From assembly GCF_027922005.1 (NCBI RefSeq), contig NZ_BSEV01000015.1, positions 1-64,000 of the forward strand: 64,000 nt of DNA, in the 5' to 3' direction. The DNA comes from Streptosporangium carneum (GTDB taxonomy: Bacteria > Actinomycetota > Actinomycetes > Streptosporangiales > Streptosporangiaceae). The notes under the pieces were generated by a model. That model saw nothing but the letters and a program-made list of their open reading frames with translations. It was not told the DNA's origin and made no database searches. A program made the translations under genes and the position numbers. Positions 1 to 64,000 of this stretch are shown here, piece after piece (position 1 is the stretch's first letter; each line of letters opens with the position of its first letter).

Positions 1-1121
1 ACTGCTACAGCTCCTCGATCCCCAACACCGAGGTGCACGCGGCGGCCGGCCCGCAGAACCACTGGTTCTACCTGCTCGCCGAGGGCACCAACCCCGGGGG
101 CGGCAAGCCGGCCAGCCCGGTCTGCTCCGGCCCCTCGTCGCTGACCGGCATCGGCATCCAGAAGGCGGGCCAGATCTACCTGGCCGGTCTGAACATGAAG
201 ACCAGCGGCAACCGGACCCACGCCCAGTCGCGTGCCCAGACGCTGGCCGCCGCCAAGCAGCTGTTCCCCAGCAGCTGCACCGAGTACAACGCGGTCAGGG
301 CCGCGTGGAGCGCCGTCAACGTCCCCGCGGCCGCCAACGAGAACTGCACCAGCCAGAACGACTTCACCCTCTCGGTGAACCCGTCGTCGGCGACCGTCCA
401 GCAGGGCGCGTCGACCACCGCCACCCTGACCAGCACGGCGACCGGCACCCCGCAGAGCGTCTCGCTGACCGCCAGCGGCGCCCCCGCGGGCACCACGGTG
501 AGCTTCAGCCCGGCGACGATCAACTCCAACCAGACCTCGTCGGTCTCGATCGCCACGTCGGCCAGCACCCCGGCCGGCACCTACACGATCACCCTGACCG
601 GCACCGCCGGCTCCGTCACCCGCACCGCCAGCTTCTCCCTGACGGTCCGCGGCCCCCAGGGCGAGAACGACTTCTCCGTCTCGGTGAACCCGGCCTCGGC
701 CACGGTCAAGCCGGGCGCGTCGACCTCGGCCACCCTGAACAGCGCGATCACCTCCGGTAACGCGCAGAGCGTCTCGCTGACCGCCAGCGGCGCGCCCAGC
801 GGCACCACGGTGAGCTTCAGCCCGGCGACGATCAACTCGGGTCAGTCCTCGTCGGTCTCGATCGCCACGTCGGCCAGCACCCCGGCCGGCACCTACACGA
901 TCACCCTGACCGGCACCGGCACCGTCGGCGCCCGCTCCACCAGCTTCTCCCTCACCGTCTCCGATGACCAGGGCGGAACCAACTGGCAGGAGTGGAAGCA
1001 GTACAACGCCGGTGACACCGTCACCTACAACGGCGTCAACTACCGCTGCCTCCAGAGCCACACCTCCCTGCCCGGCTGGGAGCCGCCGAACGTCCCGGCT
1101 CTCTGGCAGCGTCTGTCCTAA
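1..1121 (+). CDS. Secreted M4 (thermolysin-like) metallopeptidase, C-terminal part (5' truncated by window)
   Basis: The reading frame is open from the first bases, so the catalytic HExxH region lies upstream of the window. What remains begins with the end of the thermolysin C-terminal domain, including the family-typical GIGIQKAGQIYLAGL segment. Two near-identical Ig-like/PKD-like modules of about 95 residues follow (each with SVSLTASGAP and SFSPATINS). The end is a Trp-rich carbohydrate-binding domain (WQEWKQYNAGDTVTYNG, LPGWEPPNVPALWQ) of the CBM5/12 chitin/cellulose-binding type. The protein is presumably exported and digests extracellular protein while anchored to polysaccharide. The two Ig-like modules are also near-identical at DNA level, so they are a recent internal duplication. 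Stop is TAA at 1119. Confidence 0.88.
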   Translation, partial: CYSSSIPNTEVHAAAGPQNHWFYLLAEGTNPGGGKPASPVCSGPSSLTGIGIQKAGQIYLAGLNMKTSGNRTHAQSRAQTLAAAKQLFPSSCTEYNAVRAAWSAVNVPAAANENCTSQNDFTLSVNPSSATVQQGASTTATLTSTATGTPQSVSLTASGAPAGTTVSFSPATINSNQTSSVSIATSASTPAGTYTITLTGTAGSVTRTASFSLTVRGPQGENDFSVSVNPASATVKPGASTSATLNSAITSGNAQSVSLTASGAPSGTTVSFSPATINSGQSSSVSIATSASTPAGTYTITLTGTGTVGARSTSFSLTVSDDQGGTNWQEWKQYNAGDTVTYNGVNYRCLQSHTSLPGWEPPNVPALWQRLS

Positions 1122-1235
1122 CCTCTAACTGAATACTTCGACAACCGAAGACCGGGTACGGCGAGCGGGCATGGCCGCTCGCCGTACCTTTTCGGTCTCC
1201 CGGGTTTCCTTTTCCGCCGTCCTCGGTGACTTCTA

Positions 1236-1292
1236 CGGGAAACGACAGAAACGCGCCCACCGGGACGGTGGGCGCGTTTCTGTCGTTTCCCG
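1236..1292. terminator. Long perfect hairpin, probable bidirectional terminator
   Basis: A 25-bp perfectly complementary stem (1236-1260 with 1268-1292) encloses a 7-nt loop that can extend the stem further. It lies between the convergent M4 peptidase (plus) and SARP gene (minus). There is no clear T-tract, which is normal for high-GC actinomycete terminators. Confidence 0.75.
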
Positions 1293-1337
1293 GCGTTTCT
1301 CAGGTTCCCGGGCTTCCGCGGGGTTCCGCGGGGTTCC

Positions 1338-3362
1338 TCAAGGGTGTGAACGCCCCCGCATGAGCCGTTCCCTGGCGGCGGAGATCTCCGTCGCGGTCTC
1401 CTCACACACGAGCCTCTCGCGCGCGTACAGGCGCAGCCAGTCGGCTATCAGGTAGACCTGCGAGGGCCAGGGCTCCGCGGTGACGACGTGGGCCTCGACG
1501 AGCTTGTCGGCGACGCAGCCGGCGAACCGCGTGTCCGAGCCGAGCAGCGCCGCCAGGTCGTCGACGGTGAACTCACCGCCGGGCAGCGCCCCGAGACGTC
1601 GCAGCGAGGCCCACAGGTCGGGTCCGAGCTCACGCCGGTAGGTGGCCGCGCACATGCGCAGCGACAGGTCGCCCACGGACAGCTCGTCCAGCAGTGACTG
1701 CTCGTCCGCGAGCCGGTCGGCGAACGCCGACAGGCCCGCGTGCCGCTGGGCGGCCAGCCGCGCCCCCGCGATGCGGATGGCGAGCGGCAGGTTCCCGCAC
1801 GTGCGAACCATGCGCGTGGCCGCGGCGAGGGCGGCGTCGACGCGCTCGGCGCCGGTGATCCGCCGGAGCAGCTCGACGCCCTCCTCCGGGGTGAAGCCCT
1901 CCATGTCCACGTGGTGCGCCGACTCCAGGGCGCTCAGCCGTCTCCTGCCCGTGATCAGGACGCCGTTGTCCCCGGCGCCGGGCAGCAGCGGCCGTATCTG
2001 CGCCTCGGTCGAGGCCTCGTCGAAGATGAGCAGGATGCGGCGCTCGGCCAGCCAGGCCCGGTAGACGGCGACGCGCTCACCGGCCCTGCGCGGCGGGTCG
2101 CCGTCGAAGCCGCAGGTGCGGAGCGTCTCGGCCAGCACGTCGGGCACGGAACGCTCCCGGCCCGCCGGGGTGCGCAGCCGTACGAACAGCTGCCCGTCGC
2201 TGAAGCGCTCGCGGAGCAGGTGGGCGACGTGGACGGCGAAGGCGGTCTTGCCCGTGCCCGCGGGGCCCGAGATCGCCACCGGCGGGCTGTGCGGGCTGGT
2301 CAGGAACATGTCCAGGACCTTCCGCACCTCCTCCTCGCGGCCGGTGAAGTCGGCCAGGTCGCGGGGGAGCTGGCTGAGGTGGGCGACCACGTCGTGGCCG
2401 CCGCCGGTCGCGGTGTACGCGCCGGGGAACGTTCCGGCGGAGGACCTCCTCGCGGGGGAGGCGTTCACCCTCCACCCCGGGCTCAGGGAGGCCGCCCCCC
2501 TGGACACGGTCCCCCAGGACACGGCGCTCCCCGGTCTTGCCCCCGGGGGCGCTCCGCTCACGGTGGGGCCGTCCAGTGACGGGTCGCCCGCGAGGATCGC
2601 CCGGTAGAGCCGTTCGAGGACCGGGCTGGGCTGCAGGCCGAGCTCCCTGGCCAGTGTCTGGCGCATGGTCTCGTACTCGGCGAGGGCCTCCGCCTGACGG
2701 CCGCAGCGGAACAGCGCGATCATCTGCGCGCTGCGCAGCCGCTCGCGCAGCGGGTGCCGCCTGACGTTCTCCTCGAGCGAGCCGATGAGGTCGGTGTGCT
2801 GCCCGAGGCAGAGCTTGGCCTCGGCCCAGTCCTCGTAGACCGACATGCGCTCGCTGTGGAGCCGGGAGAGCTCGTCGCTGATGAGCGGGACGTGCGCCAT
2901 GTCGGGCAGGGGGTCGCCCCGCCAGAGCTTCAGCGCGTCATGGAGGGGGCCGACCGCCCTGGCGACCTCGCGGTCGCGCAGGTGCTGCCGCCCCTGGCGG
3001 GCCAGGGTCTCGTAACGGAGGATGTCCAGCTGGTGGGGGCCGAGCTGCAGCTGGTAGCCGGGAGGGCGGTAGGCGAGCCGGTGGCGGTGCGCGGCCCCGA
3101 GGACGTTCTTCCTCAGCGCGGAGACGTAGACCTGGACGTTCTTGAGCGCTGTGCGAGGCGGCTCCTCGCTCCACGCCGCGGTGCTGAGCTGCTCGACCGG
3201 GACGATCCTGTTGGCGTGGCAGAGCAGCAGGGACAGGAGCACCCGTTGTTTGAACGGTCCCAGCGGGACGAGGCCGCCGTTGCGGTAGGCCTCAAGAGGG
3301 CCAAGCACGGCGAAAGTCGTTTCTTCCGCCTCTACCTCCTCGGGCAATACGGTTACGCCCAC
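1338..3362 (-). CDS. SARP-family transcriptional activator with BTAD and NB-ARC ATPase domains (AfsR-like)
   Basis: 674 residues. Residues ~15-110 form the OmpR-type winged-helix DNA-binding domain (FKQRVLLSLLL, then ALKNVQVYVSALRKNV). Residues ~115-260 are the bacterial transcriptional activation domain (BTAD), ending near ELGLQPSPVLERLYRAIL. A Pro/Gly/Ser-rich linker leads to an NB-ARC ATPase with Walker A GPAGTGKT and Walker B ILLIFDEA. The C-terminal TPR block of full AfsR proteins is missing. SARPs bind heptameric repeats and switch on antibiotic clusters, so this is a likely pathway activator for the region to its right. The 127-bp gap upstream (3363-3489) is AT-richer and should hold its promoter. 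Confidence 0.9.
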   Translation of the reverse strand: MGVTVLPEEVEAEETTFAVLGPLEAYRNGGLVPLGPFKQRVLLSLLLCHANRIVPVEQLSTAAWSEEPPRTALKNVQVYVSALRKNVLGAAHRHRLAYRPPGYQLQLGPHQLDILRYETLARQGRQHLRDREVARAVGPLHDALKLWRGDPLPDMAHVPLISDELSRLHSERMSVYEDWAEAKLCLGQHTDLIGSLEENVRRHPLRERLRSAQMIALFRCGRQAEALAEYETMRQTLARELGLQPSPVLERLYRAILAGDPSLDGPTVSGAPPGARPGSAVSWGTVSRGAASLSPGWRVNASPARRSSAGTFPGAYTATGGGHDVVAHLSQLPRDLADFTGREEEVRKVLDMFLTSPHSPPVAISGPAGTGKTAFAVHVAHLLRERFSDGQLFVRLRTPAGRERSVPDVLAETLRTCGFDGDPPRRAGERVAVYRAWLAERRILLIFDEASTEAQIRPLLPGAGDNGVLITGRRRLSALESAHHVDMEGFTPEEGVELLRRITGAERVDAALAAATRMVRTCGNLPLAIRIAGARLAAQRHAGLSAFADRLADEQSLLDELSVGDLSLRMCAATYRRELGPDLWASLRRLGALPGGEFTVDDLAALLGSDTRFAGCVADKLVEAHVVTAEPWPSQVYLIADWLRLYARERLVCEETATEISAARERLMRGRSHP

Positions 3363-3489
3363 AGGGGATTCTCCATCGGCTACTCAGACGGCTGCGGAAG
3401 TCCAACCAGACCTAGACAGATACGGTCATTGAATTGTCATGATATAGGGCCATATCTCATAGTAAATGGGTGATTTCTGCCTGAATTGG

Positions 3490-4143
3490 TCAGCTCCTAT
3501 TGTCTACTAGGAGCTCGTGCAGGGAACGGATGAGCCGTAACCCCGCCTCCCGTCGTCCGTTATCCCCCTGCGCCAGCGTGGAGACGATGGCCGCCAGCTC
3601 GCCGAGCTCGCCGTCCGCGCCGTCGAGGATCCGCCGGGCGTGGCGGTTGCGCTGCACGATCCTGAGCGCGGCCGACGCCTGCCCGGCGAAGAGGGTCAGC
3701 AGCGTCAGCTCGTCGATGCCCGTCCGGGCGCCCGGTCTGGGGTCCAGGACCTCCAGCACCCCCAGAGCCTCGTCCTCGTAGATGAGCGGAGCCGCCATGA
3801 GCGCCCCCGGCACGTACGCCGTCGACTCGGCGATGTCCCGGGCGAACACGGTGCTCGTCGACAGGTCGTTCACGATGAGGGCGTCCCTGGAGTTCAGCAC
3901 CCATCCGGCGATCCCCTTGGTGGAGGGGAAGCGCCGCCCGACGAGAAACGCCTCCCCCTCCCCGGATACCGCCTCGAAGACGAGGTCCCCGTGCTCCTCG
4001 TTCACCAGGAAGATGGAACTCGCGCTCGCTTCGAAGATCACGCGTGCCGTGTCGACGATCGACTGGAGCAGGACGCGGTGGTCCTGGTCCGATCCCGCGA
4101 CCGCGGTCGAAATCGCCGCGACGATCTCACTGTTGGCGTTCAT
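3490..4143 (-). CDS. GAF-domain sensor protein
   Basis: 217 residues. The start is the ATG overlapping the stop of the upstream subtilisin gene (ATGA, 4140-4143). Residues ~20-160 form a GAF domain (LLQSIVDTARVIFEASASSI, then GIAGWVLNSRDALIVND and MAAPLIYEDEALGVLEVLD). The last ~50 residues are helical with no recognised output domain. GAF domains bind small ligands such as cyclic nucleotides. As last gene of an operon that also encodes a class III cyclase-like protein, it could sense a product of that protein; that link is inference. Confidence 0.8.
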   Translation of the reverse strand: MNANSEIVAAISTAVAGSDQDHRVLLQSIVDTARVIFEASASSIFLVNEEHGDLVFEAVSGEGEAFLVGRRFPSTKGIAGWVLNSRDALIVNDLSTSTVFARDIAESTAYVPGALMAAPLIYEDEALGVLEVLDPRPGARTGIDELTLLTLFAGQASAALRIVQRNRHARRILDGADGELGELAAIVSTLAQGDNGRREAGLRLIRSLHELLVDNRS

Positions 4144-4955
4144 CGCTCTTCTCTCACGTTCTGCGACGTCTGGTACAGGACGGTCTTCACCTGGAAGGGC
4201 GTGAGCCCCGGGTGCTTGCTCATGATCAACGCGCAGCGGCCGGCCACGTGGGGGGTCGCGAAACTGTTGCCCGTGCACCGGGTGCGCCCGCCTCCGGGCC
4301 AGGCGACCTCGACCTCCGAGCCGTGGGCGAAGAACTCCACGGGCGGCCTGGGGTTGTACAGGATCAGGTCGGGGTCGTTCTCGGCGTGACTGCCGACGGA
4401 GATGACCGAGGAGAACCGCCAGGGGAAGCTCTCGACCGGCAGGTTGTGGGCCGACGCCACGAGCACGGTCCCGCGGAAGTAGGCGAGGTCGCCGAGCTCG
4501 CGCAGCGGCTCCGCCAGATGCCTCCTGCGGGTGGACAGGCTCAGGCTCACCACGTCGAACCCCTGGTCGATCGCCCACCTGAGCCCCGTGACGAACGCGT
4601 CGCCCGTCCCGGAGAACCCCGCGCCCAGGACCTGGACGCTGTGCAGCTCGCACTCGGGCGCGATCGAGCGGATGATGCCCGCGCAGGCGGTCCCGTGCCC
4701 GCAGCTGTCGCCCGCCTCGCTCTCCACGACGACGGCCCCGCCGTCCGCCCCCGCCCGCACGGCGTAGGACCCGTCGATCCGGCCGACCATCGGGTGGTCC
4801 GGCTCGATCCCGCTGTCCACGACGCAGACGCGGACGCCACGCCCGGTGGCCCCCCGCCACGCCCACTCCGCGGTGACGCCCGCGTGGCCGGAGGCGGCGA
4901 CGGCGATGTCGTCCTCCAGGCCGAGCCGCCAGGTGAGCGGCGGACGGGCGGTCAC
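4140..4955 (-). CDS. Subtilisin-like (S8) serine peptidase without signal peptide
   Basis: 271 residues with a complete S8 triad in order: Asp in VCVVDSGIE, His in CGHGTACAGII, Ser in GNSFATPHVAG. The oxyanion Asn is in ASAHNLP. There is no signal peptide or recognisable propeptide, so it probably acts in the cytoplasm. The start (4955) overlaps the stop of the cyclase gene by 4 nt, and its own stop overlaps the GAF gene, showing translational coupling. S8 enzymes in RiPP operons often remove leader peptides. The 62-aa peptide three genes upstream is the obvious candidate substrate (inference). Confidence 0.88.
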   Translation of the reverse strand: MTARPPLTWRLGLEDDIAVAASGHAGVTAEWAWRGATGRGVRVCVVDSGIEPDHPMVGRIDGSYAVRAGADGGAVVVESEAGDSCGHGTACAGIIRSIAPECELHSVQVLGAGFSGTGDAFVTGLRWAIDQGFDVVSLSLSTRRRHLAEPLRELGDLAYFRGTVLVASAHNLPVESFPWRFSSVISVGSHAENDPDLILYNPRPPVEFFAHGSEVEVAWPGGGRTRCTGNSFATPHVAGRCALIMSKHPGLTPFQVKTVLYQTSQNVREER

Positions 4956-7900
4956 CGGCGGCCCGCCGCCGCCAGCGCCAGGGCGCGGCCCACGAGGTGC
5001 CCCTTGGCCGCGAACTCGGCCGCCGCGGCACGCGCCGCCGACCTGCCCCTGTCACGGGCCCCCAGGGACAGGAGCCCACGGGCGTTGCTGAGCAGCACCG
5101 TGGCGCGGCAGACGGGGGAGTCGGTCTCACCCGCCTCCCGCAGCGCCCGCTCCATGAGCTCCTCGCAGACGTCCTCGTCCGCGCCCCGCAGGGCGAGCAC
5201 CCGCGCCTGGACGGCGCGCAGTTCCGCGGTGTTCACCGGCGCGACCTCCTCCGATCCCTCCAGTGCCGTCCGGGCGAGGCGCTCGGCTCCGGCGACGTCC
5301 CGTCTGTGCAGCAGCGCCCACGCCAGGTCACGCGAGGCGGTCGCCACGAGCTGGCCGTCGCCCAGCTCCTCAGCTCTGGCGCGGGCCCGGTGGAGCAGTT
5401 CCTCCGCCAGGTCCCAGCGGCCCGCGAGCGACTCGACCGAGGCGGAGAAGATGGGGGTGAAGGCGCCCGCGTACGCGTGGCGGAGGTCGGCGAAGACGTG
5501 TTCCGCGGCCTCCAGGGTCGCCCTGGCCTCGTCGAACTTCCCGCGTGTCGCCAGCAGGACGGCCAGCGGACAGCCGACGACGGCGCGCACCGTTCCCCTG
5601 TCCCTGCCGTGCGCGGCCATCAGGGCACGGCACTCGGAGATGGCGAGGGGGGCCGGTTCCGGACCCAGCCAGAGCGAGACGGCGAGGTTGCCCAGGATGG
5701 TCGCCCGCTCCAGCTCCGCGTCCGACCTGAGGGCGTACCCCAGCGCGCGCCGCAGCATGGTCCCCGTGTCGGCGAACCTGCCCCGCCCCTGCGCCTCCTG
5801 GGCCACCATGGTCCAGGCCCTGGCCAGCCCGAGGTCGTCGCCCGCCTCCTCGAACACCGGCACGGCCCGCCGCGCGACCTCGAAGGCGCGTGAGGGGTCG
5901 AAGTGGGCGAGGTAGAGCGAGGCGTGGGCGGCGACCAGCGGGTCCGCGCCGCCCCCGGCCTGCTCCAGCACCTCGCTCAGCAGCCGTCGCCCCCGCTCGA
6001 TCTCGCCCAGGGTGATCTGGGCCTCCGCGACGCGCCCGCTGACCCCGAGCCAGCCGGGATCGTCGGGCCCGAGCAGGTCGGCGCCCCTGCTGAGCAGGTT
6101 CTCCGCCCTGGACAGGTCGCTTCTGCGCAGCGCGACCGTGCCCGCCCCCACGATGCGGGCGGCGGCCCCGCCGCGCAGCCGCAGGGTGTGCTCGTCGGGC
6201 GGGCCCAGATCGGCGCGGTGCCGGTAGGCCTGTTCCAGATGCGTCCCCACGGCCTCGTCGCCGCCGCTCGCGACGGCCAGCCAGCCGGCGAACCTCTCGT
6301 GGAGCTCGGCGCGCCGCCGTTTGGCCATCCCCCCGTACACCACCTCCTGGATGAGGGCTCCGGAGAAACGGAACGTCACCTCGGTGCGGTGCTCGACGAA
6401 GCACTTGCGCTCCAGCAGCTCCAGCAGCGCGCCCAGGTCGTCCGGCTCGCAGATGGACCGCAGCTGCTCGACGGTGAACTCCCTGCCGATCACCGCGGCG
6501 CACTCCAACACCGACCTGGCGGCCTGTCCGAGGCCGTCGACGCGGGCGGCGATGAGCGAGTGCACGGTCGGCGGCAGGCTGTGCGGCTCCCCGCCGTCGC
6601 GGAGCATGGCCACCAGTTGCTCAAGGTAGAGGGGGTTGCCCTCGGCGCGGTCCGCGATCCGGTCGACGAGCGCGCTGTCGTGCGGCATCACCTCGACCAG
6701 CTCGGAGACCAGGAGCCTGGAGTCCTCCGGGCCGAGCCGGGGCAGGGCGAGCCTTGAGCCCGGCTGCCAGTCGGGAAGCCGTTCGAAGAGGTCGGGCCTG
6801 GTGACGCACAGCACCATCACGGCCGCGTCCCGAAGCTCCTCGGCGAGGTCGCCGAGCAGGTCGAAGACGGACCTGGCCGCCCAGTGCACGTCGTCCAGCA
6901 CGATCAGGACGCCCGCCGACCGCCCGAGGTCCTGCAGCAGGCCGCGCAGCGCCCGCGAGGTCTCCTGGTGCGAGGGGTTGGGCGTGCCGTCCCTCAGCAG
7001 GCCCGCACGGAGCACGGCGAGAGCCTCGGGATCGGGGGCGCCGACCGTCACCAGCTCGCGTACCGCGTCCGCGACCCCGAGCAGCGTGCCGCCCGCCCCG
7101 TACGGCCTGCACCGGCCCGAGCCGACGAGGACGCCCCGCTCGCCCGCCCGCGCCAGCCACAGCCGCGCCAGCCGGGTCTTGCCGATCCCGGCCTCCCCGT
7201 GCAGGGTGACGATGCGGCACTCGCGCCGCCGGATGACCTCCTCCAGGGCCAGGTCGAGCTCGCGCAGCGGCTCCCGCCTGTCGACGAACGGGACGTCGAA
7301 CCTGCGGGCGACCGCGGGGTCGTCCGAACGCATCGAGACCAGCCGCCACGCGGTGGTCGTGCGCCGTTTGCCCCGCAGCTCGAGCTGCCCGACCTGGGTG
7401 CCGACCGCGGAGGGGCCGACGAGACGCCAGGTCTCCTGGCCGAGCAGGATCTCCCCGGGGCCCGCGAACTGCTGCAGCCTGGCCGCGGTGTTCACCACCT
7501 CGCCCGCGACGAGCGCCTGCTCGCCGTAGGCGTGTCCCGAGGCGACGACCTCGCCGGTGTTGACCCCGATGCGGACCTTGAGGCGGATCCCGAGCGCGCG
7601 TTCGAGGTCGTCGTTCAGCCCGTCGAGCGCCTCCCGCATGTCCACCGCCGCCCGCGCGGCGCGCAGCGCGTCGTCCTCGTGGAGCTCCGGCACGCCGAAG
7701 ACCGCCATCACGGCGTCGCCGATGAACTTCTCCACGGTGCCGCCGTGCCACGCCAGCTGGTCCCGCATGAGCGCGAAGTAGCGGATCAGCACCGCGCGCA
7801 GGGACTCGGGGTCCAGGCGCTCGCTCAGCGCGGTCGACTCGGCCAGGTCGCAGAAGACAACCGTGACGATCTTTCGTGCCTCCGGGGGCGTCGCCGCGGC

Positions 7901-7972
7901 GAGACGCGTGCCGCACGACGGGCAGAACCGGGGCCGGCCCGGCGACACGGCCAGGCAGGAGGGGCATCGCAT
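4952..7972 (-). CDS. Class III adenylate/guanylate cyclase-domain protein with STAND-type ATPase and TPR-like region
   Basis: 1006 residues. The N-terminus is a zinc ribbon (CPSCLAVSPGRPRFCPSC). Residues ~30-200 form a class III cyclase homology domain with both metal-binding Asp motifs (VTVVFCDLAEST and FIGDAVMAVFG) and the RIGVNTGEVVASG segment. Residues ~225-500 are an ATPase with Walker A LHGEAGIGKTRLARL and a LIVLDDVHW Walker B. The rest is helical, TPR-like. This architecture is common in actinomycete signalling proteins, many acting as regulators; no DNA-binding domain is visible. It starts 15 nt after the 62-aa peptide gene and overlaps the subtilisin gene by 4 nt. A regulatory or processing-control role in the pathway is inferred. 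Confidence 0.88.
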   Translation of the reverse strand: MRCPSCLAVSPGRPRFCPSCGTRLAAATPPEARKIVTVVFCDLAESTALSERLDPESLRAVLIRYFALMRDQLAWHGGTVEKFIGDAVMAVFGVPELHEDDALRAARAAVDMREALDGLNDDLERALGIRLKVRIGVNTGEVVASGHAYGEQALVAGEVVNTAARLQQFAGPGEILLGQETWRLVGPSAVGTQVGQLELRGKRRTTTAWRLVSMRSDDPAVARRFDVPFVDRREPLRELDLALEEVIRRRECRIVTLHGEAGIGKTRLARLWLARAGERGVLVGSGRCRPYGAGGTLLGVADAVRELVTVGAPDPEALAVLRAGLLRDGTPNPSHQETSRALRGLLQDLGRSAGVLIVLDDVHWAARSVFDLLGDLAEELRDAAVMVLCVTRPDLFERLPDWQPGSRLALPRLGPEDSRLLVSELVEVMPHDSALVDRIADRAEGNPLYLEQLVAMLRDGGEPHSLPPTVHSLIAARVDGLGQAARSVLECAAVIGREFTVEQLRSICEPDDLGALLELLERKCFVEHRTEVTFRFSGALIQEVVYGGMAKRRRAELHERFAGWLAVASGGDEAVGTHLEQAYRHRADLGPPDEHTLRLRGGAAARIVGAGTVALRRSDLSRAENLLSRGADLLGPDDPGWLGVSGRVAEAQITLGEIERGRRLLSEVLEQAGGGADPLVAAHASLYLAHFDPSRAFEVARRAVPVFEEAGDDLGLARAWTMVAQEAQGRGRFADTGTMLRRALGYALRSDAELERATILGNLAVSLWLGPEPAPLAISECRALMAAHGRDRGTVRAVVGCPLAVLLATRGKFDEARATLEAAEHVFADLRHAYAGAFTPIFSASVESLAGRWDLAEELLHRARARAEELGDGQLVATASRDLAWALLHRRDVAGAERLARTALEGSEEVAPVNTAELRAVQARVLALRGADEDVCEELMERALREAGETDSPVCRATVLLSNARGLLSLGARDRGRSAARAAAAEFAAKGHLVGRALALAAAGRR

Positions 7973-7987
7973 GAACGGGTCCCCGAT

Positions 7988-8176
7988 CTAGAACAGCAGG
8001 CCGCCGACGATATGGGCCTCGACCTCCGGATCGCTCTCCTGGAGCTGCCGCTGGATGGAGACGAGGAGCGCGACCTCCTCCTCGCTCAGCGAGAGGATGA
8101 CCTCCCGCTGCTCGGCGCCGACGAGGGTCAGGTCGATCCCCGCCATGGTCAGCTCATGAAGAGGGTCAAAGGCCAT
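7988..8176 (-). CDS. Candidate RiPP precursor peptide, 62 aa
   Basis: A small acidic peptide with a strong ribosome-binding site (AGGAGG, 5 nt before the ATG at 8176). Its start overlaps the end of the radical SAM gene by 11 nt. The N-terminal two thirds look like a helical leader (LSEEEVALLVSIQRQLQES). The tail is DPEVEAHIVGGLLF. There is no Cys, so thioether chemistry on this peptide is excluded; C-C, C-O or aromatic cross-links, or cleavage, remain possible. It resembles, from memory, short peptides annotated next to radical SAM genes in actinobacteria ('aroma-sacti cluster' peptides), but I cannot verify that here. It could instead be a small accessory protein. Confidence 0.65.
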   Translation of the reverse strand: MAFDPLHELTMAGIDLTLVGAEQREVILSLSEEEVALLVSIQRQLQESDPEVEAHIVGGLLF

Positions 8177-9224
8177 CGTTCCTCCTGGGGTGGCCGAGGG
8201 ATACGAGCTCGCTGTACGGCGGGCAGCCGTACCGTCTGGCGAATCCGGCGCCGCCTGCGGCCAGTTGCATGTCGCGGACCTGCCGTTCGAGGAAGGCGGA
8301 GACGGGGGTCCTCGCCCGGGTGAGCGGACCCAGCGCGCGACAGGTCTCGCAGTACCCCGACCCGGGGGCGTCGGCGAGCCGCAGCGGGCCGTACGTCCTG
8401 ATGGCGCGGAGCGTGTCGGAGCCGAGGCAGCGCTCGCGGATCGTGCTCCAGCCGTCGTCGCGCGCGTGTCCCAGGAGCAGGTGGGCGGGGACGGGGCGGT
8501 GGTCGACGACGTCCTGGTTGCAGCAGGCGGTGATCGTCCCGTCGAAGCCGACGACCGGCCACGCGGCCATCGCGCAGGGCAGGACCCGCGCCTGCGTCTC
8601 CCGCTCCTCCTGCGGTGCGGTGTCCCGGACGGCGGGAGAGGCGTTCGGCGGCAGGGCGCGGGCGCGGCCGACGGGCTGCACCCGGCTCACCAGCACCGGC
8701 ACCCGGTCGTCGAACTCCCGCCTGATCGCCGAGGTGACGTCGCGCAGGTAGGGGTCCTCGGGGCCGGCGCCCGTGACGTGGAAGCTGAGGTCCTTGCCGC
8801 GCGCCAGCAGCGTCCGCATGACGGCGAAGACGCTCTCCCGCGGCACCTCCTCCTCGTGGAAGGCGTCCAGGCTCGCGGAGAAGTGGTCGGCCGCCTCGAT
8901 CGCCTCCCCGATGGCGGGCGGGATCCTCGGCGCGAAGAACATGCCTGAAAGGATCATGGTACGGCTGCCGCTCGCGGCCGCCGTCTCCGCCAGGGAACGG
9001 ACCAGCCTGGGCCGCAGCAGCGGCTCGCCCCCGGTGAGCATGACCAGCTCGGGCCGGTCACCGGGGGTGAACGTCCCGGCCAGCCGCAGGAAGGGGTGAC
9101 CTGGATGCTCCTGGCTGGTCGGCAGGGAGCCGGTCGAACAGTGGCGGCAGCGCAGCGGGCACCGGCGGGTGATCGCCATGAGCACCGCGGCCGCGGGCAC
9201 GGGGCGCAGCGCCAGGATGTCCAT
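8166..9224 (-). CDS. Radical SAM enzyme with SPASM-like C-terminal cysteines
   Basis: 352 residues from the ATG at 9224, which overlaps the stop of the oxidase gene (ATGA); an upstream start at 9269 is possible. The radical SAM motif CPLRCRHC binds the 4Fe-4S cluster and S-adenosylmethionine, and VMLTGGEPLLRP is the GGE motif. The C-terminal half has a Cys before DGTITACCNQD and then CETC, an auxiliary-cluster arrangement typical of peptide-modifying enzymes. It directly precedes and overlaps the 62-aa peptide gene, its likely substrate. The same C-terminal layout recurs in the radical SAM proteins at 20834 and 22505. Confidence 0.87.
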   Translation of the reverse strand: MDILALRPVPAAAVLMAITRRCPLRCRHCSTGSLPTSQEHPGHPFLRLAGTFTPGDRPELVMLTGGEPLLRPRLVRSLAETAAASGSRTMILSGMFFAPRIPPAIGEAIEAADHFSASLDAFHEEEVPRESVFAVMRTLLARGKDLSFHVTGAGPEDPYLRDVTSAIRREFDDRVPVLVSRVQPVGRARALPPNASPAVRDTAPQEERETQARVLPCAMAAWPVVGFDGTITACCNQDVVDHRPVPAHLLLGHARDDGWSTIRERCLGSDTLRAIRTYGPLRLADAPGSGYCETCRALGPLTRARTPVSAFLERQVRDMQLAAGGAGFARRYGCPPYSELVSLGHPRRNDGL

Positions 9225-9958
9225 CAGGTGCACGGGACGCCCTCCGCGGCCCGCCCGGGGGTTCCCCACGCCCTCGCCGTCACCCCGGCGGCGCCCGCGA
9301 CCGCCCCTGAGGGGGTTTCCGCCAGCTCACGGAAGAGCGCGGCGGCGGCGCGCACGGTGTGCAGGGCGCTGACCCCCACCGCGGTCTGCTGCTCCCTCGT
9401 CGGCCGGAGCCCGTCGAACAGCCGGTTCAGTTCCTCGCTGTGCCCGGGATCCAGCGCGGCGTGCCGCCACAGCGTGCGGAACGCCGCCCTCGGGTAGCCC
9501 GTGTTCCGCTCGATGTGCTCGAGGAGCCCGGGGGAGGGGGCGTTCCCCTCCAGCACCGCGACGTATCCGAGCAGGGCGACGGGGTGGTGGTGCAGGACCC
9601 AGTAGTACTGGGCTCCGACCAGGGCGGCGACCGAGGGGGGCGGGGTGCGGCCGAGCGACTCCCGCGCCGCCGGGTCGACCAGCGCCAGGTCCTCGAGCAG
9701 CCAGTCGTCGTGGCCCGCCTCCTCCACGGCGTGCCGGTCCAGGTATCCGGCCAGCCGGGGCTCGCCCAGCTCCGCGCACCTGGCGGAGGCCGCCAGCAGC
9801 AACGGCACCGAGGCCCTGATCACCATGTGGGTCGCGCACAGGTAGTCCCGATAACGCCCACGCGGATCGGGGGCACGCCACAGCAGGCCGCTCGCGTGTC
9901 GCAGCGCGTGGCCCGCCAGGTCGATCTTCGCCCGCAGGACGGTGCTGGGGGGTGTCAT
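9224..9958 (-). CDS. Haem-oxygenase-like (TENA/HDO-type) iron-containing redox enzyme
   Basis: 244 residues from the ATG at 9958, chosen because GGGAG lies about 8 nt upstream; the frame stays open further upstream. It is all-helical, with probable metal ligands in HAVEEAGHDDW and GHSEEL and a helix YLCATHMVIRASVPLL. This pattern fits the haem-oxygenase-like diiron oxidase/oxygenase superfamily, whose members perform oxidative cleavage, N-oxygenation or desaturation in natural-product pathways. It is the first gene of the left operon and is coupled to the radical SAM gene, so it probably acts on the same product. The exact reaction cannot be told from sequence. Confidence 0.7.
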   Translation of the reverse strand: MTPPSTVLRAKIDLAGHALRHASGLLWRAPDPRGRYRDYLCATHMVIRASVPLLLAASARCAELGEPRLAGYLDRHAVEEAGHDDWLLEDLALVDPAARESLGRTPPPSVAALVGAQYYWVLHHHPVALLGYVAVLEGNAPSPGLLEHIERNTGYPRAAFRTLWRHAALDPGHSEELNRLFDGLRPTREQQTAVGVSALHTVRAAAALFRELAETPSGAVAGAAGVTARAWGTPGRAAEGVPCT

Positions 9959-9992
9959 CACGCTCCCGTCGTCTGAACGAAGTGTCGGGGCG

Positions 9993-10087
9993 GCCGCTTT
10001 GATATCGGTTGAATCCCGGTATGTAAGCAGTTGGTGCCCCAGGCTGAGCGGCTCCTCTAACCGGATTCCAACCGCGATCAAAGCGGC
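9993..10087. promoter_or_regulatory. 28-bp imperfect inverted repeat in divergent promoter region
   Basis: Arms 9993-10020 and 10060-10087 are reverse complements at 23 of 28 positions (shared GCCGCTTTGAT and CGGTTG blocks) with a 39-nt spacer. They sit between the divergent oxidase operon (minus) and ABC exporter operon (plus). This is a strong candidate operator for a pathway regulator, possibly the SARP or LuxR protein encoded nearby. Confidence 0.65.
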
Positions 10088-10140
10088 GCTTAACCGGGCG
10101 CTCACACAATGAGCCCCACGCGCCGAAAGGGGTCCTGGAC

Positions 10141-11100
10141 ATGACGGATGTCGCGGTGGACACCGATGAACTACGCAAGACCTACGTGACCTCGTCCGGG
10201 GTGACCGAGGCGGTGGCCGGACTCACCCTCAGGGTCGGCAGGGGTGAGCTGTTCGGCCTCCTCGGACCGAACGGGGCGGGCAAGACGACGACCCTGGGCA
10301 TGCTCACCACCAGGATCGCCCCGACCGCGGGGACGGCCACGGTCGCGGGCGCCGACGTGGTGGGCGATCCCATCGCGGTCAAGCGCGCCATCGGCGTCGT
10401 GCCGCAGTACAACAACCTGGACCGGCAGCTGAGCGCCCTGGAGAACCTGGAGTTCAGCGGCCGCTACGCGGGGCTGGCGGCGCGGGCGGCCAGGAAGCGG
10501 GCCATGGAGCTGCTGGAGCTGTTCAACATGGAGGCCCGCGCCGGAGCGAAGATCAACGAGATGTCGGGCGGCCAGGCGCAGCGCGTGATGATCGCCAGGG
10601 CGCTGATGCGCCGCCCCGCCATCCTCTTCCTCGACGAGCCGACCTCGGGACTGGACCCGCAGACCCGGGTGAACCTCTGGGACGTCCTGCGGCGGATGCG
10701 CGCGGACGGCCAGACGATCGTCCTGTCGACCCATTACATGGAGGAGGCCGAGTCGCTCTGCGACAGGATCGCGATCATCGACCGCGGGACCGTCCTGGCC
10801 TGCGACGCGCTCGCCGCGCTCAAGGAGGCCACCCTCCTGGAGACGGTGCTGACCCTCACCTACGAGGAGGACGCGGACGCCGACAAGATCGTCACGCAGG
10901 TCAGGGGGCTGTCCGGTGTCACGAGCGCGGAGGCCTCCGGGCCGGGGCTGCGCGTGTTCACCCGGGCGCCCGAGGGCGTCCTGGCCGCCGTGGTGAGGGT
11001 GAGCCATGACGCAGGGCTCGCGCTGGCCGACGTCCGGGTCGTTCGTCCCAGCCTCGAAACCGTGTTTCTCAACCTGACCGGGCGGGAGTACAGAGAATGA
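10141..11100 (+). CDS. ABC transporter ATP-binding protein (DrrA-like, antibiotic-export type)
   Basis: 319 residues. All nucleotide-binding motifs are present: Walker A GPNGAGKTTT, signature MSGGQAQRVMIARAL, Walker B ILFLDEPTSGLD and the switch His in STHYMEE. The length and C-terminal extension match the DrrA/daunorubicin-resistance family, which pairs with ABC-2 permeases to export drugs or peptides. Its stop overlaps the permease start (ATGA at 11097). Placed between the two biosynthetic arms, it is the likely exporter of the pathway product. Confidence 0.93.
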   Translation: MTDVAVDTDELRKTYVTSSGVTEAVAGLTLRVGRGELFGLLGPNGAGKTTTLGMLTTRIAPTAGTATVAGADVVGDPIAVKRAIGVVPQYNNLDRQLSALENLEFSGRYAGLAARAARKRAMELLELFNMEARAGAKINEMSGGQAQRVMIARALMRRPAILFLDEPTSGLDPQTRVNLWDVLRRMRADGQTIVLSTHYMEEAESLCDRIAIIDRGTVLACDALAALKEATLLETVLTLTYEEDADADKIVTQVRGLSGVTSAEASGPGLRVFTRAPEGVLAAVVRVSHDAGLALADVRVVRPSLETVFLNLTGREYRE

Positions 11101-11942
11101 CGGCACCGACCATAGCGGCGTCTGGAGCGTTCCGCGGTTACGCGCACACCTTCACCGCGATGCTGGCCAGGGACATGCGGGTGATGCGGAGGGAACTGTT
11201 CTCCTTCCTGGCCCGCACCGTGCTCCAGCCCGTCCTGTTCATCTTCGTCTTCGCCGTCGTGCTGCCGAAGATCGGGTTCGGTGGGGGCCAGTCGTTCGAC
11301 GCGGGCGCGCGCGCCGAGACGTTCAGCACGATCCTGGTCCCCGGCCTCGTCGCCTCGGGCATGGTCATGCAGGGCGTCTTCGCCGTGACGACCCCGCTGG
11401 TGATGGAGCTGTCCTACACCCGCGAGATCGACGACAGGGTGCTGTCTCCCGTCCCCGTCTGGGTCGTCGCCGCCGAGAAGATCGTCTCAGGGGCGATCCA
11501 GTCACTGCTCGCCGCCGCAGCCGTCTTCCTCGCCGTGCTGTTCGTGCACGGCCCCGGAGAGGCCCCGGACATCGGCTTCGGGCGCTGGCCGCTGCTGATC
11601 GCCGTGCTCGTGCTGTCGGCGCTCCTGACCGCCGCCCTCGGCCTGTTCATCGGCACCGTGCTGCCGCCCCACCAGCTCAGCACCATGTTCGCCATCTTCA
11701 TCGTCCCGCTCATGATGCTCGGATGCGTCTACTACCCGTGGGCGGCGCTGGCGCCGCTGCGCTGGCTGCAGATCACCGTCCTGGCCAACCCCCTCGTCTA
11801 CGTGAGCGAGGGACTGCGGGGCGCGCTGAGCCCCGCGGTGCCCCACATGCCGGAGGTCGTGGTGCTCGCCGTGCTGGCCGGGGCGACGCTGGTCGTCGGC
11901 GCGCTCGCGCTGCGGACCTTCATCCGCCGCCTGGTGGGTTAG
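11097..11942 (+). CDS. ABC-2 type transporter permease (DrrB-like)
   Basis: 281 residues with about six hydrophobic membrane segments, including VLQPVLFIFVFAVVLP, SLLAAAAVFLAVLFV, LLIAVLVLSALLTAALGLFI and VLAVLAGATLVVGALAL. This is the ABC-2 membrane-domain fold that partners DrrA-type ATPases. It is translationally coupled to the ATPase gene upstream, and the LuxR-type regulator gene starts 2 nt after its stop. The product exported is unknown. Confidence 0.92.
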   Translation: MTAPTIAASGAFRGYAHTFTAMLARDMRVMRRELFSFLARTVLQPVLFIFVFAVVLPKIGFGGGQSFDAGARAETFSTILVPGLVASGMVMQGVFAVTTPLVMELSYTREIDDRVLSPVPVWVVAAEKIVSGAIQSLLAAAAVFLAVLFVHGPGEAPDIGFGRWPLLIAVLVLSALLTAALGLFIGTVLPPHQLSTMFAIFIVPLMMLGCVYYPWAALAPLRWLQITVLANPLVYVSEGLRGALSPAVPHMPEVVVLAVLAGATLVVGALALRTFIRRLVG

Positions 11943-11944
11943 GC

Positions 11945-14755
11945 GTGGGCGGCGCACTGCCAGGGAACTGGAGCGACTGGACCGGCGACCTCGTCGGACG
12001 CGACGCCGAACTCGCGGGACTGCGCGACCTTCTCGGCTCCGGCAGGCTCGTCACGCTGACCGGAGCGCCCGGCGTGGGCAAGACGCGTCTCGCGCACGCC
12101 TACGCCCGCGCGTGGGCCGCCGCCTACCCGGGCGGGATGTGGCTGCGCGACCTCGCCTGCGGAGAGGAGGGCCTGCGGCGGGTCGCCCCGGGCGCGGGAC
12201 CCGCGCTGCTCGTCCTCGACACCTGCGAGCGCCTCGCCGACGAGTGCGCCCTGGTCGTTCCCGCGCTGCTCGACGCCCACCCCGCGCTCGGAGTGCTCGC
12301 CACGAGCAGGGAGCCCCTCGGCGTTCCCGGCGAGGTGACCTGCCGCCTCGCGCCCCTGACGCTGCCGCAGGCCGCCCGCCTGTTCACCGAGCAGGCCGCC
12401 GCGCGGGGACGGCCCGCGACCCCCGAGACCGGGGCGGCGGTCGAGGAGATCTGCCGTCGTCTCGACGGCCTTCCGCTGGCCGTCGAGCTCGCCGCCGCCC
12501 GATCCATCATGCTGTCGCCGTGGCAGATAGCCGAACGCCTCGACGACCCCTTCCGGCTGCTGTCCGGCGGGAGCCGTACCGCCCACGCCAGGCACAGGTC
12601 GCTGGAGGCGGCCATCGCCTGGAGCCACGAGCAGCTGCCTGAGGACGAACGGCTGCTGCTGAGCAGGCTCGCCGTCTTCGAGGACGGGTTCGTCATCGAC
12701 GACGTCGAAGGAGTCTGCGCGGGCGGCGCGATCACCCGGGACGACGTCGTCGACCTGCTGTCACGGCTGGTGTCCAGATCCCTCGTCGAGTGCGACACCA
12801 CCGGCTCCGTGACCCGCTACAGGCTGCTGCGGATCGTCAGGGGCTACGTCAGGCACGGACCGCGCGCGGACGAGGGCGCGGGAGACGAAGCCTTTGGCGG
12901 TGCTCCCGGCAGCGCCTGTGACAGGGCCTCCGACGAGGTCAGGGCCGTACGGCTGCGGCACGCCGAGTACTACACGGCGCTGGCCGAGCGCGCGGCGCGA
13001 GCCGTCACCACCGGCGCGGCGGCGGCGCACCTCGAACGCGTCGAGGCGGGCTACGCCAACATGCGCGCGGTCCTGCGCTGGTGCACCTCGGGCGGACCGC
13101 CCACGATCGGGGCGCGCCTGGCGAGCGCCCTCGAGACCTACTGGATCGTCCGGGGACGCCTCCGGGAGGGGCGCGGCTGGCTCGCCTCGCTCACCGAGAC
13201 GGGCGGCGTGGCCCCCGGGCAGGTGCTGGCGGGGATGGCGTTGAGCACGGCCGTGCTCTCCTGCGCGCTGGGCGAGTTCGCCGACGCGGCGGTCGCCTGC
13301 AGGCAGGCCCTGGACATGTTCGGGGAACTGCGCGACGAGGCGGGGCAGACACGGGCGCTGGCGGTGCTGGCGGGCCTGAGGACGATGAGCGAGCCCGCCT
13401 CGGCCTGCCGTACCCTCACCGAGCTGGCCGCCAGAGGGACCGGGGCGATCGGGCACGCGTGGACCGGCTTCCCCCTCGTGCTGCTCGGCCACGCGCGCCT
13501 GGCCGCCGGAGACCTCGCGGGGGCCCGCGCGGCCGTGGAGCAGTGCGTGACGATCGGCCGCAGGCACGGCTCCGAGCTGAGCCTGGGGATGGGCCTGCTG
13601 GCGGTGGCGCGGGTGGCCGTCCACCAGGGCGCGTACGGCGAGGCGGAGAACGCGCTCGACCAGAGCATGGCCGTGGCACGGCGGATGGGCGACGTCTGGG
13701 GGAGCGCCGCAGCGCTCAGGGGACTGGGCGAGGTGGCCGCCTGCCGAGGGCGGTACGGCCAGGCCAGGCAGCTGCTCGCCCAGGCGGTCGAGACCGCCCG
13801 CGCCGTGGAGTCCCCGCTGCTGCTCGGCGACTGCCTCGACACCCTGGGCGGGGCGTTGCTCGACGTCGCCGAGTACGGGGCTGCCAGGGACGTCTTCTCC
13901 GAGGTCGTCGAGCTGGGCGAACGCACCGCCCCCCGGCTCGCGGCGATGGGGCTCGCCGGGCTCGGCGGCGCGATCCTCGGCGAGGGCAACGCCCGCGCCG
14001 CCCTCGCCTTCGCCGAGGAGGCCGTGGCACGCGCGCGCGAGACGGAGGACAGGCCGCTCACCCTGCGCTGCCTGTTCACGCTGGGCATGGTGGCCAGGGG
14101 CGGCGATCCGGCCCGCGCCGCCGCGGCCCACCACTCGGCGCTCAAGGCCGGCGCCGACATGGGCCTGCGCGCCAGGACCGCCGACTCGCTCGAGGCCGTC
14201 GCCGGCCTCGCGGTCGAGCAACGCCGCCACGAGCACGCGGCGCGGCTGTTCGGGGCCGCCCAGGCGCTGCGCGACCGGCTCGGCCTGCCCAGGCCGCCCG
14301 CCGTGACACGGCAGCACGAGGCGGACCTGGCCGAGGCGCGCGCCGCACTCGGCTCCGCGGGTTTCTCCGCGGCGTGGCAGGAGGGGGCGGGGCTCGAGGT
14401 GGACCAGGCGGTCACCTACGCGGGCAGGGGCAGGGGACCGCGCGGCCAGGGCGTCGGCTGGGCCGCGCTGACCAGGGCGGAGCGCCAGGTGGCGCTGCTC
14501 GCCTCGGACGGGCTGACCAACCGGGAGATAGGCGCCAAGCTCTTCGTCTCCCCGCGCACCGTGCAGGCACACCTGTCCAACGTCTTCGCCAAACTCGGCC
14601 TGTCCTCGCGCAGGGACCTGGCCCGAGAGTTCGACTCGCGGGCCAGATCCCTGCGCAGCCACGAGTCACCCGTCCCCGCGCAGCGCGACGACGCCGGAGG
14701 AGCAGAGGATCCTGAAGGCGGAGTCGCATTCCTGACGGGCCGGCTCGGTGGCTGA
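11945..14755 (+). CDS. LuxR-family regulator with N-terminal STAND/NB-ARC ATPase and TPR-like repeats
   Basis: 936 residues from the GTG at 11945, two bases after the permease stop; the frame is open upstream but overlaps the permease. Walker A is TGAPGVGKTRLAHAYA near residue 40, followed by LLVLDTCERLADE (Walker B) and LPLAVELAAARS. The middle ~400 residues are Ala-rich TPR-like helices. The C-terminus is a LuxR helix-turn-helix (LTRAERQVALLASDGLTNRE, then SPRTVQAHLSNVFAKLGL). It is a likely transcription activator co-expressed with the exporter. Its last 90 nt overlap the convergent B12-radical SAM gene. Confidence 0.9.
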   Translation: MGGALPGNWSDWTGDLVGRDAELAGLRDLLGSGRLVTLTGAPGVGKTRLAHAYARAWAAAYPGGMWLRDLACGEEGLRRVAPGAGPALLVLDTCERLADECALVVPALLDAHPALGVLATSREPLGVPGEVTCRLAPLTLPQAARLFTEQAAARGRPATPETGAAVEEICRRLDGLPLAVELAAARSIMLSPWQIAERLDDPFRLLSGGSRTAHARHRSLEAAIAWSHEQLPEDERLLLSRLAVFEDGFVIDDVEGVCAGGAITRDDVVDLLSRLVSRSLVECDTTGSVTRYRLLRIVRGYVRHGPRADEGAGDEAFGGAPGSACDRASDEVRAVRLRHAEYYTALAERAARAVTTGAAAAHLERVEAGYANMRAVLRWCTSGGPPTIGARLASALETYWIVRGRLREGRGWLASLTETGGVAPGQVLAGMALSTAVLSCALGEFADAAVACRQALDMFGELRDEAGQTRALAVLAGLRTMSEPASACRTLTELAARGTGAIGHAWTGFPLVLLGHARLAAGDLAGARAAVEQCVTIGRRHGSELSLGMGLLAVARVAVHQGAYGEAENALDQSMAVARRMGDVWGSAAALRGLGEVAACRGRYGQARQLLAQAVETARAVESPLLLGDCLDTLGGALLDVAEYGAARDVFSEVVELGERTAPRLAAMGLAGLGGAILGEGNARAALAFAEEAVARARETEDRPLTLRCLFTLGMVARGGDPARAAAAHHSALKAGADMGLRARTADSLEAVAGLAVEQRRHEHAARLFGAAQALRDRLGLPRPPAVTRQHEADLAEARAALGSAGFSAAWQEGAGLEVDQAVTYAGRGRGPRGQGVGWAALTRAERQVALLASDGLTNREIGAKLFVSPRTVQAHLSNVFAKLGLSSRRDLAREFDSRARSLRSHESPVPAQRDDAGGAEDPEGGVAFLTGRLGG

Positions 14756-16492
14756 GCCGGCCCGCGTCTTGTCCCGCCACTCGGCCACCGTGATTCCGGG
14801 CGCGGCCGCCTCGAAGGCGGCCATGATCAGCCCGCTCAGCGGGTAGCTCACGGCTCCGCCCCTGGGGAACAGGTAGCCGTGGCGCTCAGGGGGGAGCGCC
14901 TCGAGGCCCAGCGTGAAATCACGCAGCAGAAGGTGGATCGGGTGGTCGAACCAGTGGACCGCCTCCGGGGTGACGCACTCGACGAGCGCGTCGTCGGACA
15001 GGCGCGGCGGGTCCTGGGCGGTCGTGTCCCGCTGCGCCGCGACGGCCCTGTCCCAGGCGAGCCCGTCGAGCAGCAGACGGCTCGCCTGGGGAGGGAAGCC
15101 CGCCTCGATCAGCGGCCCCGGGTCGGGCCTCGCGCCGAGGTCGAGCCGTTCCGCCCAGGCCGCGACGTCGCAGCCGGGGACGGCGATGAGGCAGCGCAAC
15201 AGGGTCGGCGCCGCGTTCTGCAATGCCTCGACCCGTCCGGCGAACACCATGGCCCGCTGGTAGTCGTCGGTGTCGAACCCCCGTGAACGCACGACGAGCG
15301 GCGGCTGGAAGTCGAAGAACTCGATCCCGTACTCCTCGGCGTACTCGAAGAAGTCGGTGCCGGGGAAGGCCATCAGGGGGGCGAAGTGCACTCTGTCCAC
15401 GCCGCTGGCGTAGGCGAAGCGCACGCTCTGGCGGACCTTCTCCAGGTTGTCGCCCGGCATGCCGATGATGATGTCGGCGGCCAGACCGTAGTTGTGGTGG
15501 CGGCGGATGAGCGAGGCGGCCTGCGCGAACCGCCCGAGGTCGAACCTGCGCGCGGCCAGCTGGAGGGTGTCCGAGTCCGACGACTGGATGCCCAGCGTGA
15601 TCACCCGGCATCCGGCGCGGTTCATCGCCCGCACGTACTCGAGGTCGACGTGCTTGACGTCCGGGTAGACGTCCACGACCGTTCCCCGGTTGTGCGCGGC
15701 GATGATCTCGAAGATCTCCATCGCCCTGTGCCGGGAGATGCCCAGGTGCGCGTCGCACACCCGCAGGTTGGGGATGCGGGCGTCCAGCAGGTACGCCAGC
15801 TCCCGCTCTATCCGCTCCATGGGGAAGGCCCGCAGTTTGGGCGCGCTGTACAGGCAGAACCGGCACTTCTGACGGCATCCCCTGCCCGTCTCGTAGGCCA
15901 GGACGGCGCCGCTCCTGCGCCGCAGGATCGGCTCGAGGGGAAGCCTCTCCTCGGTGAAGACCAGCGGCAGCGTGGACAGGTCCACGTCCGGCGGGTCGTC
16001 GTTGTGCACGGGCTCGCCGTCGACCCGCCGGGTGAGTCCCCTGACGGAGCCGAGGTCGGCGTCCCTGGCCAGGTGCTCGAGCAGCTCCGAGTAGGTGTCC
16101 TCGGCCTCGCCGCGGAGCACGAGGTCCAGCCACGGGTACTCGCGCAGCAGGTGGGCGGCCATCCGCCGGGAGTTGGTCTGGGCGCCGCCCCACACGATGC
16201 GGCAGTGCGGCAGATGCCGCCTGACCATGCGCCCCATCCGCACGAACTCGTCATGGTTCCAGACGAACGCGGAGAAGGAGATCACGTCGGGCCGGTAGTC
16301 GAAGACCTTGGCCATGAAGGCGTTGTAGTGCCCGAGGTAGTCCTCGGTGAGGCTGCCCACGTCCTCGTGCAGCCAGACCCTGTGCTCGACCTCGGCCGGG
16401 GAGACCCGCTCCGCCACGACCGCCCGGATCAGCTCGACCCCGAGGGAGAACCCGTCGTCGTTGGAGTAGACAAGGACGGCTTTCATCGTCAT
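14666..16492 (-). CDS. Cobalamin-dependent radical SAM enzyme (B12-binding + radical SAM)
   Basis: 608 residues. The ATG at 16492 has GGGGAGG 5 nt upstream and overlaps the pyruvyltransferase stop. Residues ~1-160 form a B12-binding Rossmann-like domain (VISFSAFVWNH, IVWGGAQTNSRR), without a clear DxHxxG. The radical SAM motif is CRQKCRFC, near residue 205, followed by a full TIM-barrel (DIIIGMPGD). A ~200-residue C-terminal extension is unassigned and holds the pair DSAFRILCSSG near the end. B12-radical SAM enzymes often methylate unactivated carbons or rearrange rings. It is last in the right operon. Its 3' end overlaps the LuxR gene on the other strand. Confidence 0.88.
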   Translation of the reverse strand: MTMKAVLVYSNDDGFSLGVELIRAVVAERVSPAEVEHRVWLHEDVGSLTEDYLGHYNAFMAKVFDYRPDVISFSAFVWNHDEFVRMGRMVRRHLPHCRIVWGGAQTNSRRMAAHLLREYPWLDLVLRGEAEDTYSELLEHLARDADLGSVRGLTRRVDGEPVHNDDPPDVDLSTLPLVFTEERLPLEPILRRRSGAVLAYETGRGCRQKCRFCLYSAPKLRAFPMERIERELAYLLDARIPNLRVCDAHLGISRHRAMEIFEIIAAHNRGTVVDVYPDVKHVDLEYVRAMNRAGCRVITLGIQSSDSDTLQLAARRFDLGRFAQAASLIRRHHNYGLAADIIIGMPGDNLEKVRQSVRFAYASGVDRVHFAPLMAFPGTDFFEYAEEYGIEFFDFQPPLVVRSRGFDTDDYQRAMVFAGRVEALQNAAPTLLRCLIAVPGCDVAAWAERLDLGARPDPGPLIEAGFPPQASRLLLDGLAWDRAVAAQRDTTAQDPPRLSDDALVECVTPEAVHWFDHPIHLLLRDFTLGLEALPPERHGYLFPRGGAVSYPLSGLIMAAFEAAAPGITVAEWRDKTRAGSATEPARQECDSAFRILCSSGVVALRGDG

Positions 16493-17904
16493 GAGGACCT
16501 CCCCAGGGACACCCGCGTCCGGGTCGCCCGTGTCGCGTGGGCCGCGCGCAGCCCGTCGGCCAGCCGGTCGAAGGCGGCCGTCGCCCGCAGGTGCATGCCC
16601 AGATAGGCCTCCGCCTCGACCGGCTCCTCCGCGAGGGCCCGTTCCACGATCCCCATGAGGTCCTCGGTCGCGTCCGCGCCGCGGTAGGCCCAGTGGCGGT
16701 GCGCCATGCCGAGCTCGACGGTGAGCTCGTGCAGCTTGCTCGTGCCGTTGCGGCGGCTCCAGAACGGGTCGACCGCGACGAACGGGGTTCCGCCGCGCAG
16801 CGCGAGGATCGCGCTGTGGTAGCGGGAGACCAGCGCCAGGTCACAGCGGGCCAGAGCCTCGGCGAGCTCGTCCGCGCCGGTCGAGTCGGTCGATCCGAGC
16901 GCCAGGGTGCGGGCGCGCGGCACGGAGCGGGAGAACCTGGCGCCCGCCTCCTCGTCGCCGTAGATGTTGGGCACCGTGATGAACTCGATGTCGGCGACCG
17001 CGGCCAGCTCGATGAGCGTCAGTCCCAGCTCCGTGACGAACCCGAGCCTGTTCACGCCCTCGGCGGGGTCGGAGGCCTCGGCGAGCACCTGCTCGGGGGG
17101 CACGCACAGCGCGGGGTCGTGCGGGCAGCGCCCGGCGAGGTCGCGGCCGACGAGATGGGTGACCAGCTGGGTGGTCGGCCCCGGAGCGCCGACGGCGACG
17201 CCGATCAGCGGCCTGCGGCGGCGCGGCCTCCTCACGGGCAGCGGCGGCAGCGCGAAGGACGGGTCGGGGACGACGGGCGTCGCCGTCCCTCCGGCGGTCG
17301 CGTCCCCCCGGCCCGTCCCCGCGCCGGGGGGTGCGACGGCCCCGGTCGCCTCGTCCATCCTGCGGGCGGCCTCGGCGCTGCGCACCGTCAGGTGGTCGAG
17401 CCTCTCCCTGACCGATCCCAGGTAGCCGCGCCAGTGGTCGAGCCCCGCGGGGGGAGTGCCGTCCTGCAAGCCGATCCCGTGCCAGGCGACCCACACGTCG
17501 GGGTCGAACGCCCAGGGCGCGGGACCGAGACAGAACACCTGCATGATCGCGTGCCGGAACGGAGGGCCGCTCCACAGGCCGCCCGCCATCACGACCGCGT
17601 CGAACGACCCCGCCCCGGGCCAGCGGCCGTCCCGGTCGACCCAGAGCGGCACGGGGGCGGCCGTCGTGCCGGTGACGGCTCGCGCCGCCGCTCCGTTCGC
17701 CGTGCTCGCCCCGAGGCCCGCCGGGGCGTCGCCGGACGCACCCGGCGCGGCGCCCTGGGCGCTCCACGGGCAGAAGTGCGTGAAGGACGCGCCCGGCAGG
17801 CGGCGCGACAGCTCGGCCTCGGTCACGGCGGCGAGCAGCTTGTCGCCGACGTTCGGCAGGCTGCTCCCCGCCCAGATCGCGATCCGCTGGGACACCCGGC
17901 TCAC
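16489..17904 (-). CDS. Polysaccharide pyruvyl transferase-family protein
   Basis: 471 residues. The N-terminus SSLPNVGDKLLAAVTEAEL and the C-terminal SRYHSAILALRGGTPFVAVD are family-typical: the GD motif, and the RYH motif that contacts the phosphoenolpyruvate-type donor. CsaB/WcaK relatives add a pyruvyl ketal to sugars. Low-complexity stretches (residues ~60-80 and ~195-215) lengthen it relative to the usual ~350-400 aa. The GTG start overlaps the radical SAM stop, and its stop overlaps the B12-radical SAM start. With a sugar nucleotidyltransferase and a glycosyltransferase in the same operon, sugar pyruvylation of the product is plausible (inference). Confidence 0.8.
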   Translation of the reverse strand: MSRVSQRIAIWAGSSLPNVGDKLLAAVTEAELSRRLPGASFTHFCPWSAQGAAPGASGDAPAGLGASTANGAAARAVTGTTAAPVPLWVDRDGRWPGAGSFDAVVMAGGLWSGPPFRHAIMQVFCLGPAPWAFDPDVWVAWHGIGLQDGTPPAGLDHWRGYLGSVRERLDHLTVRSAEAARRMDEATGAVAPPGAGTGRGDATAGGTATPVVPDPSFALPPLPVRRPRRRRPLIGVAVGAPGPTTQLVTHLVGRDLAGRCPHDPALCVPPEQVLAEASDPAEGVNRLGFVTELGLTLIELAAVADIEFITVPNIYGDEEAGARFSRSVPRARTLALGSTDSTGADELAEALARCDLALVSRYHSAILALRGGTPFVAVDPFWSRRNGTSKLHELTVELGMAHRHWAYRGADATEDLMGIVERALAEEPVEAEAYLGMHLRATAAFDRLADGLRAAHATRATRTRVSLGRSS

Positions 17905-18812
17905 CCTCCGATGGGAGACGGCTGCTGCAGGCCGAACTCCTGCCAGCCGCGCCGCTCGGCGTACTCGTTGTAGACCCCGCCGCAGCGCGCCCGCAGCGGG
18001 CAGCCGTCACAGGGCGGCCCGAACGCGCGCATCTGCGTGTCCATGAACGCGTCGTAGTCGTCGAGGACCTTCCCCTGGTACATCATGCGGATCGAGCGCG
18101 TCCCGTCCTCGATGGCCAGCTTCTCGTGCGGGGCGACCACGCACAGCGGGAAGCCCTCCAGCGTCAGCCGCGCCGGAGACTGGGCCATCATCTCGATGAC
18201 GGGAAGCAGGTGCCGCCGCGTCTCCGCGACCGTGGGCGCCTGCATGTCGAGGGCGAAGAAACCGCTGCCCACCGGATGCAGGTTGGAGATGTTGACATGG
18301 TCGACCCCCAGGTCGACGCAGAGGCGGCAGATGTCCATCAGACGCCCCATGTTCATTCGCGTGATGACGGTGTTGGTCCGTACGGCCACGCCCGCCCGCT
18401 TGGCGTTGCGGATCCCCTCGATGGTCTCGTCGAATCCGCCGGGGGTCTGGGTCAGGCAGTCCTGGATGACCGAGGTCGACCCGTGGAGGGAGACCACGAA
18501 CAGCTCGACCCCGTGATCGGCGAGACGGTTGGTGAAGTCGGCGTCCTTCAGCCTGCGCGCGTTCGTCTGGATCTCCACGCGCGGGTACTCCAGCAGCCGG
18601 ATGGCGCGCAGCAGCTCGAACAGGCGGGGGTGGATCGTCGGCTCCCCGCCGTGGAGGTTGACCGACGTGTAGCCCTGCCCCGCGTTCTCCGCGAGGAAGC
18701 GAACCAGGTCGCCGTACTCCACGCTGTCGGTCTTCGCCAGAGGCGAGCCGACGACGCAGAAACCGCACTTCTCGTTGCACAGGTCGGTGATGTGCATGCT
18801 CAGCTGTTTCAT
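17901..18812 (-). CDS. Radical SAM/SPASM-like enzyme
   Basis: 303 residues from the ATG at 18812, chosen for GAGG five bases upstream; a GTG two codons earlier is possible. The radical SAM motif CNEKCGFC is at the N-terminus and NLHGGEPTIHP is the GGE motif. A C-terminal Cys set (CDGCPLRARCGG) probably binds an auxiliary cluster. It is not closely similar to the three radical SAM proteins ending in ACC/CxxC, so the pathway carries different chemistries. It overlaps the pyruvyltransferase start by 4 nt. Substrate unknown: peptide or sugar are both possible. Confidence 0.86.
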   Translation of the reverse strand: MKQLSMHITDLCNEKCGFCVVGSPLAKTDSVEYGDLVRFLAENAGQGYTSVNLHGGEPTIHPRLFELLRAIRLLEYPRVEIQTNARRLKDADFTNRLADHGVELFVVSLHGSTSVIQDCLTQTPGGFDETIEGIRNAKRAGVAVRTNTVITRMNMGRLMDICRLCVDLGVDHVNISNLHPVGSGFFALDMQAPTVAETRRHLLPVIEMMAQSPARLTLEGFPLCVVAPHEKLAIEDGTRSIRMMYQGKVLDDYDAFMDTQMRAFGPPCDGCPLRARCGGVYNEYAERRGWQEFGLQQPSPIGG

Positions 18813-18819
18813 CGTCACC

Positions 18820-20073
18820 TCACAACACCAGGCCCACGCGCCGCGCCGCCGAGGCGAAGACCTCGGGCGTGGCGGGATGGGCGGTCAACGTCTCCAGATA
18901 CGCGGCCCGGTTGCGTGCCAGGTCGTCCTGGACTCCCCGGTCGTAGAGCACTCCGTGCAGCGCCGACAGCACGGCGGGCTCGTCGAGCAGTTCGGCGTGG
19001 GCGAACGTCGACAGGTAGGGGTTTCCCGCGACGACCGGATCGAGGAAGCTGTGGAACCCGAGGGGCCACATCCGGAACGGGTACATGGGGAGCGTCCGCG
19101 ACAGCCACGAGCGCACATCCTCGGAGAGGCCGCCCAGCTCCGCCTCGACCTGGTCGATGTCCGGTTTCTCCGGTACGTCGAACCGGTTGGTGAGCACGAC
19201 CCCCGGGATGTCGGACAGCACGGCCCTGGCCAGGGTCGTGGCCCCCAGGTTGAGCGTCAGCACCAGGTCGACCGAGCCCAGCAGCACGTTGAACCGGTTC
19301 GGCGAACACGCGGGGATGACATGGGCGCGGTCCGTCAGCGCCTCGAGCACCGGCGGTACGCTTCCGACCAGGATGAACCGGGCGCTGGGCGGCAGCTGCC
19401 GCAGGTAGTGCACCAGCAGCTCGGGAACCTGCTCGGCCATCCGGTCGCCGTTGTCGTCGGCGTACTTGTCCTGCTGCCAGCCGGCCACGGCCAGCAGCAC
19501 CATCCGGTCCTCCCGCTCTATGCCGAACGTCTCGCGCAGGTGCGCCCGGGTGCGCCTGCTGACCCGTTCGTTGCCCTCCCAGAGACGGAATGGGAAGGTC
19601 TGCGGGCCCTGGTCGAGGTGGCACACGGGCACCGGGCGCAGGTGCGCGGGCATGTCCAGGATCCGCCGGTTGACCGGCATCGCCTTGCCGTGGAAGACGT
19701 CGACGGAGAAGGCGGTGTTCGCCCACTCCCAGATGTCGATCGGGATGATCGGCAGGTTGTACCTGTCGATGAACCACGGGTCGAGGCCGTAACGCTTGGG
19801 GAAGATCCCGCAGAAGGTGAAGTAGTCCGACAGGACGATCGCCTCGGGGCGGAAGGAGGAGACCACGTCGTCCACGATCAGCGCGGCGAAGCCGCCCATC
19901 GAGCGGTCGAGCACCGTGTACGGGAACCCGCTGCCGCGCAGCAGCTTCTCCGACATCGGCTCGATGACGAAGTGACACTCGATGCCCGCGGGCCTGAGCT
20001 GGCGCGCCAGCGACATCCCGATCAGCGTCTCGCCGTACCCGGCGCTGCTCATGGCGAAGAAGAGGAGTCTCAC
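18820..20073 (-). CDS. Glycosyltransferase-like (GT-B fold) protein
   Basis: 417 residues. The N-terminus MRLLFFAMSSAGYGETLIGM resembles the first Rossmann strand and loop of GT-B enzymes (MurG/UGT type). The C-terminal half has a second nucleotide-binding pattern (RFILVGSVPPVLEAL, LVLTLNLGATTLARAVLSDI). It probably transfers a sugar from an activated nucleotide, but a canonical UGT signature is not evident, so the family assignment is tentative. The GTG start overlaps the nucleotidyltransferase stop by 4 nt, tying it to sugar activation. Confidence 0.6.
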   Translation of the reverse strand: MRLLFFAMSSAGYGETLIGMSLARQLRPAGIECHFVIEPMSEKLLRGSGFPYTVLDRSMGGFAALIVDDVVSSFRPEAIVLSDYFTFCGIFPKRYGLDPWFIDRYNLPIIPIDIWEWANTAFSVDVFHGKAMPVNRRILDMPAHLRPVPVCHLDQGPQTFPFRLWEGNERVSRRTRAHLRETFGIEREDRMVLLAVAGWQQDKYADDNGDRMAEQVPELLVHYLRQLPPSARFILVGSVPPVLEALTDRAHVIPACSPNRFNVLLGSVDLVLTLNLGATTLARAVLSDIPGVVLTNRFDVPEKPDIDQVEAELGGLSEDVRSWLSRTLPMYPFRMWPLGFHSFLDPVVAGNPYLSTFAHAELLDEPAVLSALHGVLYDRGVQDDLARNRAAYLETLTAHPATPEVFASAARRVGLVL

Positions 20074-20837
20074 GGGCGCACCGCCAGCAGAGAGGGGCCG
20101 TCGAGGGACCTGCGGACGCCGAGCGGGGTGCCGACGTCCTGGAAGGATCCGTCCGCGAACTCGACGGCGGCGACCCGCAGGCCACGACGGACCGCGAGGT
20201 CGAAGTAGTGACCCAGGACCGGCTCGCCCGAGGTGTCCTGGCGTAGCTCCTCGTGCAGGAGTGAGGCGAAGCCGTCCCCCCAGATCGCCGCCCCCCAGGT
20301 GTTCATGACCGGCGGGTCCGCCGGCTTGTCGAACACCCGGTGCACCCGGTCGCCGTGCAGCACGACGGGCCCGAGCCTGTGCGCGTCCCGCGTGGGGAAG
20401 ACCGCGAGCGCGAGGTCCGCGCCCGTCTCCTCGTAGACGCCGCGCAGCCTGCCGAGCGCGTCGGACGGAGTGAAGATCGTGTCGGGCATCACGAACACGA
20501 CGTCGCGCTTCTCCGTCCAGCCCCGGGCGAGGTCGAGGGCGTGGGCCAGCCCCCGCGCCTCCTCCTGGAAGAGGTAGGCGACGTCGACGCCGAGATGGCG
20601 TCCGTCCCCGATGTAGCTGACCACCTCCAGCTTCCAGGGGGCGACCACCAGGACCGCGCGCCCGACGCCCGCGCGGGCCAGCGACTCCAGCGCGTACTCG
20701 GCGACGGGACGCAGCCTGGCGCCGCCGTCCGCGGGCTCGTAGACGATGGGCAGCAGCTCCTTCGGATAGCGCAGCGGAGCCATCCGGGTGCCGCGCCCCG
20801 CGGCGGGCACGAGTCCGACGAAGTCCCTGCTCGTCAC
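20070..20837 (-). CDS. Sugar-1-phosphate nucleotidyltransferase
   Basis: 255 residues. The nucleotide-binding signature GLVPAAGRGTRMAPLRYPKE is at the N-terminus and FVMPDTIFTPSDA supplies the metal-binding Asp region. It resembles UTP-glucose-1-phosphate uridylyltransferases and dTDP-glucose synthases (GalU/RmlA fold). It would make an NDP-sugar for the adjacent glycosyltransferase-like protein. It is coupled at both ends (GTGA overlaps at 20834-20837 and 20070-20073). Some relatives are fused or standalone in RiPP clusters and activate other phosphates, so the true substrate is open. Confidence 0.85.
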   Translation of the reverse strand: MTSRDFVGLVPAAGRGTRMAPLRYPKELLPIVYEPADGGARLRPVAEYALESLARAGVGRAVLVVAPWKLEVVSYIGDGRHLGVDVAYLFQEEARGLAHALDLARGWTEKRDVVFVMPDTIFTPSDALGRLRGVYEETGADLALAVFPTRDAHRLGPVVLHGDRVHRVFDKPADPPVMNTWGAAIWGDGFASLLHEELRQDTSGEPVLGHYFDLAVRRGLRVAAVEFADGSFQDVGTPLGVRRSLDGPSLLAVRP

Positions 20838-21970
20838 ATGCCGCTCCTCACTGGTTGGGGGACGGGTTGGGGGCCGGTGGGTCGGGGGTCGGCCGGCTGG
20901 GGACCGGCGGGGCGGGGGCTGATCGCCGGGGAGCCGACGGGCTGGGACGCGACGGGCTGGGACGCCGGACGGGAGGCGCCGGGAAGCTCGCCGAACCTGA
21001 CCGCCCTGATGGCGTCGATCAGCTCACGCTGGAACGGGTCCGCCGCGATCTCGCGCAGCCTGGCCCGCCCGTCGAGGGAACGGAGCATCTTGTAGCAGAG
21101 ATCGCAGCCGTTGGTGAAGGTCGTCCCGCCGAAGAGCTTGCGCACCGCGGGGGAGGAGGCCACCATGCGCGCCACGCCCTGCGGGCCGTACACGCGCAGG
21201 AACTGGTACTCGTAGTTGGCGTCCGCGTCGGCGAGGATCTCCTGGAACGACTTCTCGTGCAGGTTGCCTAGGAAGTAGGCGAGGTCGGAGAGACGGACGT
21301 ACGCTCCGGCCTTGCCGATGTGGCAGGCGGACAGGTCCCCGTTCGGGTTGATCAGCGGAGTCTCCAGATAACAGGAGGAGGAGAAGTGCTCCGGATCGGG
21401 GGGCAGGCCCACCTGGTGGGCGGTCTTGATGAACGGGGTGGGGATGACCCGGTCGACGTGCACCCTGACCCGGTCCTCGAACCGCCGGTACATCCCGCGG
21501 ATCTGCTCCTCCTCGTGGTCCTCCGCGACGGTGATGCAGAGGCTGATCTCCGGAATCTCCCTGGCGAGCGCCCCCTCGATGACGTTCATCACGTACTGGG
21601 CGGGGACGCGTTCCTGGTGGTAGACGTCGGTGCTCAGGTAGAGCCGGGTGAGGCCGGGCAGCTGCCCGAGGATCTTGTCGACCGCGGCGCGGGAACGTCC
21701 CCAGAAACTGCTGGTGAACACGCATATCCTGGGCTTGCCGGGGTGCCCGGCGGCGGCCCTGACCCCGGACTTGAGCATCCGGAATCGTTGGAAGGGCTCG
21801 CCGCCGGTAAAGATGATCTCCGGGATGCCGCTGTCACATGCCTGTGCCACCCAGCGTCCGATCTCCTCCGCCGTCGGCTGGCGGTCCCGCGTCGAGCCGG
21901 TGAAACCGCAGTGACTGCAGCCGACAGTGCAGATCTCGGTGACGCTGACCAGGATCGAGTTGTAGTACAC
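20834..21970 (-). CDS. Radical SAM enzyme with SPASM-like tail, next to 75-aa precursor
   Basis: 378 residues from the GTG at 21970, preceded by AGGGGG four bases away. The radical SAM motif is CTVGCSHC and the GGE motif is IIFTGGEPFQRF. The C-terminal Cys set is SSCYLETPLINPNGDLSACH followed by CDLC, like the enzymes at 8166 and 22505. The last ~45 residues are a Pro/Gln-rich low-complexity tail of repeats such as ASQPV and GPQP, matching tandem DNA repetition at 20850-20960. The gene follows the 75-aa precursor by 19 nt, so that peptide is the expected substrate. Confidence 0.88.
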   Translation of the reverse strand: MYYNSILVSVTEICTVGCSHCGFTGSTRDRQPTAEEIGRWVAQACDSGIPEIIFTGGEPFQRFRMLKSGVRAAAGHPGKPRICVFTSSFWGRSRAAVDKILGQLPGLTRLYLSTDVYHQERVPAQYVMNVIEGALAREIPEISLCITVAEDHEEEQIRGMYRRFEDRVRVHVDRVIPTPFIKTAHQVGLPPDPEHFSSSCYLETPLINPNGDLSACHIGKAGAYVRLSDLAYFLGNLHEKSFQEILADADANYEYQFLRVYGPQGVARMVASSPAVRKLFGGTTFTNGCDLCYKMLRSLDGRARLREIAADPFQRELIDAIRAVRFGELPGASRPASQPVASQPVGSPAISPRPAGPQPADPRPTGPQPVPQPVRSGM

Positions 21971-21989
21971 GACACCCCCTGGATCGGGT

Positions 21990-22217
21990 TTAGTAGTAAC
22001 TGCCGCCGGGCTCGCGGTCCTTGATGACCGTGTGCGCCTCGACGGCAGGCCTGAGCAGCCCGGCGCCCGCCAGCTCCTTGATCTGGTCGATGTGCTCGGC
22101 GCCGAGGTTGTACTCGGTCGCGACCGACTCCGGGTCGCTGAGCAGCTGCTCGGCGAACAGCGGGTCGGAGGCCGCGCGTTGCACGAGGTCACGTACGCGT
22201 GGAGACGACTCGCTCAT
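21990..22217 (-). CDS. Candidate RiPP precursor peptide, 75 aa, C-terminal GGSYY
   Basis: Start chosen at the ATG at 22217 because GGGAGGG lies just upstream; an ATG ten codons earlier would include that site. Residues ~10-50 form a helical leader of the kind seen in LigA/nitrile-hydratase-like leaders (ASDPLFAEQLLSDPESVATE). The tail runs KDREPGGSYY to the stop. The two terminal Tyr are the likely modification site, recalling mycofactocin (VY) and other Tyr-ended precursors. It resembles, from memory, the 'Franean1_4349' group of predicted RiPPs, which I could not check. It is the first gene of a seven-gene operon with three radical SAM enzymes. Confidence 0.75.
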   Translation of the reverse strand: MSESSPRVRDLVQRAASDPLFAEQLLSDPESVATEYNLGAEHIDQIKELAGAGLLRPAVEAHTVIKDREPGGSYY

Positions 22218-22239
22218 AGGCCCTCCCATGGGGTGGATG

Positions 22240-22263
22240 GTGTGCACCCATCGGGATGCACAC
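22240..22263. promoter_or_regulatory. Inverted repeat GTGTGCA-N10-TGCACAC
   Basis: A perfect 7-bp inverted repeat with a 10-nt spacer, centred about 35 bp upstream of the precursor start. Its spacing and position suit a dimeric regulator controlling the right operon. Confidence 0.5.
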
Positions 22264-22371
22264 GATCAAGGTATGAAGCGGGTCATCCGGGAACCACCGC
22301 CTCGCATGCGTATTCCGGGCAGGGCTCCGGGAGGAGACCGGCCAGGCCGACGGCCGACCGCCGCCGACCGT

Positions 22372-22401
22372 ATGGCCTAGACGATCGGTCGGATGGCCTA
22401 G
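22372..22401. promoter_or_regulatory. Direct repeat ATGGCCTAG x2, 21 bp apart
   Basis: Two copies (22372-22380, 22393-22401) are spaced exactly two helical turns apart in the divergent region between the precursor operon and the radical SAM gene at 22505. SARP activators typically bind such in-phase direct repeats, though usually 11 or 22 bp apart. Confidence 0.45.
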
Positions 22402-22504
22402 GCGTTCACCGGCGACGGCGTAGCCGGGTGCGACGACACAAGGCCGTGTTCCGGGCGGCGAACGGGCCGGTGCCGGACGGCGTGCGGCGGCGTATGGTCT
22501 GGGC

Positions 22505-23488
22505 ATGCTCAGATTCGCCGAGCTCGAGGCTCTGCGGCGCGAACGCGGCAGGTCGGCGCTGCTGTTCGTCACCGACCGCTGTCCGGTCGGGTGCGCCCAC
22601 TGCTCGGTCGACTCCCGTCCCGACGGTCCCCGGATCACCGACTACCCGCTCTTCGAGGAGATGGTCGAGGGGCTCTGCTCGGACGACGCGCTGCGGGTGG
22701 TCGGCGTCTCCGGCGGCGAGCCTTTCGTGGAGCGCCGCGGGCTCACCTACGCCGCCCGGCGGATCAACGAGTCGGGCAAGGCGCTCGTGCCCTACACCAG
22801 CGGTCACTGGGGAGCCGGTGGAAGGCCGCCGGAGTGGATCCGCGAGGTTCTGCGCCTGTCCGCCTGCGTCGTCCTCGGCGTCGACGCCCACCACACGAGC
22901 CCGCCGCGCGCCGTGGTGGCGGCCCTCTGCGCCGTCGCCGCGGAGGGCGCGTGGATCGTCGCCCAGGTGCTGGACGACCCGGCCCAGGTCGAGGCCGCGG
23001 AAGCCCTCCTTGAGGAGGCGCTGGGCGAGGGCTGGCGGGACCTGGCCGAGGTCAACCCGGTCCTGCCGCTGCCGTACGGCCGCGCCTCCGGCCTGTTCCC
23101 CGAGAGTCGCCGCGTGCCCGGTGCGAGCCTCGGGCGGTGCGCGATCGTGAACTCCCCGACGGTGCGCTACGACGGACGGATATCGGCCTGCTGCGACGAG
23201 AAGGTCATCATGGGGGCGGGGCCGTCCGACCTGCACCGCCTGGCCCGTGACCGAGAGGGGGCGCGCGAGGCGCTCGCCGACCTGGCCGCCGATCCCCTCC
23301 TCACCGTGCTGGGCTCGCACGGCGCGCAGGCGCTCACGGCGCTGCCCCGTTACCGTGACCTCGCCGACCACGGCTTCTCCGGCATCTGCGGGCTGTGCTG
23401 GCGCATGCTCAGGCGAGCCGCGGGGGAGCGGGAGGCGGTGTTGCGCGCGCTGGCGTCCCTGCCGGGGGCCACGGGCGGTGAGTCCTGA
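22505..23488 (+). CDS. Radical SAM enzyme (third ACC/CxxC type), divergent from precursor operon
   Basis: 327 residues. The radical SAM motif CPVGCAHC and GGE motif VGVSGGEPFVERR are near the N-terminus. The C-terminal half has a Cys (GRCAIVNSP), DGRISACCDEK, then CGLC, the same auxiliary-site layout as the proteins at 8166 and 20834. It is a lone plus-strand gene whose 5' end faces the 75-aa precursor operon, so the two are probably co-regulated from the shared 287-bp region. It may add a second modification to that peptide. Confidence 0.85.
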   Translation: MLRFAELEALRRERGRSALLFVTDRCPVGCAHCSVDSRPDGPRITDYPLFEEMVEGLCSDDALRVVGVSGGEPFVERRGLTYAARRINESGKALVPYTSGHWGAGGRPPEWIREVLRLSACVVLGVDAHHTSPPRAVVAALCAVAAEGAWIVAQVLDDPAQVEAAEALLEEALGEGWRDLAEVNPVLPLPYGRASGLFPESRRVPGASLGRCAIVNSPTVRYDGRISACCDEKVIMGAGPSDLHRLARDREGAREALADLAADPLLTVLGSHGAQALTALPRYRDLADHGFSGICGLCWRMLRRAAGEREAVLRALASLPGATGGES

Positions 23489-23611
23489 ATCACCCTGGGT
23501 GGGAGGCGTTCGGGGGGCGCTCATCTCGTGTTCAGCGCTGATTCCCCTGAGCCTCCTATCGTCGGCGGGGCCGCGGCAGAAAAGCACTCCGACCCCCCAG
23601 GAGGTTCGCCG

Positions 23612-24766
23612 ATGCAACGCCGTACGTTCCTGCGCGCCTCGGTGCTCGGTGCGAGCACCGTCGCCTTCACCGGAAGCCTCTGGCACAGCGCCCTGGCCGC
23701 GCCCGCCCAGAACGCCACCGGCCCCTACGGTTCCCTGCTGGCCGCCGACGCCAACGGCATCCAGCTGCCCAGCGGCTTCACCAGCCAGGTCGTCGCCCGC
23801 TCCACGCAGGCGGTCCCGGGCACCTCGTACATCTGGCACAGCGCGCCGGACGGCGGCGCCTGCTTCGCCGACGGCAGCGGCTGGATCTACGTGTCGAACT
23901 CCGAGGTGAACCCCGGCGGCGGCGCCTCGGCGATCCGGTTCGACTCCGGCGGCTCCGTCGTCTCCGCCTCCTCCATCCTGTCCGGAACCCGGCAGAACTG
24001 CGCGGGAGGCGCGACGCCGTGGAACACCTGGCTGTCCTGTGAGGAGGTCAGCCTGGGCTTCGTCTACGAGACCTATCCGTTCGGGGGGACGGCGGTGCAG
24101 CGGCCCGCGATGGGCCGCTTCAAGCACGAGGCGGCCGCGGCGGACCCCGTCCGTCAGGTGATCTACCTGACGGAGGACGAGACCAACGGCAGGTTCTACC
24201 GTTTCATCCCCACCACGTGGGGCAACCTGTCGTCCGGGACCCTTCAGGTGCTCGTGGCGGGCTCCGCCACCTCGGGATCGTTCACCTGGGCGAACGTCCC
24301 CGACCCCGACGGTTCCCCGACCGCGACCCGCAGCCAGGTCTCCGGGTCCAAGTCGTTCAACGGCGGCGAGGGCTGCCACTACGCCGACGACACGGTCTGG
24401 TTCACCACCAAGGGCGACAACCGGGTCTGGCAGATCAACCTGCTGAACAACACCTACGAGCTCGCCTACGACGACAGCCTCGTCAGCCCCGGCACCGCCC
24501 CGCTGACCGGGGTGGACAACATCACCGGCTCCACCTTCGGGGATCTCTACGTCGCCGAGGACGGCGGCAACATGGAGATCTGCCTGATCACCCCCGACGA
24601 CAAGATCTCGGTCTTCCTGCGGATCAACGGGCAGAGCTCCTCGGAGATCACCGGTCCCGCCTTCAACCCGGCGGGCAACCGGCTCTACTTCTCCTCGCAG
24701 CGGGGCACCACGGGCTCCTCCTCCGGGGGGATCACCTACTGCGTGAGCGGCCCCTTCCGCACCTGA
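23612..24766 (+). CDS. PhoX-family (DUF839) alkaline phosphatase-like protein, Tat-exported
   Basis: 384 residues from the ATG at 23612, with AGGAGG upstream. The N-terminus MQRRTFLRASVLGAS is a twin-arginine signal. Motifs such as GGATPWNTWLSCEE, FKHEAAAADP, YLTEDE and FNGGEGCHYADDTVWFTT match PhoX/DUF839 beta-propeller proteins, which bind calcium/iron and hydrolyse phosphate monoesters. It is shorter than classical PhoX (~450-690 aa) and may be a non-phosphatase relative. It has its own promoter region and faces a strong terminator, so it is not obviously part of the RiPP operon. Confidence 0.75.
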   Translation: MQRRTFLRASVLGASTVAFTGSLWHSALAAPAQNATGPYGSLLAADANGIQLPSGFTSQVVARSTQAVPGTSYIWHSAPDGGACFADGSGWIYVSNSEVNPGGGASAIRFDSGGSVVSASSILSGTRQNCAGGATPWNTWLSCEEVSLGFVYETYPFGGTAVQRPAMGRFKHEAAAADPVRQVIYLTEDETNGRFYRFIPTTWGNLSSGTLQVLVAGSATSGSFTWANVPDPDGSPTATRSQVSGSKSFNGGEGCHYADDTVWFTTKGDNRVWQINLLNNTYELAYDDSLVSPGTAPLTGVDNITGSTFGDLYVAEDGGNMEICLITPDDKISVFLRINGQSSSEITGPAFNPAGNRLYFSSQRGTTGSSSGGITYCVSGPFRT

Positions 24767-24775
24767 CGGCCCTCG

Positions 24776-24834
24776 CGCCCCCGGGCATCCCGCTCCGCGC
24801 CCGACGACCGGCCGGCGCGGAGCGTCCGGGGGCG
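24776..24834. terminator. Bidirectional hairpin terminator
   Basis: Two nested complementary arm pairs (CGCCCCCGG with CCGGGGGCG; GCTCCGCGCC with GGCGCGGAGC) form a long GC stem between the convergent phosphatase and alcohol dehydrogenase genes. Confidence 0.8.
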
Positions 24835-24837
24835 GGA

Positions 24838-25851
24838 TCACCTGACAAGCACGGCGGCCCCTTCGACGCGGTCGGCGGCCAGGTCGCTCAGCGCCTGGTC
24901 CGCCGCGTCGAAGGGGTAGGCGACCGTCGTGACCTCCGGCGGGTGGGCCGAGGCCTGGTCGAGGTACGCCCGGCCGTCGGCGCGGGTGTTGGCGGTGACG
25001 CTGCGCAGCGTCCGCTCCTGGAACAGGTGACGCCGGTAGTTCAGCACCGGGATGTCGCTGAGGTGGATGCCCGCGACGGCGAGGGTGCCGCCCCGGTCCA
25101 GGGCCTCCAGCGCGACCGGCACCAGCTCTCCGACGGGCGCGAACAGGATCGAGGCGTCCAGCGGCTCCGGAGGCGCGTCCGCCGCGTCCTGCGCGGAGGA
25201 CGCCCCGAGCCTCATGGCCAGCTCGCGTGCCCGGGCGGAGCGGGTCATGACGTGCACGGCCGCGCCCTGGGCGACGGCGAGCTGGGCGGTCAGGTGGGCC
25301 GACGCGCCGAAGCCGTAGACGCCGAGGCGGCCGCCCGGGGGCAGGTCGCAGCGGAGCAGGGCGCGGTATCCGATGATCCCGGCGCACAGCAGCGGGGCCA
25401 GCCTCTCCGCGGGCGTCTCCTCGGGAACCGGATAGACGTACTCCTCGCGGGCGGTGAGGTAGCCGGCGTAGCCGCCGTCGGCGTCCCAGCCGGTGTAGGC
25501 CGACAGGGGGCAGAGGTTCTCCGCGCCCCTGAGGCAGTGACGGCAGCGCCCGCAGGTCGAGCGGAGCCAGGCCACGCCGACACGGGCGCCGGGTTCGAGC
25601 CGTACCGCGTCCTGGCCGCGTGCCACCACCCGCCCGACGGCTTCGTGACCCGGCACGGTTCTCGGGCGTCTGGGGGGCAGGTCGCCCTCGGCGAGGTGGA
25701 GGTCGGTCCGGCAGACGGCGCACGCCTCGACCTCGATCAGCACCTCGCCGGGGCCGGGGGCGGGGACCGGGAGCCGGACCCGCTCGAGGGGACGCGAGGC
25801 CACCGGCCCCGGGCGGGCCACCACCCAGGCGTCCATCTCCCCGAGGTTCAC
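24838..25851 (-). CDS. Zinc-dependent alcohol dehydrogenase (AdhP-like)
   Basis: 337 residues. The start is taken as the GTG at 25851, which overlaps the upstream stop (GTGA). Catalytic zinc ligands are Cys in [10 protein letters not shown], His-Glu in VPGHEAVG and a late Cys in [12 protein letters not shown]. The structural zinc set is [15 protein letters not shown]. The Rossmann motif is [16 protein letters not shown]. It oxidises alcohols or reduces aldehydes with NAD(P). The operon partner is an XRE/flavin-binding stress-type protein. The [15 protein letters not shown] form is common in actinobacterial stress-regulon dehydrogenases. Confidence 0.9.
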
Positions 25852-26519
25852 GGTGCGTTCCTGATCCGCCGTCCGGTGATCTCCACGGCGACGATCCTGA
25901 TGTACAGGTCGCGCTCGCCGCCCGCCCACGGCAGGACGCCCGAGGCGACGGCCGAGGCGCGCTCGTCCGCTGTGACGTGGTGGGCGCCGCCGCGCACCAG
26001 CACGCTCCAGCCCTCGCGGTTGACCTCGTCGATCCTGTCGACCTCGAACGCGATCTTGAACTCGACGCCCCGGACGCCGGTGCGCAGGTTCTCGTCCAGC
26101 GGGCCGCCGAAGGAGGTACGGAAGATCACCGCACCGTCCCGCACCACGTAGTTGACGGGCAGGATCGCCGGTCCGCCCGGCTCGTCGAAGGCCACCCTGC
26201 CGACGCCGCCCGGGGAGACGAGCCGCAGGCACTCGTCGGCGTCCAGCTTCTCGAGGTGGGGGTGGGCGCCGGGAAGGCCGCGTCCCGGCGGCAGGTCGAC
26301 CAGCCCGCCGAGCAGTTCGTCGACCCCGGTCCCCAGGGCCGCGGCCAGACGTCTGACCGTCTCCGCGGTCGGGGAGGCGGGGGTCTCCTCCAGGTATCCG
26401 AGGTAGCCGGGGTCGATGTCCGCCTGAGCCGCGAGCTGCTCGCGGCTCAGGCCCAGCCTCTCGCGCCGGTCCGCCACCCGGCGGCCCAGGTCGCCGGGGG
26501 CCGTCATGCGTTCTGCCAT
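25848..26519 (-). CDS. XRE helix-turn-helix fused to pyridoxamine 5'-phosphate oxidase-like flavin-binding domain
   Basis: 223 residues with AGGAG before the ATG at 26519. Residues ~10-70 are an XRE-type HTH ([20 protein letters not shown]). Residues ~85-220 form a split-barrel flavin/PNPOx-like domain ([34 protein letters not shown]). Such fusions are common in actinobacteria and are thought to act as redox or F420/FMN-responsive regulators. It is coupled to the alcohol dehydrogenase gene by a 4-nt overlap and may autoregulate the pair. Confidence 0.86.
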
Positions 26520-27426
26520 CGAAGTCTCCTGAGGAATCGCGGTCTCCAGCGGAAGCGGGAAAGGGGACGGGCCGTCCTCGACGAGGAGGCCGGGGTCCCT
26601 CTCCGCTCCCGGTCACTTCCGTGCCTCCCCCCGCCGTCCGCGCCTAATCCGCGGGGCGGGCCCGGCCCGTCGCGTCCCTGTCATTCCAGTCGTTCCGCGG
26701 TCACCCGCGAAGGGCCGTAAGTCCTCACCGGCCGGGTCTTTCGACCGGCCTGGCCGTGCGGCCCGGCCATCGGCGGGCTCGTCGGCCCGTCAGGCGTCCC
26801 GGCGGCGGCGGGGAGCGACACGCGGTGCTCCCGGCGATTCCCGTCCGTCCTCGAAGAGGATTGAAACAATCTACATTGTAAAGGCAATTGGCGCTTCAGG
26901 CGCGATGAATCCTGTGCGCGTCCGCCCTCGCGTCATCGCAAGCGGGTACCCTATAAGGCCATTTCTCGCGAATTGTGATGTTGTGTATTTTTCTGGGAAA
27001 TAACAAAGGGGTGAGGCGCCCGTCGGGTCCTCGGGGCCGACGGGCGCGGGAGTGGTCGTCGGCCGTGCGGGCAGGGTGTTCCTCGTCGGGACGGCCCTCC
27101 GCGCACTCCTGTCCGCTAAGTAGTAGAGTGCCGGAAAAGAGCGGTTTGCGGCTTTCGATAAAAAGTTTTCTGGGGCGTGTTCTGGAGCGCGCCGCCGGGA
27201 TCCCTCGCTTAGACTAACCACGGATCGAAAGACAAACCCTCATATATATGCATTCGATCGGTGGGCATATTGCATCGTTCCAGCACAGACGCCTCTCGAG
27301 GGCCGTGGGGGCCCGCAGCTCGTGGGGCGCGGGCGGGGGTCTCGGAGGTCCTGGGGCGGAAGCCGGTCGCGGGGCGGTGCTCGACGGAGCCGATCGGGAG
27401 AAGGATGCCGGAGATCACGACGTTGA
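26520..27426. other. Long non-coding stretch with an AT-rich patch
   Basis: About 900 bp between divergent genes. No frame here has convincing coding character. The stretch 26855-27000 is clearly AT-rich against the background and contains ACAAT-N4-ATTGT (26866-26879). A palindrome CATATATATG lies at 27241-27250. These are candidate regulator or nucleoid-protein sites upstream of the Srf-like operon. No RNA gene was recognised. Confidence 0.5.
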
Positions 27427-29400
27427 ATGAGACACGCGGCGGCGTCGGACCGAGGTGCTGCTGAGTCGATGACGGAAGACAACCAGTTCCGTGATTACGC
27501 CGCGCCCGAAAGTGACTTCACCTGGTCCCCGCCTCCGCGGAACGGCGCCGCGTCGTCGCGTGAGCAGGAAGCGTGGGGCGGCGGGTCCGTGCCGCCCGGC
27601 GGTCCCAACGGGACCCGCCCCTACGAGAGCGTCGTCACCGGCGGCCCCGATGGAACCCGTCCCTACGAGGGGGGCGTCACTGACGGCCTGAGGTTCCCCG
27701 GGAACGGCTCCGACACGACGGCTCCGCCGGACGAGGGGGCCGCCGGGACGAGGGACGACGACGCCGGCCGTACCCGCTCCTTCAGGCAGCCCCGGGACAG
27801 GCGGTCCCAGGACGGGCCCCGGGACGGGGAGGACGGTTCCGGCCGTTCGGCCGTCTCGGGCAACGGCTCCACCGCGTCGCCTTCCGGCGGCGACCCGGGC
27901 GCGTACCACACCGACTGGACCGCCAACGACCCGACGGCCGCCTACCACACCGTCCGTGACGAAACCGTTCGTGACGAAACCGTTCGTGACGAAACCGTTC
28001 GTGACGAGACCCGCGAGTTCGTCGGGCCCCACGTCGAGCCCGACGACGGCCGGGACGCCGGACGGGAACGCCCCCGCGGGCCGGGCGCGCTGTACGAGCC
28101 GTTCACCGACGCCCTGTACGGGCTGCGGGACAGGCTCAGGTTCAGGCGGGAGCCCCGGCCGGAGCCGGCGGAGGCGCGCACCCCGGCCCGGGACGACGCC
28201 GAGTTCGACGCCGTCAAGAGCTACCGGGTGCCGTTCGTCTCCCGCCCCTTCCTGTGGTGCGCGGGCGCGGACCCCGCACTCATCCCGAACCGTAGCGAGC
28301 TGTACCGCTACTCGACGACCGGCATCTTCGTCTGCCTGGTCTCGCTCATCGCCACGACGATGTTCGCGGTCTTCGCCTCGGTCATCAACGGGGGGTTCTC
28401 TCCAGGGATCGTCCCGTTCGCGGTGATCTGGGGCATCCTCATCTTCTGGATCGACCGGTCGATCGTCGCCGAGCCCAGCTACGGCAAGGTGCTGTCCGGC
28501 GCCGACCAGAGCGGGCTGCTCGACCCGGTGCGCGTGAGCAGGAAACCAGGCTGGCTGACCTACCTGATGCGGGGCGTCCTCGCCCTGGGCGTCTCCTTCA
28601 TCATCGCGGAGGCGGTGACGCTGCTCATCTTCCAGTCGGAGGTCCGCGACCAGCTGGCCTTCACCAAGACCGCCCGCACCGAGCAGATCGACGCCAAGTT
28701 CAAGGCCGAGGACGAGGACAAGCGCAAGCAGATCGACGCCAAGTACGACCGTGTCGAGCTCTGCGCCACCGCCAGGAGCAAGGAGCGCACGCGGGACGCG
28801 GCGCTGAAGAAGAAGCAGGACGAGTCCCTGGGGAAGAAGGGCCAGGGTCTCAGCGGCACCGTCGGATTCGGCCCGATAGCCACCAAGCTGGAGGCCGACT
28901 ACAACAAGGCCCAGCGGGAGTACGTCGAGGCCCAGGGCAGGTGCGACACGGCCCGCGACGCGGCGAGCAAGGACTTCAGGGACTTCCAGGCAGCCGAACG
29001 CCCGAGGCGGGAGGACGAACGCCGCCAGGTGAGCAGGAACACCGGCTGGGTCGCCCAGGAGGCCGCGCTCCACGAGTTCATCGACAACAGCGGCAGCCCC
29101 ATCGTCGTCGCCCTGCCGTGGGTGCTGAGGATAACCCTCCTGCTGCTCGACCTGCTGCCGCTCGGCGTCAAGCTTCTCGGCGGACCGACCGTCTACGAGC
29201 GACGGCTGCGAGAGCAGGCCTACAGCCAGGCATACGAGACGCAGCGGCTGCGCGAGGCCCACATCGCCAGGATCGACATGAGGTACGACCTCGACCGGCT
29301 GAGCACGCGGGCCGACTACGACCGTGGGCGTGACGACATCCGCAACGGTTCCCGTCGCGGCACTCGGGGGACTCGCACATATCGCAACCAGGATCTCTGA
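27427..29400 (+). CDS. DUF4407 membrane protein with long acidic N-terminal region
   Basis: 657 residues from 27427; an ATG at 27469 (MTEDNQF) is an equally possible start, as both have poor ribosome-binding sites. The first ~260 residues are acidic, Gly/Arg-rich and low-complexity. Three membrane segments follow (FVCLVSLIATTMFAVFASVI, VPFAVIWGILIFWIDRSIV, VLALGVSFIIAEAVTLLIF), then a ~150-residue charged coiled-coil and a fourth segment (VALPWVLRITLLLLDLLPLG). This order defines DUF4407, of unknown function. It is first in an operon with the SrfC- and SrfB-like genes, so it may be their membrane anchor. Confidence 0.85.
   Translation: MRHAAASDRGAAESMTEDNQFRDYAAPESDFTWSPPPRNGAASSREQEAWGGGSVPPGGPNGTRPYESVVTGGPDGTRPYEGGVTDGLRFPGNGSDTTAPPDEGAAGTRDDDAGRTRSFRQPRDRRSQDGPRDGEDGSGRSAVSGNGSTASPSGGDPGAYHTDWTANDPTAAYHTVRDETVRDETVRDETVRDETREFVGPHVEPDDGRDAGRERPRGPGALYEPFTDALYGLRDRLRFRREPRPEPAEARTPARDDAEFDAVKSYRVPFVSRPFLWCAGADPALIPNRSELYRYSTTGIFVCLVSLIATTMFAVFASVINGGFSPGIVPFAVIWGILIFWIDRSIVAEPSYGKVLSGADQSGLLDPVRVSRKPGWLTYLMRGVLALGVSFIIAEAVTLLIFQSEVRDQLAFTKTARTEQIDAKFKAEDEDKRKQIDAKYDRVELCATARSKERTRDAALKKKQDESLGKKGQGLSGTVGFGPIATKLEADYNKAQREYVEAQGRCDTARDAASKDFRDFQAAERPRREDERRQVSRNTGWVAQEAALHEFIDNSGSPIVVALPWVLRITLLLLDLLPLGVKLLGGPTVYERRLREQAYSQAYETQRLREAHIARIDMRYDLDRLSTRADYDRGRDDIRNGSRRGTRGTRTYRNQDL
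27952..28011 (+). repeat. Four tandem 15-bp repeats encoding VRDET
   Basis: Four consecutive 15-nt units (27952, 27967, 27982, 27997) lie within the DUF4407 gene and are nearly identical. Being a multiple of three, changes in copy number would keep the frame. Confidence 0.9.
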
Positions 29401-29409
29401 GGAGTCTCT

Positions 29410-32028
29410 TTGACCGATTACCACGCCCGGAACGGCGGATCGGCCTCCTCTCCGACCACCGACCACCGGGCGGCGATCGGCCGTTACCGCGAGCTCGCGG
29501 ACCGGGCGATGACCGCCCTCGGGCAGGAGGAGGTTCCGGACGCGGCGGCCGTACGGCAGGCCTACGACCGGGCCGCGGGTCTCGCCGCGAAGCTGAGGGA
29601 ACGCTGCGCGAAACCCGTGTCCGTCGGGATCGTCGGGGAGTACAGCGCGGGCAAGTCCATGCTGCTCGGCACGCTACTCGGCAGGCCGGGGCTGCTGCCG
29701 ACCTCGGGCTCGCCGACCACGGGGAACGTGACGGTGCTGCGCGTCGAGCCGGCCGCGTCAGGGGAGGGCACCAGGCTGCGCTCCGCCAGGATCGAGTATC
29801 TCACCCGCGACGAGCTCGCCGAGGCCGTCGGCTACATCATGGACGAGCTGGTCAGGACCGTCCAGCGGGCCGGAGGCGGCAGGGACGTCTCGGCGCTGGC
29901 GGGCTACAACCCCGTCAGGGACGGCTGGGACGTCCTGAACCGGTGGGCGGAGACCACCCTGGACTGGGCGGCGATGGAGAACTCCAGGCTCCTGGGGATC
30001 ACCCTGGAGCTGACCCGGATCCGCGACGCGCTGAGACTCGCCGGGGAGTTCGTGCTGGCCGGTCACTCCGGGCTCGCCCTGCCGGTCGAGGTGGACATGC
30101 TCAGGGAAGCGCTCGACATCGAGGACATCCGGGACCTGCCGCGAAGCTTCCCGCGCGCCGCGCAGGGATTCCCCGTCTCTCCCCGTGACGTGTTGACGGC
30201 CTCGACGCTGCGGGTCACCTTCACCCTGATCCGCAGGGTCGTCTGCCAGGTGGCGGTCGCCGAGGGGGACTGGGCGGGGCCGCTGCCGGGGGACGGCTCC
30301 GCGGCCGAGCTGTGCGACCTGCCGGGTCTCGGCGCGACCGCGGTCCGCGACGAGTACCTCAGCGTCAGGGAACTCGACGAGATCGACGCCATCGTGATCG
30401 TGCTGCCCTCGCACAGGGCCGAGCGCGACGACGCCCGGCAGTTCTACTCGCTGCTGGAACGCAACCGCAGGAGCAAGGGCGCGCTCAGCGAGTCGATCCT
30501 GGTCGCGGCCAACTGCTTCGACCTGCTCCAGCCGCCGGACTCCCTGCACACGGGCGTGGCCGACCTGGTCGCGGCCTCCCGCGACCTGTCCTCCCTGCAC
30601 AGGATGGCGACGACGCTCAACGGGCGCAGGGAGGACAGGGTCGCCTTCACCTCCTCGCTCGTCACGATCGCCACCCGGGGCCTGCCGTACGACACGGCGG
30701 GCGAGGAGGGCGACAAGATCACGAAGTCGCTGGGGGCGGCCGGAGCCCAGGCCGAGCGGTGGAAGCGGATCGCCGACGACCTGTCGTTGACCGATCCCGG
30801 TCATCCCTACACCGCGGCGCTCAGGGAGTTCGGGCGCGACGGCGGCGCCGCCGGGCTGCGCGCCATGCTCGACAGGCACGTGCGGACCTATGGCGTGTTC
30901 CTCAAGCACGAGGCGGTGGCGCCGGTCGCCGCGGACCTGCTGGTCGCCCTGCGCACGCTCGACCGGATGCTGCGCCCCTCCCTTCCCGGCGCCTCAGGAG
31001 ACGCGGGGGACACCGGCTCCCTGACCGCGCTGTTCAGGTCGATCGAGGAGGAGACCTCCCGCACGGTCAGATCCCTGGGGCTGCTGGAGGACCCCGAGCG
31101 CCTCTCGGCCGACGGCACGCACGTCCTCCCGGGGGAGGGGACCGCCGTGCTCGACCTCGCGCGGGCCAGCGCCACCTACGACGTGTTCACCTGGAAGGAG
31201 TGGCAGCAGTACCGGGAGCGGGTCAGGGACGACGGACTGATCGGGCCGCCGCTCGCCAGGCGGCAGGCGCGGGAGACGGCGTCCGGACCGCGGTTCGGCA
31301 TCGCGCGCGCCATGCCCACGGAGGCCGACGCCACCGCGCCGGACACCACGGAACGGCTCTTCGGCAGGTTCCAGCCCACGTGCGTCCGCGCCGTCGGCAC
31401 GGCCAGGGAGATCTACCTGGACGCCGTCGCGGCCTGGGCGGAGCGGCGTCACCGCGAACTGGCCCAGGTGCGCGAGCGGCTGCGGGACCCCGGGACGCGC
31501 GCCCCCCTCGAACGGCTGCTCGCGGAACTCGACCCGGGGGACGGCGGCGAGGCGCGCAGGCACAACCTGCTCGGCCTGGCCGCGATGGACTGGCTTCCCG
31601 AGGCCGCCGCCGGTCTGCTGCCCGTGCCCGTACCCCTGTCGGAGGCCGAGGCGGCGCAGGTCGCCGAGCGTTTTCCGCTGCGGACCGCGCACGCGCTGCC
31701 CTGGCACGGCGAGCGCAGGAACATCGGCGGCGACGCGGGCATCAGGGTCGTCACCCACCAGATGAACATCTTCAGGGTGCGCGGCGACATCGTCGCCGCG
31801 GTCAACCACTACCTGCGACGGCGCCTGCTGGCGGACGCGGTCAGGCTGGGCAGGGAGCTGCGCGTGGAGCTGCAGGAGCTCCGCAACGCCATCCCCGCCG
31901 AGGAGAACATCCGGCGTCTCGCGCGACGGCGGACACAGGGGAACAGACGCGCCGCCTCCCCTTCGAGGGGGCCGATCCGCGACCTGCTCGACGAATGGGG
32001 CGACGAGCCCGGAGGGAAGACCCGATGA
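29410..32028 (+). CDS. Dynamin-like GTPase, SrfC-family ('virulence factor SrfC') protein
   Basis: 872 residues from a TTG start at 29410 with GGAG six bases upstream. The P-loop is GIVGEYSAGKSMLLGTLLG (G1), the downstream PTSGSPTTGN suits G2, and CDLPGLG is G3. At G4 the sequence is VAANCFDLL, with Cys where NKxD GTPases have Lys. The remaining ~500 residues are helical. The order DUF4407 - GTPase - SrfB-like matches srfABC-type loci of proteobacteria, where SrfC is a large GTPase-like protein. The stop overlaps the SrfB-like start (ATGA). It probably couples GTP hydrolysis to membrane or filament remodelling (inference). Confidence 0.75.
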   Translation: MTDYHARNGGSASSPTTDHRAAIGRYRELADRAMTALGQEEVPDAAAVRQAYDRAAGLAAKLRERCAKPVSVGIVGEYSAGKSMLLGTLLGRPGLLPTSGSPTTGNVTVLRVEPAASGEGTRLRSARIEYLTRDELAEAVGYIMDELVRTVQRAGGGRDVSALAGYNPVRDGWDVLNRWAETTLDWAAMENSRLLGITLELTRIRDALRLAGEFVLAGHSGLALPVEVDMLREALDIEDIRDLPRSFPRAAQGFPVSPRDVLTASTLRVTFTLIRRVVCQVAVAEGDWAGPLPGDGSAAELCDLPGLGATAVRDEYLSVRELDEIDAIVIVLPSHRAERDDARQFYSLLERNRRSKGALSESILVAANCFDLLQPPDSLHTGVADLVAASRDLSSLHRMATTLNGRREDRVAFTSSLVTIATRGLPYDTAGEEGDKITKSLGAAGAQAERWKRIADDLSLTDPGHPYTAALREFGRDGGAAGLRAMLDRHVRTYGVFLKHEAVAPVAADLLVALRTLDRMLRPSLPGASGDAGDTGSLTALFRSIEEETSRTVRSLGLLEDPERLSADGTHVLPGEGTAVLDLARASATYDVFTWKEWQQYRERVRDDGLIGPPLARRQARETASGPRFGIARAMPTEADATAPDTTERLFGRFQPTCVRAVGTAREIYLDAVAAWAERRHRELAQVRERLRDPGTRAPLERLLAELDPGDGGEARRHNLLGLAAMDWLPEAAAGLLPVPVPLSEAEAAQVAERFPLRTAHALPWHGERRNIGGDAGIRVVTHQMNIFRVRGDIVAAVNHYLRRRLLADAVRLGRELRVELQELRNAIPAEENIRRLARRRTQGNRRAASPSRGPIRDLLDEWGDEPGGKTR

Positions 32029-35000
32029 CCGTGCGCCTGCTGTTCGCCGGGCCCCAGGACGGGGAGAGCGAGGAGACCGCCCCCGGCGTTTTCGTGATCT
32101 TCGAGGTGAACGGGGAGTACCGCCTGCCCGACGTCTTCGTCGAACCGGACGGGGTCGCGCACGCCGTGGACGTCCAGGGGCCCGGGCCGCAGCCCCCGGG
32201 CGACGAGGTGGCCGCGGAGGTCGCCAAGCTGTACGCGCTGCCCGGCTGGCGGCCGCGCCCCGTCCCGGGACGCTACCTGCTCGTCCAGGGCCCCTCCGTC
32301 CCGGTCACCGCCCTCGGGTTCGGCGGTGAACGGGTCGTCAGGATGGCCTGGTGGCTCGGCGCCGCCGGATCGCCTCCCCAGGAGTTCTCGCTCGAACTCC
32401 GGTTCATGCCGCCCGGCGCGCGTCCCGCGCAGGGGGCGGGCGGGAACAAGGACGCCGCCCGGCGGGTCGAGCCCATCGGCGAGCCGCGACGGCACGAACG
32501 CTTCTTCGGGCACGCGGCGATCGACTTCGGAACCTCCTCCTCGACCGTCACCCTGTACGACAGGACCGGCGGGCAGCGTCTGGAGATGGACGAGCAGCAG
32601 TTCGAGGTGCTGCTGGAGGGGTTTCACCGCCTGCTCCTCAACGGTCCCGAAGGGCCGCACGAAGCCGACTGGCCGCAGGTGCGCCACGACATCGTGCAGG
32701 GCTTCGCCGCCCGGCTCAACTCGCTGCTCGGCTTCTCCGGCACCGGTGACTCCGTCCAGGTCACCGTCAAGGAGGACGGCGTCGAGGTGCTCCACCCCGG
32801 GTTCCACTACCTGCCCGTCGCGCCCGTCCGCTACCGGGACGTGCTCTGCAGGGAGCTCGACCTGGCGATCTCGCAGATGGACGAGAAGCTCGGCACGGCG
32901 TACGCGACGAGCCTCGACAGGTGCTACGCCGACGCCTTCGGGACGCCCGCGCTGAGCTCGCTGTACCTGTACCAGGTCGTCTTCGACGGCGACTCGCCCG
33001 AGATCTCCAGCGAGATCAAGGTGCTCGAGGGATCGCCGCTGCGCGCGGTGCTCGGAGACGGAGCCGACCGTGTGGTGCGCGGCTATCCCGGGCTCAAGCG
33101 GGCGTTCTCCAGGCCGCGCGAACTGCCCGAGCTGCCGGTGGAGGGAGGGCGTCCCATGACCACCGACATGTTGCTGATGCACGCCTACAACGACCTGGTG
33201 GACAAGACCATCGAGCACGGCAACGAGAAGCGGTCGGCCGAGTGGGGGATCCGCGGGCTGAAGCACCTCGTGCTGACCTATCCCACCACGCTGCCGCCCT
33301 CGGGGCGCCGCGCGCTGGAGAAGATGGCACAGTCGAGCCTCAGGATGACCAAGGTGACCACGACGTTCGACGAGGCCGTGGCGGCGGCGCTCTTCTTCGT
33401 CATGCGCGACTTCGGCGGCGAGTCCGACACCGGCATCGAGCCGTTCCGCGCCCGCTCGAGGCGTGTGCGGCAGGGCCGCCCGGCCTGGCGGCAGAACATG
33501 CTGGTCATCGACATCGGCGGCGGGACCACCGACGTCGCCCTGTTCGCCCTGCACCTGCTGGACCAGCGGGTCCCCGCGCACGAGGTCACCGAGGAGTTCT
33601 TCGGCCGCCACTACGTGATCCGCCCCGAGGTCCGCGGCTCGACCGGTCATCCGCAGCTCGGCGGGGACCTGCTGACCCTGAGGGTCTTCCACTGGCTGAA
33701 GGCGGAGATCGCGGACGCGCTGATGGCGCTGGGCGCGGCGGACAAGGAGGACGCCTGGCTGCGTCACTGGCCGCCGTCCCACGTCGACGTCAACGGAACC
33801 CCGCGTCCCATCGCCCCGGCCTTCATCGCCAACCCCGACCCCGGCCCCCGGCCGGGACAGGTCTGGGAGGCGCTGCGGGACCTCCTGCCCACGCACAGCC
33901 CGGCCCTCGGGGCGGCGGGCGAGCGCGCCGCCCCGGGGCGCGCGTTCTTCCGGCTGTGGCAGGAGGCGGAGCAGGCCAAGAGGCTCCTGGGCGCGGGCAG
34001 GGAGTACACCCTGCCCAAGACCAAACTGCAGGAGGTGCTCAACAACATCGACGGCCGGTCGCGTCCGCCCGCCGCGCTGGTCGACCGGCTCGGGCACACC
34101 GTGGTCACCCTGGTGCCCGAGCAGTTCGAGCACCTCGCCACCCCCGTCATCACGGCCGCGGTCGACATCGCGCTCACCACGTTCAGCGCTCAGCGCCGCA
34201 GAGAGCCGGACGAGCCCATCGACATCGTCGCCCTGTCGGGCAAGACCAGCACGATGCCGCTGGTCGAGCGCATCGTGGCCAGACGGTTGCGCGAGCTGAC
34301 CGTGGACGGCGTCGGCGCGGGCCCGACCCCCCGGCTGGTCGTCGAGCGCCGTTACGCCAAGCAGGCGACCTCCATCGGGGCCTGCTGGGCCCACAGCTTC
34401 AGCCGGTACGCCGACATCGAGAGCCAGGGGGCGGGCTCGGGGCGGAAGGCCGCCGCGGAGCAGCACGACGACAGCGGCAGGCGGCTGAGGGCGGGGCAGA
34501 ACGTCGTCGGCATCGCCGTGGACAACCTGCTCCAGAGTCTCCCGTGCGACTTCTCCCTGCAGAACACCGACACCCGGGTGGAGATGCTGCTCAACGCGGG
34601 CGACCGGCTCGACATCGCCGACCGCACGGGACGACTGTCGGTCCGTACGGCGTGGCGGTCGATGAAGAAGGACATCCAGATCCACCGTGAGCTGGGCGGC
34701 GACCGGGGCGAGTCCATCGAGTGGGGGCGCTTCACCTTCGACAGCAACGAGGACAGGCTCACCCGCGCCAACGTCGACTGGGGGAGGATCCGCTTCCAGA
34801 TCGAGATCAACCAGGAGCTCGAACCGGTCATCCACCTGTGCCAGGAGGGCAACCCGATCTACCTCCTCGACGGCGGGTCCGGCGACGTCGGGACGGTGCT
34901 CGAGGGCGGGCGCTCAGGGACCCGGCTCGAGGTCACGGGGCTGCCCGCCGCCATTCACGTCAGGAGGACTCCCGACGCGCTGGACGACAGGGAGACCGTC

Positions 35001-35414
35001 GAGCTCTTCCCGATCCTGGCTCCGGGCGAGGACACCAGGCGTCACCTGCGCTCCGACCTCCTGGAGAGCGGGGGCGACGGCAGGGTGTTCGCGGGCGCGA
35101 TCGCCCCCGGCTGGCTGCCGTCGCCCGTCGAGGAGCACGGCGCGGCGACCTGGGACTTCGTCTGGGTCGACGCGTACGGCAACGTCTCCCCGCTGTTCCG
35201 GAGATCCGCGCCCCGTAGGGATTCGCACGTGCGTTACCACGTCACCCTCGACTACCTGGGGCGGTTACGGATCAACGTCGGCCACCCCCGGTACCTGCCC
35301 GCCCGCAGGCTCACCGACCTGGCCGACTATCCCGGTTCGGTGTTCACCGCCGCGATGGAGCCGGGTGACCCGTTCGGCAAGCCAGAGTGGGAGCCGTTCA
35401 CCGGTGACCACTGA
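32025..35414 (+). CDS. SrfB-like actin/Hsp70-fold ATPase
   Basis: 1129 residues from the ATG at 32025 (4-nt overlap with the GTPase gene). The ATPase core has phosphate-1 AIDFGTSSSTVTLYD (residues ~165-180), phosphate-2 MLVIDIGGGTTDVALF (~490-505) and an adenosine-type motif DIVALSGKTSTMPLVE (~735-750). This is the actin/Hsp70/ParM fold in the large SrfB ('virulence factor SrfB') layout. The first ~160 residues and last ~300 are family-specific. It likely forms a complex with the adjacent GTPase and the membrane protein. Function is unknown even in well-studied hosts. Confidence 0.75.
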   Translation: MTVRLLFAGPQDGESEETAPGVFVIFEVNGEYRLPDVFVEPDGVAHAVDVQGPGPQPPGDEVAAEVAKLYALPGWRPRPVPGRYLLVQGPSVPVTALGFGGERVVRMAWWLGAAGSPPQEFSLELRFMPPGARPAQGAGGNKDAARRVEPIGEPRRHERFFGHAAIDFGTSSSTVTLYDRTGGQRLEMDEQQFEVLLEGFHRLLLNGPEGPHEADWPQVRHDIVQGFAARLNSLLGFSGTGDSVQVTVKEDGVEVLHPGFHYLPVAPVRYRDVLCRELDLAISQMDEKLGTAYATSLDRCYADAFGTPALSSLYLYQVVFDGDSPEISSEIKVLEGSPLRAVLGDGADRVVRGYPGLKRAFSRPRELPELPVEGGRPMTTDMLLMHAYNDLVDKTIEHGNEKRSAEWGIRGLKHLVLTYPTTLPPSGRRALEKMAQSSLRMTKVTTTFDEAVAAALFFVMRDFGGESDTGIEPFRARSRRVRQGRPAWRQNMLVIDIGGGTTDVALFALHLLDQRVPAHEVTEEFFGRHYVIRPEVRGSTGHPQLGGDLLTLRVFHWLKAEIADALMALGAADKEDAWLRHWPPSHVDVNGTPRPIAPAFIANPDPGPRPGQVWEALRDLLPTHSPALGAAGERAAPGRAFFRLWQEAEQAKRLLGAGREYTLPKTKLQEVLNNIDGRSRPPAALVDRLGHTVVTLVPEQFEHLATPVITAAVDIALTTFSAQRRREPDEPIDIVALSGKTSTMPLVERIVARRLRELTVDGVGAGPTPRLVVERRYAKQATSIGACWAHSFSRYADIESQGAGSGRKAAAEQHDDSGRRLRAGQNVVGIAVDNLLQSLPCDFSLQNTDTRVEMLLNAGDRLDIADRTGRLSVRTAWRSMKKDIQIHRELGGDRGESIEWGRFTFDSNEDRLTRANVDWGRIRFQIEINQELEPVIHLCQEGNPIYLLDGGSGDVGTVLEGGRSGTRLEVTGLPAAIHVRRTPDALDDRETVELFPILAPGEDTRRHLRSDLLESGGDGRVFAGAIAPGWLPSPVEEHGAATWDFVWVDAYGNVSPLFRRSAPRRDSHVRYHVTLDYLGRLRINVGHPRYLPARRLTDLADYPGSVFTAAMEPGDPFGKPEWEPFTGDH

Positions 35415-35433
35415 CCTTCGACAGGACGACGCC

Positions 35434-36888
35434 ATGCGAACGCTCGACGATCTGCTCGAACCCCTGCTCGGCCTGGACGGGCGGCCCGCGCCGCTCGCCG
35501 GACCGCTGCGCGGCCTGCTGAGCGCCGTCTTCACCCGGCTGCGCGAACAGTTGGAGCAGCGGGCCGCGCAGACACCGAGGGAGCTGTACCTGCGCGGCCG
35601 GGACCTGGCCGGCATGTTCGACGCCGTCCGCTGGGTGCCGGACATGGGGCTGCACCGGGCGGTCGTGGCCGAGCTCGCCGACCCGGCTAGTCCGCTGCGC
35701 GTCCCGTTGTGGATCGCGCTGGGTGATCTGGCGGGGCAGCTGCTCTCCCTGCTCCACCGCGACGGCCCCCGGGAACGGGGAGAGGAGGAGAGTCGTCTCG
35801 TGCTCGGTCTTGTCGCCCTGCTGGTCGGCCTCACCCATCCGGAGACCCGTGCCGGAGCCGAGGCCTCCGCCGGTCAGGGAGGTCAGGACGCGCGTGCCCG
35901 CCGTTCGGGGGAGGAGACGCCGGGGCAGGCTCCCGGCGCGGCGCGGCGGCAGCCTTCGGAGGAGGCGGGGGAGAAGGCCCCGGAGGCGTTCGGCAGGCCT
36001 CGGCGGGAGGCGGCCGACCGCTTCGGAGACGAGGCGTCCGGCGGGGAGGGCGGCGAGCGGGACGAGCCCGTGGACCTCGTCGTGCGGCTGCGGGACGAGT
36101 ACGACCGCCTCTACCAGGACAGCCACCTCTACCTTGGCGAGCCGATGGAGGCTCCCGCGACCGCCAAGGGGCTGTGGATCGGGCTGCACGTGGCCTGCCT
36201 GCGGCTGCCGGACGAGATCGCCAGAGCCCAGCGCGAGCACTTCGCGAGGGTGTTCGCGGGCGCGCCGGGGGAGGGGATCGTCCCGCCGCTGCCCGCCATC
36301 GGCTTCGCCGGGTTCGGCGACGTCGACAGGCCGGAGGACGGCCGATGGCGGTCCCCGACGGCGACGCGGATGTACGACATCCTCATCACGATGTTCGCCG
36401 TCGCCGAGCTCGACCCGAGGATCTACCACGGCCTCGACGAGATGGCGCGGGACGCGGGGACCCCGATCCGGCTGGACGTCGGGACCCGCCGCCAGTACCA
36501 GGAACGGGCGTGGACCAGGCTGCGGGAGCTCGACGACCTCCCCCAGGGCAGCGACCTGGAGATCAGGTATCTGGCCTGGGTCGACGAGGCCGTCTCCTCG
36601 TTCTTCCCGCTGCCGCTGCCCGTTCCCGGCAGCTGGTGGGCCGAGCGTTACCGGCGTTCCCGTGCCCTGGTGCTGGAGGCGGTCAAGGCGGCGGGAGGCA
36701 AGGTCGACATCCTGGACGGCAAGGTCTACGACAGGGCGCTGCGCAGGAAGCTCAGCGGCACCCCCATGATCCTGCCCGTCGTCGACGAGGCCGACGCCGA
36801 CCGGGTGATGTGGACTCTGCGGCTGCCGTGGGAGTTCAACGGCAGCGGTGAGCCGGGGCGGGTCATATACAGCGTCAAGCGTCGTTGA
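35434..36888 (+). CDS. Conserved hypothetical protein of the Srf-like operon
   Basis: 484 residues; the ATG at 35434 follows the SrfB-like stop by 19 nt. The N-terminal ~130 residues are Leu-rich and helical. Residues ~140-205 are a charged, low-complexity linker. The C-terminal ~270 residues form a compact domain (LYLGEPMEAPATAKGLWIGL, IGFAGFGDVDRPEDGRWRSP, MYDILITMFAVAELDPR). I do not recognise a family. By position it could be an analogue of the third Srf protein. It has no signal peptide or catalytic motif. Confidence 0.7.
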   Translation: MRTLDDLLEPLLGLDGRPAPLAGPLRGLLSAVFTRLREQLEQRAAQTPRELYLRGRDLAGMFDAVRWVPDMGLHRAVVAELADPASPLRVPLWIALGDLAGQLLSLLHRDGPRERGEEESRLVLGLVALLVGLTHPETRAGAEASAGQGGQDARARRSGEETPGQAPGAARRQPSEEAGEKAPEAFGRPRREAADRFGDEASGGEGGERDEPVDLVVRLRDEYDRLYQDSHLYLGEPMEAPATAKGLWIGLHVACLRLPDEIARAQREHFARVFAGAPGEGIVPPLPAIGFAGFGDVDRPEDGRWRSPTATRMYDILITMFAVAELDPRIYHGLDEMARDAGTPIRLDVGTRRQYQERAWTRLRELDDLPQGSDLEIRYLAWVDEAVSSFFPLPLPVPGSWWAERYRRSRALVLEAVKAAGGKVDILDGKVYDRALRRKLSGTPMILPVVDEADADRVMWTLRLPWEFNGSGEPGRVIYSVKRR

Positions 36889-36982
36889 GGCGTCGTCGAG
36901 CGGAGACTGCCGAACATCCCTTTCTCTTCATATCCCTGTTTTCGTGATGATTAGGACATATATCGCCGGGTAGGACCGCACC

Positions 36983-39900
36983 ATGGCACAGGGGGGATGG
37001 ATCTCCCGCTGGCCGGTCCTCCGGCAGCTCAGGGGAGAGAACGCCAGGGGCTCGGCCGCCCGTTCGGCGCGCACCGACGCGCTGAGGCCCAGGACCGAGG
37101 ACGCCGACAGCGTCGCCCGGTCGGTCTGCCCCTACTGCGCGGTCGGATGCGGCCAGCTCGTCTACGTCAAGGACGGCCGCGTCACCCAGATCGAGGGCGA
37201 CCCCGACTCGCCCATCTCGCGCGGCAGGCTGTGCCCGAAGGGATCGGCGAGCAAACAGCTCGTCACCCACCCCGGCAGGCAGACCCAGGTGCTCTACCGG
37301 CGTCCGCACGGCACGGAGTGGGAGAGCCTCGACCTCGAGACCGCGATGGACATGATCGCCGACCGGGTGGTCCGCACCCGGCGGGAGACCTGGCAGCAGG
37401 AGGAGGGGGGCAAGGTCGTCCGGCGCACCATGGGCATCGCGAGCCTGGGCGGGGCGACGCTGGACAACGAAGAGAACTACCTGATGAAGAAGCTCTACAC
37501 CGCCCTCGGCGCGATCCAGGTGGAGAACCAGGCGCGTATTTGACACTCCTCCACCGTCCCCGGTCTGGGGACCAGCTTCGGGCGCGGCGGCGCGACGGAC
37601 TTCCAGCAGGATCTCGCGAACGCGGACTGCATCGTCATCCAGGGCTCCAACATGGCCGAATGCCACCCGGTCGGCTTCCAGTGGGTGGTCGAGGCCAAGG
37701 CCAGGGGGGCGAAGGTGTTCCACGTCGACCCGCGCTTCACCCGGACCAGCGCGATCGCCGACCGGCACCTGCCGATCCGCGCGGGCAGCGACATCGTCCT
37801 GCTCGGCGCGCTGATCAACCACGTCCTGGCCAACGAGCTGGACTTCCGCGAGTACGTGACGGCCTACACCAACGCCTCGTCGATCGTCTCCGACGACTTC
37901 AGGGACACCGAGGACCTGGACGGGCTGTTCTCGGGCTTCGACCCGGACACGCGTAAGTACGACCCGTCGAGCTGGGCCTACGCCGGAGGCAGGCAGGAGG
38001 CCGCCGCGGGGCAGCGCAGCGAGCAGTTCGAGGGCGGCGGGCGACGGGAGGACGGCGCCGGGCGGGGACAGGGCGAACCCGAGGCAGGCGAGCAGATGGA
38101 GGGCGGCGCGCGCCACGCCGAGGCGGCGGGCGCCGACCAGTACGGCTCGGGCGGAGCCGAGACGGAGGCCAGGCCCCTGACCGACCCGACGCTGCGTCAC
38201 CCGCGCTGCGTCTACCAGATCCTCAAACGGCACTTCGCGCGTTACACCCCCGAGATGGTCGAGGAGGTGTGCGGCATCCCCCGAGAGGGCTTCACGGAGC
38301 TCGCCGAGGCGATCACGGCCAACTCGGGGCGCGAGCGCACCACCGCGTGGGCCTACGCGGTCGGCTGGACCCAGCACACCGTCGGCGCGCAGTACATCCG
38401 TACGGCCTCGATCCTGCAGCTGCTGCTGGGCAACATGGGCCGCCCCGGCGGCGGCATCCTGGCGCTGCGCGGCCACGCCAGCATCCAGGGCTCGACCGAC
38501 ATCCCGACGCTGTTCAACATCCTGCCGGGCTACCTTCCGATGCCGCACGCCCACCGGCACGAGAACCTGGACGACTACCTGGCCCACGCGGGCGCGGACA
38601 CGGGTTTCTGGGGCAGGAAGCGCTCCTACATGGTCAGCCTGCTCAAGGCGTGGTGGGGGGAGGCGGCCACCGAGGACAACGACTTCTGCTTCGGCCACCT
38701 GCCCCGCCTCACCGGAGACCACGGCCACTACACGACCGTGATGGCGCAGATCGACGGCACGGTGAAGGGCTACTTCGTGGTGGGGGAGAACCCCGCCGTC
38801 GGCTCCTCGGGGGGCAGGACACAACGGCTCGGGCTGGCCAACCTCGACTGGCTCGTGGTGCGCGACCTCACCCTGGTCGAGACGGCCACGTTCTGGAAGG
38901 ACGGCCCCGAGCTGAGGACCGGGGAGACGCGCACCGAGGACGTCGCCACCGAGGTGTTCTTCATGCCCGCCGCCAGCCACGTGGAGAAGGAGGGCACCTT
39001 CACCAACACCCAGCGGCTGCTGCAGTGGCGGCACAAGGCGCTCGACCCGCCCGGCGACTGCCGCAGCGAACTGTCGTTCTACTACCACCTCGGCAAACGA
39101 ATCAGGGCTCGTCTGTCCGACGACGAGATCGACCGCCCGCTGCGCGAGCTGACCTGGGACTACCCGGAGGAGGGCGAGCGCGCGGAGCCCTCGGCCGAGG
39201 CCGTGCTGCGCGAGATCAACGGCACCGGCCCCGACGGGCGGGCGCTGTCGGCCTACACCGAGCTCGAACCCGACGGCTCGACCCGGTGCGGCTGCTGGAT
39301 CTACTGCGGGGTCTACGCCGACGAGGTCAACCAGGCGGCCAGGCGCAAGCCGGGACGTGAGCAGAGCTGGGTCGCGCCCGAATGGGGCTGGGCGTGGCCC
39401 GCCAACCGGCGCACCCTCTACAACCGGGCCTCCGCCGACCCGCAGGGCCGCCCGTGGAGCGAACGCAAGGCCTACGTCTGGTGGGACGCGGACAGGGGCG
39501 AGTGGACCGGGCACGACGTGCCCGACTTCGAGAAGGACAAGCCGCCGGACTACCTGCCGCCGGAGGGGGCGCTGGCCGAGGCGGCGCTGGCCGGGACCGA
39601 CCCGTTCATCATGCAGGCCGACGGCAAGGGCTGGCTGTTCGCCCCCGCGGGGCTGGCGGACGGGCCGCTGCCGACCCACTACGAGCCGCACGAGTCGCCG
39701 CTGCGCAACCCCCTGTACGGCCAGCAGGCCAACCCCGCGCGCCGGATCTACCACCGCGAGGAGGCCCCGTACAACCCGCCGCAGTCGCCGCGCTTCCCGT
39801 ACGTGCTCACGACCTACCGGCTCACCGAGCACCACACGGCGGGGGCCATGAGCAGGCCGCTGGCCTACCTGGCCGAGCTGCAGCCCGAGCTGTTCTGCGA

Positions 39901-40243
39901 GGTCTCGCCGCTGCTCGCCGAGCGGCTCGGGCTGGTCAACGGCGGCTGGGCGACCATCGTGACGAGCCGTACTGCGATCGAGGCCCGTGTCCTGGTCACC
40001 GATCGCGTCCGGCCGCTGCGGCTGGCGGGCAGGACGGTCCACCAGATCGGCCTGCCGTACCACTGGGGCTGGGGCGGCGGCGGACTCGTGACCGGCGACG
40101 TCGCCAACGACCTGCTGCCCCTCGTGCTCGACCCGAACGTCTACATCCAGGAGGGCAAGGCCGTCACCTGCGACCTGCGCCCCGGCAGGCGTCCCACGGG
40201 CAGGGCACTGCTCGAACTGATCCAGGAGTACCGCGATGGCTGA
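36983..40243 (+). CDS. Formate dehydrogenase catalytic subunit, selenocysteine-containing (UGA at 37541-37543)
   Basis: 1086 residues if the in-frame TGA at 37541 is read as selenocysteine (residue 187). The context NQARI-U-HSSTVPGLGTSFG is the conserved Mo/W-bis-MGD active site of FdnG/FdoG-type enzymes. The N-terminal 4Fe-4S motif is CPYCAVGCGQLVYVKDG...CPKG. A Gly/Glu/Gln-rich insert of about 60 residues (~335-395) interrupts the catalytic domain. The C-terminal molybdopterin-dinucleotide-binding domain (RLTEHHTAGAMSR) is complete. It oxidises formate to CO2. A SECIS hairpin follows the TGA, and selD and tRNA-Sec lie downstream, which supports recoding rather than a mutation. Confidence 0.93.
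37541..37572 (+). promoter_or_regulatory. Bacterial SECIS element after the selenocysteine UGA
   Basis: The UGA at 37541 is followed by a 6-bp hairpin GTCCCC (37556-37561) with GGGGAC (37567-37572) and the loop GGTCT. That loop matches the GGUCU core of known fdh SECIS loops that bind SelB. The spacing of 12 nt after the UGA is within the bacterial range. Confidence 0.85.
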
Positions 40244-41159
40244 GCGGATGGGCTTCTTCACCGACACGAGCGTCTGCATCGGGTGCAAGGCCTGCGAGGT
40301 GGCCTGCAAGGAATGGAACGACGTGCCCGACGACGGGTTCGTCTTCAGGGCGACCTCCTATGACAACACGGGAGCCCTGGGGGCCGACAGCTGGCGTCAC
40401 GTGGCCTTCATCGAGCAGTCGCGGCCGATACGGCGAGAACGCGAACAGGCGGGCCCCGAAGGCGGCCTGGACGGCCTGGACGTCCTGGGCGAACTGGGCG
40501 GTCCGGGCGCTCCGGGCGGCTCTGACGGGCCGGGCGGACCAGGCGGACCAGGCGGGCCTGACGGGCAGGAGGGCGTCGAGGGCTGGCTGATGTCGTCCGA
40601 CGTCTGCAAGCACTGCACGCACGCCGCCTGCCTGGACGTCTGCCCGACCGGCGCGCTGTTCCGCACCGAGTTCGGCACGGTCGTGGTGCAGGCGGACGTC
40701 TGCAACGGCTGCGGGTACTGCGTGCCCGCCTGCCCCTACGGCGTGATCGACCGGCGGGAACGCGACGGCAGGGCGTTCAAGTGCACGATGTGCTACGACC
40801 GCCAGCTCGGCGGCCTCGAACCCGCCTGTGCCAAGGCCTGTCCGACCGACTCCATCCAGTTCGGGCCGCTGGACGAGCTGCGGGCCAGGGCCGAGGAGCG
40901 GGTGGAGCGGCTGCGCGGCGAGGGCAGGGCGCGGGCCCGCCTCTACGGGGCGGATCCCGACGACGGCGTGGGCGGGGACGGGGCGTTCTTCCTGCTGCTC
41001 GACGATCCGGAGGTGTACGGCCTCCCTCCCGACCCGGTGGTCACGACCCGGGACCTGCCCGCGATGTGGCGGTGGGCGGCGGGCGCCGCGCTGTCCCTGG
41101 CCGGAGCCGTCGCGGTGTCCTTCGCGACCGCGGGGAGGGGCCGGGGGTGGCGGCGGTGA
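40236..41159 (+). CDS. Formate dehydrogenase iron-sulfur (beta) subunit
   Basis: 307 residues; the start overlaps the catalytic gene by 8 nt. Four ferredoxin-type Cys clusters are visible: CIGCKACEVACK, CKHCTHAACLDVCP, CNGCGYCVPACP and CTMCYDRQLGGLEPACAKACP. They form the electron wire from the active site to the membrane. An unusual collagen-like insert (GPGAPGGSDGPGGPGGPGG) of about 40 residues splits clusters 1 and 2. The C-terminus carries one membrane helix (AAGAALSLAGAVAVSFATAG), as in FdnH. It works with the subunits on either side. Confidence 0.92.
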   Translation: MAERMGFFTDTSVCIGCKACEVACKEWNDVPDDGFVFRATSYDNTGALGADSWRHVAFIEQSRPIRREREQAGPEGGLDGLDVLGELGGPGAPGGSDGPGGPGGPGGPDGQEGVEGWLMSSDVCKHCTHAACLDVCPTGALFRTEFGTVVVQADVCNGCGYCVPACPYGVIDRRERDGRAFKCTMCYDRQLGGLEPACAKACPTDSIQFGPLDELRARAEERVERLRGEGRARARLYGADPDDGVGGDGAFFLLLDDPEVYGLPPDPVVTTRDLPAMWRWAAGAALSLAGAVAVSFATAGRGRGWRR

Positions 41160-41176
41160 GGCGCGGGGAGGAGGCG

Positions 41177-42148
41177 ATGGTCCCCGAGGCCGAGTTCCGG
41201 TCCTACTACGGGCAGCCGATCATCAAATCCCCCGTCTGGCACGAGCCGCACATGCCGGTCTACCTCTACCTCGGAGGTCTGTCCGGGACCGCGTCCACGA
41301 TGGCCGCCGCCGCCCGGATCGCGGGGAACGACCGCCTCGCCCTGACCGCCAGGGTCACCGCGGCGCTCGGGGCCGCCGCGGGCGCGGGATTCCTGGTGGC
41401 CGAGCTCGGCCGTCCCGAGCGGTTCCTCAACATGCTGCGCGTGTTCAAGCCGACCTCCCCGATGAGCATGGGCTCCTGGCTCCTGGCCGTCCACAGCGGG
41501 CTGACCGCGCTCGCCGCGGCCTCCGCGCTCGGTCCCGTCCTGCCGCCCTCCCCGGTCACCGCCGTCCTGCGCGCCCCCGCCGTCGCCTCGGTCCTGCCCG
41601 CCGCGGGCGACGCCGCCGTCATGGCCACCGTGCTCACGGGGCCGCTCATGTCCACCTACACCGCCGTCCTCCTGGCGGACACCGCCGTGCCAGCCTGGCA
41701 CGAGGCGCACAGGGAGCTGCCGTTCCTGTTCGCGGGGAGCGCGCTGGCCAGCGCCGGCGCCGCGGGCATGCTGGCGACCCCTCACGCCCAGGCGGCCCCC
41801 GCCCGTGCCGCCGCCGTGCTGGGGGCGGTCGTGGAGACGGTCGCGGGCGCGGTGATGGAACGGCGACTGGGCCTGGTCGGCGAGCCGTACCGGCAGGGGA
41901 AGGCGGGCCGCAGAATGCGCCTCGCCCGCGCCCTGACGGTCGGAGGAGGGCTGCTCGCCGTCGTCGCCGGACGGAGCCGCGTCCTGACCGGCCTGTCCGG
42001 CGCCGCCCTCACCGCGGGCGCGCTGTGCACCCGCTTCGGGCTCCTGGAGGCGGGCAGGGCGTCGGCCGCGGACCCGAAGTACACCGTGGTCCCCCAGCGC
42101 CGCCGCCTCGACGCGGGCAGGCCCGCGTCGGTCCCCGCCGGACCGTAG
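41177..42148 (+). CDS. NrfD-type membrane subunit of formate dehydrogenase
   Basis: 323 residues from the ATG at 41177, preceded by GGGGAGGAGG; a GTG at 41156 overlapping the upstream stop is also possible. About eight hydrophobic segments (VTAALGAAAGAGFLVAELG, SWLLAVHSGLTALAAASAL, ELPFLFAGSALASAGAAG) and the SPMSMGSW motif are NrfD/PsrC-like. It anchors the complex and passes electrons to menaquinone, and is distinct from the haem b subunit FdnI. The frame ends at 42148, facing selD. Confidence 0.88.
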   Translation: MVPEAEFRSYYGQPIIKSPVWHEPHMPVYLYLGGLSGTASTMAAAARIAGNDRLALTARVTAALGAAAGAGFLVAELGRPERFLNMLRVFKPTSPMSMGSWLLAVHSGLTALAAASALGPVLPPSPVTAVLRAPAVASVLPAAGDAAVMATVLTGPLMSTYTAVLLADTAVPAWHEAHRELPFLFAGSALASAGAAGMLATPHAQAAPARAAAVLGAVVETVAGAVMERRLGLVGEPYRQGKAGRRMRLARALTVGGGLLAVVAGRSRVLTGLSGAALTAGALCTRFGLLEAGRASAADPKYTVVPQRRRLDAGRPASVPAGP

Positions 42149-42252
42149 GCGTCGCCCGCGGAGCCCGGACCGCGGACGCGGAGGGAGGCTCCGTACGGGC
42201 CCGAACCGGTCGGGGCGAGCGCCCGCGACGGTCATGGAGCCGGAACGGCCGC

Positions 42253-43317
42253 TCAGCGCAGCCTCAGGGGCGTGCCGTCGGAGGGGACGAGCTCGCCGAC
42301 GACCGGAGCGCCGGGGACCTCGCCCGCCACGAGCAGGCCGCCCGAGGTCTGGGCGTCGGCGAGCAGCAGCAGGTCCTCCTCGGCGAACGGGCCGCGGTCC
42401 AGGTGCGGCTCGACCCAGGCCAGGTTGCGGCGGGTGCCGCCGCTGACGTGGCCGTCCCGCACCGCCTCGCGCGCCCCCTCCAGGTACGGCACGGCCGCCA
42501 CGTCGACCACGGCCGTGACCGCGCTCGCCCTGGCCAGCTTGTACAGATGGCCCAGCAGGCCGAACCCGGTCACGTCCGTCGCGCACTCCGCGCCCGCGGC
42601 GAGCGCGGCCCTCGAGGCGTCGCGGTTCAGCGCGGTCATCGCCGCGACCGCCTGCGGGAAGACCTCGCCGGTCGCCTTGTGCCGGGTGTTGAGCACCCCG
42701 ACGCCGAGTGGTTTGGTCAGCGAGATCGGCAGCCCCGGCCGCCCGCCGTCGATGCGCAGCAGCCGTTCCGGGTCGGCCAGGCCTGTGACGGCCATGCCGT
42801 ACTTCGGCTCGGGGTCGTCGACGCTGTGGCCGCCCGCGACGTGACAGCCCGCGGCCCGCGCCACGTCGAGGCCCCCGCGCAGCACCTCCTTCGCCAGCTC
42901 CATCGGCAGCCGCTCCCTGGGCCAGCACAGCAGGTTGACGGCCACCAGCGGCTCGCCGCCGACCGCGTACACGTCGGACAGGGCGTTGGCCGCGGCGATC
43001 CGCCCCCAGTCGTAGGGGTCGTCGACCACGGGGGTGAAGAAGTCGGCGGTCGCCACGAGCGCGCGGCCGCCCTCGATCCGGACCACGGCGGCGTCGTCGC
43101 CGTCGTCCAGCCCGATGACCAGCTCGCCCGCGGGGGAGAAGAGACGGGAGGCGTCCTCGGGACCGGTGAGGAGACCGGCGACGACGGCCTCCAGCTCGCC
43201 TGGCGGGATCTTGCAGGCGCAGCCGCCCCCGTGGGCGTAACCCGTCAGCCTGATCGCGCCCCGCCCGGATCCGGGCGGCCGCGCGGAGACGCCCCGCCCC
43301 GTCGTCGTTCCCGTCAT
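42253..43317 (-). CDS. selD: Selenide, water dikinase
   Basis: 354 residues. The catalytic Cys and Lys are in TGYAHGGGCACKIPPGELE, so this is the Cys form. An AIR-synthase-like ATP-binding fold follows (VIGLDDGDDAAVV, VVDDPYDWGRIAAANALSD, CHVAGGHSVDDPEPKYG). It makes selenophosphate, the selenium donor for Sec-tRNA synthesis by SelA. It sits between the formate dehydrogenase operon and tRNA-Sec. selA and selB are not in this window. Confidence 0.95.
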   Translation of the reverse strand: MTGTTTGRGVSARPPGSGRGAIRLTGYAHGGGCACKIPPGELEAVVAGLLTGPEDASRLFSPAGELVIGLDDGDDAAVVRIEGGRALVATADFFTPVVDDPYDWGRIAAANALSDVYAVGGEPLVAVNLLCWPRERLPMELAKEVLRGGLDVARAAGCHVAGGHSVDDPEPKYGMAVTGLADPERLLRIDGGRPGLPISLTKPLGVGVLNTRHKATGEVFPQAVAAMTALNRDASRAALAAGAECATDVTGFGLLGHLYKLARASAVTAVVDVAAVPYLEGAREAVRDGHVSGGTRRNLAWVEPHLDRGPFAEEDLLLLADAQTSGGLLVAGEVPGAPVVGELVPSDGTPLRLR

Positions 43318-43409
43318 GCCGCCTCCCCTGGTGGGCCCTTCCGAGGCTGCCCGGCGCGCCGCCGCCCCGCGTCCCGCAGTCCTACCCGCCCGCGAGTATG
43401 TTCTCCCCT

Positions 43410-43502
43410 GGAGGCGTCTGGGCGCCTGGTGGCCCCCGCGGTCTTCAAAACCGACGAGGCCGAGGTCCTCGGCCTGGCGGGTTCGATTCCCGTCCGCCTC
43501 CG
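43410..43502 (+). tRNA. selC: tRNA-Sec (anticodon UCA)
   Basis: A 93-nt tRNA with the acceptor GGAGGCG paired to CGCCTCC, anticodon TCA at 43445-43447 in the loop CTTCAAA, and a long variable arm (GAGGCCGAGGTCCTCGGCC). The T-arm is GGCGGGTTCGATTCCCGTC. The long variable arm and UCA anticodon identify it as tRNA-Sec. The CCA end is not encoded. An integrase gene begins about 100 bp downstream, so selC is the likely attachment site of the island to the right. Confidence 0.93.
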
Positions 43503-43603
43503 CTGCCTGGGCGAATGCGCGAAACCCGGGAAAGACGAGCCGGACGAGGCGGCGTCAATGACCTTGTTTGACGCCTCGATGGGAACAAGATGGGAACACC
43601 GCG

Positions 43604-44164
43604 TCACGATGTTGCTTCTTCCGGCGTCTTTCGCTCCGGGATGAGCGCCACAACTTTCTCCGCGGCGTCATCCAGCACAGCCTGCCGAACGTGCTGGTAG
43701 AGGTCCCGGGTGATGGTCGTCGTGGAGTGGCCGAGTTGCACGGAGACGACCTTCACATCCAGGCCGGCTTCCAGGCCCAGTGTGGCTGCCGTGTGCCGAG
43801 CCTCATGCAGCCTGATCGCCGGCAGTCCTGCGGCCTTCCTGATCACCCGGAACTGCTCTGACACCCAATCAGGGGAGGGCACTTGGCCGTTTCTGCGCGG
43901 AAAGACCAGGTCGTTGTCCTCGTAGCCGTCGCCGGCCGCGAGCCGCGCCCGCAGCTGGGCCTTCTTGTGAGCCTTCAGCAGGCGTACGGTTTCCGCATCG
44001 AGTGAGACGACTCGCTTACCTGCCCTGGACTTCGGGGTGTCGATGACGATGCGCCCCCCGTACTGCAGGACGGTCTGGAAAATCGTGGCATGCCCGGTGG
44101 TCAAAGCGATGTCGCTCCACCGAAGTCCACACGCTTCGCCGCGGCGAAGCCCGCGGAGCAGCAT
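43604..44164 (-). pseudogene. Tyrosine recombinase (integrase), N-terminally truncated
   Basis: 186 residues covering only the catalytic domain. The triad is present: Arg in LRGLRRGEACGL, His-x-x-Arg in LHEARHTAATLGLE, His in VQLGHSTTTITRD, and the nucleophile Tyr in LYQHV. The N-terminal core-binding domain (about 180-200 aa) is missing, cut at about 44165 where an unrelated phage-like frame on the other strand begins. It lies just downstream of tRNA-Sec, the expected attachment site. It is probably inactive, although the catalytic half is intact. Confidence 0.85.
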
Positions 44165-44166
44165 GA

Positions 44167-44379
44167 GTATCTGCCCTCACCGGTGCTCTGTCGACGATTC
44201 TGGCGGGTCTCGCCTCGTTCGGGCTGCCACTCACTGAGCAGCAGTCCGCGACCTTCGTAATCCTGGTGTCTGCGGTGCTTGGCTTGGTGCTGCGAGCCAA
44301 CGTGGCGCCCAAGGACGGCCCAGTCACGCCCACCATCGTGGTGGAGAACTACCACGAGTCCGTGCGGCCTCAGCGGTAA
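44167..44379 (+). pseudogene. Remnant of a phage-type small membrane protein (3' part)
   Basis: An open frame without a start codon follows a stop at 44164 and reads ALSTILAGLASFGLPLTEQ, then a hydrophobic helix FVILVSAVLGLVL and TIVVENYHESVRPQR before TAA. This looks like the C-terminal end of a small phage or plasmid membrane protein. It abuts the truncated integrase on the other strand, as expected for a deletion that removed the 5' ends of both genes. The short length limits confidence. Confidence 0.5.
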
Positions 44380-44390
44380 CATCGATTCGC

Positions 44391-44406
44391 GGGCCGCTGG
44401 GCCCTT
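44391..44406 (+). terminator. Short GC hairpin with T-run
   Basis: GGGCC-GCTG-GGCCC followed by TTTT lies just after the phage-gene remnant on the plus strand. Confidence 0.6.
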
Positions 44407-44430
44407 TTCCGTGCGGTTCTCGAAGACGAT

Positions 44431-44477
44431 GAAGGCCCCTCGCAATGCCGCCATGCTGGCGTTGTGAGGGGGCCTTC
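44431..44477. terminator. Large imperfect hairpin
   Basis: GAAGGCCCCTC pairs with GAGGGGGCCTTC, with an inner stem CAATGCC/GGCGTTG. It may be a terminator of the deleted element or a structured RNA end. Confidence 0.55.
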
Positions 44478-44597
44478 TGCTCCCGTTCCCCGGCACGTTC
44501 ACGGGCACAGATCCGGTCTACCTCCGAGTTCCTCGGATGCCCAGATTGTTTCGCAAAAACAGATGCTTTTGTTATGGCCGTAAATCGAGGAGTCCGC

Positions 44598-44750
44598 ATG
44601 CCCGTTGAGGAGACCGCCATCCGCGACCTGCGGAACGTTCCGCTCGCTCTGGTAGGGGAGGGCGAGGTGGATGCCGTCCTGCGGCGGATCCTGCTGGACA
44701 GCGTAGGCGTAGACAGGGTGCCGGTGGCGGCGTTCAACTCCTCGATCTGA
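44598..44750 (+). CDS. FxSxx-COOH-type RiPP precursor peptide, 50 aa (orphan)
   Basis: Starts at the ATG at 44598 with GAGGAG five bases upstream. The peptide ends VPVAAFNSSI, which fits the F-x-S-x-x-COOH ending of the family whose Phe and Ser side are cyclised by FxsB-type radical SAM enzymes (cyclophanes). The body (IRDLRNVPLALVGEGEVDAV) suits the family leader. No FxsB homologue or STAND ATPase partner is adjacent, so it is an orphan in this window. A 67-aa Cys-rich peptide gene follows in the same orientation 18 nt later. Confidence 0.75.
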   Translation: MPVEETAIRDLRNVPLALVGEGEVDAVLRRILLDSVGVDRVPVAAFNSSI

Positions 44751-44768
44751 TGCGCAGAGGAGTTGAGC

Positions 44769-44972
44769 ATGAGTGGTCCTGGTCCTGGTCCTCGCATCTC
44801 GCGGCATGTCGCATGCCTGCTCGGGACACCCCTCGACGACCCGGATGTAATGGGCGACGAGCTGGCCGTGCCCACTGACGACCTGAGTGACTGTCGTCAC
44901 GGCTGCAACGGCGACTGCCTGACCGCTGGCGGCCCGCACGAGTGCGGGTACGCCTGCCATCCGGCAGTTTGA
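44769..44972 (+). CDS. Small Cys/His-rich protein, 67 aa
   Basis: Start at the ATG at 44769, with GAGGAG upstream; it follows the FxSxx peptide gene by 18 nt. Seven Cys and three His are concentrated in the C-terminal half (CRHGCNGDCL, HECGYACHPAV) plus one near residue 15, suggesting metal binding or disulfides. There is no signal peptide. I do not recognise a family. Possibly an accessory or second modified peptide of a small operon with the FxSxx gene. Confidence 0.55.
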   Translation: MSGPGPGPRISRHVACLLGTPLDDPDVMGDELAVPTDDLSDCRHGCNGDCLTAGGPHECGYACHPAV

Positions 44973-45092
44973 GCGGCCTCCTCACCCCTCAATTGAACTA
45001 ATCAACTGAGCACGCCAGCCAGCCGGTAGCCTCGCTGGGGTGGGGTCTTGGGAGTGCGGCCAAACCACGACTGAGACCTCACCCAAACACTG

Positions 45093-45134
45093 CGGCGCCC
45101 CGTCGTCCTCTCCGGAGGGCGGCGGGGCGTTTTC
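45093..45134 (+). terminator. Rho-independent terminator
   Basis: CGCCCCGTCGTCCTC pairs with GGAGGGCGGCGGGGCG and is followed by TTTTC. It ends the short plus-strand operon of the two small peptides. Confidence 0.8.
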
Positions 45135-45147
45135 GCCGTGTCTGGGG

Positions 45148-46017
45148 TCAGCTGGTGCGGTACTCCACCCATGTCCGGCACGCGGCGGCGGTCCGTAGCC
45201 GCTTCGCCCGCAACGGCATGGGTCCGATCTCAGCCATGCGTGCCGAGAACAAGCCTCGGACGGCGGCCAGCGCGGTCACTGCATCCGGCGGCGCCGTGCT
45301 CCAGGCGGGCACCCAGGCAGCGGTCTGCTCAGCCTGAGCAGGGGTGTGGCCGACGTCGACCAGGCGGGGGATCAGCAGGGCGATGTCGACCCAGGCGGCG
45401 CCTTGGCAGGCCATGGACCAGTCGACGATCTGCGCCTGGCCGTTCTCGACCAGGAGGTTGTCGGCGTGCAGGTCGGCGTGCAGCAGCGTGGTGCCGGCGA
45501 AAGCGGTGAGGTCGAGTGCTTTGACGATTGGCTCATAGTCAGCGTCCGCAGGAGAGGCGGTGAGCTGCTCCTCGGCCGTGCGCAGGAGACCGAGAAGCTT
45601 GCCGGTGACAGGTGGGGCCGGCCAGGGGCACGGCGCGCCGATGGCGGCGACGGCGTCCAGTACGGCGGGCAGGTCCGGCGAGCCTGGGGAGAGGTCGGCG
45701 GGGCGGCCGGGGGCGTGCTCGAAGAGCAGCAGATGCCAGCCTGCGACGTCATCCGTCCACAGCAGGCGCGGTGCCGGGATGCTCGCAGGCAGGGCTTGGT
45801 TGGCGGTGCGCTCGCTCAAAAGGTGGTGGGCGATCGGAGCGGCGGCGGGGGCCGCCTTCACGAAGAAGGCGGCCCCCTCGGTGGTGATGGTGGCGGCGAG
45901 GCCAGAGGTCAGGCCGATCGGCGCCGACCGGACGCCGACGACGGTGCCGTTCTGCTCCTGGATCGCCTCACGGGCTTGCTCAGGCAGGTCATCCCACTGC
46001 CTTCTCTGGTGATGCAT
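45148..46017 (-). CDS. APH-family phosphotransferase (aminoglycoside-phosphotransferase fold)
   Basis: 289 residues. The kinase catalytic loop LLHADLHADNLLVENGQAQ and the DFG-like IVDWSMACQGAAWVDIALLI are clear. The N-lobe has FFVKAAP as the ATP-binding Lys. Such small APH-like kinases in actinomycete islands are usually not drug-resistance enzymes; the substrate is unknown. The gene overlaps the 3' end of the next upstream gene (45989-46474), so the two form an operon. Confidence 0.85.
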   Translation of the reverse strand: MHHQRRQWDDLPEQAREAIQEQNGTVVGVRSAPIGLTSGLAATITTEGAAFFVKAAPAAAPIAHHLLSERTANQALPASIPAPRLLWTDDVAGWHLLLFEHAPGRPADLSPGSPDLPAVLDAVAAIGAPCPWPAPPVTGKLLGLLRTAEEQLTASPADADYEPIVKALDLTAFAGTTLLHADLHADNLLVENGQAQIVDWSMACQGAAWVDIALLIPRLVDVGHTPAQAEQTAAWVPAWSTAPPDAVTALAAVRGLFSARMAEIGPMPLRAKRLRTAAACRTWVEYRTS

Positions 46018-46474
46018 AACACCCCGAGTAGCACTGGTGGCATTTGCTGGTGCAGTCGGCGGCGGAGTCCGGCCACACGACCGGGTCGACGCGGTAGCCG
46101 GCCGCCCTCATTGCCTCGATCGTAGCCGCCAGGCCGGGGCCCGTCTTGGACTCGCCGAGACCGCCGCTGGGAACGTCGTCAGGGGTGTGGTGGATGAATC
46201 GGCCCGCGGTGCGCTGGCAGAAGGCCGCGTAGTCCCGGGTGTAGAGGATGAAGGTGTGCCAGCCGACGTCGACCTGCTCCGACGGGCCGAGGTCGGCGCC
46301 GGGGTTGGCTGCGCAGGTGGCGAGGAACGCCAGCGCCTGCTCCATGATGGGCTCGGCGACCTCGCCGAGCTCGGGGTGGTCGACGCGGATCCGGGAGACG
46401 AGCCGGTCGAACAGGCCGGGCTCGACGAGGGTGCACGGGTCGGTGACGGTGGGGCGGTCGACGATGATGGTCAT
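45989..46474 (-). CDS. Glycine-rich-domain-like (GRDP/DUF1399-type) protein
   Basis: 161 residues. The core VDVGWHTFILYTRDYAAFCQ resembles the plant and bacterial GRDP-like domain (conserved W-H-xx-L and Y-xx-F-C). A C-terminal CTSKCHQCYSGCYAS motif could bind metal. The function is unknown. It overlaps the phosphotransferase gene by 29 nt and is transcribed from the region opposite the XRE regulator, with which it is probably co-regulated. Confidence 0.55.
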   Translation of the reverse strand: MTIIVDRPTVTDPCTLVEPGLFDRLVSRIRVDHPELGEVAEPIMEQALAFLATCAANPGADLGPSEQVDVGWHTFILYTRDYAAFCQRTAGRFIHHTPDDVPSGGLGESKTGPGLAATIEAMRAAGYRVDPVVWPDSAADCTSKCHQCYSGCYASPEKAVG

Positions 46475-46578
46475 CGGTCCTCCGTGATGTCGGTCCTGCG
46501 GCTCCCTGCTGGGGGCGTGCCTTTACGGTGAGCGCCGCGAGGTGATGACAGAAGGCGCTGCCCGAGACGTGCACACGG

Positions 46579-46595
46579 TTTGCGGAAAACGCAAA
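46579..46595. promoter_or_regulatory. Inverted repeat TTTGCG-N5-CGCAAA
   Basis: A perfect 6-bp inverted repeat with a 5-nt spacer in the divergent region between the 45989 operon and the XRE gene: a likely operator for that regulator. A related sequence, GTTTCGCAAAAAC, occurs upstream of the FxSxx peptide gene near 44549. Confidence 0.55.
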
Positions 46596-46652
46596 TCCCG
46601 ATAGACATCCGCAACCACCTGCTTACGCTGAGTGCGACAGGGCAGGTGGGGC

Positions 46653-48005
46653 ATGGACGACTGTGATCCTGTATGGAGCTCTCGTGCGATGGCAGCGGCA
46701 CGAGCCGCAGGAGACCTCGGCGCCGTCGTCCGCCTGGTCCGCCGCGCCCGCAGCCTGACCCAGGCCCAACTTGGGAGCCTGCTGTGCTGCTCAGCCTCGA
46801 CGGTCTCCCGGCTGGAAACCGGCGAACAGCCCCTTACGAACGTCGCCATCCTGCAGCTCTTGGCCCAGCATTTGAGTATCCCGCCTGCCGTTCTCGGCTT
46901 GTCCCTGGACATCAACGGGCGACATGCCGCATTCGCCGTAGCCTCCCCGTGGGCTGTGCCGCCGACTACCGTAGGCCGGGACGATCACGACGAGGACGGT
47001 GGCGATCCGATGCGGCGACGCGCACTCCTGACCAACCTCGCGGTGGCCGGCGCGGCAGCCGCCGTTCCCGACCTGCTGTCCAGAGTCGACGACGCCTTGG
47101 CCGTCTTGCCTACCCCCTCCGCTCCTGCGCTTCCGGAACAGATCGCCTCTCGACTGGCGCAGGCACGTGCCAGCTTCGACGCTGGTGATCTCGGTCGGCT
47201 GGTCGCCGGCCTTCCCGACCTGCTTGCCCTGGCCCACGAGGCGGCCGAGACGCACGCGACAGCGACCGCCTATGCGCAGGCTGCCGCGTGCTACGACCTG
47301 GCGACCGACGCCCTGCTCAAGGTCGGCCGCCACGAGGCAAGCAGGATCACCGCAGACCGCGCCGTCATGCTCGCGGGCCTGTCCGGGGCCCCGATCAGCA
47401 TGGCCGCCTCGGCACGCTCTTTGAGTATGGTGCTGCGTCACGAAGGCCGACGTGAGATCGCCGACCGGCTCATATTGCAGGCTGTGAACCGTGTGGAGGC
47501 CGCGGGCCTCGATGTCCCCGCTCACGCCGCCGCCTACGCCCAGATGTTGTGCACCTGTGCATACACCGCTGCTCAGGTAGGAGATCGGGACCGCGCCCTG
47601 GAAATGATCAGGCAAGCCGCGTACGTCGCCGCCCGGCTTCCCTCGCAGGCGGTGTCTGGCCGGCCCTTCGCCGTCAGTCCCGCGCATGTCAGCCTGTATG
47701 AGGTCGGCGTGCGCTGGTCTCTGGGCGACGCCGGGGCAGCTGTGCACGCGGGACGCAGCGTTCATCCCAGCCAGCTGCTCACTCCCGAACGGCGCGGGCG
47801 GCTCCACACCGACCTGGCGCGGGCGTGGTGGCAGTGGGGCAAACCCGAACAGACCGCGTCGGCCCTGCTGAACGCATGCCAGGAGTCGGTGGGTGAGGTC
47901 CGCACCCGGCCGGCGATTCGTGCGATGGCAGTGGCCCTGATCAACCAGTATCCGCGGGTGTCCGGTGTACAGACCCTGGCCACCACCATCGGCTACCGGC
48001 ACTGA
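46653..48005 (+). CDS. XRE-family regulator with TPR-like C-terminal domain
   Basis: 450 residues from the ATG at 46653, preceded by AGGTGGGG. The HTH lies at residues ~20-75 (SLTQAQLGSLLCCSASTVSR). An Arg-rich, membrane-like stretch follows (MRRRALLTNLAVAGAAAAV), then ~280 residues of TPR-like helices (HATATAYAQAAACYDLATDA). This layout is typical of actinomycete regulators that partner small-peptide or DUF397-type genes. It diverges from the 46474 operon. It has AT-richer base use than the main chromosome. Confidence 0.85.
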   Translation: MDDCDPVWSSRAMAAARAAGDLGAVVRLVRRARSLTQAQLGSLLCCSASTVSRLETGEQPLTNVAILQLLAQHLSIPPAVLGLSLDINGRHAAFAVASPWAVPPTTVGRDDHDEDGGDPMRRRALLTNLAVAGAAAAVPDLLSRVDDALAVLPTPSAPALPEQIASRLAQARASFDAGDLGRLVAGLPDLLALAHEAAETHATATAYAQAAACYDLATDALLKVGRHEASRITADRAVMLAGLSGAPISMAASARSLSMVLRHEGRREIADRLILQAVNRVEAAGLDVPAHAAAYAQMLCTCAYTAAQVGDRDRALEMIRQAAYVAARLPSQAVSGRPFAVSPAHVSLYEVGVRWSLGDAGAAVHAGRSVHPSQLLTPERRGRLHTDLARAWWQWGKPEQTASALLNACQESVGEVRTRPAIRAMAVALINQYPRVSGVQTLATTIGYRH

Positions 48006-48012
48006 CCCTGCG

Positions 48013-48044
48013 CCAGGACGGCGGGGCGTTTTCGGCTGTCCTGG
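48013..48044 (+). terminator. Hairpin terminator after XRE gene
   Basis: CCAGGAC (48013-48019) pairs with GTCCTGG (48038-48044); an inner GGCGGGGCGTTTTC run resembles the T-rich ends of neighbouring terminators. Confidence 0.5.
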
Positions 48045-48093
48045 GTTTGGTGAATAGGATCGCCCCAAACCGCACGCCCGGGGGAGATCCGCC

Positions 48094-48256
48094 ATGTCCG
48101 ACTATCGAGTTCCCAGACGACCTGATCGCCGCGCAGCAGGCCTATTGGGAGGCCGGCGCCCGGGTGCAGGAGGTGACGGACGCTCTGCCGTCGTCGGTCG
48201 CGGTGCTGGCGGGGGAGGCGGAGGTCACGGAGGAGCAGCGGGCCGCTGAAGCATGA
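48094..48256 (+). pseudogene. Small gene with a probable 1-nt frameshift near 48115
   Basis: A good ribosome-binding site (GGGGGAG) precedes the ATG at 48094 (MSDYRVP). That frame turns Arg/Gly-rich, while the next frame from about 48113 reads FPDDLIAAQQAYWEAG and VTDALPSSVAVLAGEAEV to a stop at 48256, with normal composition. Removing one base near the A at 48115 would join them into a 53-residue protein. Either a real frameshift or a sequencing error. Confidence 0.55.
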
Positions 48257-48280
48257 TCGCAGCCCGCGACGCCCGCCGGT

Positions 48281-48535
48281 TCAGTCGATGGAGACGGCCT
48301 TGAAGTAGTAGCCGCCCGAGCCGCTCCAGCACTGGGTGACCCAGACGTGCGCCCCATAGCGCTGGATGATGTGATCCCGATCCGCCTGGCACTGCTCCAA
48401 GGTGGAGAAGGGGCCGCGCGTGACCGACGGGGGAGGGTCGCCCGCGAGGGCGGCGGCGGGCGCTGCGCCAGCCAGGACGGCGGTGCCCAGCGCCGCTGCG
48501 AGCAGGGCTGCGGCTGACAGTCGGCGGACCTTCAT
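48281..48535 (-). CDS. Small secreted protein, 84 aa (paralogue group)
   Basis: The signal peptide MKVRRLSAAALLAAALGTAV has a likely cleavage after AAALA. The mature part is about 50 residues (QCQADRDHIIQRYGAHVW, CWSGSGGYYFKAVSID) with two Cys. It shares its signal region with the proteins at 48786, 49286 and 58573, so it is a paralogue group with diverged mature parts. A conserved upstream element (48570-48675) precedes the start. Function unknown: possibly signal, toxin or matrix peptides. Confidence 0.7.
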   Translation of the reverse strand: MKVRRLSAAALLAAALGTAVLAGAAPAAALAGDPPPSVTRGPFSTLEQCQADRDHIIQRYGAHVWVTQCWSGSGGYYFKAVSID

Positions 48536-48569
48536 GGTGACTCCTTACGGCTGGGTGGGAGGACACCTT

Positions 48570-48675
48570 CAGATGAGCACCGATCGGCGAGGGTGGGGAG
48601 CTCGCATTTCCTCATATTTCGGCCACATGGTTTGAGGTTCGTGGCTGTTTCGCCGGACCTGAACAGTGGGGCGCA
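48570..48675 (-). repeat. Conserved upstream element, copy 1
   Basis: On the minus strand it contains the core CCGAAATATGAG and CGAAACAGCC. It lies 35 bp upstream of the 48281 gene. Four more copies precede the other small-protein genes, so it is probably a shared promoter/leader. Confidence 0.65.
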
Positions 48676-48785
48676 TCGCACATCCTGTGGCGAGGTGAGC
48701 AGCGGAACCGGCATGGGGCGTGGATGGCGCTGCAGAAGGCTGCCAAGGAGTGACCGCAGCCCCGGACACCCGTTCGCCTACTGGC

Positions 48786-49052
48786 TCAGAAGCCAGCGAG
48801 GAAGTAGAAACCGGGAGGAGTCTCGCTACTGTACTCGCAAGGGTCGGCGAATAGGACGGGGTCGTGCGTGAGGACGTATTGCCGCGCTTCCTCGCACTTT
48901 CTATAGGTGGCGTAGGGGCCTGCCCACACTATGGTCTGAGCAGTGGCGGAGCTGACCTGAGCGGTGGCGGAAGCGGGTGTGGCGCCGGTCAGGGCGGCGG
49001 TGCCCAGTGCTGCCGCGAGTAGGACGGCGGCGGGTAATCGACGGATCTTCAC
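48786..49052 (-). CDS. Small secreted protein, 88 aa (paralogue group)
   Basis: GTG start at 49052, giving MKIRRLPAAVLLAAALGTAA, a signal peptide nearly identical to its neighbours. The mature region (YATYRKCEEARQYVLTHDP, SSETPPGFYFLAGF) has two Cys. The FYF/YYF aromatic end is shared with the 48281 protein. The conserved upstream element lies just before the start. Function unknown. Confidence 0.68.
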   Translation of the reverse strand: MKIRRLPAAVLLAAALGTAALTGATPASATAQVSSATAQTIVWAGPYATYRKCEEARQYVLTHDPVLFADPCEYSSETPPGFYFLAGF

Positions 49053-49084
49053 GAAGGTCTCCTCGTGGCTGGGGTAGGAGGACA

Positions 49085-49195
49085 CTTTCAAATGAGCACC
49101 GATCGGCGAGGCCGGGGAACTCTCGGTTTCCCGTGTTTCGGTTGCATGGCGTGCCGTTCGCAGGCTGTTTCGCCTAGCCTGGACAGCCTCGCTCT
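49085..49195 (-). repeat. Conserved upstream element, copy 2
   Basis: Diverged copy (CCGAAACACGGG in place of the CCGAAATATGAG core) upstream of the 48786 gene, with the CGAAACAGCC block retained. Confidence 0.6.
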
Positions 49196-49285
49196 CCCTA
49201 GGCGGACGGCCTTGCAGAAGGCTGCCCGGAAGGAGAGCTGACCGGGCGCGTCCCGCATTGGTGGCCGAGGCGCGCCCGTGTGACT

Positions 49286-49522
49286 TCATCCGTCGGGCAC
49301 TTGAAGAGCCCAGACGCTCCCCGACTGGAAGCAGGTGTACCAGGACCAGGGCCCATGCTCGCCAGCGTAGGCGCAGGACGCGTAGCTGGGGTAGTAGCCG
49401 GCGATGTACGCGAATGAGGCCGCAGTGGGTGTGGCTGCGGCGGTTGGTGCGGCGCTGGCGAGGGCGGCGGTGCCCAGCGCCGCTGCGAGCAGGGCTGCGG
49501 CGGGCAATCGACGGATCTTCAT
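49286..49522 (-). CDS. Small secreted protein, 78 aa (paralogue group)
   Basis: The ATG at 49522 follows GAGGAG. Signal peptide MKIRRLPAAALLAAALGTAA; mature part SFAYIAGYYPSYASCAYAGE then WYTCFQSGSVWALQV with two Cys. It is about 80% similar to the 58573 protein 9 kb away, so one is a recent copy of the other. Rich in Tyr, Trp and Ser. Function unknown. Confidence 0.7.
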   Translation of the reverse strand: MKIRRLPAAALLAAALGTAALASAAPTAAATPTAASFAYIAGYYPSYASCAYAGEHGPWSWYTCFQSGSVWALQVPDG

Positions 49523-49554
49523 GGTGACTCCTCACGGTCGGGTGGGAGGACACC

Positions 49555-49655
49555 TCAAGGTGACCACCGATCGTCGGGGGTGGGGAGCTCCCGGTTTCTC
49601 ATATTTCGGCTGCATGGCGTGCCGTCCGCAAGCTGTTTCGCCGGGCCTGAACAAC
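49555..49655 (-). repeat. Conserved upstream element, copy 3
   Basis: Well-conserved copy with CCATGCAGCCGAAATATGAG on the minus strand, just upstream of the 49286 gene. Confidence 0.65.
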
Positions 49656-49658
49656 AGG

Positions 49659-49699
49659 ACGCCCCGCTCGCCCTCCTGCGTGGAGGGCGAACGGGGCGT
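49659..49699. terminator. Strong hairpin with TTTT on plus strand
   Basis: ACGCCCCG-CTCGCCCTCC pairs with GGAGGGCGAACGGGGCGT. It separates the 49710 gene from the next promoter element and can act in both directions. Confidence 0.75.
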
Positions 49700-49709
49700 T
49701 TTCGCTGTG

Positions 49710-49982
49710 TTAGACGCGCTTCCAGCGCCATTGGCCGTTGGGGTACTGGCTGCACTTGTAGCGCCGGTTGGTGACCTTGGCGTAGCCGTACCGGTTGTGG
49801 GCCGCGGCCGGGCAGTACACGCCGGGCGTGATGCATGACCAATGGGTGCCGGACCGCTGGTAGGTGCAGGTCACGCTCGCGACGGAGGTGCTGCCCTGGA
49901 CGCTGGCGGCGGCGGGCAGAGCCGCGGCCGGTGCGAGTACGGCGGCGACGAGACTGGCGGAGACGATGAGACGTCTGAGTAA
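49710..49982 (-). CDS. Small secreted Cys-rich protein, start codon unclear
   Basis: The frame reads LLRRLIVSASLVAAVLAPAA (a signal peptide), then CTYQRSGTHWSCITPGVYC and KCSQYPNGQWRWKRV: four Cys, probably two disulfides. GGGAG lies six bases before a TTA at 49982-49980, where a start is expected, but neither TTA nor the next codon CTC is a usual start. An in-frame stop lies seven codons upstream. So the start has been lost, or a rare codon is used. It lacks the conserved upstream element of its neighbours. Confidence 0.5.
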   Translation of the reverse strand, partial: LLRRLIVSASLVAAVLAPAAALPAAASVQGSTSVASVTCTYQRSGTHWSCITPGVYCPAAAHNRYGYAKVTNRRYKCSQYPNGQWRWKRV

Positions 49983-50296
49983 GGGACGCTCCCGGGATCA
50001 GGTGAGTGAACACCAGGAAGACGGCCGCTTTCTGCGGAGGGTTGGCGGGCGGGAACGTCCTCATCCGGGCAGTAACGCTGACCCCATTCCGGCGATTACC
50101 GCCGCTACGCATGGCGGGGTGTCGTTAAGGGGTGTGTCACCAGGCGCCGGCGATCATGTTGACCCTGGTGACAACTTTCGCAGCCCCGCTGGGGTTTACT
50201 TGCAGAATGCTGACTCTGGCCCGCGGGTCCGGCCCGCTGAACTGGGCTAACGCAATCACGTGTACTTGCTGGCAGTTTCACTACCGGCCCTCCTCG
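49983..50296. other. Intergenic stretch with a 10-bp inverted repeat
   Basis: No convincing gene. TGTCACCAGG (50135-50144) and CCTGGTGACA (50164-50173) form a perfect inverted repeat with a 19-nt spacer. It may be an operator or a terminator for the NACHT gene that ends at 50297. Confidence 0.5.
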
Positions 50297-52243
50297 TCAC
50301 ACGTGACCGGCATCTCGGTCATCGCTGTGGCGACCACTTTCGCTTTCTGCCGGCCTGACCGCGTGCAGGGGGGCCGACGCGGCGAGGTGATCGTGTAGTT
50401 CGGCGTGGCGGAACTGGTAGAGCGGACCGACAGTGCGCAGCAGCCCAAGGCGGTGCATGTCATCGAGGAACGGGATCAGCCTGCGGGGCAGACGGGTCTG
50501 GGTCAATAAGGCGATCTTGCAGACCAGCCACGCGTGATGACGCCCGGATGCCACTCCTGCGACGAACCCGCCGGTGAGCCCGAACCCGATGCCGAGCACG
50601 AGTCCGATCTTGACCATATATCCAGTACTGCCGCCCTGAAGGAGGTTTATCACGCCTAAGTACCCGAAGACCGAGACACTGAACGCGAACGCGGCCGCGA
50701 GAATACGAGCGAGGGTGAGGTTCCTGTCAGCTCTCCAGGCCGACGAAGCACTGGTCGCGGAATCGAGCGGGGTGGGGTGTTCCATCTGCCCAACCCACGC
50801 GGAGAACATGATCGCGGCCGCGCCCGTGATGCCAAGCATGAGGAAAGCAAACGAAGCCAATATGGCCATGGGCTGTGTTATTGGCAAACGCAGAGTAAGG
50901 GCTGAAAGCAGGAATCCCGCGACTATGACTCCCAACCTGAGCCCGATATCCCGGAGGGAGGGAGTGCGGATCACGGCAAGCCGCCCACCGGACTGAAATC
51001 CTGGGACCTCATCGAACCAGCCTCTAGTCTTGACCCAAACTAAGATCCAGGCGGTGAGCCCGAGCACACCTCCGACGGTCGCGGCGCTCCTTAGCGAAAA
51101 TGATTCGCCGGTCAGGAAGGTTAGGAAGGCGGCCAGGGTAGCGCCGGTTAGGCCCACCGCGAACCCGGCCGTGGCCCCGATCGCCGCCGTCAGAAGGCGG
51201 CGCCGTGCGGGAGAGGTGGTGTAGCGGGCAATGTTCCACCAGGCCAGGTCCCGGGTGTGGTTGCGGGCGAGTGCCTGGGCCAGGTGGCTGAGCCAGGTAC
51301 ATGCTTGATCGGGGTTCCATGATTGGCGAGGGCGGAAGGGATCGCCGGGGTCGCTGGTGGGGGGCCGGGCTCGGATGAGGGCGTCAATGAGGTGATCCAG
51401 CAGATAGCGGCGCAAGGCTTTGGGGGCGTTGCCCAGGTGGCCGAGCAGCGGAGCGGGGTCGGCGTTGGGCAGGATGTAGACCATGCGGATCAGCCACAAG
51501 CCCAGCGGGGTGGTGGTCACTGAGGACAGTGCCGGAGCCGATCCCGAGCGGATGGCCGCCAGGACGGGTCCCCAGTCGTAGCGGCGTGCGGGCGGCAGGC
51601 AGGTTTGCAGGTAGGTGGCGGCGATGGGCGGGGTGAGCGCGGCCGGGGCGATGACGGCCGCAGCCGTCACCACGTCTCCCACGCTCTGAACGGCAGCGGC
51701 GAACTCGGTCGTGCGGCTGGTCAAGATCAGTTGATCACCCTCCATCAGCGAATCGTTCAACGCCCGGATGACCTGTGCCCGGGCCGAAGCGGGTAGCTCG
51801 TCCAGGCCATCGAGAACGGGCAGGATGTGCCCTTGCTCGGCGAGCATTCTGGGGGCGGCGTCACCGCCATACTCGGCGGCGCACAGCGTCGCGTAGTCGA
51901 CGGCAAGCTGCGCCGCCAGCCACTCGTCCAAGCGTCGGTAACGGGCGGTGTCCCAGCTGGCGATCGACAGCATCACGGGAACCGGTTCTGCGTGGCTGCG
52001 GCTGTCGAGGAGTTCCCGCAGCAGTTGCACGGCCAAGGTCGTCTTGCCGGTGCCCGGGCCGCCTGTGATGATCAGGCGGCGGCTACACAGGCCGCGAAAC
52101 TGCCCGGCCAAGGCGCGTATGTCGTTGGCGTTGCCGGCGAAGGCGAGTTCCTGGGCCGCGATCAGGTGCGGGTGGTCCATCAGCGCGCGTTTGCCGGTCA
52201 AATGCCAGGCGACCGGGATCGGCTGCGGGCCTCTTCTTTCCAT
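50297..52243 (-). CDS. NACHT-domain ATPase with membrane segments (frame-separated from its N-terminus)
   Basis: 648 residues from the ATG at 52243. Walker A is IITGGPGTGKTTLAVQLL; Walker B-like ILPVLDGLDELPAS and the sensor QLILTSRTTEF define a NACHT NTPase. Several hydrophobic segments follow (LLTAAIGATAGFAVGLTGA, LAVIRT...LGVIVAGFLLSALTL, IGLVLGIGFGLTGGFVAGV), and it ends FRHAELHDHLAA. Many actinomycete relatives begin with a membrane-anchored N-terminus, which here is in a separate overlapping frame (52198-52527). NACHT proteins act in signalling and phage defence; the role here is unknown. Confidence 0.8.
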   Translation of the reverse strand: MERRGPQPIPVAWHLTGKRALMDHPHLIAAQELAFAGNANDIRALAGQFRGLCSRRLIITGGPGTGKTTLAVQLLRELLDSRSHAEPVPVMLSIASWDTARYRRLDEWLAAQLAVDYATLCAAEYGGDAAPRMLAEQGHILPVLDGLDELPASARAQVIRALNDSLMEGDQLILTSRTTEFAAAVQSVGDVVTAAAVIAPAALTPPIAATYLQTCLPPARRYDWGPVLAAIRSGSAPALSSVTTTPLGLWLIRMVYILPNADPAPLLGHLGNAPKALRRYLLDHLIDALIRARPPTSDPGDPFRPRQSWNPDQACTWLSHLAQALARNHTRDLAWWNIARYTTSPARRRLLTAAIGATAGFAVGLTGATLAAFLTFLTGESFSLRSAATVGGVLGLTAWILVWVKTRGWFDEVPGFQSGGRLAVIRTPSLRDIGLRLGVIVAGFLLSALTLRLPITQPMAILASFAFLMLGITGAAAIMFSAWVGQMEHPTPLDSATSASSAWRADRNLTLARILAAAFAFSVSVFGYLGVINLLQGGSTGYMVKIGLVLGIGFGLTGGFVAGVASGRHHAWLVCKIALLTQTRLPRRLIPFLDDMHRLGLLRTVGPLYQFRHAELHDHLAASAPLHAVRPAESESGRHSDDRDAGHV

Positions 52244-52527
52244 TGCTGCTGCACTAGGTCCGCCAGCGCCGCCTTGGCAGCGGTGATCATCGTGTCGGTC
52301 GGGACGGCCAGAGGCGGCTGACGGCGCAAGGCCCACTTGAACAGGGTGATCGCGACTCCGGTCAGGGTGACCACCGCGACCATCATGCCCGCCAAGTCCG
52401 TAATTTCGGGCTTCTTTCTCAGATCAGCCCAGTCGATGGCCCTTTTGACGATCAAGGCAAGCACGATGGCGAGCAGCGCGAGGGCGACGATCCGCCAGCG
52501 TCGCCGACCCCTTTCGGTGAGGGGCAT
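52198..52527 (-). CDS. Membrane-anchored N-terminal part of the NACHT protein (frameshifted)
   Basis: 109 residues with an excellent ribosome-binding site (AAGGAGG) before the ATG at 52527. Two membrane helices (IVALALLAIVLALIVKRAI, MMVAVVTLTGVAITLFKWAL) are followed by LADLVQQQWKEEARS. In typical single-chain NACHT proteins this leads straight into a PIPVxW segment, which here occurs in the overlapping frame (GPQPIPVAWHLT). A one-base shift near GAAGAGGCCCGC (about 52230) would fuse the two. Confidence 0.65.
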   Translation of the reverse strand: MPLTERGRRRWRIVALALLAIVLALIVKRAIDWADLRKKPEITDLAGMMVAVVTLTGVAITLFKWALRRQPPLAVPTDTMITAAKAALADLVQQQWKEEARSRSRSPGI

Positions 52528-52798
52528 GCCCCTTACCTCCTTCGGTCTTCGCGGCGCGGCTCGGAGGCTCCCGGCAAGAGCGCAGGGCTCCGCCCTCAAG
52601 CCAGCCTCCTTTGATGTCAATCCTCTCCCGTAGCTACGTCGATGGCTTTTGAGAGCGATCTTCATTGCACGGGTCTTTACAGAGGTTTCGGAAGAAGAAG
52701 AGCCTGCGGTGCTGCGCAACTATCCGTCGGTCGCGGCAACCTTGCCTGCGCTTACGATTCAGCGGAACGACGAGGGCGCTTTGTGTCGTGCTGACGGC

Positions 52799-52978
52799 AT
52801 GGAGATGGACGTGACCCTGTACGGCGGGCCGCTGGACGGCATGGTGCTGCCCGCGCAGCCGATCACGAGCGACCCGGGGGCGTACATGGTTGTTCCTGGC
52901 TCGGTGGCCCGGGCGGTCTACGAGCCGACCTTGGGCGGGGATCCGGCGGTGTGGCGGTACCGGGGCGACATCGGCTGA
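52799..52978 (+). CDS. Small conserved protein with YGGPLDG motif, 59 aa
   Basis: Start taken as the ATG at 52799 (MEMDVTLYGGPLDGMVLPAQ); the frame is open further upstream but is not protein-like. It ends VYEPTLGGDPAVWRYRGDIG. Short proteins with a YGGPxDG core are common in actinomycete phages and mobile elements, function unknown. A decayed partial duplicate lies at 58948-59032. Confidence 0.55.
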   Translation: MEMDVTLYGGPLDGMVLPAQPITSDPGAYMVVPGSVARAVYEPTLGGDPAVWRYRGDIG

Positions 52979-52993
52979 CGGCTGTGCGGGCGG

Positions 52994-53024
52994 GGCCCCG
53001 GCTCCCCTCGCCGGAGTCGGGGCC
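52994..53024. terminator. GC hairpin terminator
   Basis: GGCCCCGGCTCC pairs with GGAGTCGGGGCC (one mismatch) between the 52799 gene and the interrupted gene ending at 53150. Confidence 0.7.
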
Positions 53025-53795
53025 GGACCGGTCAGCCGCGGACCAGGGCCTCGGCTTCGTGGTGGAGTGCCTCGACGAGCAGCTCTAGGCGCAGCTGCTC
53101 GTCCACCAGGTCGTCGGGCAAAGCTTTTGAAGAGGGGGCGGCTGCCGTTCTATGACGCCGCAGCGGCAGCGAGGGTGAGCATTTTCTCGCGACCCAGTCG
53201 GCCGTTGTAAGACGTGATGATGTGTGCGGCCAAGGGGGTTGAGCGGGAGGACGAACCTTCGCCGCCCGTGCTGCCTGGGATGGCGACACTCTTCCAACGA
53301 CCGACCGACTGCTTCTCCAGCGTCTTAACCAGGCGCCTGTAGTCGATCCGGTCCCAATTCTCATGGATGACCATGCTCAGAGCGCGCAGCATCATGTTGT
53401 CCCAGCTGGCGGCTTCGCGCCCCCATGCCCTTTCTGCCGTCTGTAGCACCTTCACCACCAGGCCGTCGCGCCGTGTGCCGATCGCCATGAGCGCCTGTAC
53501 GGCACCGACTCGGTTGGTCGACGTGCCGGGGGCAACCTCTAGACCGCAGCTCTGGACCTCTCGGCGCACCCGTGTAGCCAGCGGGTCCTTCGCGGTGATT
53601 GCGACGTTGAAGTTGTCGTAGGGCTTGACCGGCTTACGATCTTGGTTGGCTGCCAAGAACAGGCGAGCTTCCATCTCGATGTCGAGGCCTTCGTAGACCA
53701 TGCAGTCACGGAGGAAGCTCATGCCTTCCTTCTCCTGGGCGACCTTGGTGCTGTGCTGGCCGTCGATGAGGTAGTACTTCTCGTCAGCCCGCTTA

Positions 53796-54688
53796 GAACT
53801 GCTAACGCAATGAGCTGAGGCGGCGCCGGCAGATCAAGGCGCAGCCGAGGCTGAGGAAGGCTTCGTGGATGTCGGCGCGCACCTCCCAGCGGATACGCAG
53901 TCGACGGAAGTGGTGCAACAAGGCAAAGGCCTGCTCGACGACCCAGCGGTGTTTGCCCAGGCCGGAGCCGTGCTCGGTGCCGCGTCGGGCGATCAGCGGG
54001 CGAATGCCCAAGCCGCGGACCTGCTTGCGGTACTTGTCGTGGTCGTAGCCGCGGTCGGCGAGGACGACATCGGGGCGCCGACGCGGCCGGCCGCGCTTGC
54101 CGCGCACCGGTGGGACGGCCTCCAGAAGCGGTATCAGCTGGATGACGTCGCCCGCGGTTGCCGTCAGTCACAATCGCTGCCAGCGGGATGCCGGTGGCGT
54201 CGCTGATCAGGTGGTGCTTGCTGCCGGATCGTCCCCGATCGACCGGCGACGGGCCGGTCTGCGCCCCCCTTTTAGGGCTCTGACGTGGGAGGAGTCCACC
54301 GAAGCCCGGGAGAAGTCGATCGCTCCTGCCGCGCGCAGCCGGGCCAGGGGCACCTCGTGCAGGCGCTGCCAGACACCGGCCTTGTGCCACTCGTTCAGCC
54401 GCCGCCAGCACGTCATGCCCGAGCCGTACCCGAGTTCCTGCGGCAGGTGTTCCCAGGAGATCCGGGTGTGCAGCACGAACAGCACACCCTGCAGGGCCAG
54501 GCGGTCATCCAGCCGTTTTCGCCCTGGCCAGCGGGCTCGCCGCTGGTGTTTGGGCAGCAGGGGCTCGATGATCGCCCACAGCTCGTCGCCGACCTCCCAC
54601 GGCTTCAGCCGCGCCAACCCGCTCACCTCTCCCGCTGTCGTTACAGCGAGAGATCAAACCACAACGGAGATCATTCTGTTAGGAGCTA
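53796..54688 (-). mobile_element. IS5-family (IS427-type) insertion sequence, 893 bp
   Basis: The ends are imperfect inverted repeats: GAACTGCTAACGCAATGA at the left, TAGCTCCTAACAGAATGA (reverse complement) at the right. They are flanked by TTA direct repeats (53793-53795 and 54689-54691). Two overlapping transposase frames with an A4G6 slip site fit the IS427 group. Insertion split the ParB-like gene. Confidence 0.88.
53802..54626 (-). pseudogene. IS5-family DDE transposase, frameshifted
   Basis: The first frame (54207-54626) gives LARLKPWEVGDELWAIIEPL and ends after the first Asp (DSSHVRALKG). An AAAAGGGGGG run at this point fits the programmed -1 shift of the IS427 group, after which GPSPVDRGRSGSKHHLI continues. 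A second, unprogrammed shift occurs at GGGCGACGTC (about 54150), after which LADRGYDHDKYRK and RRGTEHGSGLGKHRWVVEQ (second Asp and the Glu) are read to a stop at 53802. The extra base probably inactivates this copy. Confidence 0.8.
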
Positions 54689-54766
54689 TTAGTGGGCTCA
54701 CTGCGAGGACGGCTCGGCTCCGCGGCGGTCTGCTGCCCGGCAGCGTCTGGGGCTTGCTGCGGGGCT

Positions 54767-54931
54767 TCAGTGAGGTCCGCAGTCATTCCCTACCTCCAGG
54801 CAGATGGAGTGTGTGCCGTCGTCGTTGGGAGTCAGGTAGACGACGCGGGCACTGCCGTACTGGGCGCGGACCTCGAGCAGTTCTTGGGCGAGGTAGGCGC
54901 TGGAACCGGTGCGATAGATGAACCCATTCAT
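54767..54931 (-). CDS. Small conserved protein, 54 aa, upstream of the ParB-like gene
   Basis: Start at the ATG at 54931 after GAGG. The peptide reads FIYRTGSSAYLAQELLEVRA, VYLTPNDDGTHSICLEVGND and stops at 54767, overlapping the ParB-like start by 20 nt. Its composition is normal for a soluble protein. Coupling suggests a two-gene operon broken by the IS. Family not recognised. Confidence 0.6.
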   Translation of the reverse strand: MNGFIYRTGSSAYLAQELLEVRAQYGSARVVYLTPNDDGTHSICLEVGNDCGPH

Positions 54932-55170
54932 CCCGCCTCACCGCCCGGCGCGTGTCCGTTCACGGTCGCCGTCGCGGTGGTCCGGCGGGAACGGGGGGAG
55001 GCCTCGGCAAGAACCCGCTTGGCCTCTGTGGGGGACACCGGGGGGCCGTCCTCGGGGAAGGACCATCCGGCCTCGGCGAGTTCCCGTTTGGCTTCCAGGA
55101 TTCGGTCGTAGCCCCACGCCTTGGAGAAACGGAATTCGTCCTGGGAGCGGTGTTCAGTGGTGGTTACTGG
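54928..55170 (-). pseudogene. Protein fragment without start codon
   Basis: An open frame from a stop at 55171 to 54928 encodes EHRSQDEFRFSKAWGYDRIL and SFPEDGPPVSPTEAKRVLAE, which looks protein-like, but has no usable start before the middle. Its stop overlaps the start of the 54767 gene. It may be the 3' end of a broken island gene. The stretch upstream (55170-55320) shifts between frames, consistent with decay. Confidence 0.4.
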
Positions 55171-55622
55171 TCACCGACTGGATGGCGGAGTCTGCGTGTC
55201 GGCAGGTCGCGAGCGCGCAGCGGCGCAGGAGCAGTCGGTGCGTCGGGTGCCTGGACTCGGTGCCGAGGAGTTCGGGCAACCAGTGGCCGAGAATCCCCAG
55301 CGTTCAAAGAGGGGGCGAGGGCGACAGTTGGCGGTCGCTCGATTGGGCGGCGCTCGTGCATCGCGATGATCTTCTGAACGTGTGCCGACGTGAACCGATA
55401 CTGGCGCCCTAGCCGTAGGTGGGGGATGAGCTGACGACGGCACCGCTTTTCGATCCAGTAGACCGTCAGGCCGAGGAGTTCGGCGAGTTGGTGTTTGTCG
55501 ATGACCTGCGCACCGCTACCCGCATCCTGCGTGGACGCGCGAAACCAGGACGCGGTGCGGCAAACCGAGGGGACGGCGTCCGGCAGAACCGGTGGGAGCA
55601 AGCGATGGATCTTCCTGCTCAC
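55164..55622 (-). CDS. Excisionase/MerR-like helix-turn-helix protein (probably decayed at both ends)
   Basis: A clear Xis-type HTH lies in the middle: VIDKHQLAELLGLTVYWIEK, RRQLIPHLRLGRQYRFTSAH, VQKIIAMHERR. Family members are about 60-100 aa. Here the frame runs 152 residues from a GTG at 55622, with low-complexity ends that may be out-of-frame run-through. The true start and stop are uncertain. Such genes regulate excision or replication of actinomycete integrative elements, matching the integrase remnant at 43604. Confidence 0.55.
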   Translation of the reverse strand: MSRKIHRLLPPVLPDAVPSVCRTASWFRASTQDAGSGAQVIDKHQLAELLGLTVYWIEKRCRRQLIPHLRLGRQYRFTSAHVQKIIAMHERRPIERPPTVALAPSLNAGDSRPLVARTPRHRVQAPDAPTAPAPLRARDLPTRRLRHPVGDQ

Positions 55623-55665
55623 CGACCGCGCTGACCAGAGGGCGGATCCCGGCACGGGGCGCCGG

Positions 55666-56709
55666 TCAGCCATGTGTGTCGAGCGGGACGTGCAGCGAGA
55701 GGTGCGAGGACAGGGCGCGCAGGAAGTCCGGGGCGTCGAAGACCGCGCCCGCGGAGGCGACGCCGGTGGTCCTGGTCCGGCCGGTGAGGACGCGGTCGAC
55801 GGCCTCCGCCGCGAGCGGCGCGCTGATGGCGTAGATGTCCTGACCGGCGGCGGCCACGCGGCGTTCCGTGCCGCCGGAGCGGACAAGGACGTCGACGACG
55901 AAGGTCTGCGCGGAGCGGCCGCGCTCGTCGACGGCGGCCGGTGCCGAGGCGCCGGGAGCGGACAGGTCCGCGGCCGCCTTGGCGGTCATGTAGGTGCGCA
56001 CCTCGGGGACGGCCAGGTGACTGGGAACGGTGACCACGTCGGCCATGGTGAACTCTCCGATGACGCTCTGAGGGCCGAGCGGAGCAGGGAAGGGCCACTC
56101 CAGGGTCGGCAGAGCGTCGTCGTGGTACTCCAGCCGTCCGCCGGTGTAGCGGACACGGCGGCCACCCCGTCGCCGCCCGGAGACCACGCCCGAGGCGAGC
56201 GTTCCGGCAGTGGGGTGCCAGCTGCTCAGGCCGTAGGCGACGTGCGCCTCGTCCGCCGCCGTCCAGTCGCCCATCGCGGTGGTGACCAACAGGTCGCCGA
56301 GGCCGCCGAAGAAGGCCATCGCCGGGACCACCACGGTGCCCGCGGCGCGGGCGCGCCCCGCGAAGCGCGCGAACGTGTCAAGGTTCGCCTCGATCTCGGC
56401 GGCCACGTCGACATACGGGATGCCTGCGCGCAGCGCGGCCTCGACCAGCGGGGCGGCGGTCGTGGCGAAGGGCCCGGCGCAGTTGATCACGGCGGCCGCC
56501 CCGCTCAGGGCGCGGTCGAGCGAGGCCGGATCGTCGGCTGAGGCCTGCCACGCCTCGAGTCCCGGATGGGCCTGCGCCAGCGCCAGCAGCTTGTCCTGGT
56601 CGCGCCCGAGAAGCAATGGGACGTACCCACGCTCGCGCAACTCCGCGACCACGAACCGCCCGGTGTGCCCGTAGGCGCCGAACACCGCCACGTTCCGACC
56701 CGATCCCAT
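55666..56709 (-). CDS. Saccharopine dehydrogenase-like NAD(P)-binding oxidoreductase
   Basis: 347 residues from the ATG at 56709, with GGGAG upstream. The Rossmann motif VAVFGAYGHTGRFVVAEL starts the protein. AAAVINCAGPFATTAAPLVE, GIPYVDVAAEIE and a long C-terminal domain fit the saccharopine dehydrogenase/trans-acting enoyl reductase-like group. Substrate unknown. The gene diverges from the AraC/GlxA-type regulator at 56811, which probably controls it from the shared 100-bp region. Confidence 0.85.
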   Translation of the reverse strand: MGSGRNVAVFGAYGHTGRFVVAELRERGYVPLLLGRDQDKLLALAQAHPGLEAWQASADDPASLDRALSGAAAVINCAGPFATTAAPLVEAALRAGIPYVDVAAEIEANLDTFARFAGRARAAGTVVVPAMAFFGGLGDLLVTTAMGDWTAADEAHVAYGLSSWHPTAGTLASGVVSGRRRGGRRVRYTGGRLEYHDDALPTLEWPFPAPLGPQSVIGEFTMADVVTVPSHLAVPEVRTYMTAKAAADLSAPGASAPAAVDERGRSAQTFVVDVLVRSGGTERRVAAAGQDIYAISAPLAAEAVDRVLTGRTRTTGVASAGAVFDAPDFLRALSSHLSLHVPLDTHG

Positions 56710-56810
56710 GCCTGCTCCCACGTGCTCGACGTTGTCCACGGCGGAAATCCTGTCCTGTCGGCCCGGCGATGCCCAGTGTCCGAAACGACATGATGCGTAC
56801 AATTCCCGAC

Positions 56811-57758
56811 ATGAACTCTGCCCCGCGTTCCGTCGCGGTCGCCACTACCGACGGAATGCTGCACTTCGAGCTGGCCCTGGCCTACGAGGTCTTCGGCTCC
56901 GCCCCGGCCGCCCTGCCGGACCCCTGGTACGACGTCAGGGTGTGCGGCACGCGGGCCGTCCGGGTCGGCCGGTTCCTGCTGGAGCCGGACTGCGGGCTCG
57001 ACCGGCTGGCGCACGCCGACACCGTGATCGTCCCCGCCCTGGCGGACGTCGGCGAGGACCCGCCGGCCGACCTGGTCGAGGCGGTGCGCGCGGCCCACGA
57101 GTCGGGCGCGCGGATGGTCTCCCTGTGCACAGGCGCGTTCGTGCTCGCCGCCGCAGGCCTGCTGGACGGGCTGTACGCGACCACGCACTGGGCCCACACC
57201 GAGGAACTGGCCGCCCGCTACCCCCGGGTGAAGGTCGACCCGGACGTGCTCTACGTCGACAACGGCAGCGTGCTCACCTCCGCGGGCAAGGCCGCGGCGA
57301 TGGACCTGTGCCTGCATCTGGTCCGCCGCGACCACGGCTCGGCGATCGCCAACGTGGTCGCCCGCCGCCTGGTCGTGCCGCCCCACCGGGCCGGCGGCCA
57401 GGCCCAGTTCGTCACCACACCGGTGCCCGCCCAGGACGGCCATCCCCTGGCCGAGCTGCTCCCCTGGGTGATGCGGCGGCTGGACCAGCCGCTCACCGTG
57501 GAGGACCTGGCCCGCCAGGCGAACATGAGCTCGCGCCACCTGGCCCGCCACTTCCGCTCGGTAACCGGCACCACTCCGCTGCAGTGGCTGCTGACGCAGC
57601 GGATCCGCCGCGCGCAGGAGCTGCTGGAGACCACGGACGACAGCGTCGACACCATCGCCTCGGCCGCGGGCATGGGCACGGCGACGACACTGCGCCGCCA
57701 CTTCCACCGCGCGATCGGCGTCCCGCCGGACGCCTACCGCCGGACGTTCCGGGCGTGA
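56811..57758 (+). CDS. GlxA-family transcriptional regulator (DJ-1/PfpI-like + AraC HTH)
   Basis: 315 residues from the ATG at 56811; an ATG six or seven codons earlier is possible. Residues ~8-180 form a DJ-1/PfpI-like domain with the Cys-containing MVSLCTGAFVLAAAGLLDG. Residues ~220-315 are two AraC helix-turn-helices (LTVEDLARQANMSSRHLARH, IASAAGMGTATTLRRHFHR). Such proteins are ligand-responsive activators or repressors. It is divergent from the oxidoreductase gene at 56709. Confidence 0.92.
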   Translation: MNSAPRSVAVATTDGMLHFELALAYEVFGSAPAALPDPWYDVRVCGTRAVRVGRFLLEPDCGLDRLAHADTVIVPALADVGEDPPADLVEAVRAAHESGARMVSLCTGAFVLAAAGLLDGLYATTHWAHTEELAARYPRVKVDPDVLYVDNGSVLTSAGKAAAMDLCLHLVRRDHGSAIANVVARRLVVPPHRAGGQAQFVTTPVPAQDGHPLAELLPWVMRRLDQPLTVEDLARQANMSSRHLARHFRSVTGTTPLQWLLTQRIRRAQELLETTDDSVDTIASAAGMGTATTLRRHFHRAIGVPPDAYRRTFRA

Positions 57759-57889
57759 GACCTGCGGTCCTTCTTGGTCGATGACCGGGCGAGGACCTCA
57801 CCTCGGTCAGCGGACCGATGCCGCCCTGAGGCCATCCAGCGCTCTCCCGCGCCACGCCTGGAAATTCAGGTGTGAAACGTGACGGGAAT

Positions 57890-57973
57890 CGGTAGCGTCG
57901 CATGCAGTTCATCGGGCCTGGAGCGGGTGCGGGTCGAAGGACGTCGGTTATCTCTTTGAACCAGACGCTACCG
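57890..57973. repeat. 10-bp inverted repeat framing the first linker-like unit
   Basis: CGGTAGCGTC (57890-57899) pairs with GACGCTACCG (57964-57973). Between them is a first copy of the linker motif (CGGGTCGAA at 57930, TCGGTTAT at 57944). The 21 nt after that motif (57952-57972) contain CTTTGAA and end in CC like the 5' halves of the true permuted tRNAs, suggesting a collapsed tRNA exon. Confidence 0.5.
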
Positions 57974-58059
57974 GCGCCCATCCCCATATCCGTGCCTTCT
58001 CCCGGCCCGGTGAACTGGTCAGGTCTGGTGTTGACACGGGTCGAAGCATCATCGGTTAT
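57973..58059 (+). other. Linker RNA before permuted tRNA-Asn
   Basis: 87 nt. It contains ATCCCCATATCCGTGCC near its start and CGGGTCGAA (58037) ... TCGGTTAT (58052-58059) at its end, immediately before position 29 of tRNA-Asn. The same two blocks recur in the other linkers. Confidence 0.6.
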
Positions 58060-58135
58060 CCACTGTTAATGGGGTGGCCGCGAGTTCGATTCTCGCCGCG
58101 GACTTCGGTCCGTGTAGCTCAGTCGGCAGAGCACC
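58060..58135 (+). tRNA. Circularly permuted tRNA-Asn (anticodon GUU)
   Basis: The 3' half comes first (58060-58103): half anticodon stem CCA, loop CTGTTAA (anticodon GTT at 58065-58067), stem TGGGG, variable TGGCC, T-arm GCGAG-TTCGATT-CTCGC, acceptor CGCGGAC. After a TTCG tetraloop (58104-58107) the 5' half follows (58108-58135): acceptor GTCCGTG, TA, D-arm GCTC-AGTCGGCA-GAGC, A, CC. Re-joining position 28 to 29 gives anticodon stem CCCCA/TGGGG, all Watson-Crick. The acceptor is 7/7 with one G-U. U8, A14, G18, G19, A21 and the T-loop are conserved. The discriminator would be U, whereas bacterial tRNA-Asn normally has G. Confidence 0.8.
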
Positions 58136-58230
58136 GAGAAGGCCGGTGGGCGTCCCCACATCCGTGCCGGATCCAGACCTGGTCGTTCGTCGGTCCTGTC
58201 GGCGGTGCGGGTCGAATCTTGATCGGTTAT
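58136..58230 (+). other. Linker RNA between the two permuted tRNAs
   Basis: 95 nt. The first part contains AAGGCCGGTGGGCG and a hairpin GTGGG-CGTC-CCCAC, then ACATCCGTGCC. The end carries CGGGTCGAA (58208-58216) and TCGGTTAT (58223-58230), adjacent to position 29 of tRNA-Gly. No coding potential. Confidence 0.6.
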
Positions 58231-58306
58231 CGCCTTCCAAGCGGGTGACGCAGGTTCGAATCCTGCCGGACCCTCAGGGGTTCGTCGTCTAGCGGCCCAG
58301 GACGCC
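58231..58306 (+). tRNA. Circularly permuted tRNA-Gly (anticodon UCC)
   Basis: 3' half first (58231-58273): CGC, loop CTTCCAA (anticodon TCC at 58236-58238), GCGGG, variable TGAC, T-arm GCAGG-TTCGAAT-CCTGC, acceptor CGGACCC. A 4-nt TCAG loop follows, then the 5' half (58278-58306): acceptor GGGTTCG, TC, D-arm GTCT-AGCGGCCCA-GGAC, G, CC. Re-joining 28 to 29 gives CCCGC/GCGGG, all Watson-Crick; the acceptor is 7/7 with one G-U. U73 and loop CTTCCAA suit bacterial tRNA-Gly-UCC. Reading the same DNA as an ordinary tRNA with an insertion gives a poorer acceptor and no U8. Confidence 0.8.
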
Positions 58307-58387
58307 TAAACGGCCGGTCGGAGCTCCCACATCCGCACCGTCGACAGGGCTGACGAGCAGGGGAGCGGGTCGAAGTCGGTCGGTCAT
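58307..58387 (+). other. Linker RNA after permuted tRNA-Gly
   Basis: 81 nt. It aligns with the previous linker at its start (ACGGCCGGTCGGAG, then CCCACATCCGCACC) and ends CGGGTCGAA (58366-58374) and TCGGTCAT (58380-58387). No tRNA half follows, so the array ends here or has lost its next unit. Confidence 0.55.
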
Positions 58388-58572
58388 CGGGAACAGAAGG
58401 TCGCACCGCACGAGCGTGGAGGGGCCAGGTCCGGCCCGCCTGGAAGCCCTGGAGGCGCTCGACGCCCACAAGTGGTGGGTGAGCGAAGACCGGCGTGAAC
58501 GGCGCTCAGGAAAGCCGCCAGGGGTTGACCGGGCACGCCCCGCGCCGGTGGCCGAGGCGCGCCCGTGCGACT

Positions 58573-58815
58573 TCATCCGGGCACTTGAAGAGCCCAGACG
58601 CTCCCCGACTGGAAGCAGGTGTACCAGGGCCACGTGCCGTTTCTCCTGCCCTGCTCGCCGACGTAGGAGCAGGACGCGTAGCTGGGGTAGTAGCCGACGA
58701 TGTACGCGAATGAGGTCGCGGCGGGGGTGGCCGCGGCGGGTGCGGCGTTGGCCAGCATGCCGGCGCCCAGCGCCGCCGCGAGCAGGGCTGCGGCGGACAG
58801 TCGGCGGATCTTCAC
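58573..58815 (-). CDS. Small secreted protein, 80 aa (copy of the 49286 protein)
   Basis: GTG start at 58815. Signal MKIRRLSAAALLAAALGAGM; mature SFAYIVGYYPSYASCSYVGE and WPWYTCFQSGSVWALQVPG. It differs from the 49286 protein by a short GRRNGT insert and a few substitutions. The conserved upstream element (58850-58917) precedes it. This shows the two ends of the accessory region share duplicated segments. Confidence 0.7.
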   Translation of the reverse strand: MKIRRLSAAALLAAALGAGMLANAAPAAATPAATSFAYIVGYYPSYASCSYVGEQGRRNGTWPWYTCFQSGSVWALQVPG

Positions 58816-58849
58816 GGTGGCTCCTCACGGCTGGGAGGGAGGACATCTC

Positions 58850-58917
58850 AAGGTGACCACCGATTGCCGAGGTCGACGGGCTCACGGTTTCCCATATTTC
58901 GGTTGCATGGTCCGGTG
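58850..58917 (-). repeat. Conserved upstream element, copy 4
   Basis: Shorter copy with CCATGCAACCGAAATATGGG on the minus strand upstream of the 58573 gene; the CGAAACAGCC half is missing. Confidence 0.6.
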
Positions 58918-58947
58918 AGCGGGACCGCTTTGTGTTGTGCCGGCGGC

Positions 58948-59032
58948 TTGGAGGGGGACGCGCCTCCGTATGGCGGGCTGCTGGACGGGACGGCGCCGTC
59001 CGCTCAGCCGGTGACGGACGATCCCGACGCTG
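58948..59032 (+). pseudogene. Decayed partial duplicate of the YGGPLDG gene
   Basis: DNA and protein match the 52799 gene from just before its start: TTG replaces the ATG, and PPYGGLLDGTAPSAQPVTDD parallels its LYGGPLDG...AQPITSD. The similarity stops after about 28 codons, so the copy is truncated and has lost its start. Confidence 0.65.
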
Positions 59033-59038
59033 AGAGGC

Positions 59039-59251
59039 TCAATCCCAGTCGCCCCCGTCCCCGTCCCCGTCGTCATCGCCGTCGGAGCCGCCTGACCCGT
59101 AGCCTCCCCACCTGAACTCACCTGTCCCGGTGAAGAGCCCGCATATCGACAGCACCACGGCCAGAATGAATATCCCGGTGACCATGATGATAATCAAAAA
59201 CACAAATACCCCGAACGGCCCGTCCGGAATTTCTTCCAGAATATCTTCCAC
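59039..59251 (-). CDS. Small single-span membrane protein, 70 aa
   Basis: GTG start at 59251, with AGGAG four bases upstream. A short N-terminus (VEDILEEIPDGPFG) leads to a strong membrane helix (VFVFLIIIMVTGIFILAVVL), then a Gly/Asp-rich tail (GGSDGDDDGDGDGGDWD) from a low-complexity DNA run. The conserved upstream element (copy 5) precedes it, so it belongs to the same regulon as the secreted peptides. Function unknown. Confidence 0.6.
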   Translation of the reverse strand: MEDILEEIPDGPFGVFVFLIIIMVTGIFILAVVLSICGLFTGTGEFRWGGYGSGGSDGDDDGDGDGGDWD

Positions 59252-59269
59252 GGTGCTCCTGTGCTCGGT

Positions 59270-59385
59270 AGGCGGACACTTCCAGGGGAGCAACGATTGC
59301 GGAGTCTGAGGAGCTCCCGGTTCTCCATATTTCGGCTGCATGGTCCGCGTTTCGCGGCTGTTTCGCCTGGTCTGAACAGCGGAAC
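59270..59385 (-). repeat. Conserved upstream element, copy 5
   Basis: Copy with CCATGCAGCCGAAATATGGA and CGAAACAGCC on the minus strand, upstream of the 59039 gene. Confidence 0.65.
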
Positions 59386-59484
59386 GCCCGGTCCGCCCTT
59401 GGAGCCGAGGTCGTGGACATGGGCGGGATACGCCGACTGCGAACCAGGCCGAGAAGCTGCGATTCGACTCATACGATCTGGGAC

Positions 59485-60324
59485 GTGACGCGGATCGATG
59501 GCCTGGCCTATGACAAAGTGGGCGAGGGGCCTGCGGTGGTGCTCATCCACGCGGGGATCGCCGACCGGCGCATGTGGCGACACCAGTGCGGCTCCCTGTC
59601 CGATTGTTACCGGGTGATCAGTTACGACTGGCGCGGGTACGGCGAGTCGACCGATCCGGCCGGTGATCTCGTTCACCACGAAGACCTGCTGCGCCTGATG
59701 GACGGACTCGGTGTGGAACGGGCCGCGCTGGTGGGCGACTCGATGGGGGGCTCCTACGCGGTGGAGGCGGCCTTGGCGGCTCCGCACCGGGTGGCGGGGC
59801 TCGTGCTGATCTCCTCTGGGCTGTCGGGCCACTCATGGCCCGAGGACATGATCGCGCAGGCGCGGGAGCGGGTGCACAGCACCGTTCCCGCCGACAGGCT
59901 GGCCCGCTATCGGAGTGGGACGGCGGACAGGGTGCTTCCCGGAGATCTCGACGCCTTCGCCAGGGCGCATGTGCTGTGGCAGGTGGCCGGGCCGGACCGG
60001 GGACCGGACGATCTCGATCCGGAGGTGTGGGAGCTGGCGTTCGCGATGACGCGCCGGGTGTTCGAGCGCTCCTGGAGCCGTCGGCCGGTGACCGAGCGGC
60101 ACCTGTCGGCCAAGGAGCGACTCCACGAGATCACCGCACCCACTCTGGTGATCAACGGACTGGCGGATGTGCCGGGCATCCAGGCGGTGTCGGATCTGCT
60201 GACCGATGAGATCGAAGGCGCCCGGCGGCTCGATCTACCGGCAACGGGCCATCTGCCGCCGCTGGAGCGGCCCGCGGAGGTCAACGCGGCGCTCAGCGGT
60301 TTCCTCGGCGATCTGAGCTGGTGA
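59485..60324 (+). CDS. Alpha/beta-hydrolase
   Basis: 279 residues from the GTG at 59485 (MTRIDGLAYDKVGEGPAVVL); the frame is open upstream but protein-unlike. The oxyanion strand is VVLIHAGIADRRMW, the nucleophile Ser is in GDSMGGSYAVEAAL, the acid Asp in NGLADVPG, the His in ATGHLPPLERP. It is a typical esterase/haloperoxidase-like hydrolase of unknown substrate. It lies between the small-peptide genes and rtcB, with no clear operon link. Confidence 0.9.
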   Translation: MTRIDGLAYDKVGEGPAVVLIHAGIADRRMWRHQCGSLSDCYRVISYDWRGYGESTDPAGDLVHHEDLLRLMDGLGVERAALVGDSMGGSYAVEAALAAPHRVAGLVLISSGLSGHSWPEDMIAQARERVHSTVPADRLARYRSGTADRVLPGDLDAFARAHVLWQVAGPDRGPDDLDPEVWELAFAMTRRVFERSWSRRPVTERHLSAKERLHEITAPTLVINGLADVPGIQAVSDLLTDEIEGARRLDLPATGHLPPLERPAEVNAALSGFLGDLSW

Positions 60325-60652
60325 GCTTCGACAGCCTGATCCGGCCCATGGGCGAACACGTCACCTTCACCTCGCCTGACCGACCTCTGAGTCGCTCGAA
60401 CCCTCGGTGACACGGTCAGTACGGCCTTGCCCCCTCCTGGCGCCCCGGTGATCACCAGGCGGTGAGGCGACAGCGTGCGGCAGTGGTCGAGCCCTCGATC
60501 CAGCCGGCCTTTCGCTCGTGCGCCTGTACTCCGGCGATCGACACCGGAGCCCGCCAGGCGTGAACCCCAAAAACCAGTACAACCCGCGCACCATGACGGC
60601 CTACGCTGCCACCACGGTGCGCGGCACCCACCCATTCCGATCGGAGACCCCC
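60325..60652. other. Intergenic region upstream of rtcB, with a possible ATPase fragment
   Basis: No complete gene. On the minus strand at about 60420-60480, a frame reads HRLVITGAPGGGKAVLTVS, a Walker A-like sequence with Ala replacing the usual Thr after Lys. It is probably a remnant of a STAND ATPase gene. The rtcB ribosome-binding site (GGAGA, 60642-60646) lies at the right end. Confidence 0.4.
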
Positions 60653-61807
60653 ATGCCGAAGCAGGTAGCACCCAACCTCATCTCCTGGGCCAGCGACATC
60701 GAGCCCGGGACGATCGAGCAGGCCGCCCGCGCCGCCCGTCTCCCATTCGTCGAAGGCCACGTCGCCCTCATGCCCGACGCCCATGTCGGAATGGGGGCCA
60801 CTGTCGGCTCCGTCATCCCCACCCGTGGCGCGATCATCCCGTCAGCGGTCGGCGTTGACATCGGCTGCGGCATGATCGCCACTGAGACGGACCTCACCGC
60901 CGCGGACCTGCCCGACGACCTGTCCGCGCTCATGCCGCTCGTGGAACAGCTCATCCCGGCCGGCGTCGGCAAGGGTCACCACGATCCGGCCGTCGACGAG
61001 GCGCTGGGCGCGCTCGGTACGCCGCACACTGACCTCACAGTGAGGCAGGAGAAGACCGTCGCCAGCCAGTTCGGAACGCTCGGAAGCGGCAACCACTTCG
61101 TGGAAGTGTGCCTCGACGAGCGCGATCGGGTCTGGACCGTGCTCCACTCCGGATCCCGCGGTATCGGCAACCAGCTCGCCACCCGCCACATCGGCGAGGC
61201 CAAGAAGTTGATGGCCCAGTACTTCATCACCTTGGCCGACCCCGACCTGGCCTACCTCGTGCAGGGAACCCCGCAGTTCACCGCCTACATCAGCGACATG
61301 CTCTGGTCGCAGCGCTACGCCATGGAATCGCGGGCACGGATGGATCGAGTCCTCAGCCAAGCCCTGTTCGGCGTGGTCGGGAAGGGTGAGCGGGTCAAGA
61401 CCGTGAACTGCCATCACAACTTCACGCAGCAGGAGAAGCACCGCGGCAAGGATGTGTGGCTCACCCGCAAGGGAGCCATCAAGGCCGACGTGGGCGACGA
61501 GGGAGTGATCCCCGGAAGCATGGGCACCCGCTCCTACATCGTGACCGGTCTCGGCAACCCGGCCTCCTACAACTCGTGCTCCCACGGTGCAGGCCGGCGC
61601 ATGTCCCGTACGCAGGCCCGCCGCGAACTCACCGCCGCATCACTCGCTGAGGCGATGGGCGACCGCACCTGGAACGCCGACCGCGCAGGCGCCCTGGTGG
61701 ATGAGCACCCGCAGGCCTACAAGTCCATCGACCAGGTGATGGACGACCAGAAGGACCTCGTCGCCGTGCAGCACACGTTGCGGCAGATCTTCAACTACAA
61801 GGGCTGA
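60653..61807 (+). CDS. rtcB: RNA-splicing ligase RtcB
   Basis: 384 residues from the ATG at 60653 (GGAGA five bases upstream). Metal-binding residues are in LMPDAHVG, VGVDIGCGM, GTLGSGNHF and LHSGSRGIG. NCHHNFTQQE supplies further ligands, and the guanylylated His is in the C-terminal NSCSHGAGRRMSR. The length matches short bacterial RtcB. It joins 2',3'-cyclic-phosphate and 5'-OH RNA ends with GTP and Mn2+. In archaea and animals it ligates tRNA halves. Its closeness to the permuted tRNA array makes it the prime candidate ligase for those exons (inference). Confidence 0.95.
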   Translation: MPKQVAPNLISWASDIEPGTIEQAARAARLPFVEGHVALMPDAHVGMGATVGSVIPTRGAIIPSAVGVDIGCGMIATETDLTAADLPDDLSALMPLVEQLIPAGVGKGHHDPAVDEALGALGTPHTDLTVRQEKTVASQFGTLGSGNHFVEVCLDERDRVWTVLHSGSRGIGNQLATRHIGEAKKLMAQYFITLADPDLAYLVQGTPQFTAYISDMLWSQRYAMESRARMDRVLSQALFGVVGKGERVKTVNCHHNFTQQEKHRGKDVWLTRKGAIKADVGDEGVIPGSMGTRSYIVTGLGNPASYNSCSHGAGRRMSRTQARRELTAASLAEAMGDRTWNADRAGALVDEHPQAYKSIDQVMDDQKDLVAVQHTLRQIFNYKG

Positions 61808-61941
61808 GCGGCGCGAGCTGTCCGTGGGGAGGGGAAGTGGCTCTCACCGTGGCTGTCTTCCCTCCTGTCCTCTCTCCTCGGTGACGCCGCGCGTGTCCTG
61901 CCACGAGCGGACGGCCGGTTCCTCGCCGGCGGCCGGCTGCG

Positions 61942-62436
61942 TCAGCGGCCGGTCGAGCCGTCGATCAGTTCGCGGAGGATGTCGGCGTGTCCGGCGTGGC
62001 GGCCGGTCTCCTCGACCATGTGGGCCAGCGTCCAGCGCATCGAGGGCGGGTGACCGGCGGTGGAGGGGCGGGCCACCGGCGCCGTCAGGTCGGTGCAGCC
62101 CTCGATGACCGCGTTCGCCCGGTCGACGGCGTCGCGGTAGTCGGCCAGAACGGAGGCGACGGTCTCCTCGGGGCGCGGCCGGAACGTGCCCGGCCAGTCG
62201 GTCACCTCCTCGCCGAGGAAGTGATACCGCTCGACGTGCGCGAGATGGCGGACCAGTCCCAGCAGCGACGTGCCCGAGGGGACACCGGGGGCACGGACCT
62301 GCGGTTCCGGGACGTCCTGGGCCTTGGCGGCCACCGCGGTGCGCAGGTGGTCAAGGAAGCCGCGCAGTACGTCCTTCTCTCCGGGGCCGGTGCGCGGGGG
62401 CGGAGTGTCCCTTCGGCGGGCGTGCGGGGATGTCAT
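61942..62436 (-). CDS. DinB-family (DUF664) protein
   Basis: 164 residues from the ATG at 62436 (GAAGGAG upstream); an ATG nine codons earlier also has a reasonable site. It is all-helical, with metal-ligand His in GLVRHLAHVERYHF and MRWTLAHMVEETGRHAGHAD. The family resembles metal-dependent thiol transferases/DinB enzymes. It is preceded by a methyltransferase gene in the same orientation (gap about 55 bp). Function unknown, possibly mycothiol-related. Confidence 0.88.
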   Translation of the reverse strand: MTSPHARRRDTPPPRTGPGEKDVLRGFLDHLRTAVAAKAQDVPEPQVRAPGVPSGTSLLGLVRHLAHVERYHFLGEEVTDWPGTFRPRPEETVASVLADYRDAVDRANAVIEGCTDLTAPVARPSTAGHPPSMRWTLAHMVEETGRHAGHADILRELIDGSTGR

Positions 62437-62491
62437 GGCGGCTCCTTCGAGTGGCGATGTCATGGTGGGTCCTTTGACCGGTGATCGGGGG

Positions 62492-63130
62492 TCAGCCGGT
62501 CCGGCGGATCAGCAGGACGTGATCGACGACCTCGGCGGTGCGCCCGTCGGGGCCGGTGGCCATCCGGCGGGGCGCGTCCGTGCGCTCGACGCTCCAGCGT
62601 CCGGGGTCGAGGTCGAGGCCCGCCGCGATCTCCGTCGGGGACGGAAAGCGGGCGTCCGGGTCCTGGTTCCAGGACCAGGGCGCGACGGAGCCGTGGTCGA
62701 CGACCAGCAGTCGCCCGCCGGGAGACAGCGCGTGTGCGGCGGCTCGCAGGACGTGCTCGCGCGGCAGGTCGAAGGAGGTGTGCAGGTAGTGCGCGGACAC
62801 GAGATCGAACCGGCCGGCGGGAAAGCTCCGCGCCAGGTCGTGTCGCTCCGCGGTGATGTGCTCGTCGAGCGCGAGGGCGTGCGCGCGCTCGGCCAGCCGG
62901 GCGATCGCGACGGCGGAGACGTCGACGGCCGTGACCCGCCATCCGCGGCGGGCGAGCCACAGGGCGTCACCGCCGGCGCCGCAGCCCAGGTCGAGAGCCT
63001 CACCCGGGGTCAGGTTGGCGGTGATCTCCGCGAGCCGGGTGTTCACCCGGAGGTCGATGGGCGGGGTGTGTCGCCGGTAATGGTCATCCCAGAAGCGGGC
63101 GGATTCGTCGGGACGGTCGGTGGCGGACAT
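62492..63130 (-). CDS. Class I SAM-dependent methyltransferase
   Basis: 212 residues. The SAM-binding motif I is ALDLGCGAGGDALWLARRGW, followed by VTAVDVSAVAIARLAERA (motif II acid) and FDLVSAHYLHTSF. The N-terminal FWDDHYRR is common in TehB-like and thiopurine-type methyltransferases. Substrate unknown. It diverges from the XRE-cupin regulator at 63226 and probably forms an operon with the DinB-like gene. Confidence 0.9.
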   Translation of the reverse strand: MSATDRPDESARFWDDHYRRHTPPIDLRVNTRLAEITANLTPGEALDLGCGAGGDALWLARRGWRVTAVDVSAVAIARLAERAHALALDEHITAERHDLARSFPAGRFDLVSAHYLHTSFDLPREHVLRAAAHALSPGGRLLVVDHGSVAPWSWNQDPDARFPSPTEIAAGLDLDPGRWSVERTDAPRRMATGPDGRTAEVVDHVLLIRRTG

Positions 63131-63225
63131 GGATACGGATGCTCCTCGTGGTGTGCTGGTGAGGTCAGCATTGCCCTGATTGCGGAAACTGGCATGATTT
63201 CTTGCGGTTCCGGCAAGATGACAGG

Positions 63226-63804
63226 GTGAGCGATGACTTCGAGGACGTGCTGCACGCGGTCGGGCCTCGGTTACGGGCTCTGCGCCGGCACCGCGGGATG
63301 ACGTTGGCCGACCTCGCCGTGACGACCGGGGTGTCGGAGAGCACGCTGTCCCGGCTGGAGAGCGGGCAGCGGCGAGCCAGTCTGGAGTTGCTGCTGCGGC
63401 TGGCCCGCGAGTACGACGTCCCGTTGGACGATCTCGTCGGCGCTCCCCGCACCGGTGATCCGCGGATCCATCTGGCCCCGATCCACCGGTTCGGCATGAC
63501 GTTTGTGCCGTTGTCTCGACGGGCGGGTGGTACGCAGGCCTACAAGATGATCATTCCGGGCGGGGAAGGGCACGTCGAACCGGACCGGAAGACCCACGAG
63601 GGTTTCGAATGGCTCTACGTCCTCAACGGACGTCTGCGGCTGTTGCTCGGTGAGCGCGACCTGGTGCTCCCGCCAGGCGAGGCGGCTGAGTTCGACACCA
63701 CGCTCCCGCACTGGCTCGGCAGTGCCGACGGCCGTGCCATCGAGCTGCTCATCCTGTTCGGGCAGCACGGACAGCGAGCACACCTTCGGGTTCGAACGAG
63801 CTGA
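63226..63804 (+). CDS. XRE-cupin transcriptional regulator
   Basis: 192 residues from the GTG at 63226 (MSDDFEDVLHAVGPRLRAL); a start at 63202 is possible, and neither has a strong ribosome-binding site. The HTH lies at residues ~10-65 (MTLADLAVTTGVSESTLSRL). The C-terminal cupin has GHVEPDRKTHEGFEWLYVLN and PPGEAAEFDTTLPHWLGS. Members sense small ligands and regulate neighbouring metabolic genes. It is divergent from the methyltransferase/DinB pair, its likely target. Confidence 0.92.
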   Translation: MSDDFEDVLHAVGPRLRALRRHRGMTLADLAVTTGVSESTLSRLESGQRRASLELLLRLAREYDVPLDDLVGAPRTGDPRIHLAPIHRFGMTFVPLSRRAGGTQAYKMIIPGGEGHVEPDRKTHEGFEWLYVLNGRLRLLLGERDLVLPPGEAAEFDTTLPHWLGSADGRAIELLILFGQHGQRAHLRVRTS

Positions 63805-64000
63805 CCGTCGGCATCGGGACGAACCTTCTTGATCGATGAAGACATCTCGATCCCTTGCCGGGCCGAGGCGGGCCCGGCTTCTCGCCGGACGCCATGTTCT
63901 GACGCATCCGACGACGAGGCGTCGAGGGATCGAGGGCTTGGGTCATGTGACGTAACGGCGCCGGCCGAACGTCGCGCCCTCCGGGGCGCGTTCCCGGAGC

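Follow-up and report, generated by a model that had tools for sequence, protein, structure and literature searches.

The window analysed here, a 64,000-nucleotide stretch of the Streptosporangium carneum genome, contains an array of four related units on the forward strand, visible in positions 57922-58404. The first (unit A, 57922-57997) is a Y-RNA-like stem without a tRNA domain; it carries the 5' motif described below and matches our covariance model, R1, at 49.5 bits (E 5.3e-10). Units B (58029-58169) and C (58200-58340) each hold a complete circularly permuted tRNA domain, and were scored by R1 at 144.2 and 108.5 bits respectively, unit B being one of the model's own training sequences and unit C being absent from its alignment. 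The last (unit D, 58360-58404) is a truncated remnant, a 5' stem and the start of a tRNA-like domain that is then broken; its similarity to relatives ends at 58395-58405, and two translations on the 3' side of the break belong to no Pfam family at cut-off. Upstream of unit A, at 57860-57923 (+), is a conserved stretch, GGAAATTCAGGTGTGA ... GGTAGCGT ... CATCGGGCCTGGAG, that may act as a promoter. In many of the 35 arrays described below, similar promoter-like blocks, judged by eye, come before the first unit; no match to the sigma-70 consensus was found in 57700-58700.

Also found in the window were a small ORF (58573-58815, -) with a signal-peptide-like start and no Pfam family, the last 42 residues of which are 76% identical to 49295-49408 (-), 9 kb away, and an ORF for the N-terminal part of an IS4/5-type transposase (54207-54626, -; PF13340).

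The tRNA domain of unit B occupies 58060-58135 (+). It opens with the anticodon hairpin CCA-CTGTTAA-TGG (58060-58072), whose loop, CTGTTAA, presents the anticodon GTT, and continues through a T arm (GCGAG-TTCGATT-CTCGC) and an acceptor stem in which CGCGGAC is joined to GTCCGTG by a four-nucleotide cap, TTCG (58080-58114). A D arm (GCTC-AGTCGGCA-GAGC) and A26 follow, and the fold terminates at CC, positions 27-28 (58117-58135). The domain of unit C (58231-58306) has an identical plan, with CTTCCAA (TCC) as its anticodon loop and TCAG as its cap. In both, the 3' half of a cloverleaf precedes the 5' half of the same cloverleaf, and a structural parser found 7/7 acceptor pairs, 5/5 T-stem pairs, 4/4 D-stem pairs and 3+2 anticodon-stem pairs in each. 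The preliminary description of this DNA, made by reading the sequence alone, had placed permuted tRNA folds at these positions, and the parser bore this out, with all seven acceptor pairs, the four-nucleotide caps and 5/5 anticodon-stem pairs once the halves are rotated.

That description had also proposed that the halves be rotated and folded again. Rotated in silico and given a 10-nt leader and a CCA-containing tail, unit B was recognised by ARAGORN as tRNA-Asn(gtt) and unit C as tRNA-Gly(tcc); among 36 anticodon-bearing units from the window and its relatives, 35 were called when rotated and one when unrotated, and mononucleotide-shuffled controls yielded no calls (0/108). In gene order, units B and C received no ARAGORN call and nothing at the Rfam gathering threshold when the whole window was scanned. 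The sole ARAGORN or Rfam (gathering) call in the whole window was a tRNA-Sec at 43410-43503, which by eye lies beside a SelD-like ORF and near a formate-dehydrogenase-like ORF (window 42253-43503 and 37652-40243); this region is probably a selenocysteine formate dehydrogenase locus.

Both folds sit inside a longer repeated unit, in which a conserved stem encloses the halves, a feature that the preliminary description had overlooked. Common to the two folds are the 5' flank GGGTCGAA-N-TCGGTTAT, which follows a G+C-rich strand, and the 3' flank CCGGTNGGNGNNCCCACATCCG. Unit B carries the 5' strand of this stem at 58033-58055 (+; GACACGG GTCGAA GCATCATCGG), which contains the exact motif and forms helices 1 and 2 of the covarying alignment, and the 3' strand at 58143-58168 (+; CCGGTGGGC ... 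CACATCCGTGCC), placed by its motif and by the 26-unit alignment. Three exact copies of the 5' motif occur in the window against 0.00 expected from shuffles, and the motif shortened by one base occurs seven times in the genome, where a reversed control pattern occurs zero times. The Ro60-binding stem of Y RNAs is marked by the motif GGUCGAA ... GUUAUC with CAUAUCC opposite, and its Ro60-binding strand we take to be GGGUCGAA...GGUUAUC. The flanks of the units resemble this stem, and the units appear to carry the Ro60-binding type of motif both as a sequence pattern and as a paired helix.

Two other candidates for the flanks were set aside. A ribozyme or permuted intron had been considered first, because a gene for the RNA ligase RtcB neighbours the array, and was dropped since Rfam shows no such family above cut-off; in L021 a Y unit is overlapped by a weak match to Twister-sister, at 27.6 bits against a cut-off of 34. 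The leader and trailer of a spliced tRNA were dropped as well, as the flanks matched the Ro60 stem and a search for the tRNA-intron endonuclease family PF01974 gave nothing.

The source genome (G000) contains a second, homologous array on contig C47, where a TROVE/vWA_Ro60 gene comes directly after it. This Ro60 gene has an RNA_ligase-family (PF09414) gene (L009:13260-14234, +) about 4.7 kb away. The contig of the window array gave no TROVE match, Ro60 is not beside the window copy, and a search for Ro60 remnants downstream of it returned none that was convincing (best E 0.53). Since the window array is an orphan, with no TROVE gene on its contig and a broken unit D, much of the evidence rests on homologues. 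In G003, G014 and G008 the arrays directly upstream of Ro60 are 75-86% identical in DNA to that of the window, and the array upstream of Ro60 in G019 is 73% identical.

A protein search of named genomes produced 69 Ro60 loci. Thirty-one related actinomycete loci, L115-L145, three of which stem from one genome, came from Streptosporangium, Microtetraspora, Nonomuraea, Spongiactinospora, Sphaerisporangium, Actinomadura, Sinosporangium and an unclassified Streptosporangiaceae, all of the order Streptosporangiales. The motif, with at most one mismatch, was present within 1 kb upstream of Ro60 in 31/31 of these loci and upstream in 36 of the 69 Ro60 loci overall; it was not found upstream in 33 of the 69, some of which had little upstream sequence. 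R1 also matched all 31 of the L115-L145 loci at E <= 1e-6, including nine that contributed no sequence to the model, and in six loci (L155, L165, L166, L167, L169 and L179) its best matches lay just downstream, not upstream, of Ro60. As judged from these homologous arrays, the link of the units to Ro60 is well supported.

When the units were read across 35 arrays (31 named arrays, the genome's own C47 array, G003, G014 and the window), four slots recurred, though some arrays lack one or more of them. In slot A the stem stands without any tRNA domain; slot B holds an entire permuted tRNA, anticodon arm included. Slot C is variable, being either complete or, as in C47 and L115, a minihelix of T arm and acceptor only, and slot D mostly consists of T, acceptor and D arms without an anticodon hairpin, like the bacterial Y RNA YrlA. 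A script that accepted units with a 7-nt loop containing U33, at least four of five stem pairs and a D arm found 36 anticodon-bearing units, 27 with the D stem GCTC and nine others; of the nine, the one in slot D of L136 goes uncalled by ARAGORN and was probably picked up in error.

The loops of the 27 units mostly follow the consensus CU-NN-U-AA, with U33 and A38 in every unit (27/27 each), C32 in 26/27, A37 in 25/27 and U36 in 23/27. Positions 34 and 35 vary strongly, with entropies of 1.73 and 1.64 bits, and the 27 units display 11 anticodons: GTT in nine, TCT in six, CAT, TTT and TGT in two each, and CAG, TCC, TTC, ATT, ACG and CTT once each. An alignment of 26 of the 27 units, one slot-C unit of L119 being left out, had 97.5% of its cells paired, and 16 of its 37 pairs showed two-sided change. 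In none of 500 shuffles, which ignore relatedness, were the paired cells, the two-sided changes or the covariation score as high as in the alignment, whereas 45/500 reached the measure "further pair types"; slid controls, which preserve relatedness, were 32-45% paired. Two-sided changes were found in two of the three pairs of the anticodon hairpin and in both gap-spanning pairs, 27:43 and 28:42, and the D-stem pairs were invariant. Because the helices covary across 26 homologous units, the permuted folds are not a product of chance: covariation indicates a real topology of circularly permuted tRNA that is under selection, and the structure is well supported. Folds of single sequences speak against this. 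In those of unit B, whether taken from the window or from G003, the consensus anticodon arm does not form, and relative to shuffles the window copy of unit B was no more stable (z -0.73), with values of z -2.25 for unit B of G003, z -2.44 for unit C and z -2.14 for unit A.

The preliminary description had read units B and C as tRNA genes whose transcript is cut on both sides of each domain and joined at 28/29. As an explanation this would require that RtcB, for example, does the joining, that the cap is opened and CCA added, and that the product takes part in translation, and we consider it highly improbable. In its favour are the 35/36 rotated folds called by ARAGORN, U33 and A38 in 27/27 loops of the slot-B type, and the RtcB RNA ligase gene (60518-61807, +; PF01139, E 3.8e-110), a neighbour with a putative role that begins about 2.1 kb downstream of the array, with other ORFs between. 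The genome has two RtcB genes in all, the other being at G000:C6:233826-234926. Against the explanation, RtcB and the six other window neighbours tested had no counterpart at E 1e-8 in the sequence read around the arrays of relatives. The bodies of the units also seldom fit the anticodon: with the anticodon masked, and with G000 tRNAs as the reference even for units of other species, the best-matching ordinary tRNA agreed with the anticodon's amino acid in 4/36 units only, and unit C, with its Gly(UCC) anticodon, has a tRNA-Glu-like body. Ordinary tRNA-Asn(GTT) and tRNA-Gly(TCC) genes are present in the source genome, and PF01974 had zero matches there, while four archaeal controls were positive. 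Sibling slots that lack the anticodon, or most of the tRNA, as slot C of C47 and L115 does, speak against a product that works in translation. Together with the Ro60-type flanks and the Ro60-linked homologous arrays, these results speak against the reading as tRNA genes; cutting and joining at 28/29 likewise found no support, given the absence of PF01974 matches and the sibling slots without an anticodon arm, although from sequence alone the joining step is conceivable, with an RtcB gene nearby.

Permuted tRNA genes have been reviewed for six algae and one archaeon, with 34 genes in the available text of the review (PMC3978253). The window units are similar to the algal and Thermofilum genes in that source in having the 3' half first and a short sequence joining the acceptor ends. 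As far as the same text describes them, those genes are processed into tRNA at BHB-type junctions, whereas the window units have Ro60-type flanks, a genome in which no endonuclease was detected, and mismatched identities.

A closer likeness is to YrlA, which the consulted part of PMC8394870 describes as an Rsr-binding stem with a domain like the D, T and acceptor arms of tRNA, as a substrate of DusA and TruB, and as a tether of PNPase. In the excerpt available of PMC11472068, YrlA (6CU1) superposes on tRNAs by way of a circular permutation. The units share with YrlA (RF02553; PDB 6CU1) a Ro60-type terminal stem, a permuted series of T arm, capped acceptor and D arm, and, in the homologous arrays though not in the window copy, linkage to Ro60 genes. 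Unlike YrlA, with its D, T and acceptor arms as outlined in the sections seen of PMC8394870, window-type units in slot B, and often in slot C, add a full anticodon arm at 28/29; also unlike YrlA, they form arrays, often of two to four units, and all that were scanned score below the Rfam cut-off. The Rfam YrlA model gave 38.6 bits (E 1.9e-5) for unit B (Asn) and 21.4 bits (E 1.8) for unit C (Gly), the latter compared with 23.4 bits for the plain tRNA model, both below cut-off. Its best scores were 46.9 bits in the relatives scanned and 49.5 bits in other taxa (Nocardia, L160), and its gathering cut-off of 69 bits was reached by no unit in the 14 loci scanned. The gene neighbourhood shows a similar mixture. 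As in the Rsr-Y RNA-RtcB repair operons covered by the available portion of PMC7790460, Ro60, Y RNA and RtcB recur, with RtcB near the window array; unlike the rsr-yrlBA-rtcBA operon of Salmonella in that portion, the window has no operon, RtcB being about 2.1 kb away and Ro60 on another contig. Bacterial Y RNAs as permuted tRNA mimics are thus known, and the complete anticodon arm is the difference here; a search of the literature at the level of titles and abstracts, a scope outside which the primary YrlA papers fall, found no description of anticodon-bearing Y RNAs.

Run over 85 sources, R1 gave 144 matches at E <= 1e-6. A complete anticodon arm, defined as 3+2 pairs and a 7-nt loop with U33, was found in 32 of the 100 matches from the arrays read and in 20 of the 44 others. 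Six of these 20 come from additional genomes of the window's genus (L050-L053), four from genomes of its class (L186-L189), and ten from records named as Nocardia neocaledoniensis (two strains), Anaerolineae, Armatimonadetes, Melainabacteria, Obscuribacterales (two), Phycisphaerales, an uncultured cyanobacterium and a Proteobacteria MAG, among which MAG contigs may be mis-binned. Similar units lie beside Ro60 in Nocardia and in Anaerolineae, Armatimonadetes and cyanobacterial MAGs. A scan of the phylum with R1 alone produced full-length matches above 60 bits in 7/296 genomes, the source genome included. Of the seven loci outside the source genome that were followed up (L185-L191, of which L191 scored 55.7 bits), four lie no more than 1.5 kb from a homologue of Ro60, strong in one case (E 6e-60) and weak in three (E 4e-5 to 8e-4), and Ro60 played no part in finding these loci. 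Among the matches listed, 201/296 genomes had one at E <= 0.001 and many of the weaker ones span model positions 31-106 only; we suspect that these are adjacent genes for ordinary tRNAs, read as 3' half, spacer and 5' half, and they were not counted, the distribution given here resting on full-length matches above 60 bits.

Taken as a whole, the features of the window locus point very strongly to an orphan array of bacterial YrlA-like Y RNAs, tRNA mimics on a Ro60 handle that would not be matured to tRNA. Each unit would end in a stem of the kind bound by Ro60 (Rsr), and in units B and C a tRNA opened at 28/29, its acceptor end closed by a four-nucleotide cap, would replace the loop, such that the RNA folds as a tRNA mimic hanging from the handle. 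A role as tether or decoy seems most likely, in which Ro60 would grip the stem and the mimic would engage tRNA-binding enzymes. The sequence work establishes the anatomy, the covariation, the linkage to Ro60 in relatives, the diversity of anticodons and the poor fit of body to anticodon; from these we infer that the units are transcribed, that they bind Ro60 and that their anticodon loop serves as a lure for loop-reading factors. The window copy, which has no Ro60 of its own, would act with the Ro60 encoded on another contig.

The absence of Ro60 on the contig and the break in unit D also suggest that the window array may be decaying. That this copy, unlike its relatives, has lost its function and is left over from a Ro60 locus is conceivable, though not what we would expect: units B and C retain every stem of the tRNA domain, promoter-like blocks upstream were retained, as judged by eye, and a Ro60 gene is present in trans.

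For the anticodon arm of these Y RNAs, the reading that we prefer, tentatively and with more doubt than confidence, is that of a decoy or sensor that would draw anticodon nucleases or loop-modifying enzymes away from cellular tRNA, an idea compatible with their identity as Y RNAs. The nearly fixed CU-NN-U-AA frame around variable positions 34-35, with 11 anticodons, is consistent with this, as is an anticodon stem kept through two-sided changes. A precedent is the suggestion, in the available part of PMC7790460, that YrlA might act as a competitive inhibitor of an anticodon nuclease without being cut by it; the candidate nuclease is only hypothetical, however, and the same part reports no fragments of Salmonella YrlA, i.e., it is uncut. 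The variation at 34-35 could also reflect absent selection, as some other unpaired columns (149, 3 and 120) vary as much, and the excess of anticodon change in ten close pairs (0.20 per site against 0.11 elsewhere) is weak, the pairs being too few and non-independent to indicate selection.

A further feature, element E, was found directly before the Ro60 start codon. Its pattern, CAYATC-CGC...GCG-G-GTCGA, contains the two strands of a Ro60 site with their places exchanged; a short loop closes it, and a Shine-Dalgarno-like stretch comes soon after. Scanned in the last 90 bases before the Ro60 start in L115-L145, L009, L046 and L047, a relaxed form of the pattern was matched in 26/34 arrays (a raw pattern count, with the window excluded), and in several arrays, by eye, a pyrimidine run before the element could pair with the Shine-Dalgarno-like stretch. 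It is possible that element E serves in autoregulation of Ro60.

What Ro60-Y RNA particles do in bacteria is still largely open, and the available text of PMC8394870 describes it as under investigation. Anticodon-bearing Y RNAs of the type described here are missed by ARAGORN and by Rfam cut-offs. An account in which Ro60-bound Y RNAs with changing anticodons are decoys or sensors for anticodon-loop enzymes, and in which Ro60 also controls its own translation through an inside-out element by the ribosome-binding site, is unlikely to hold in full. An inside-out Ro60 site before the Ro60 start would nevertheless offer a simple model of feedback, and a conserved anticodon arm with a varying anticodon suggests what the purpose of the mimic may be, in a form that is directly testable.
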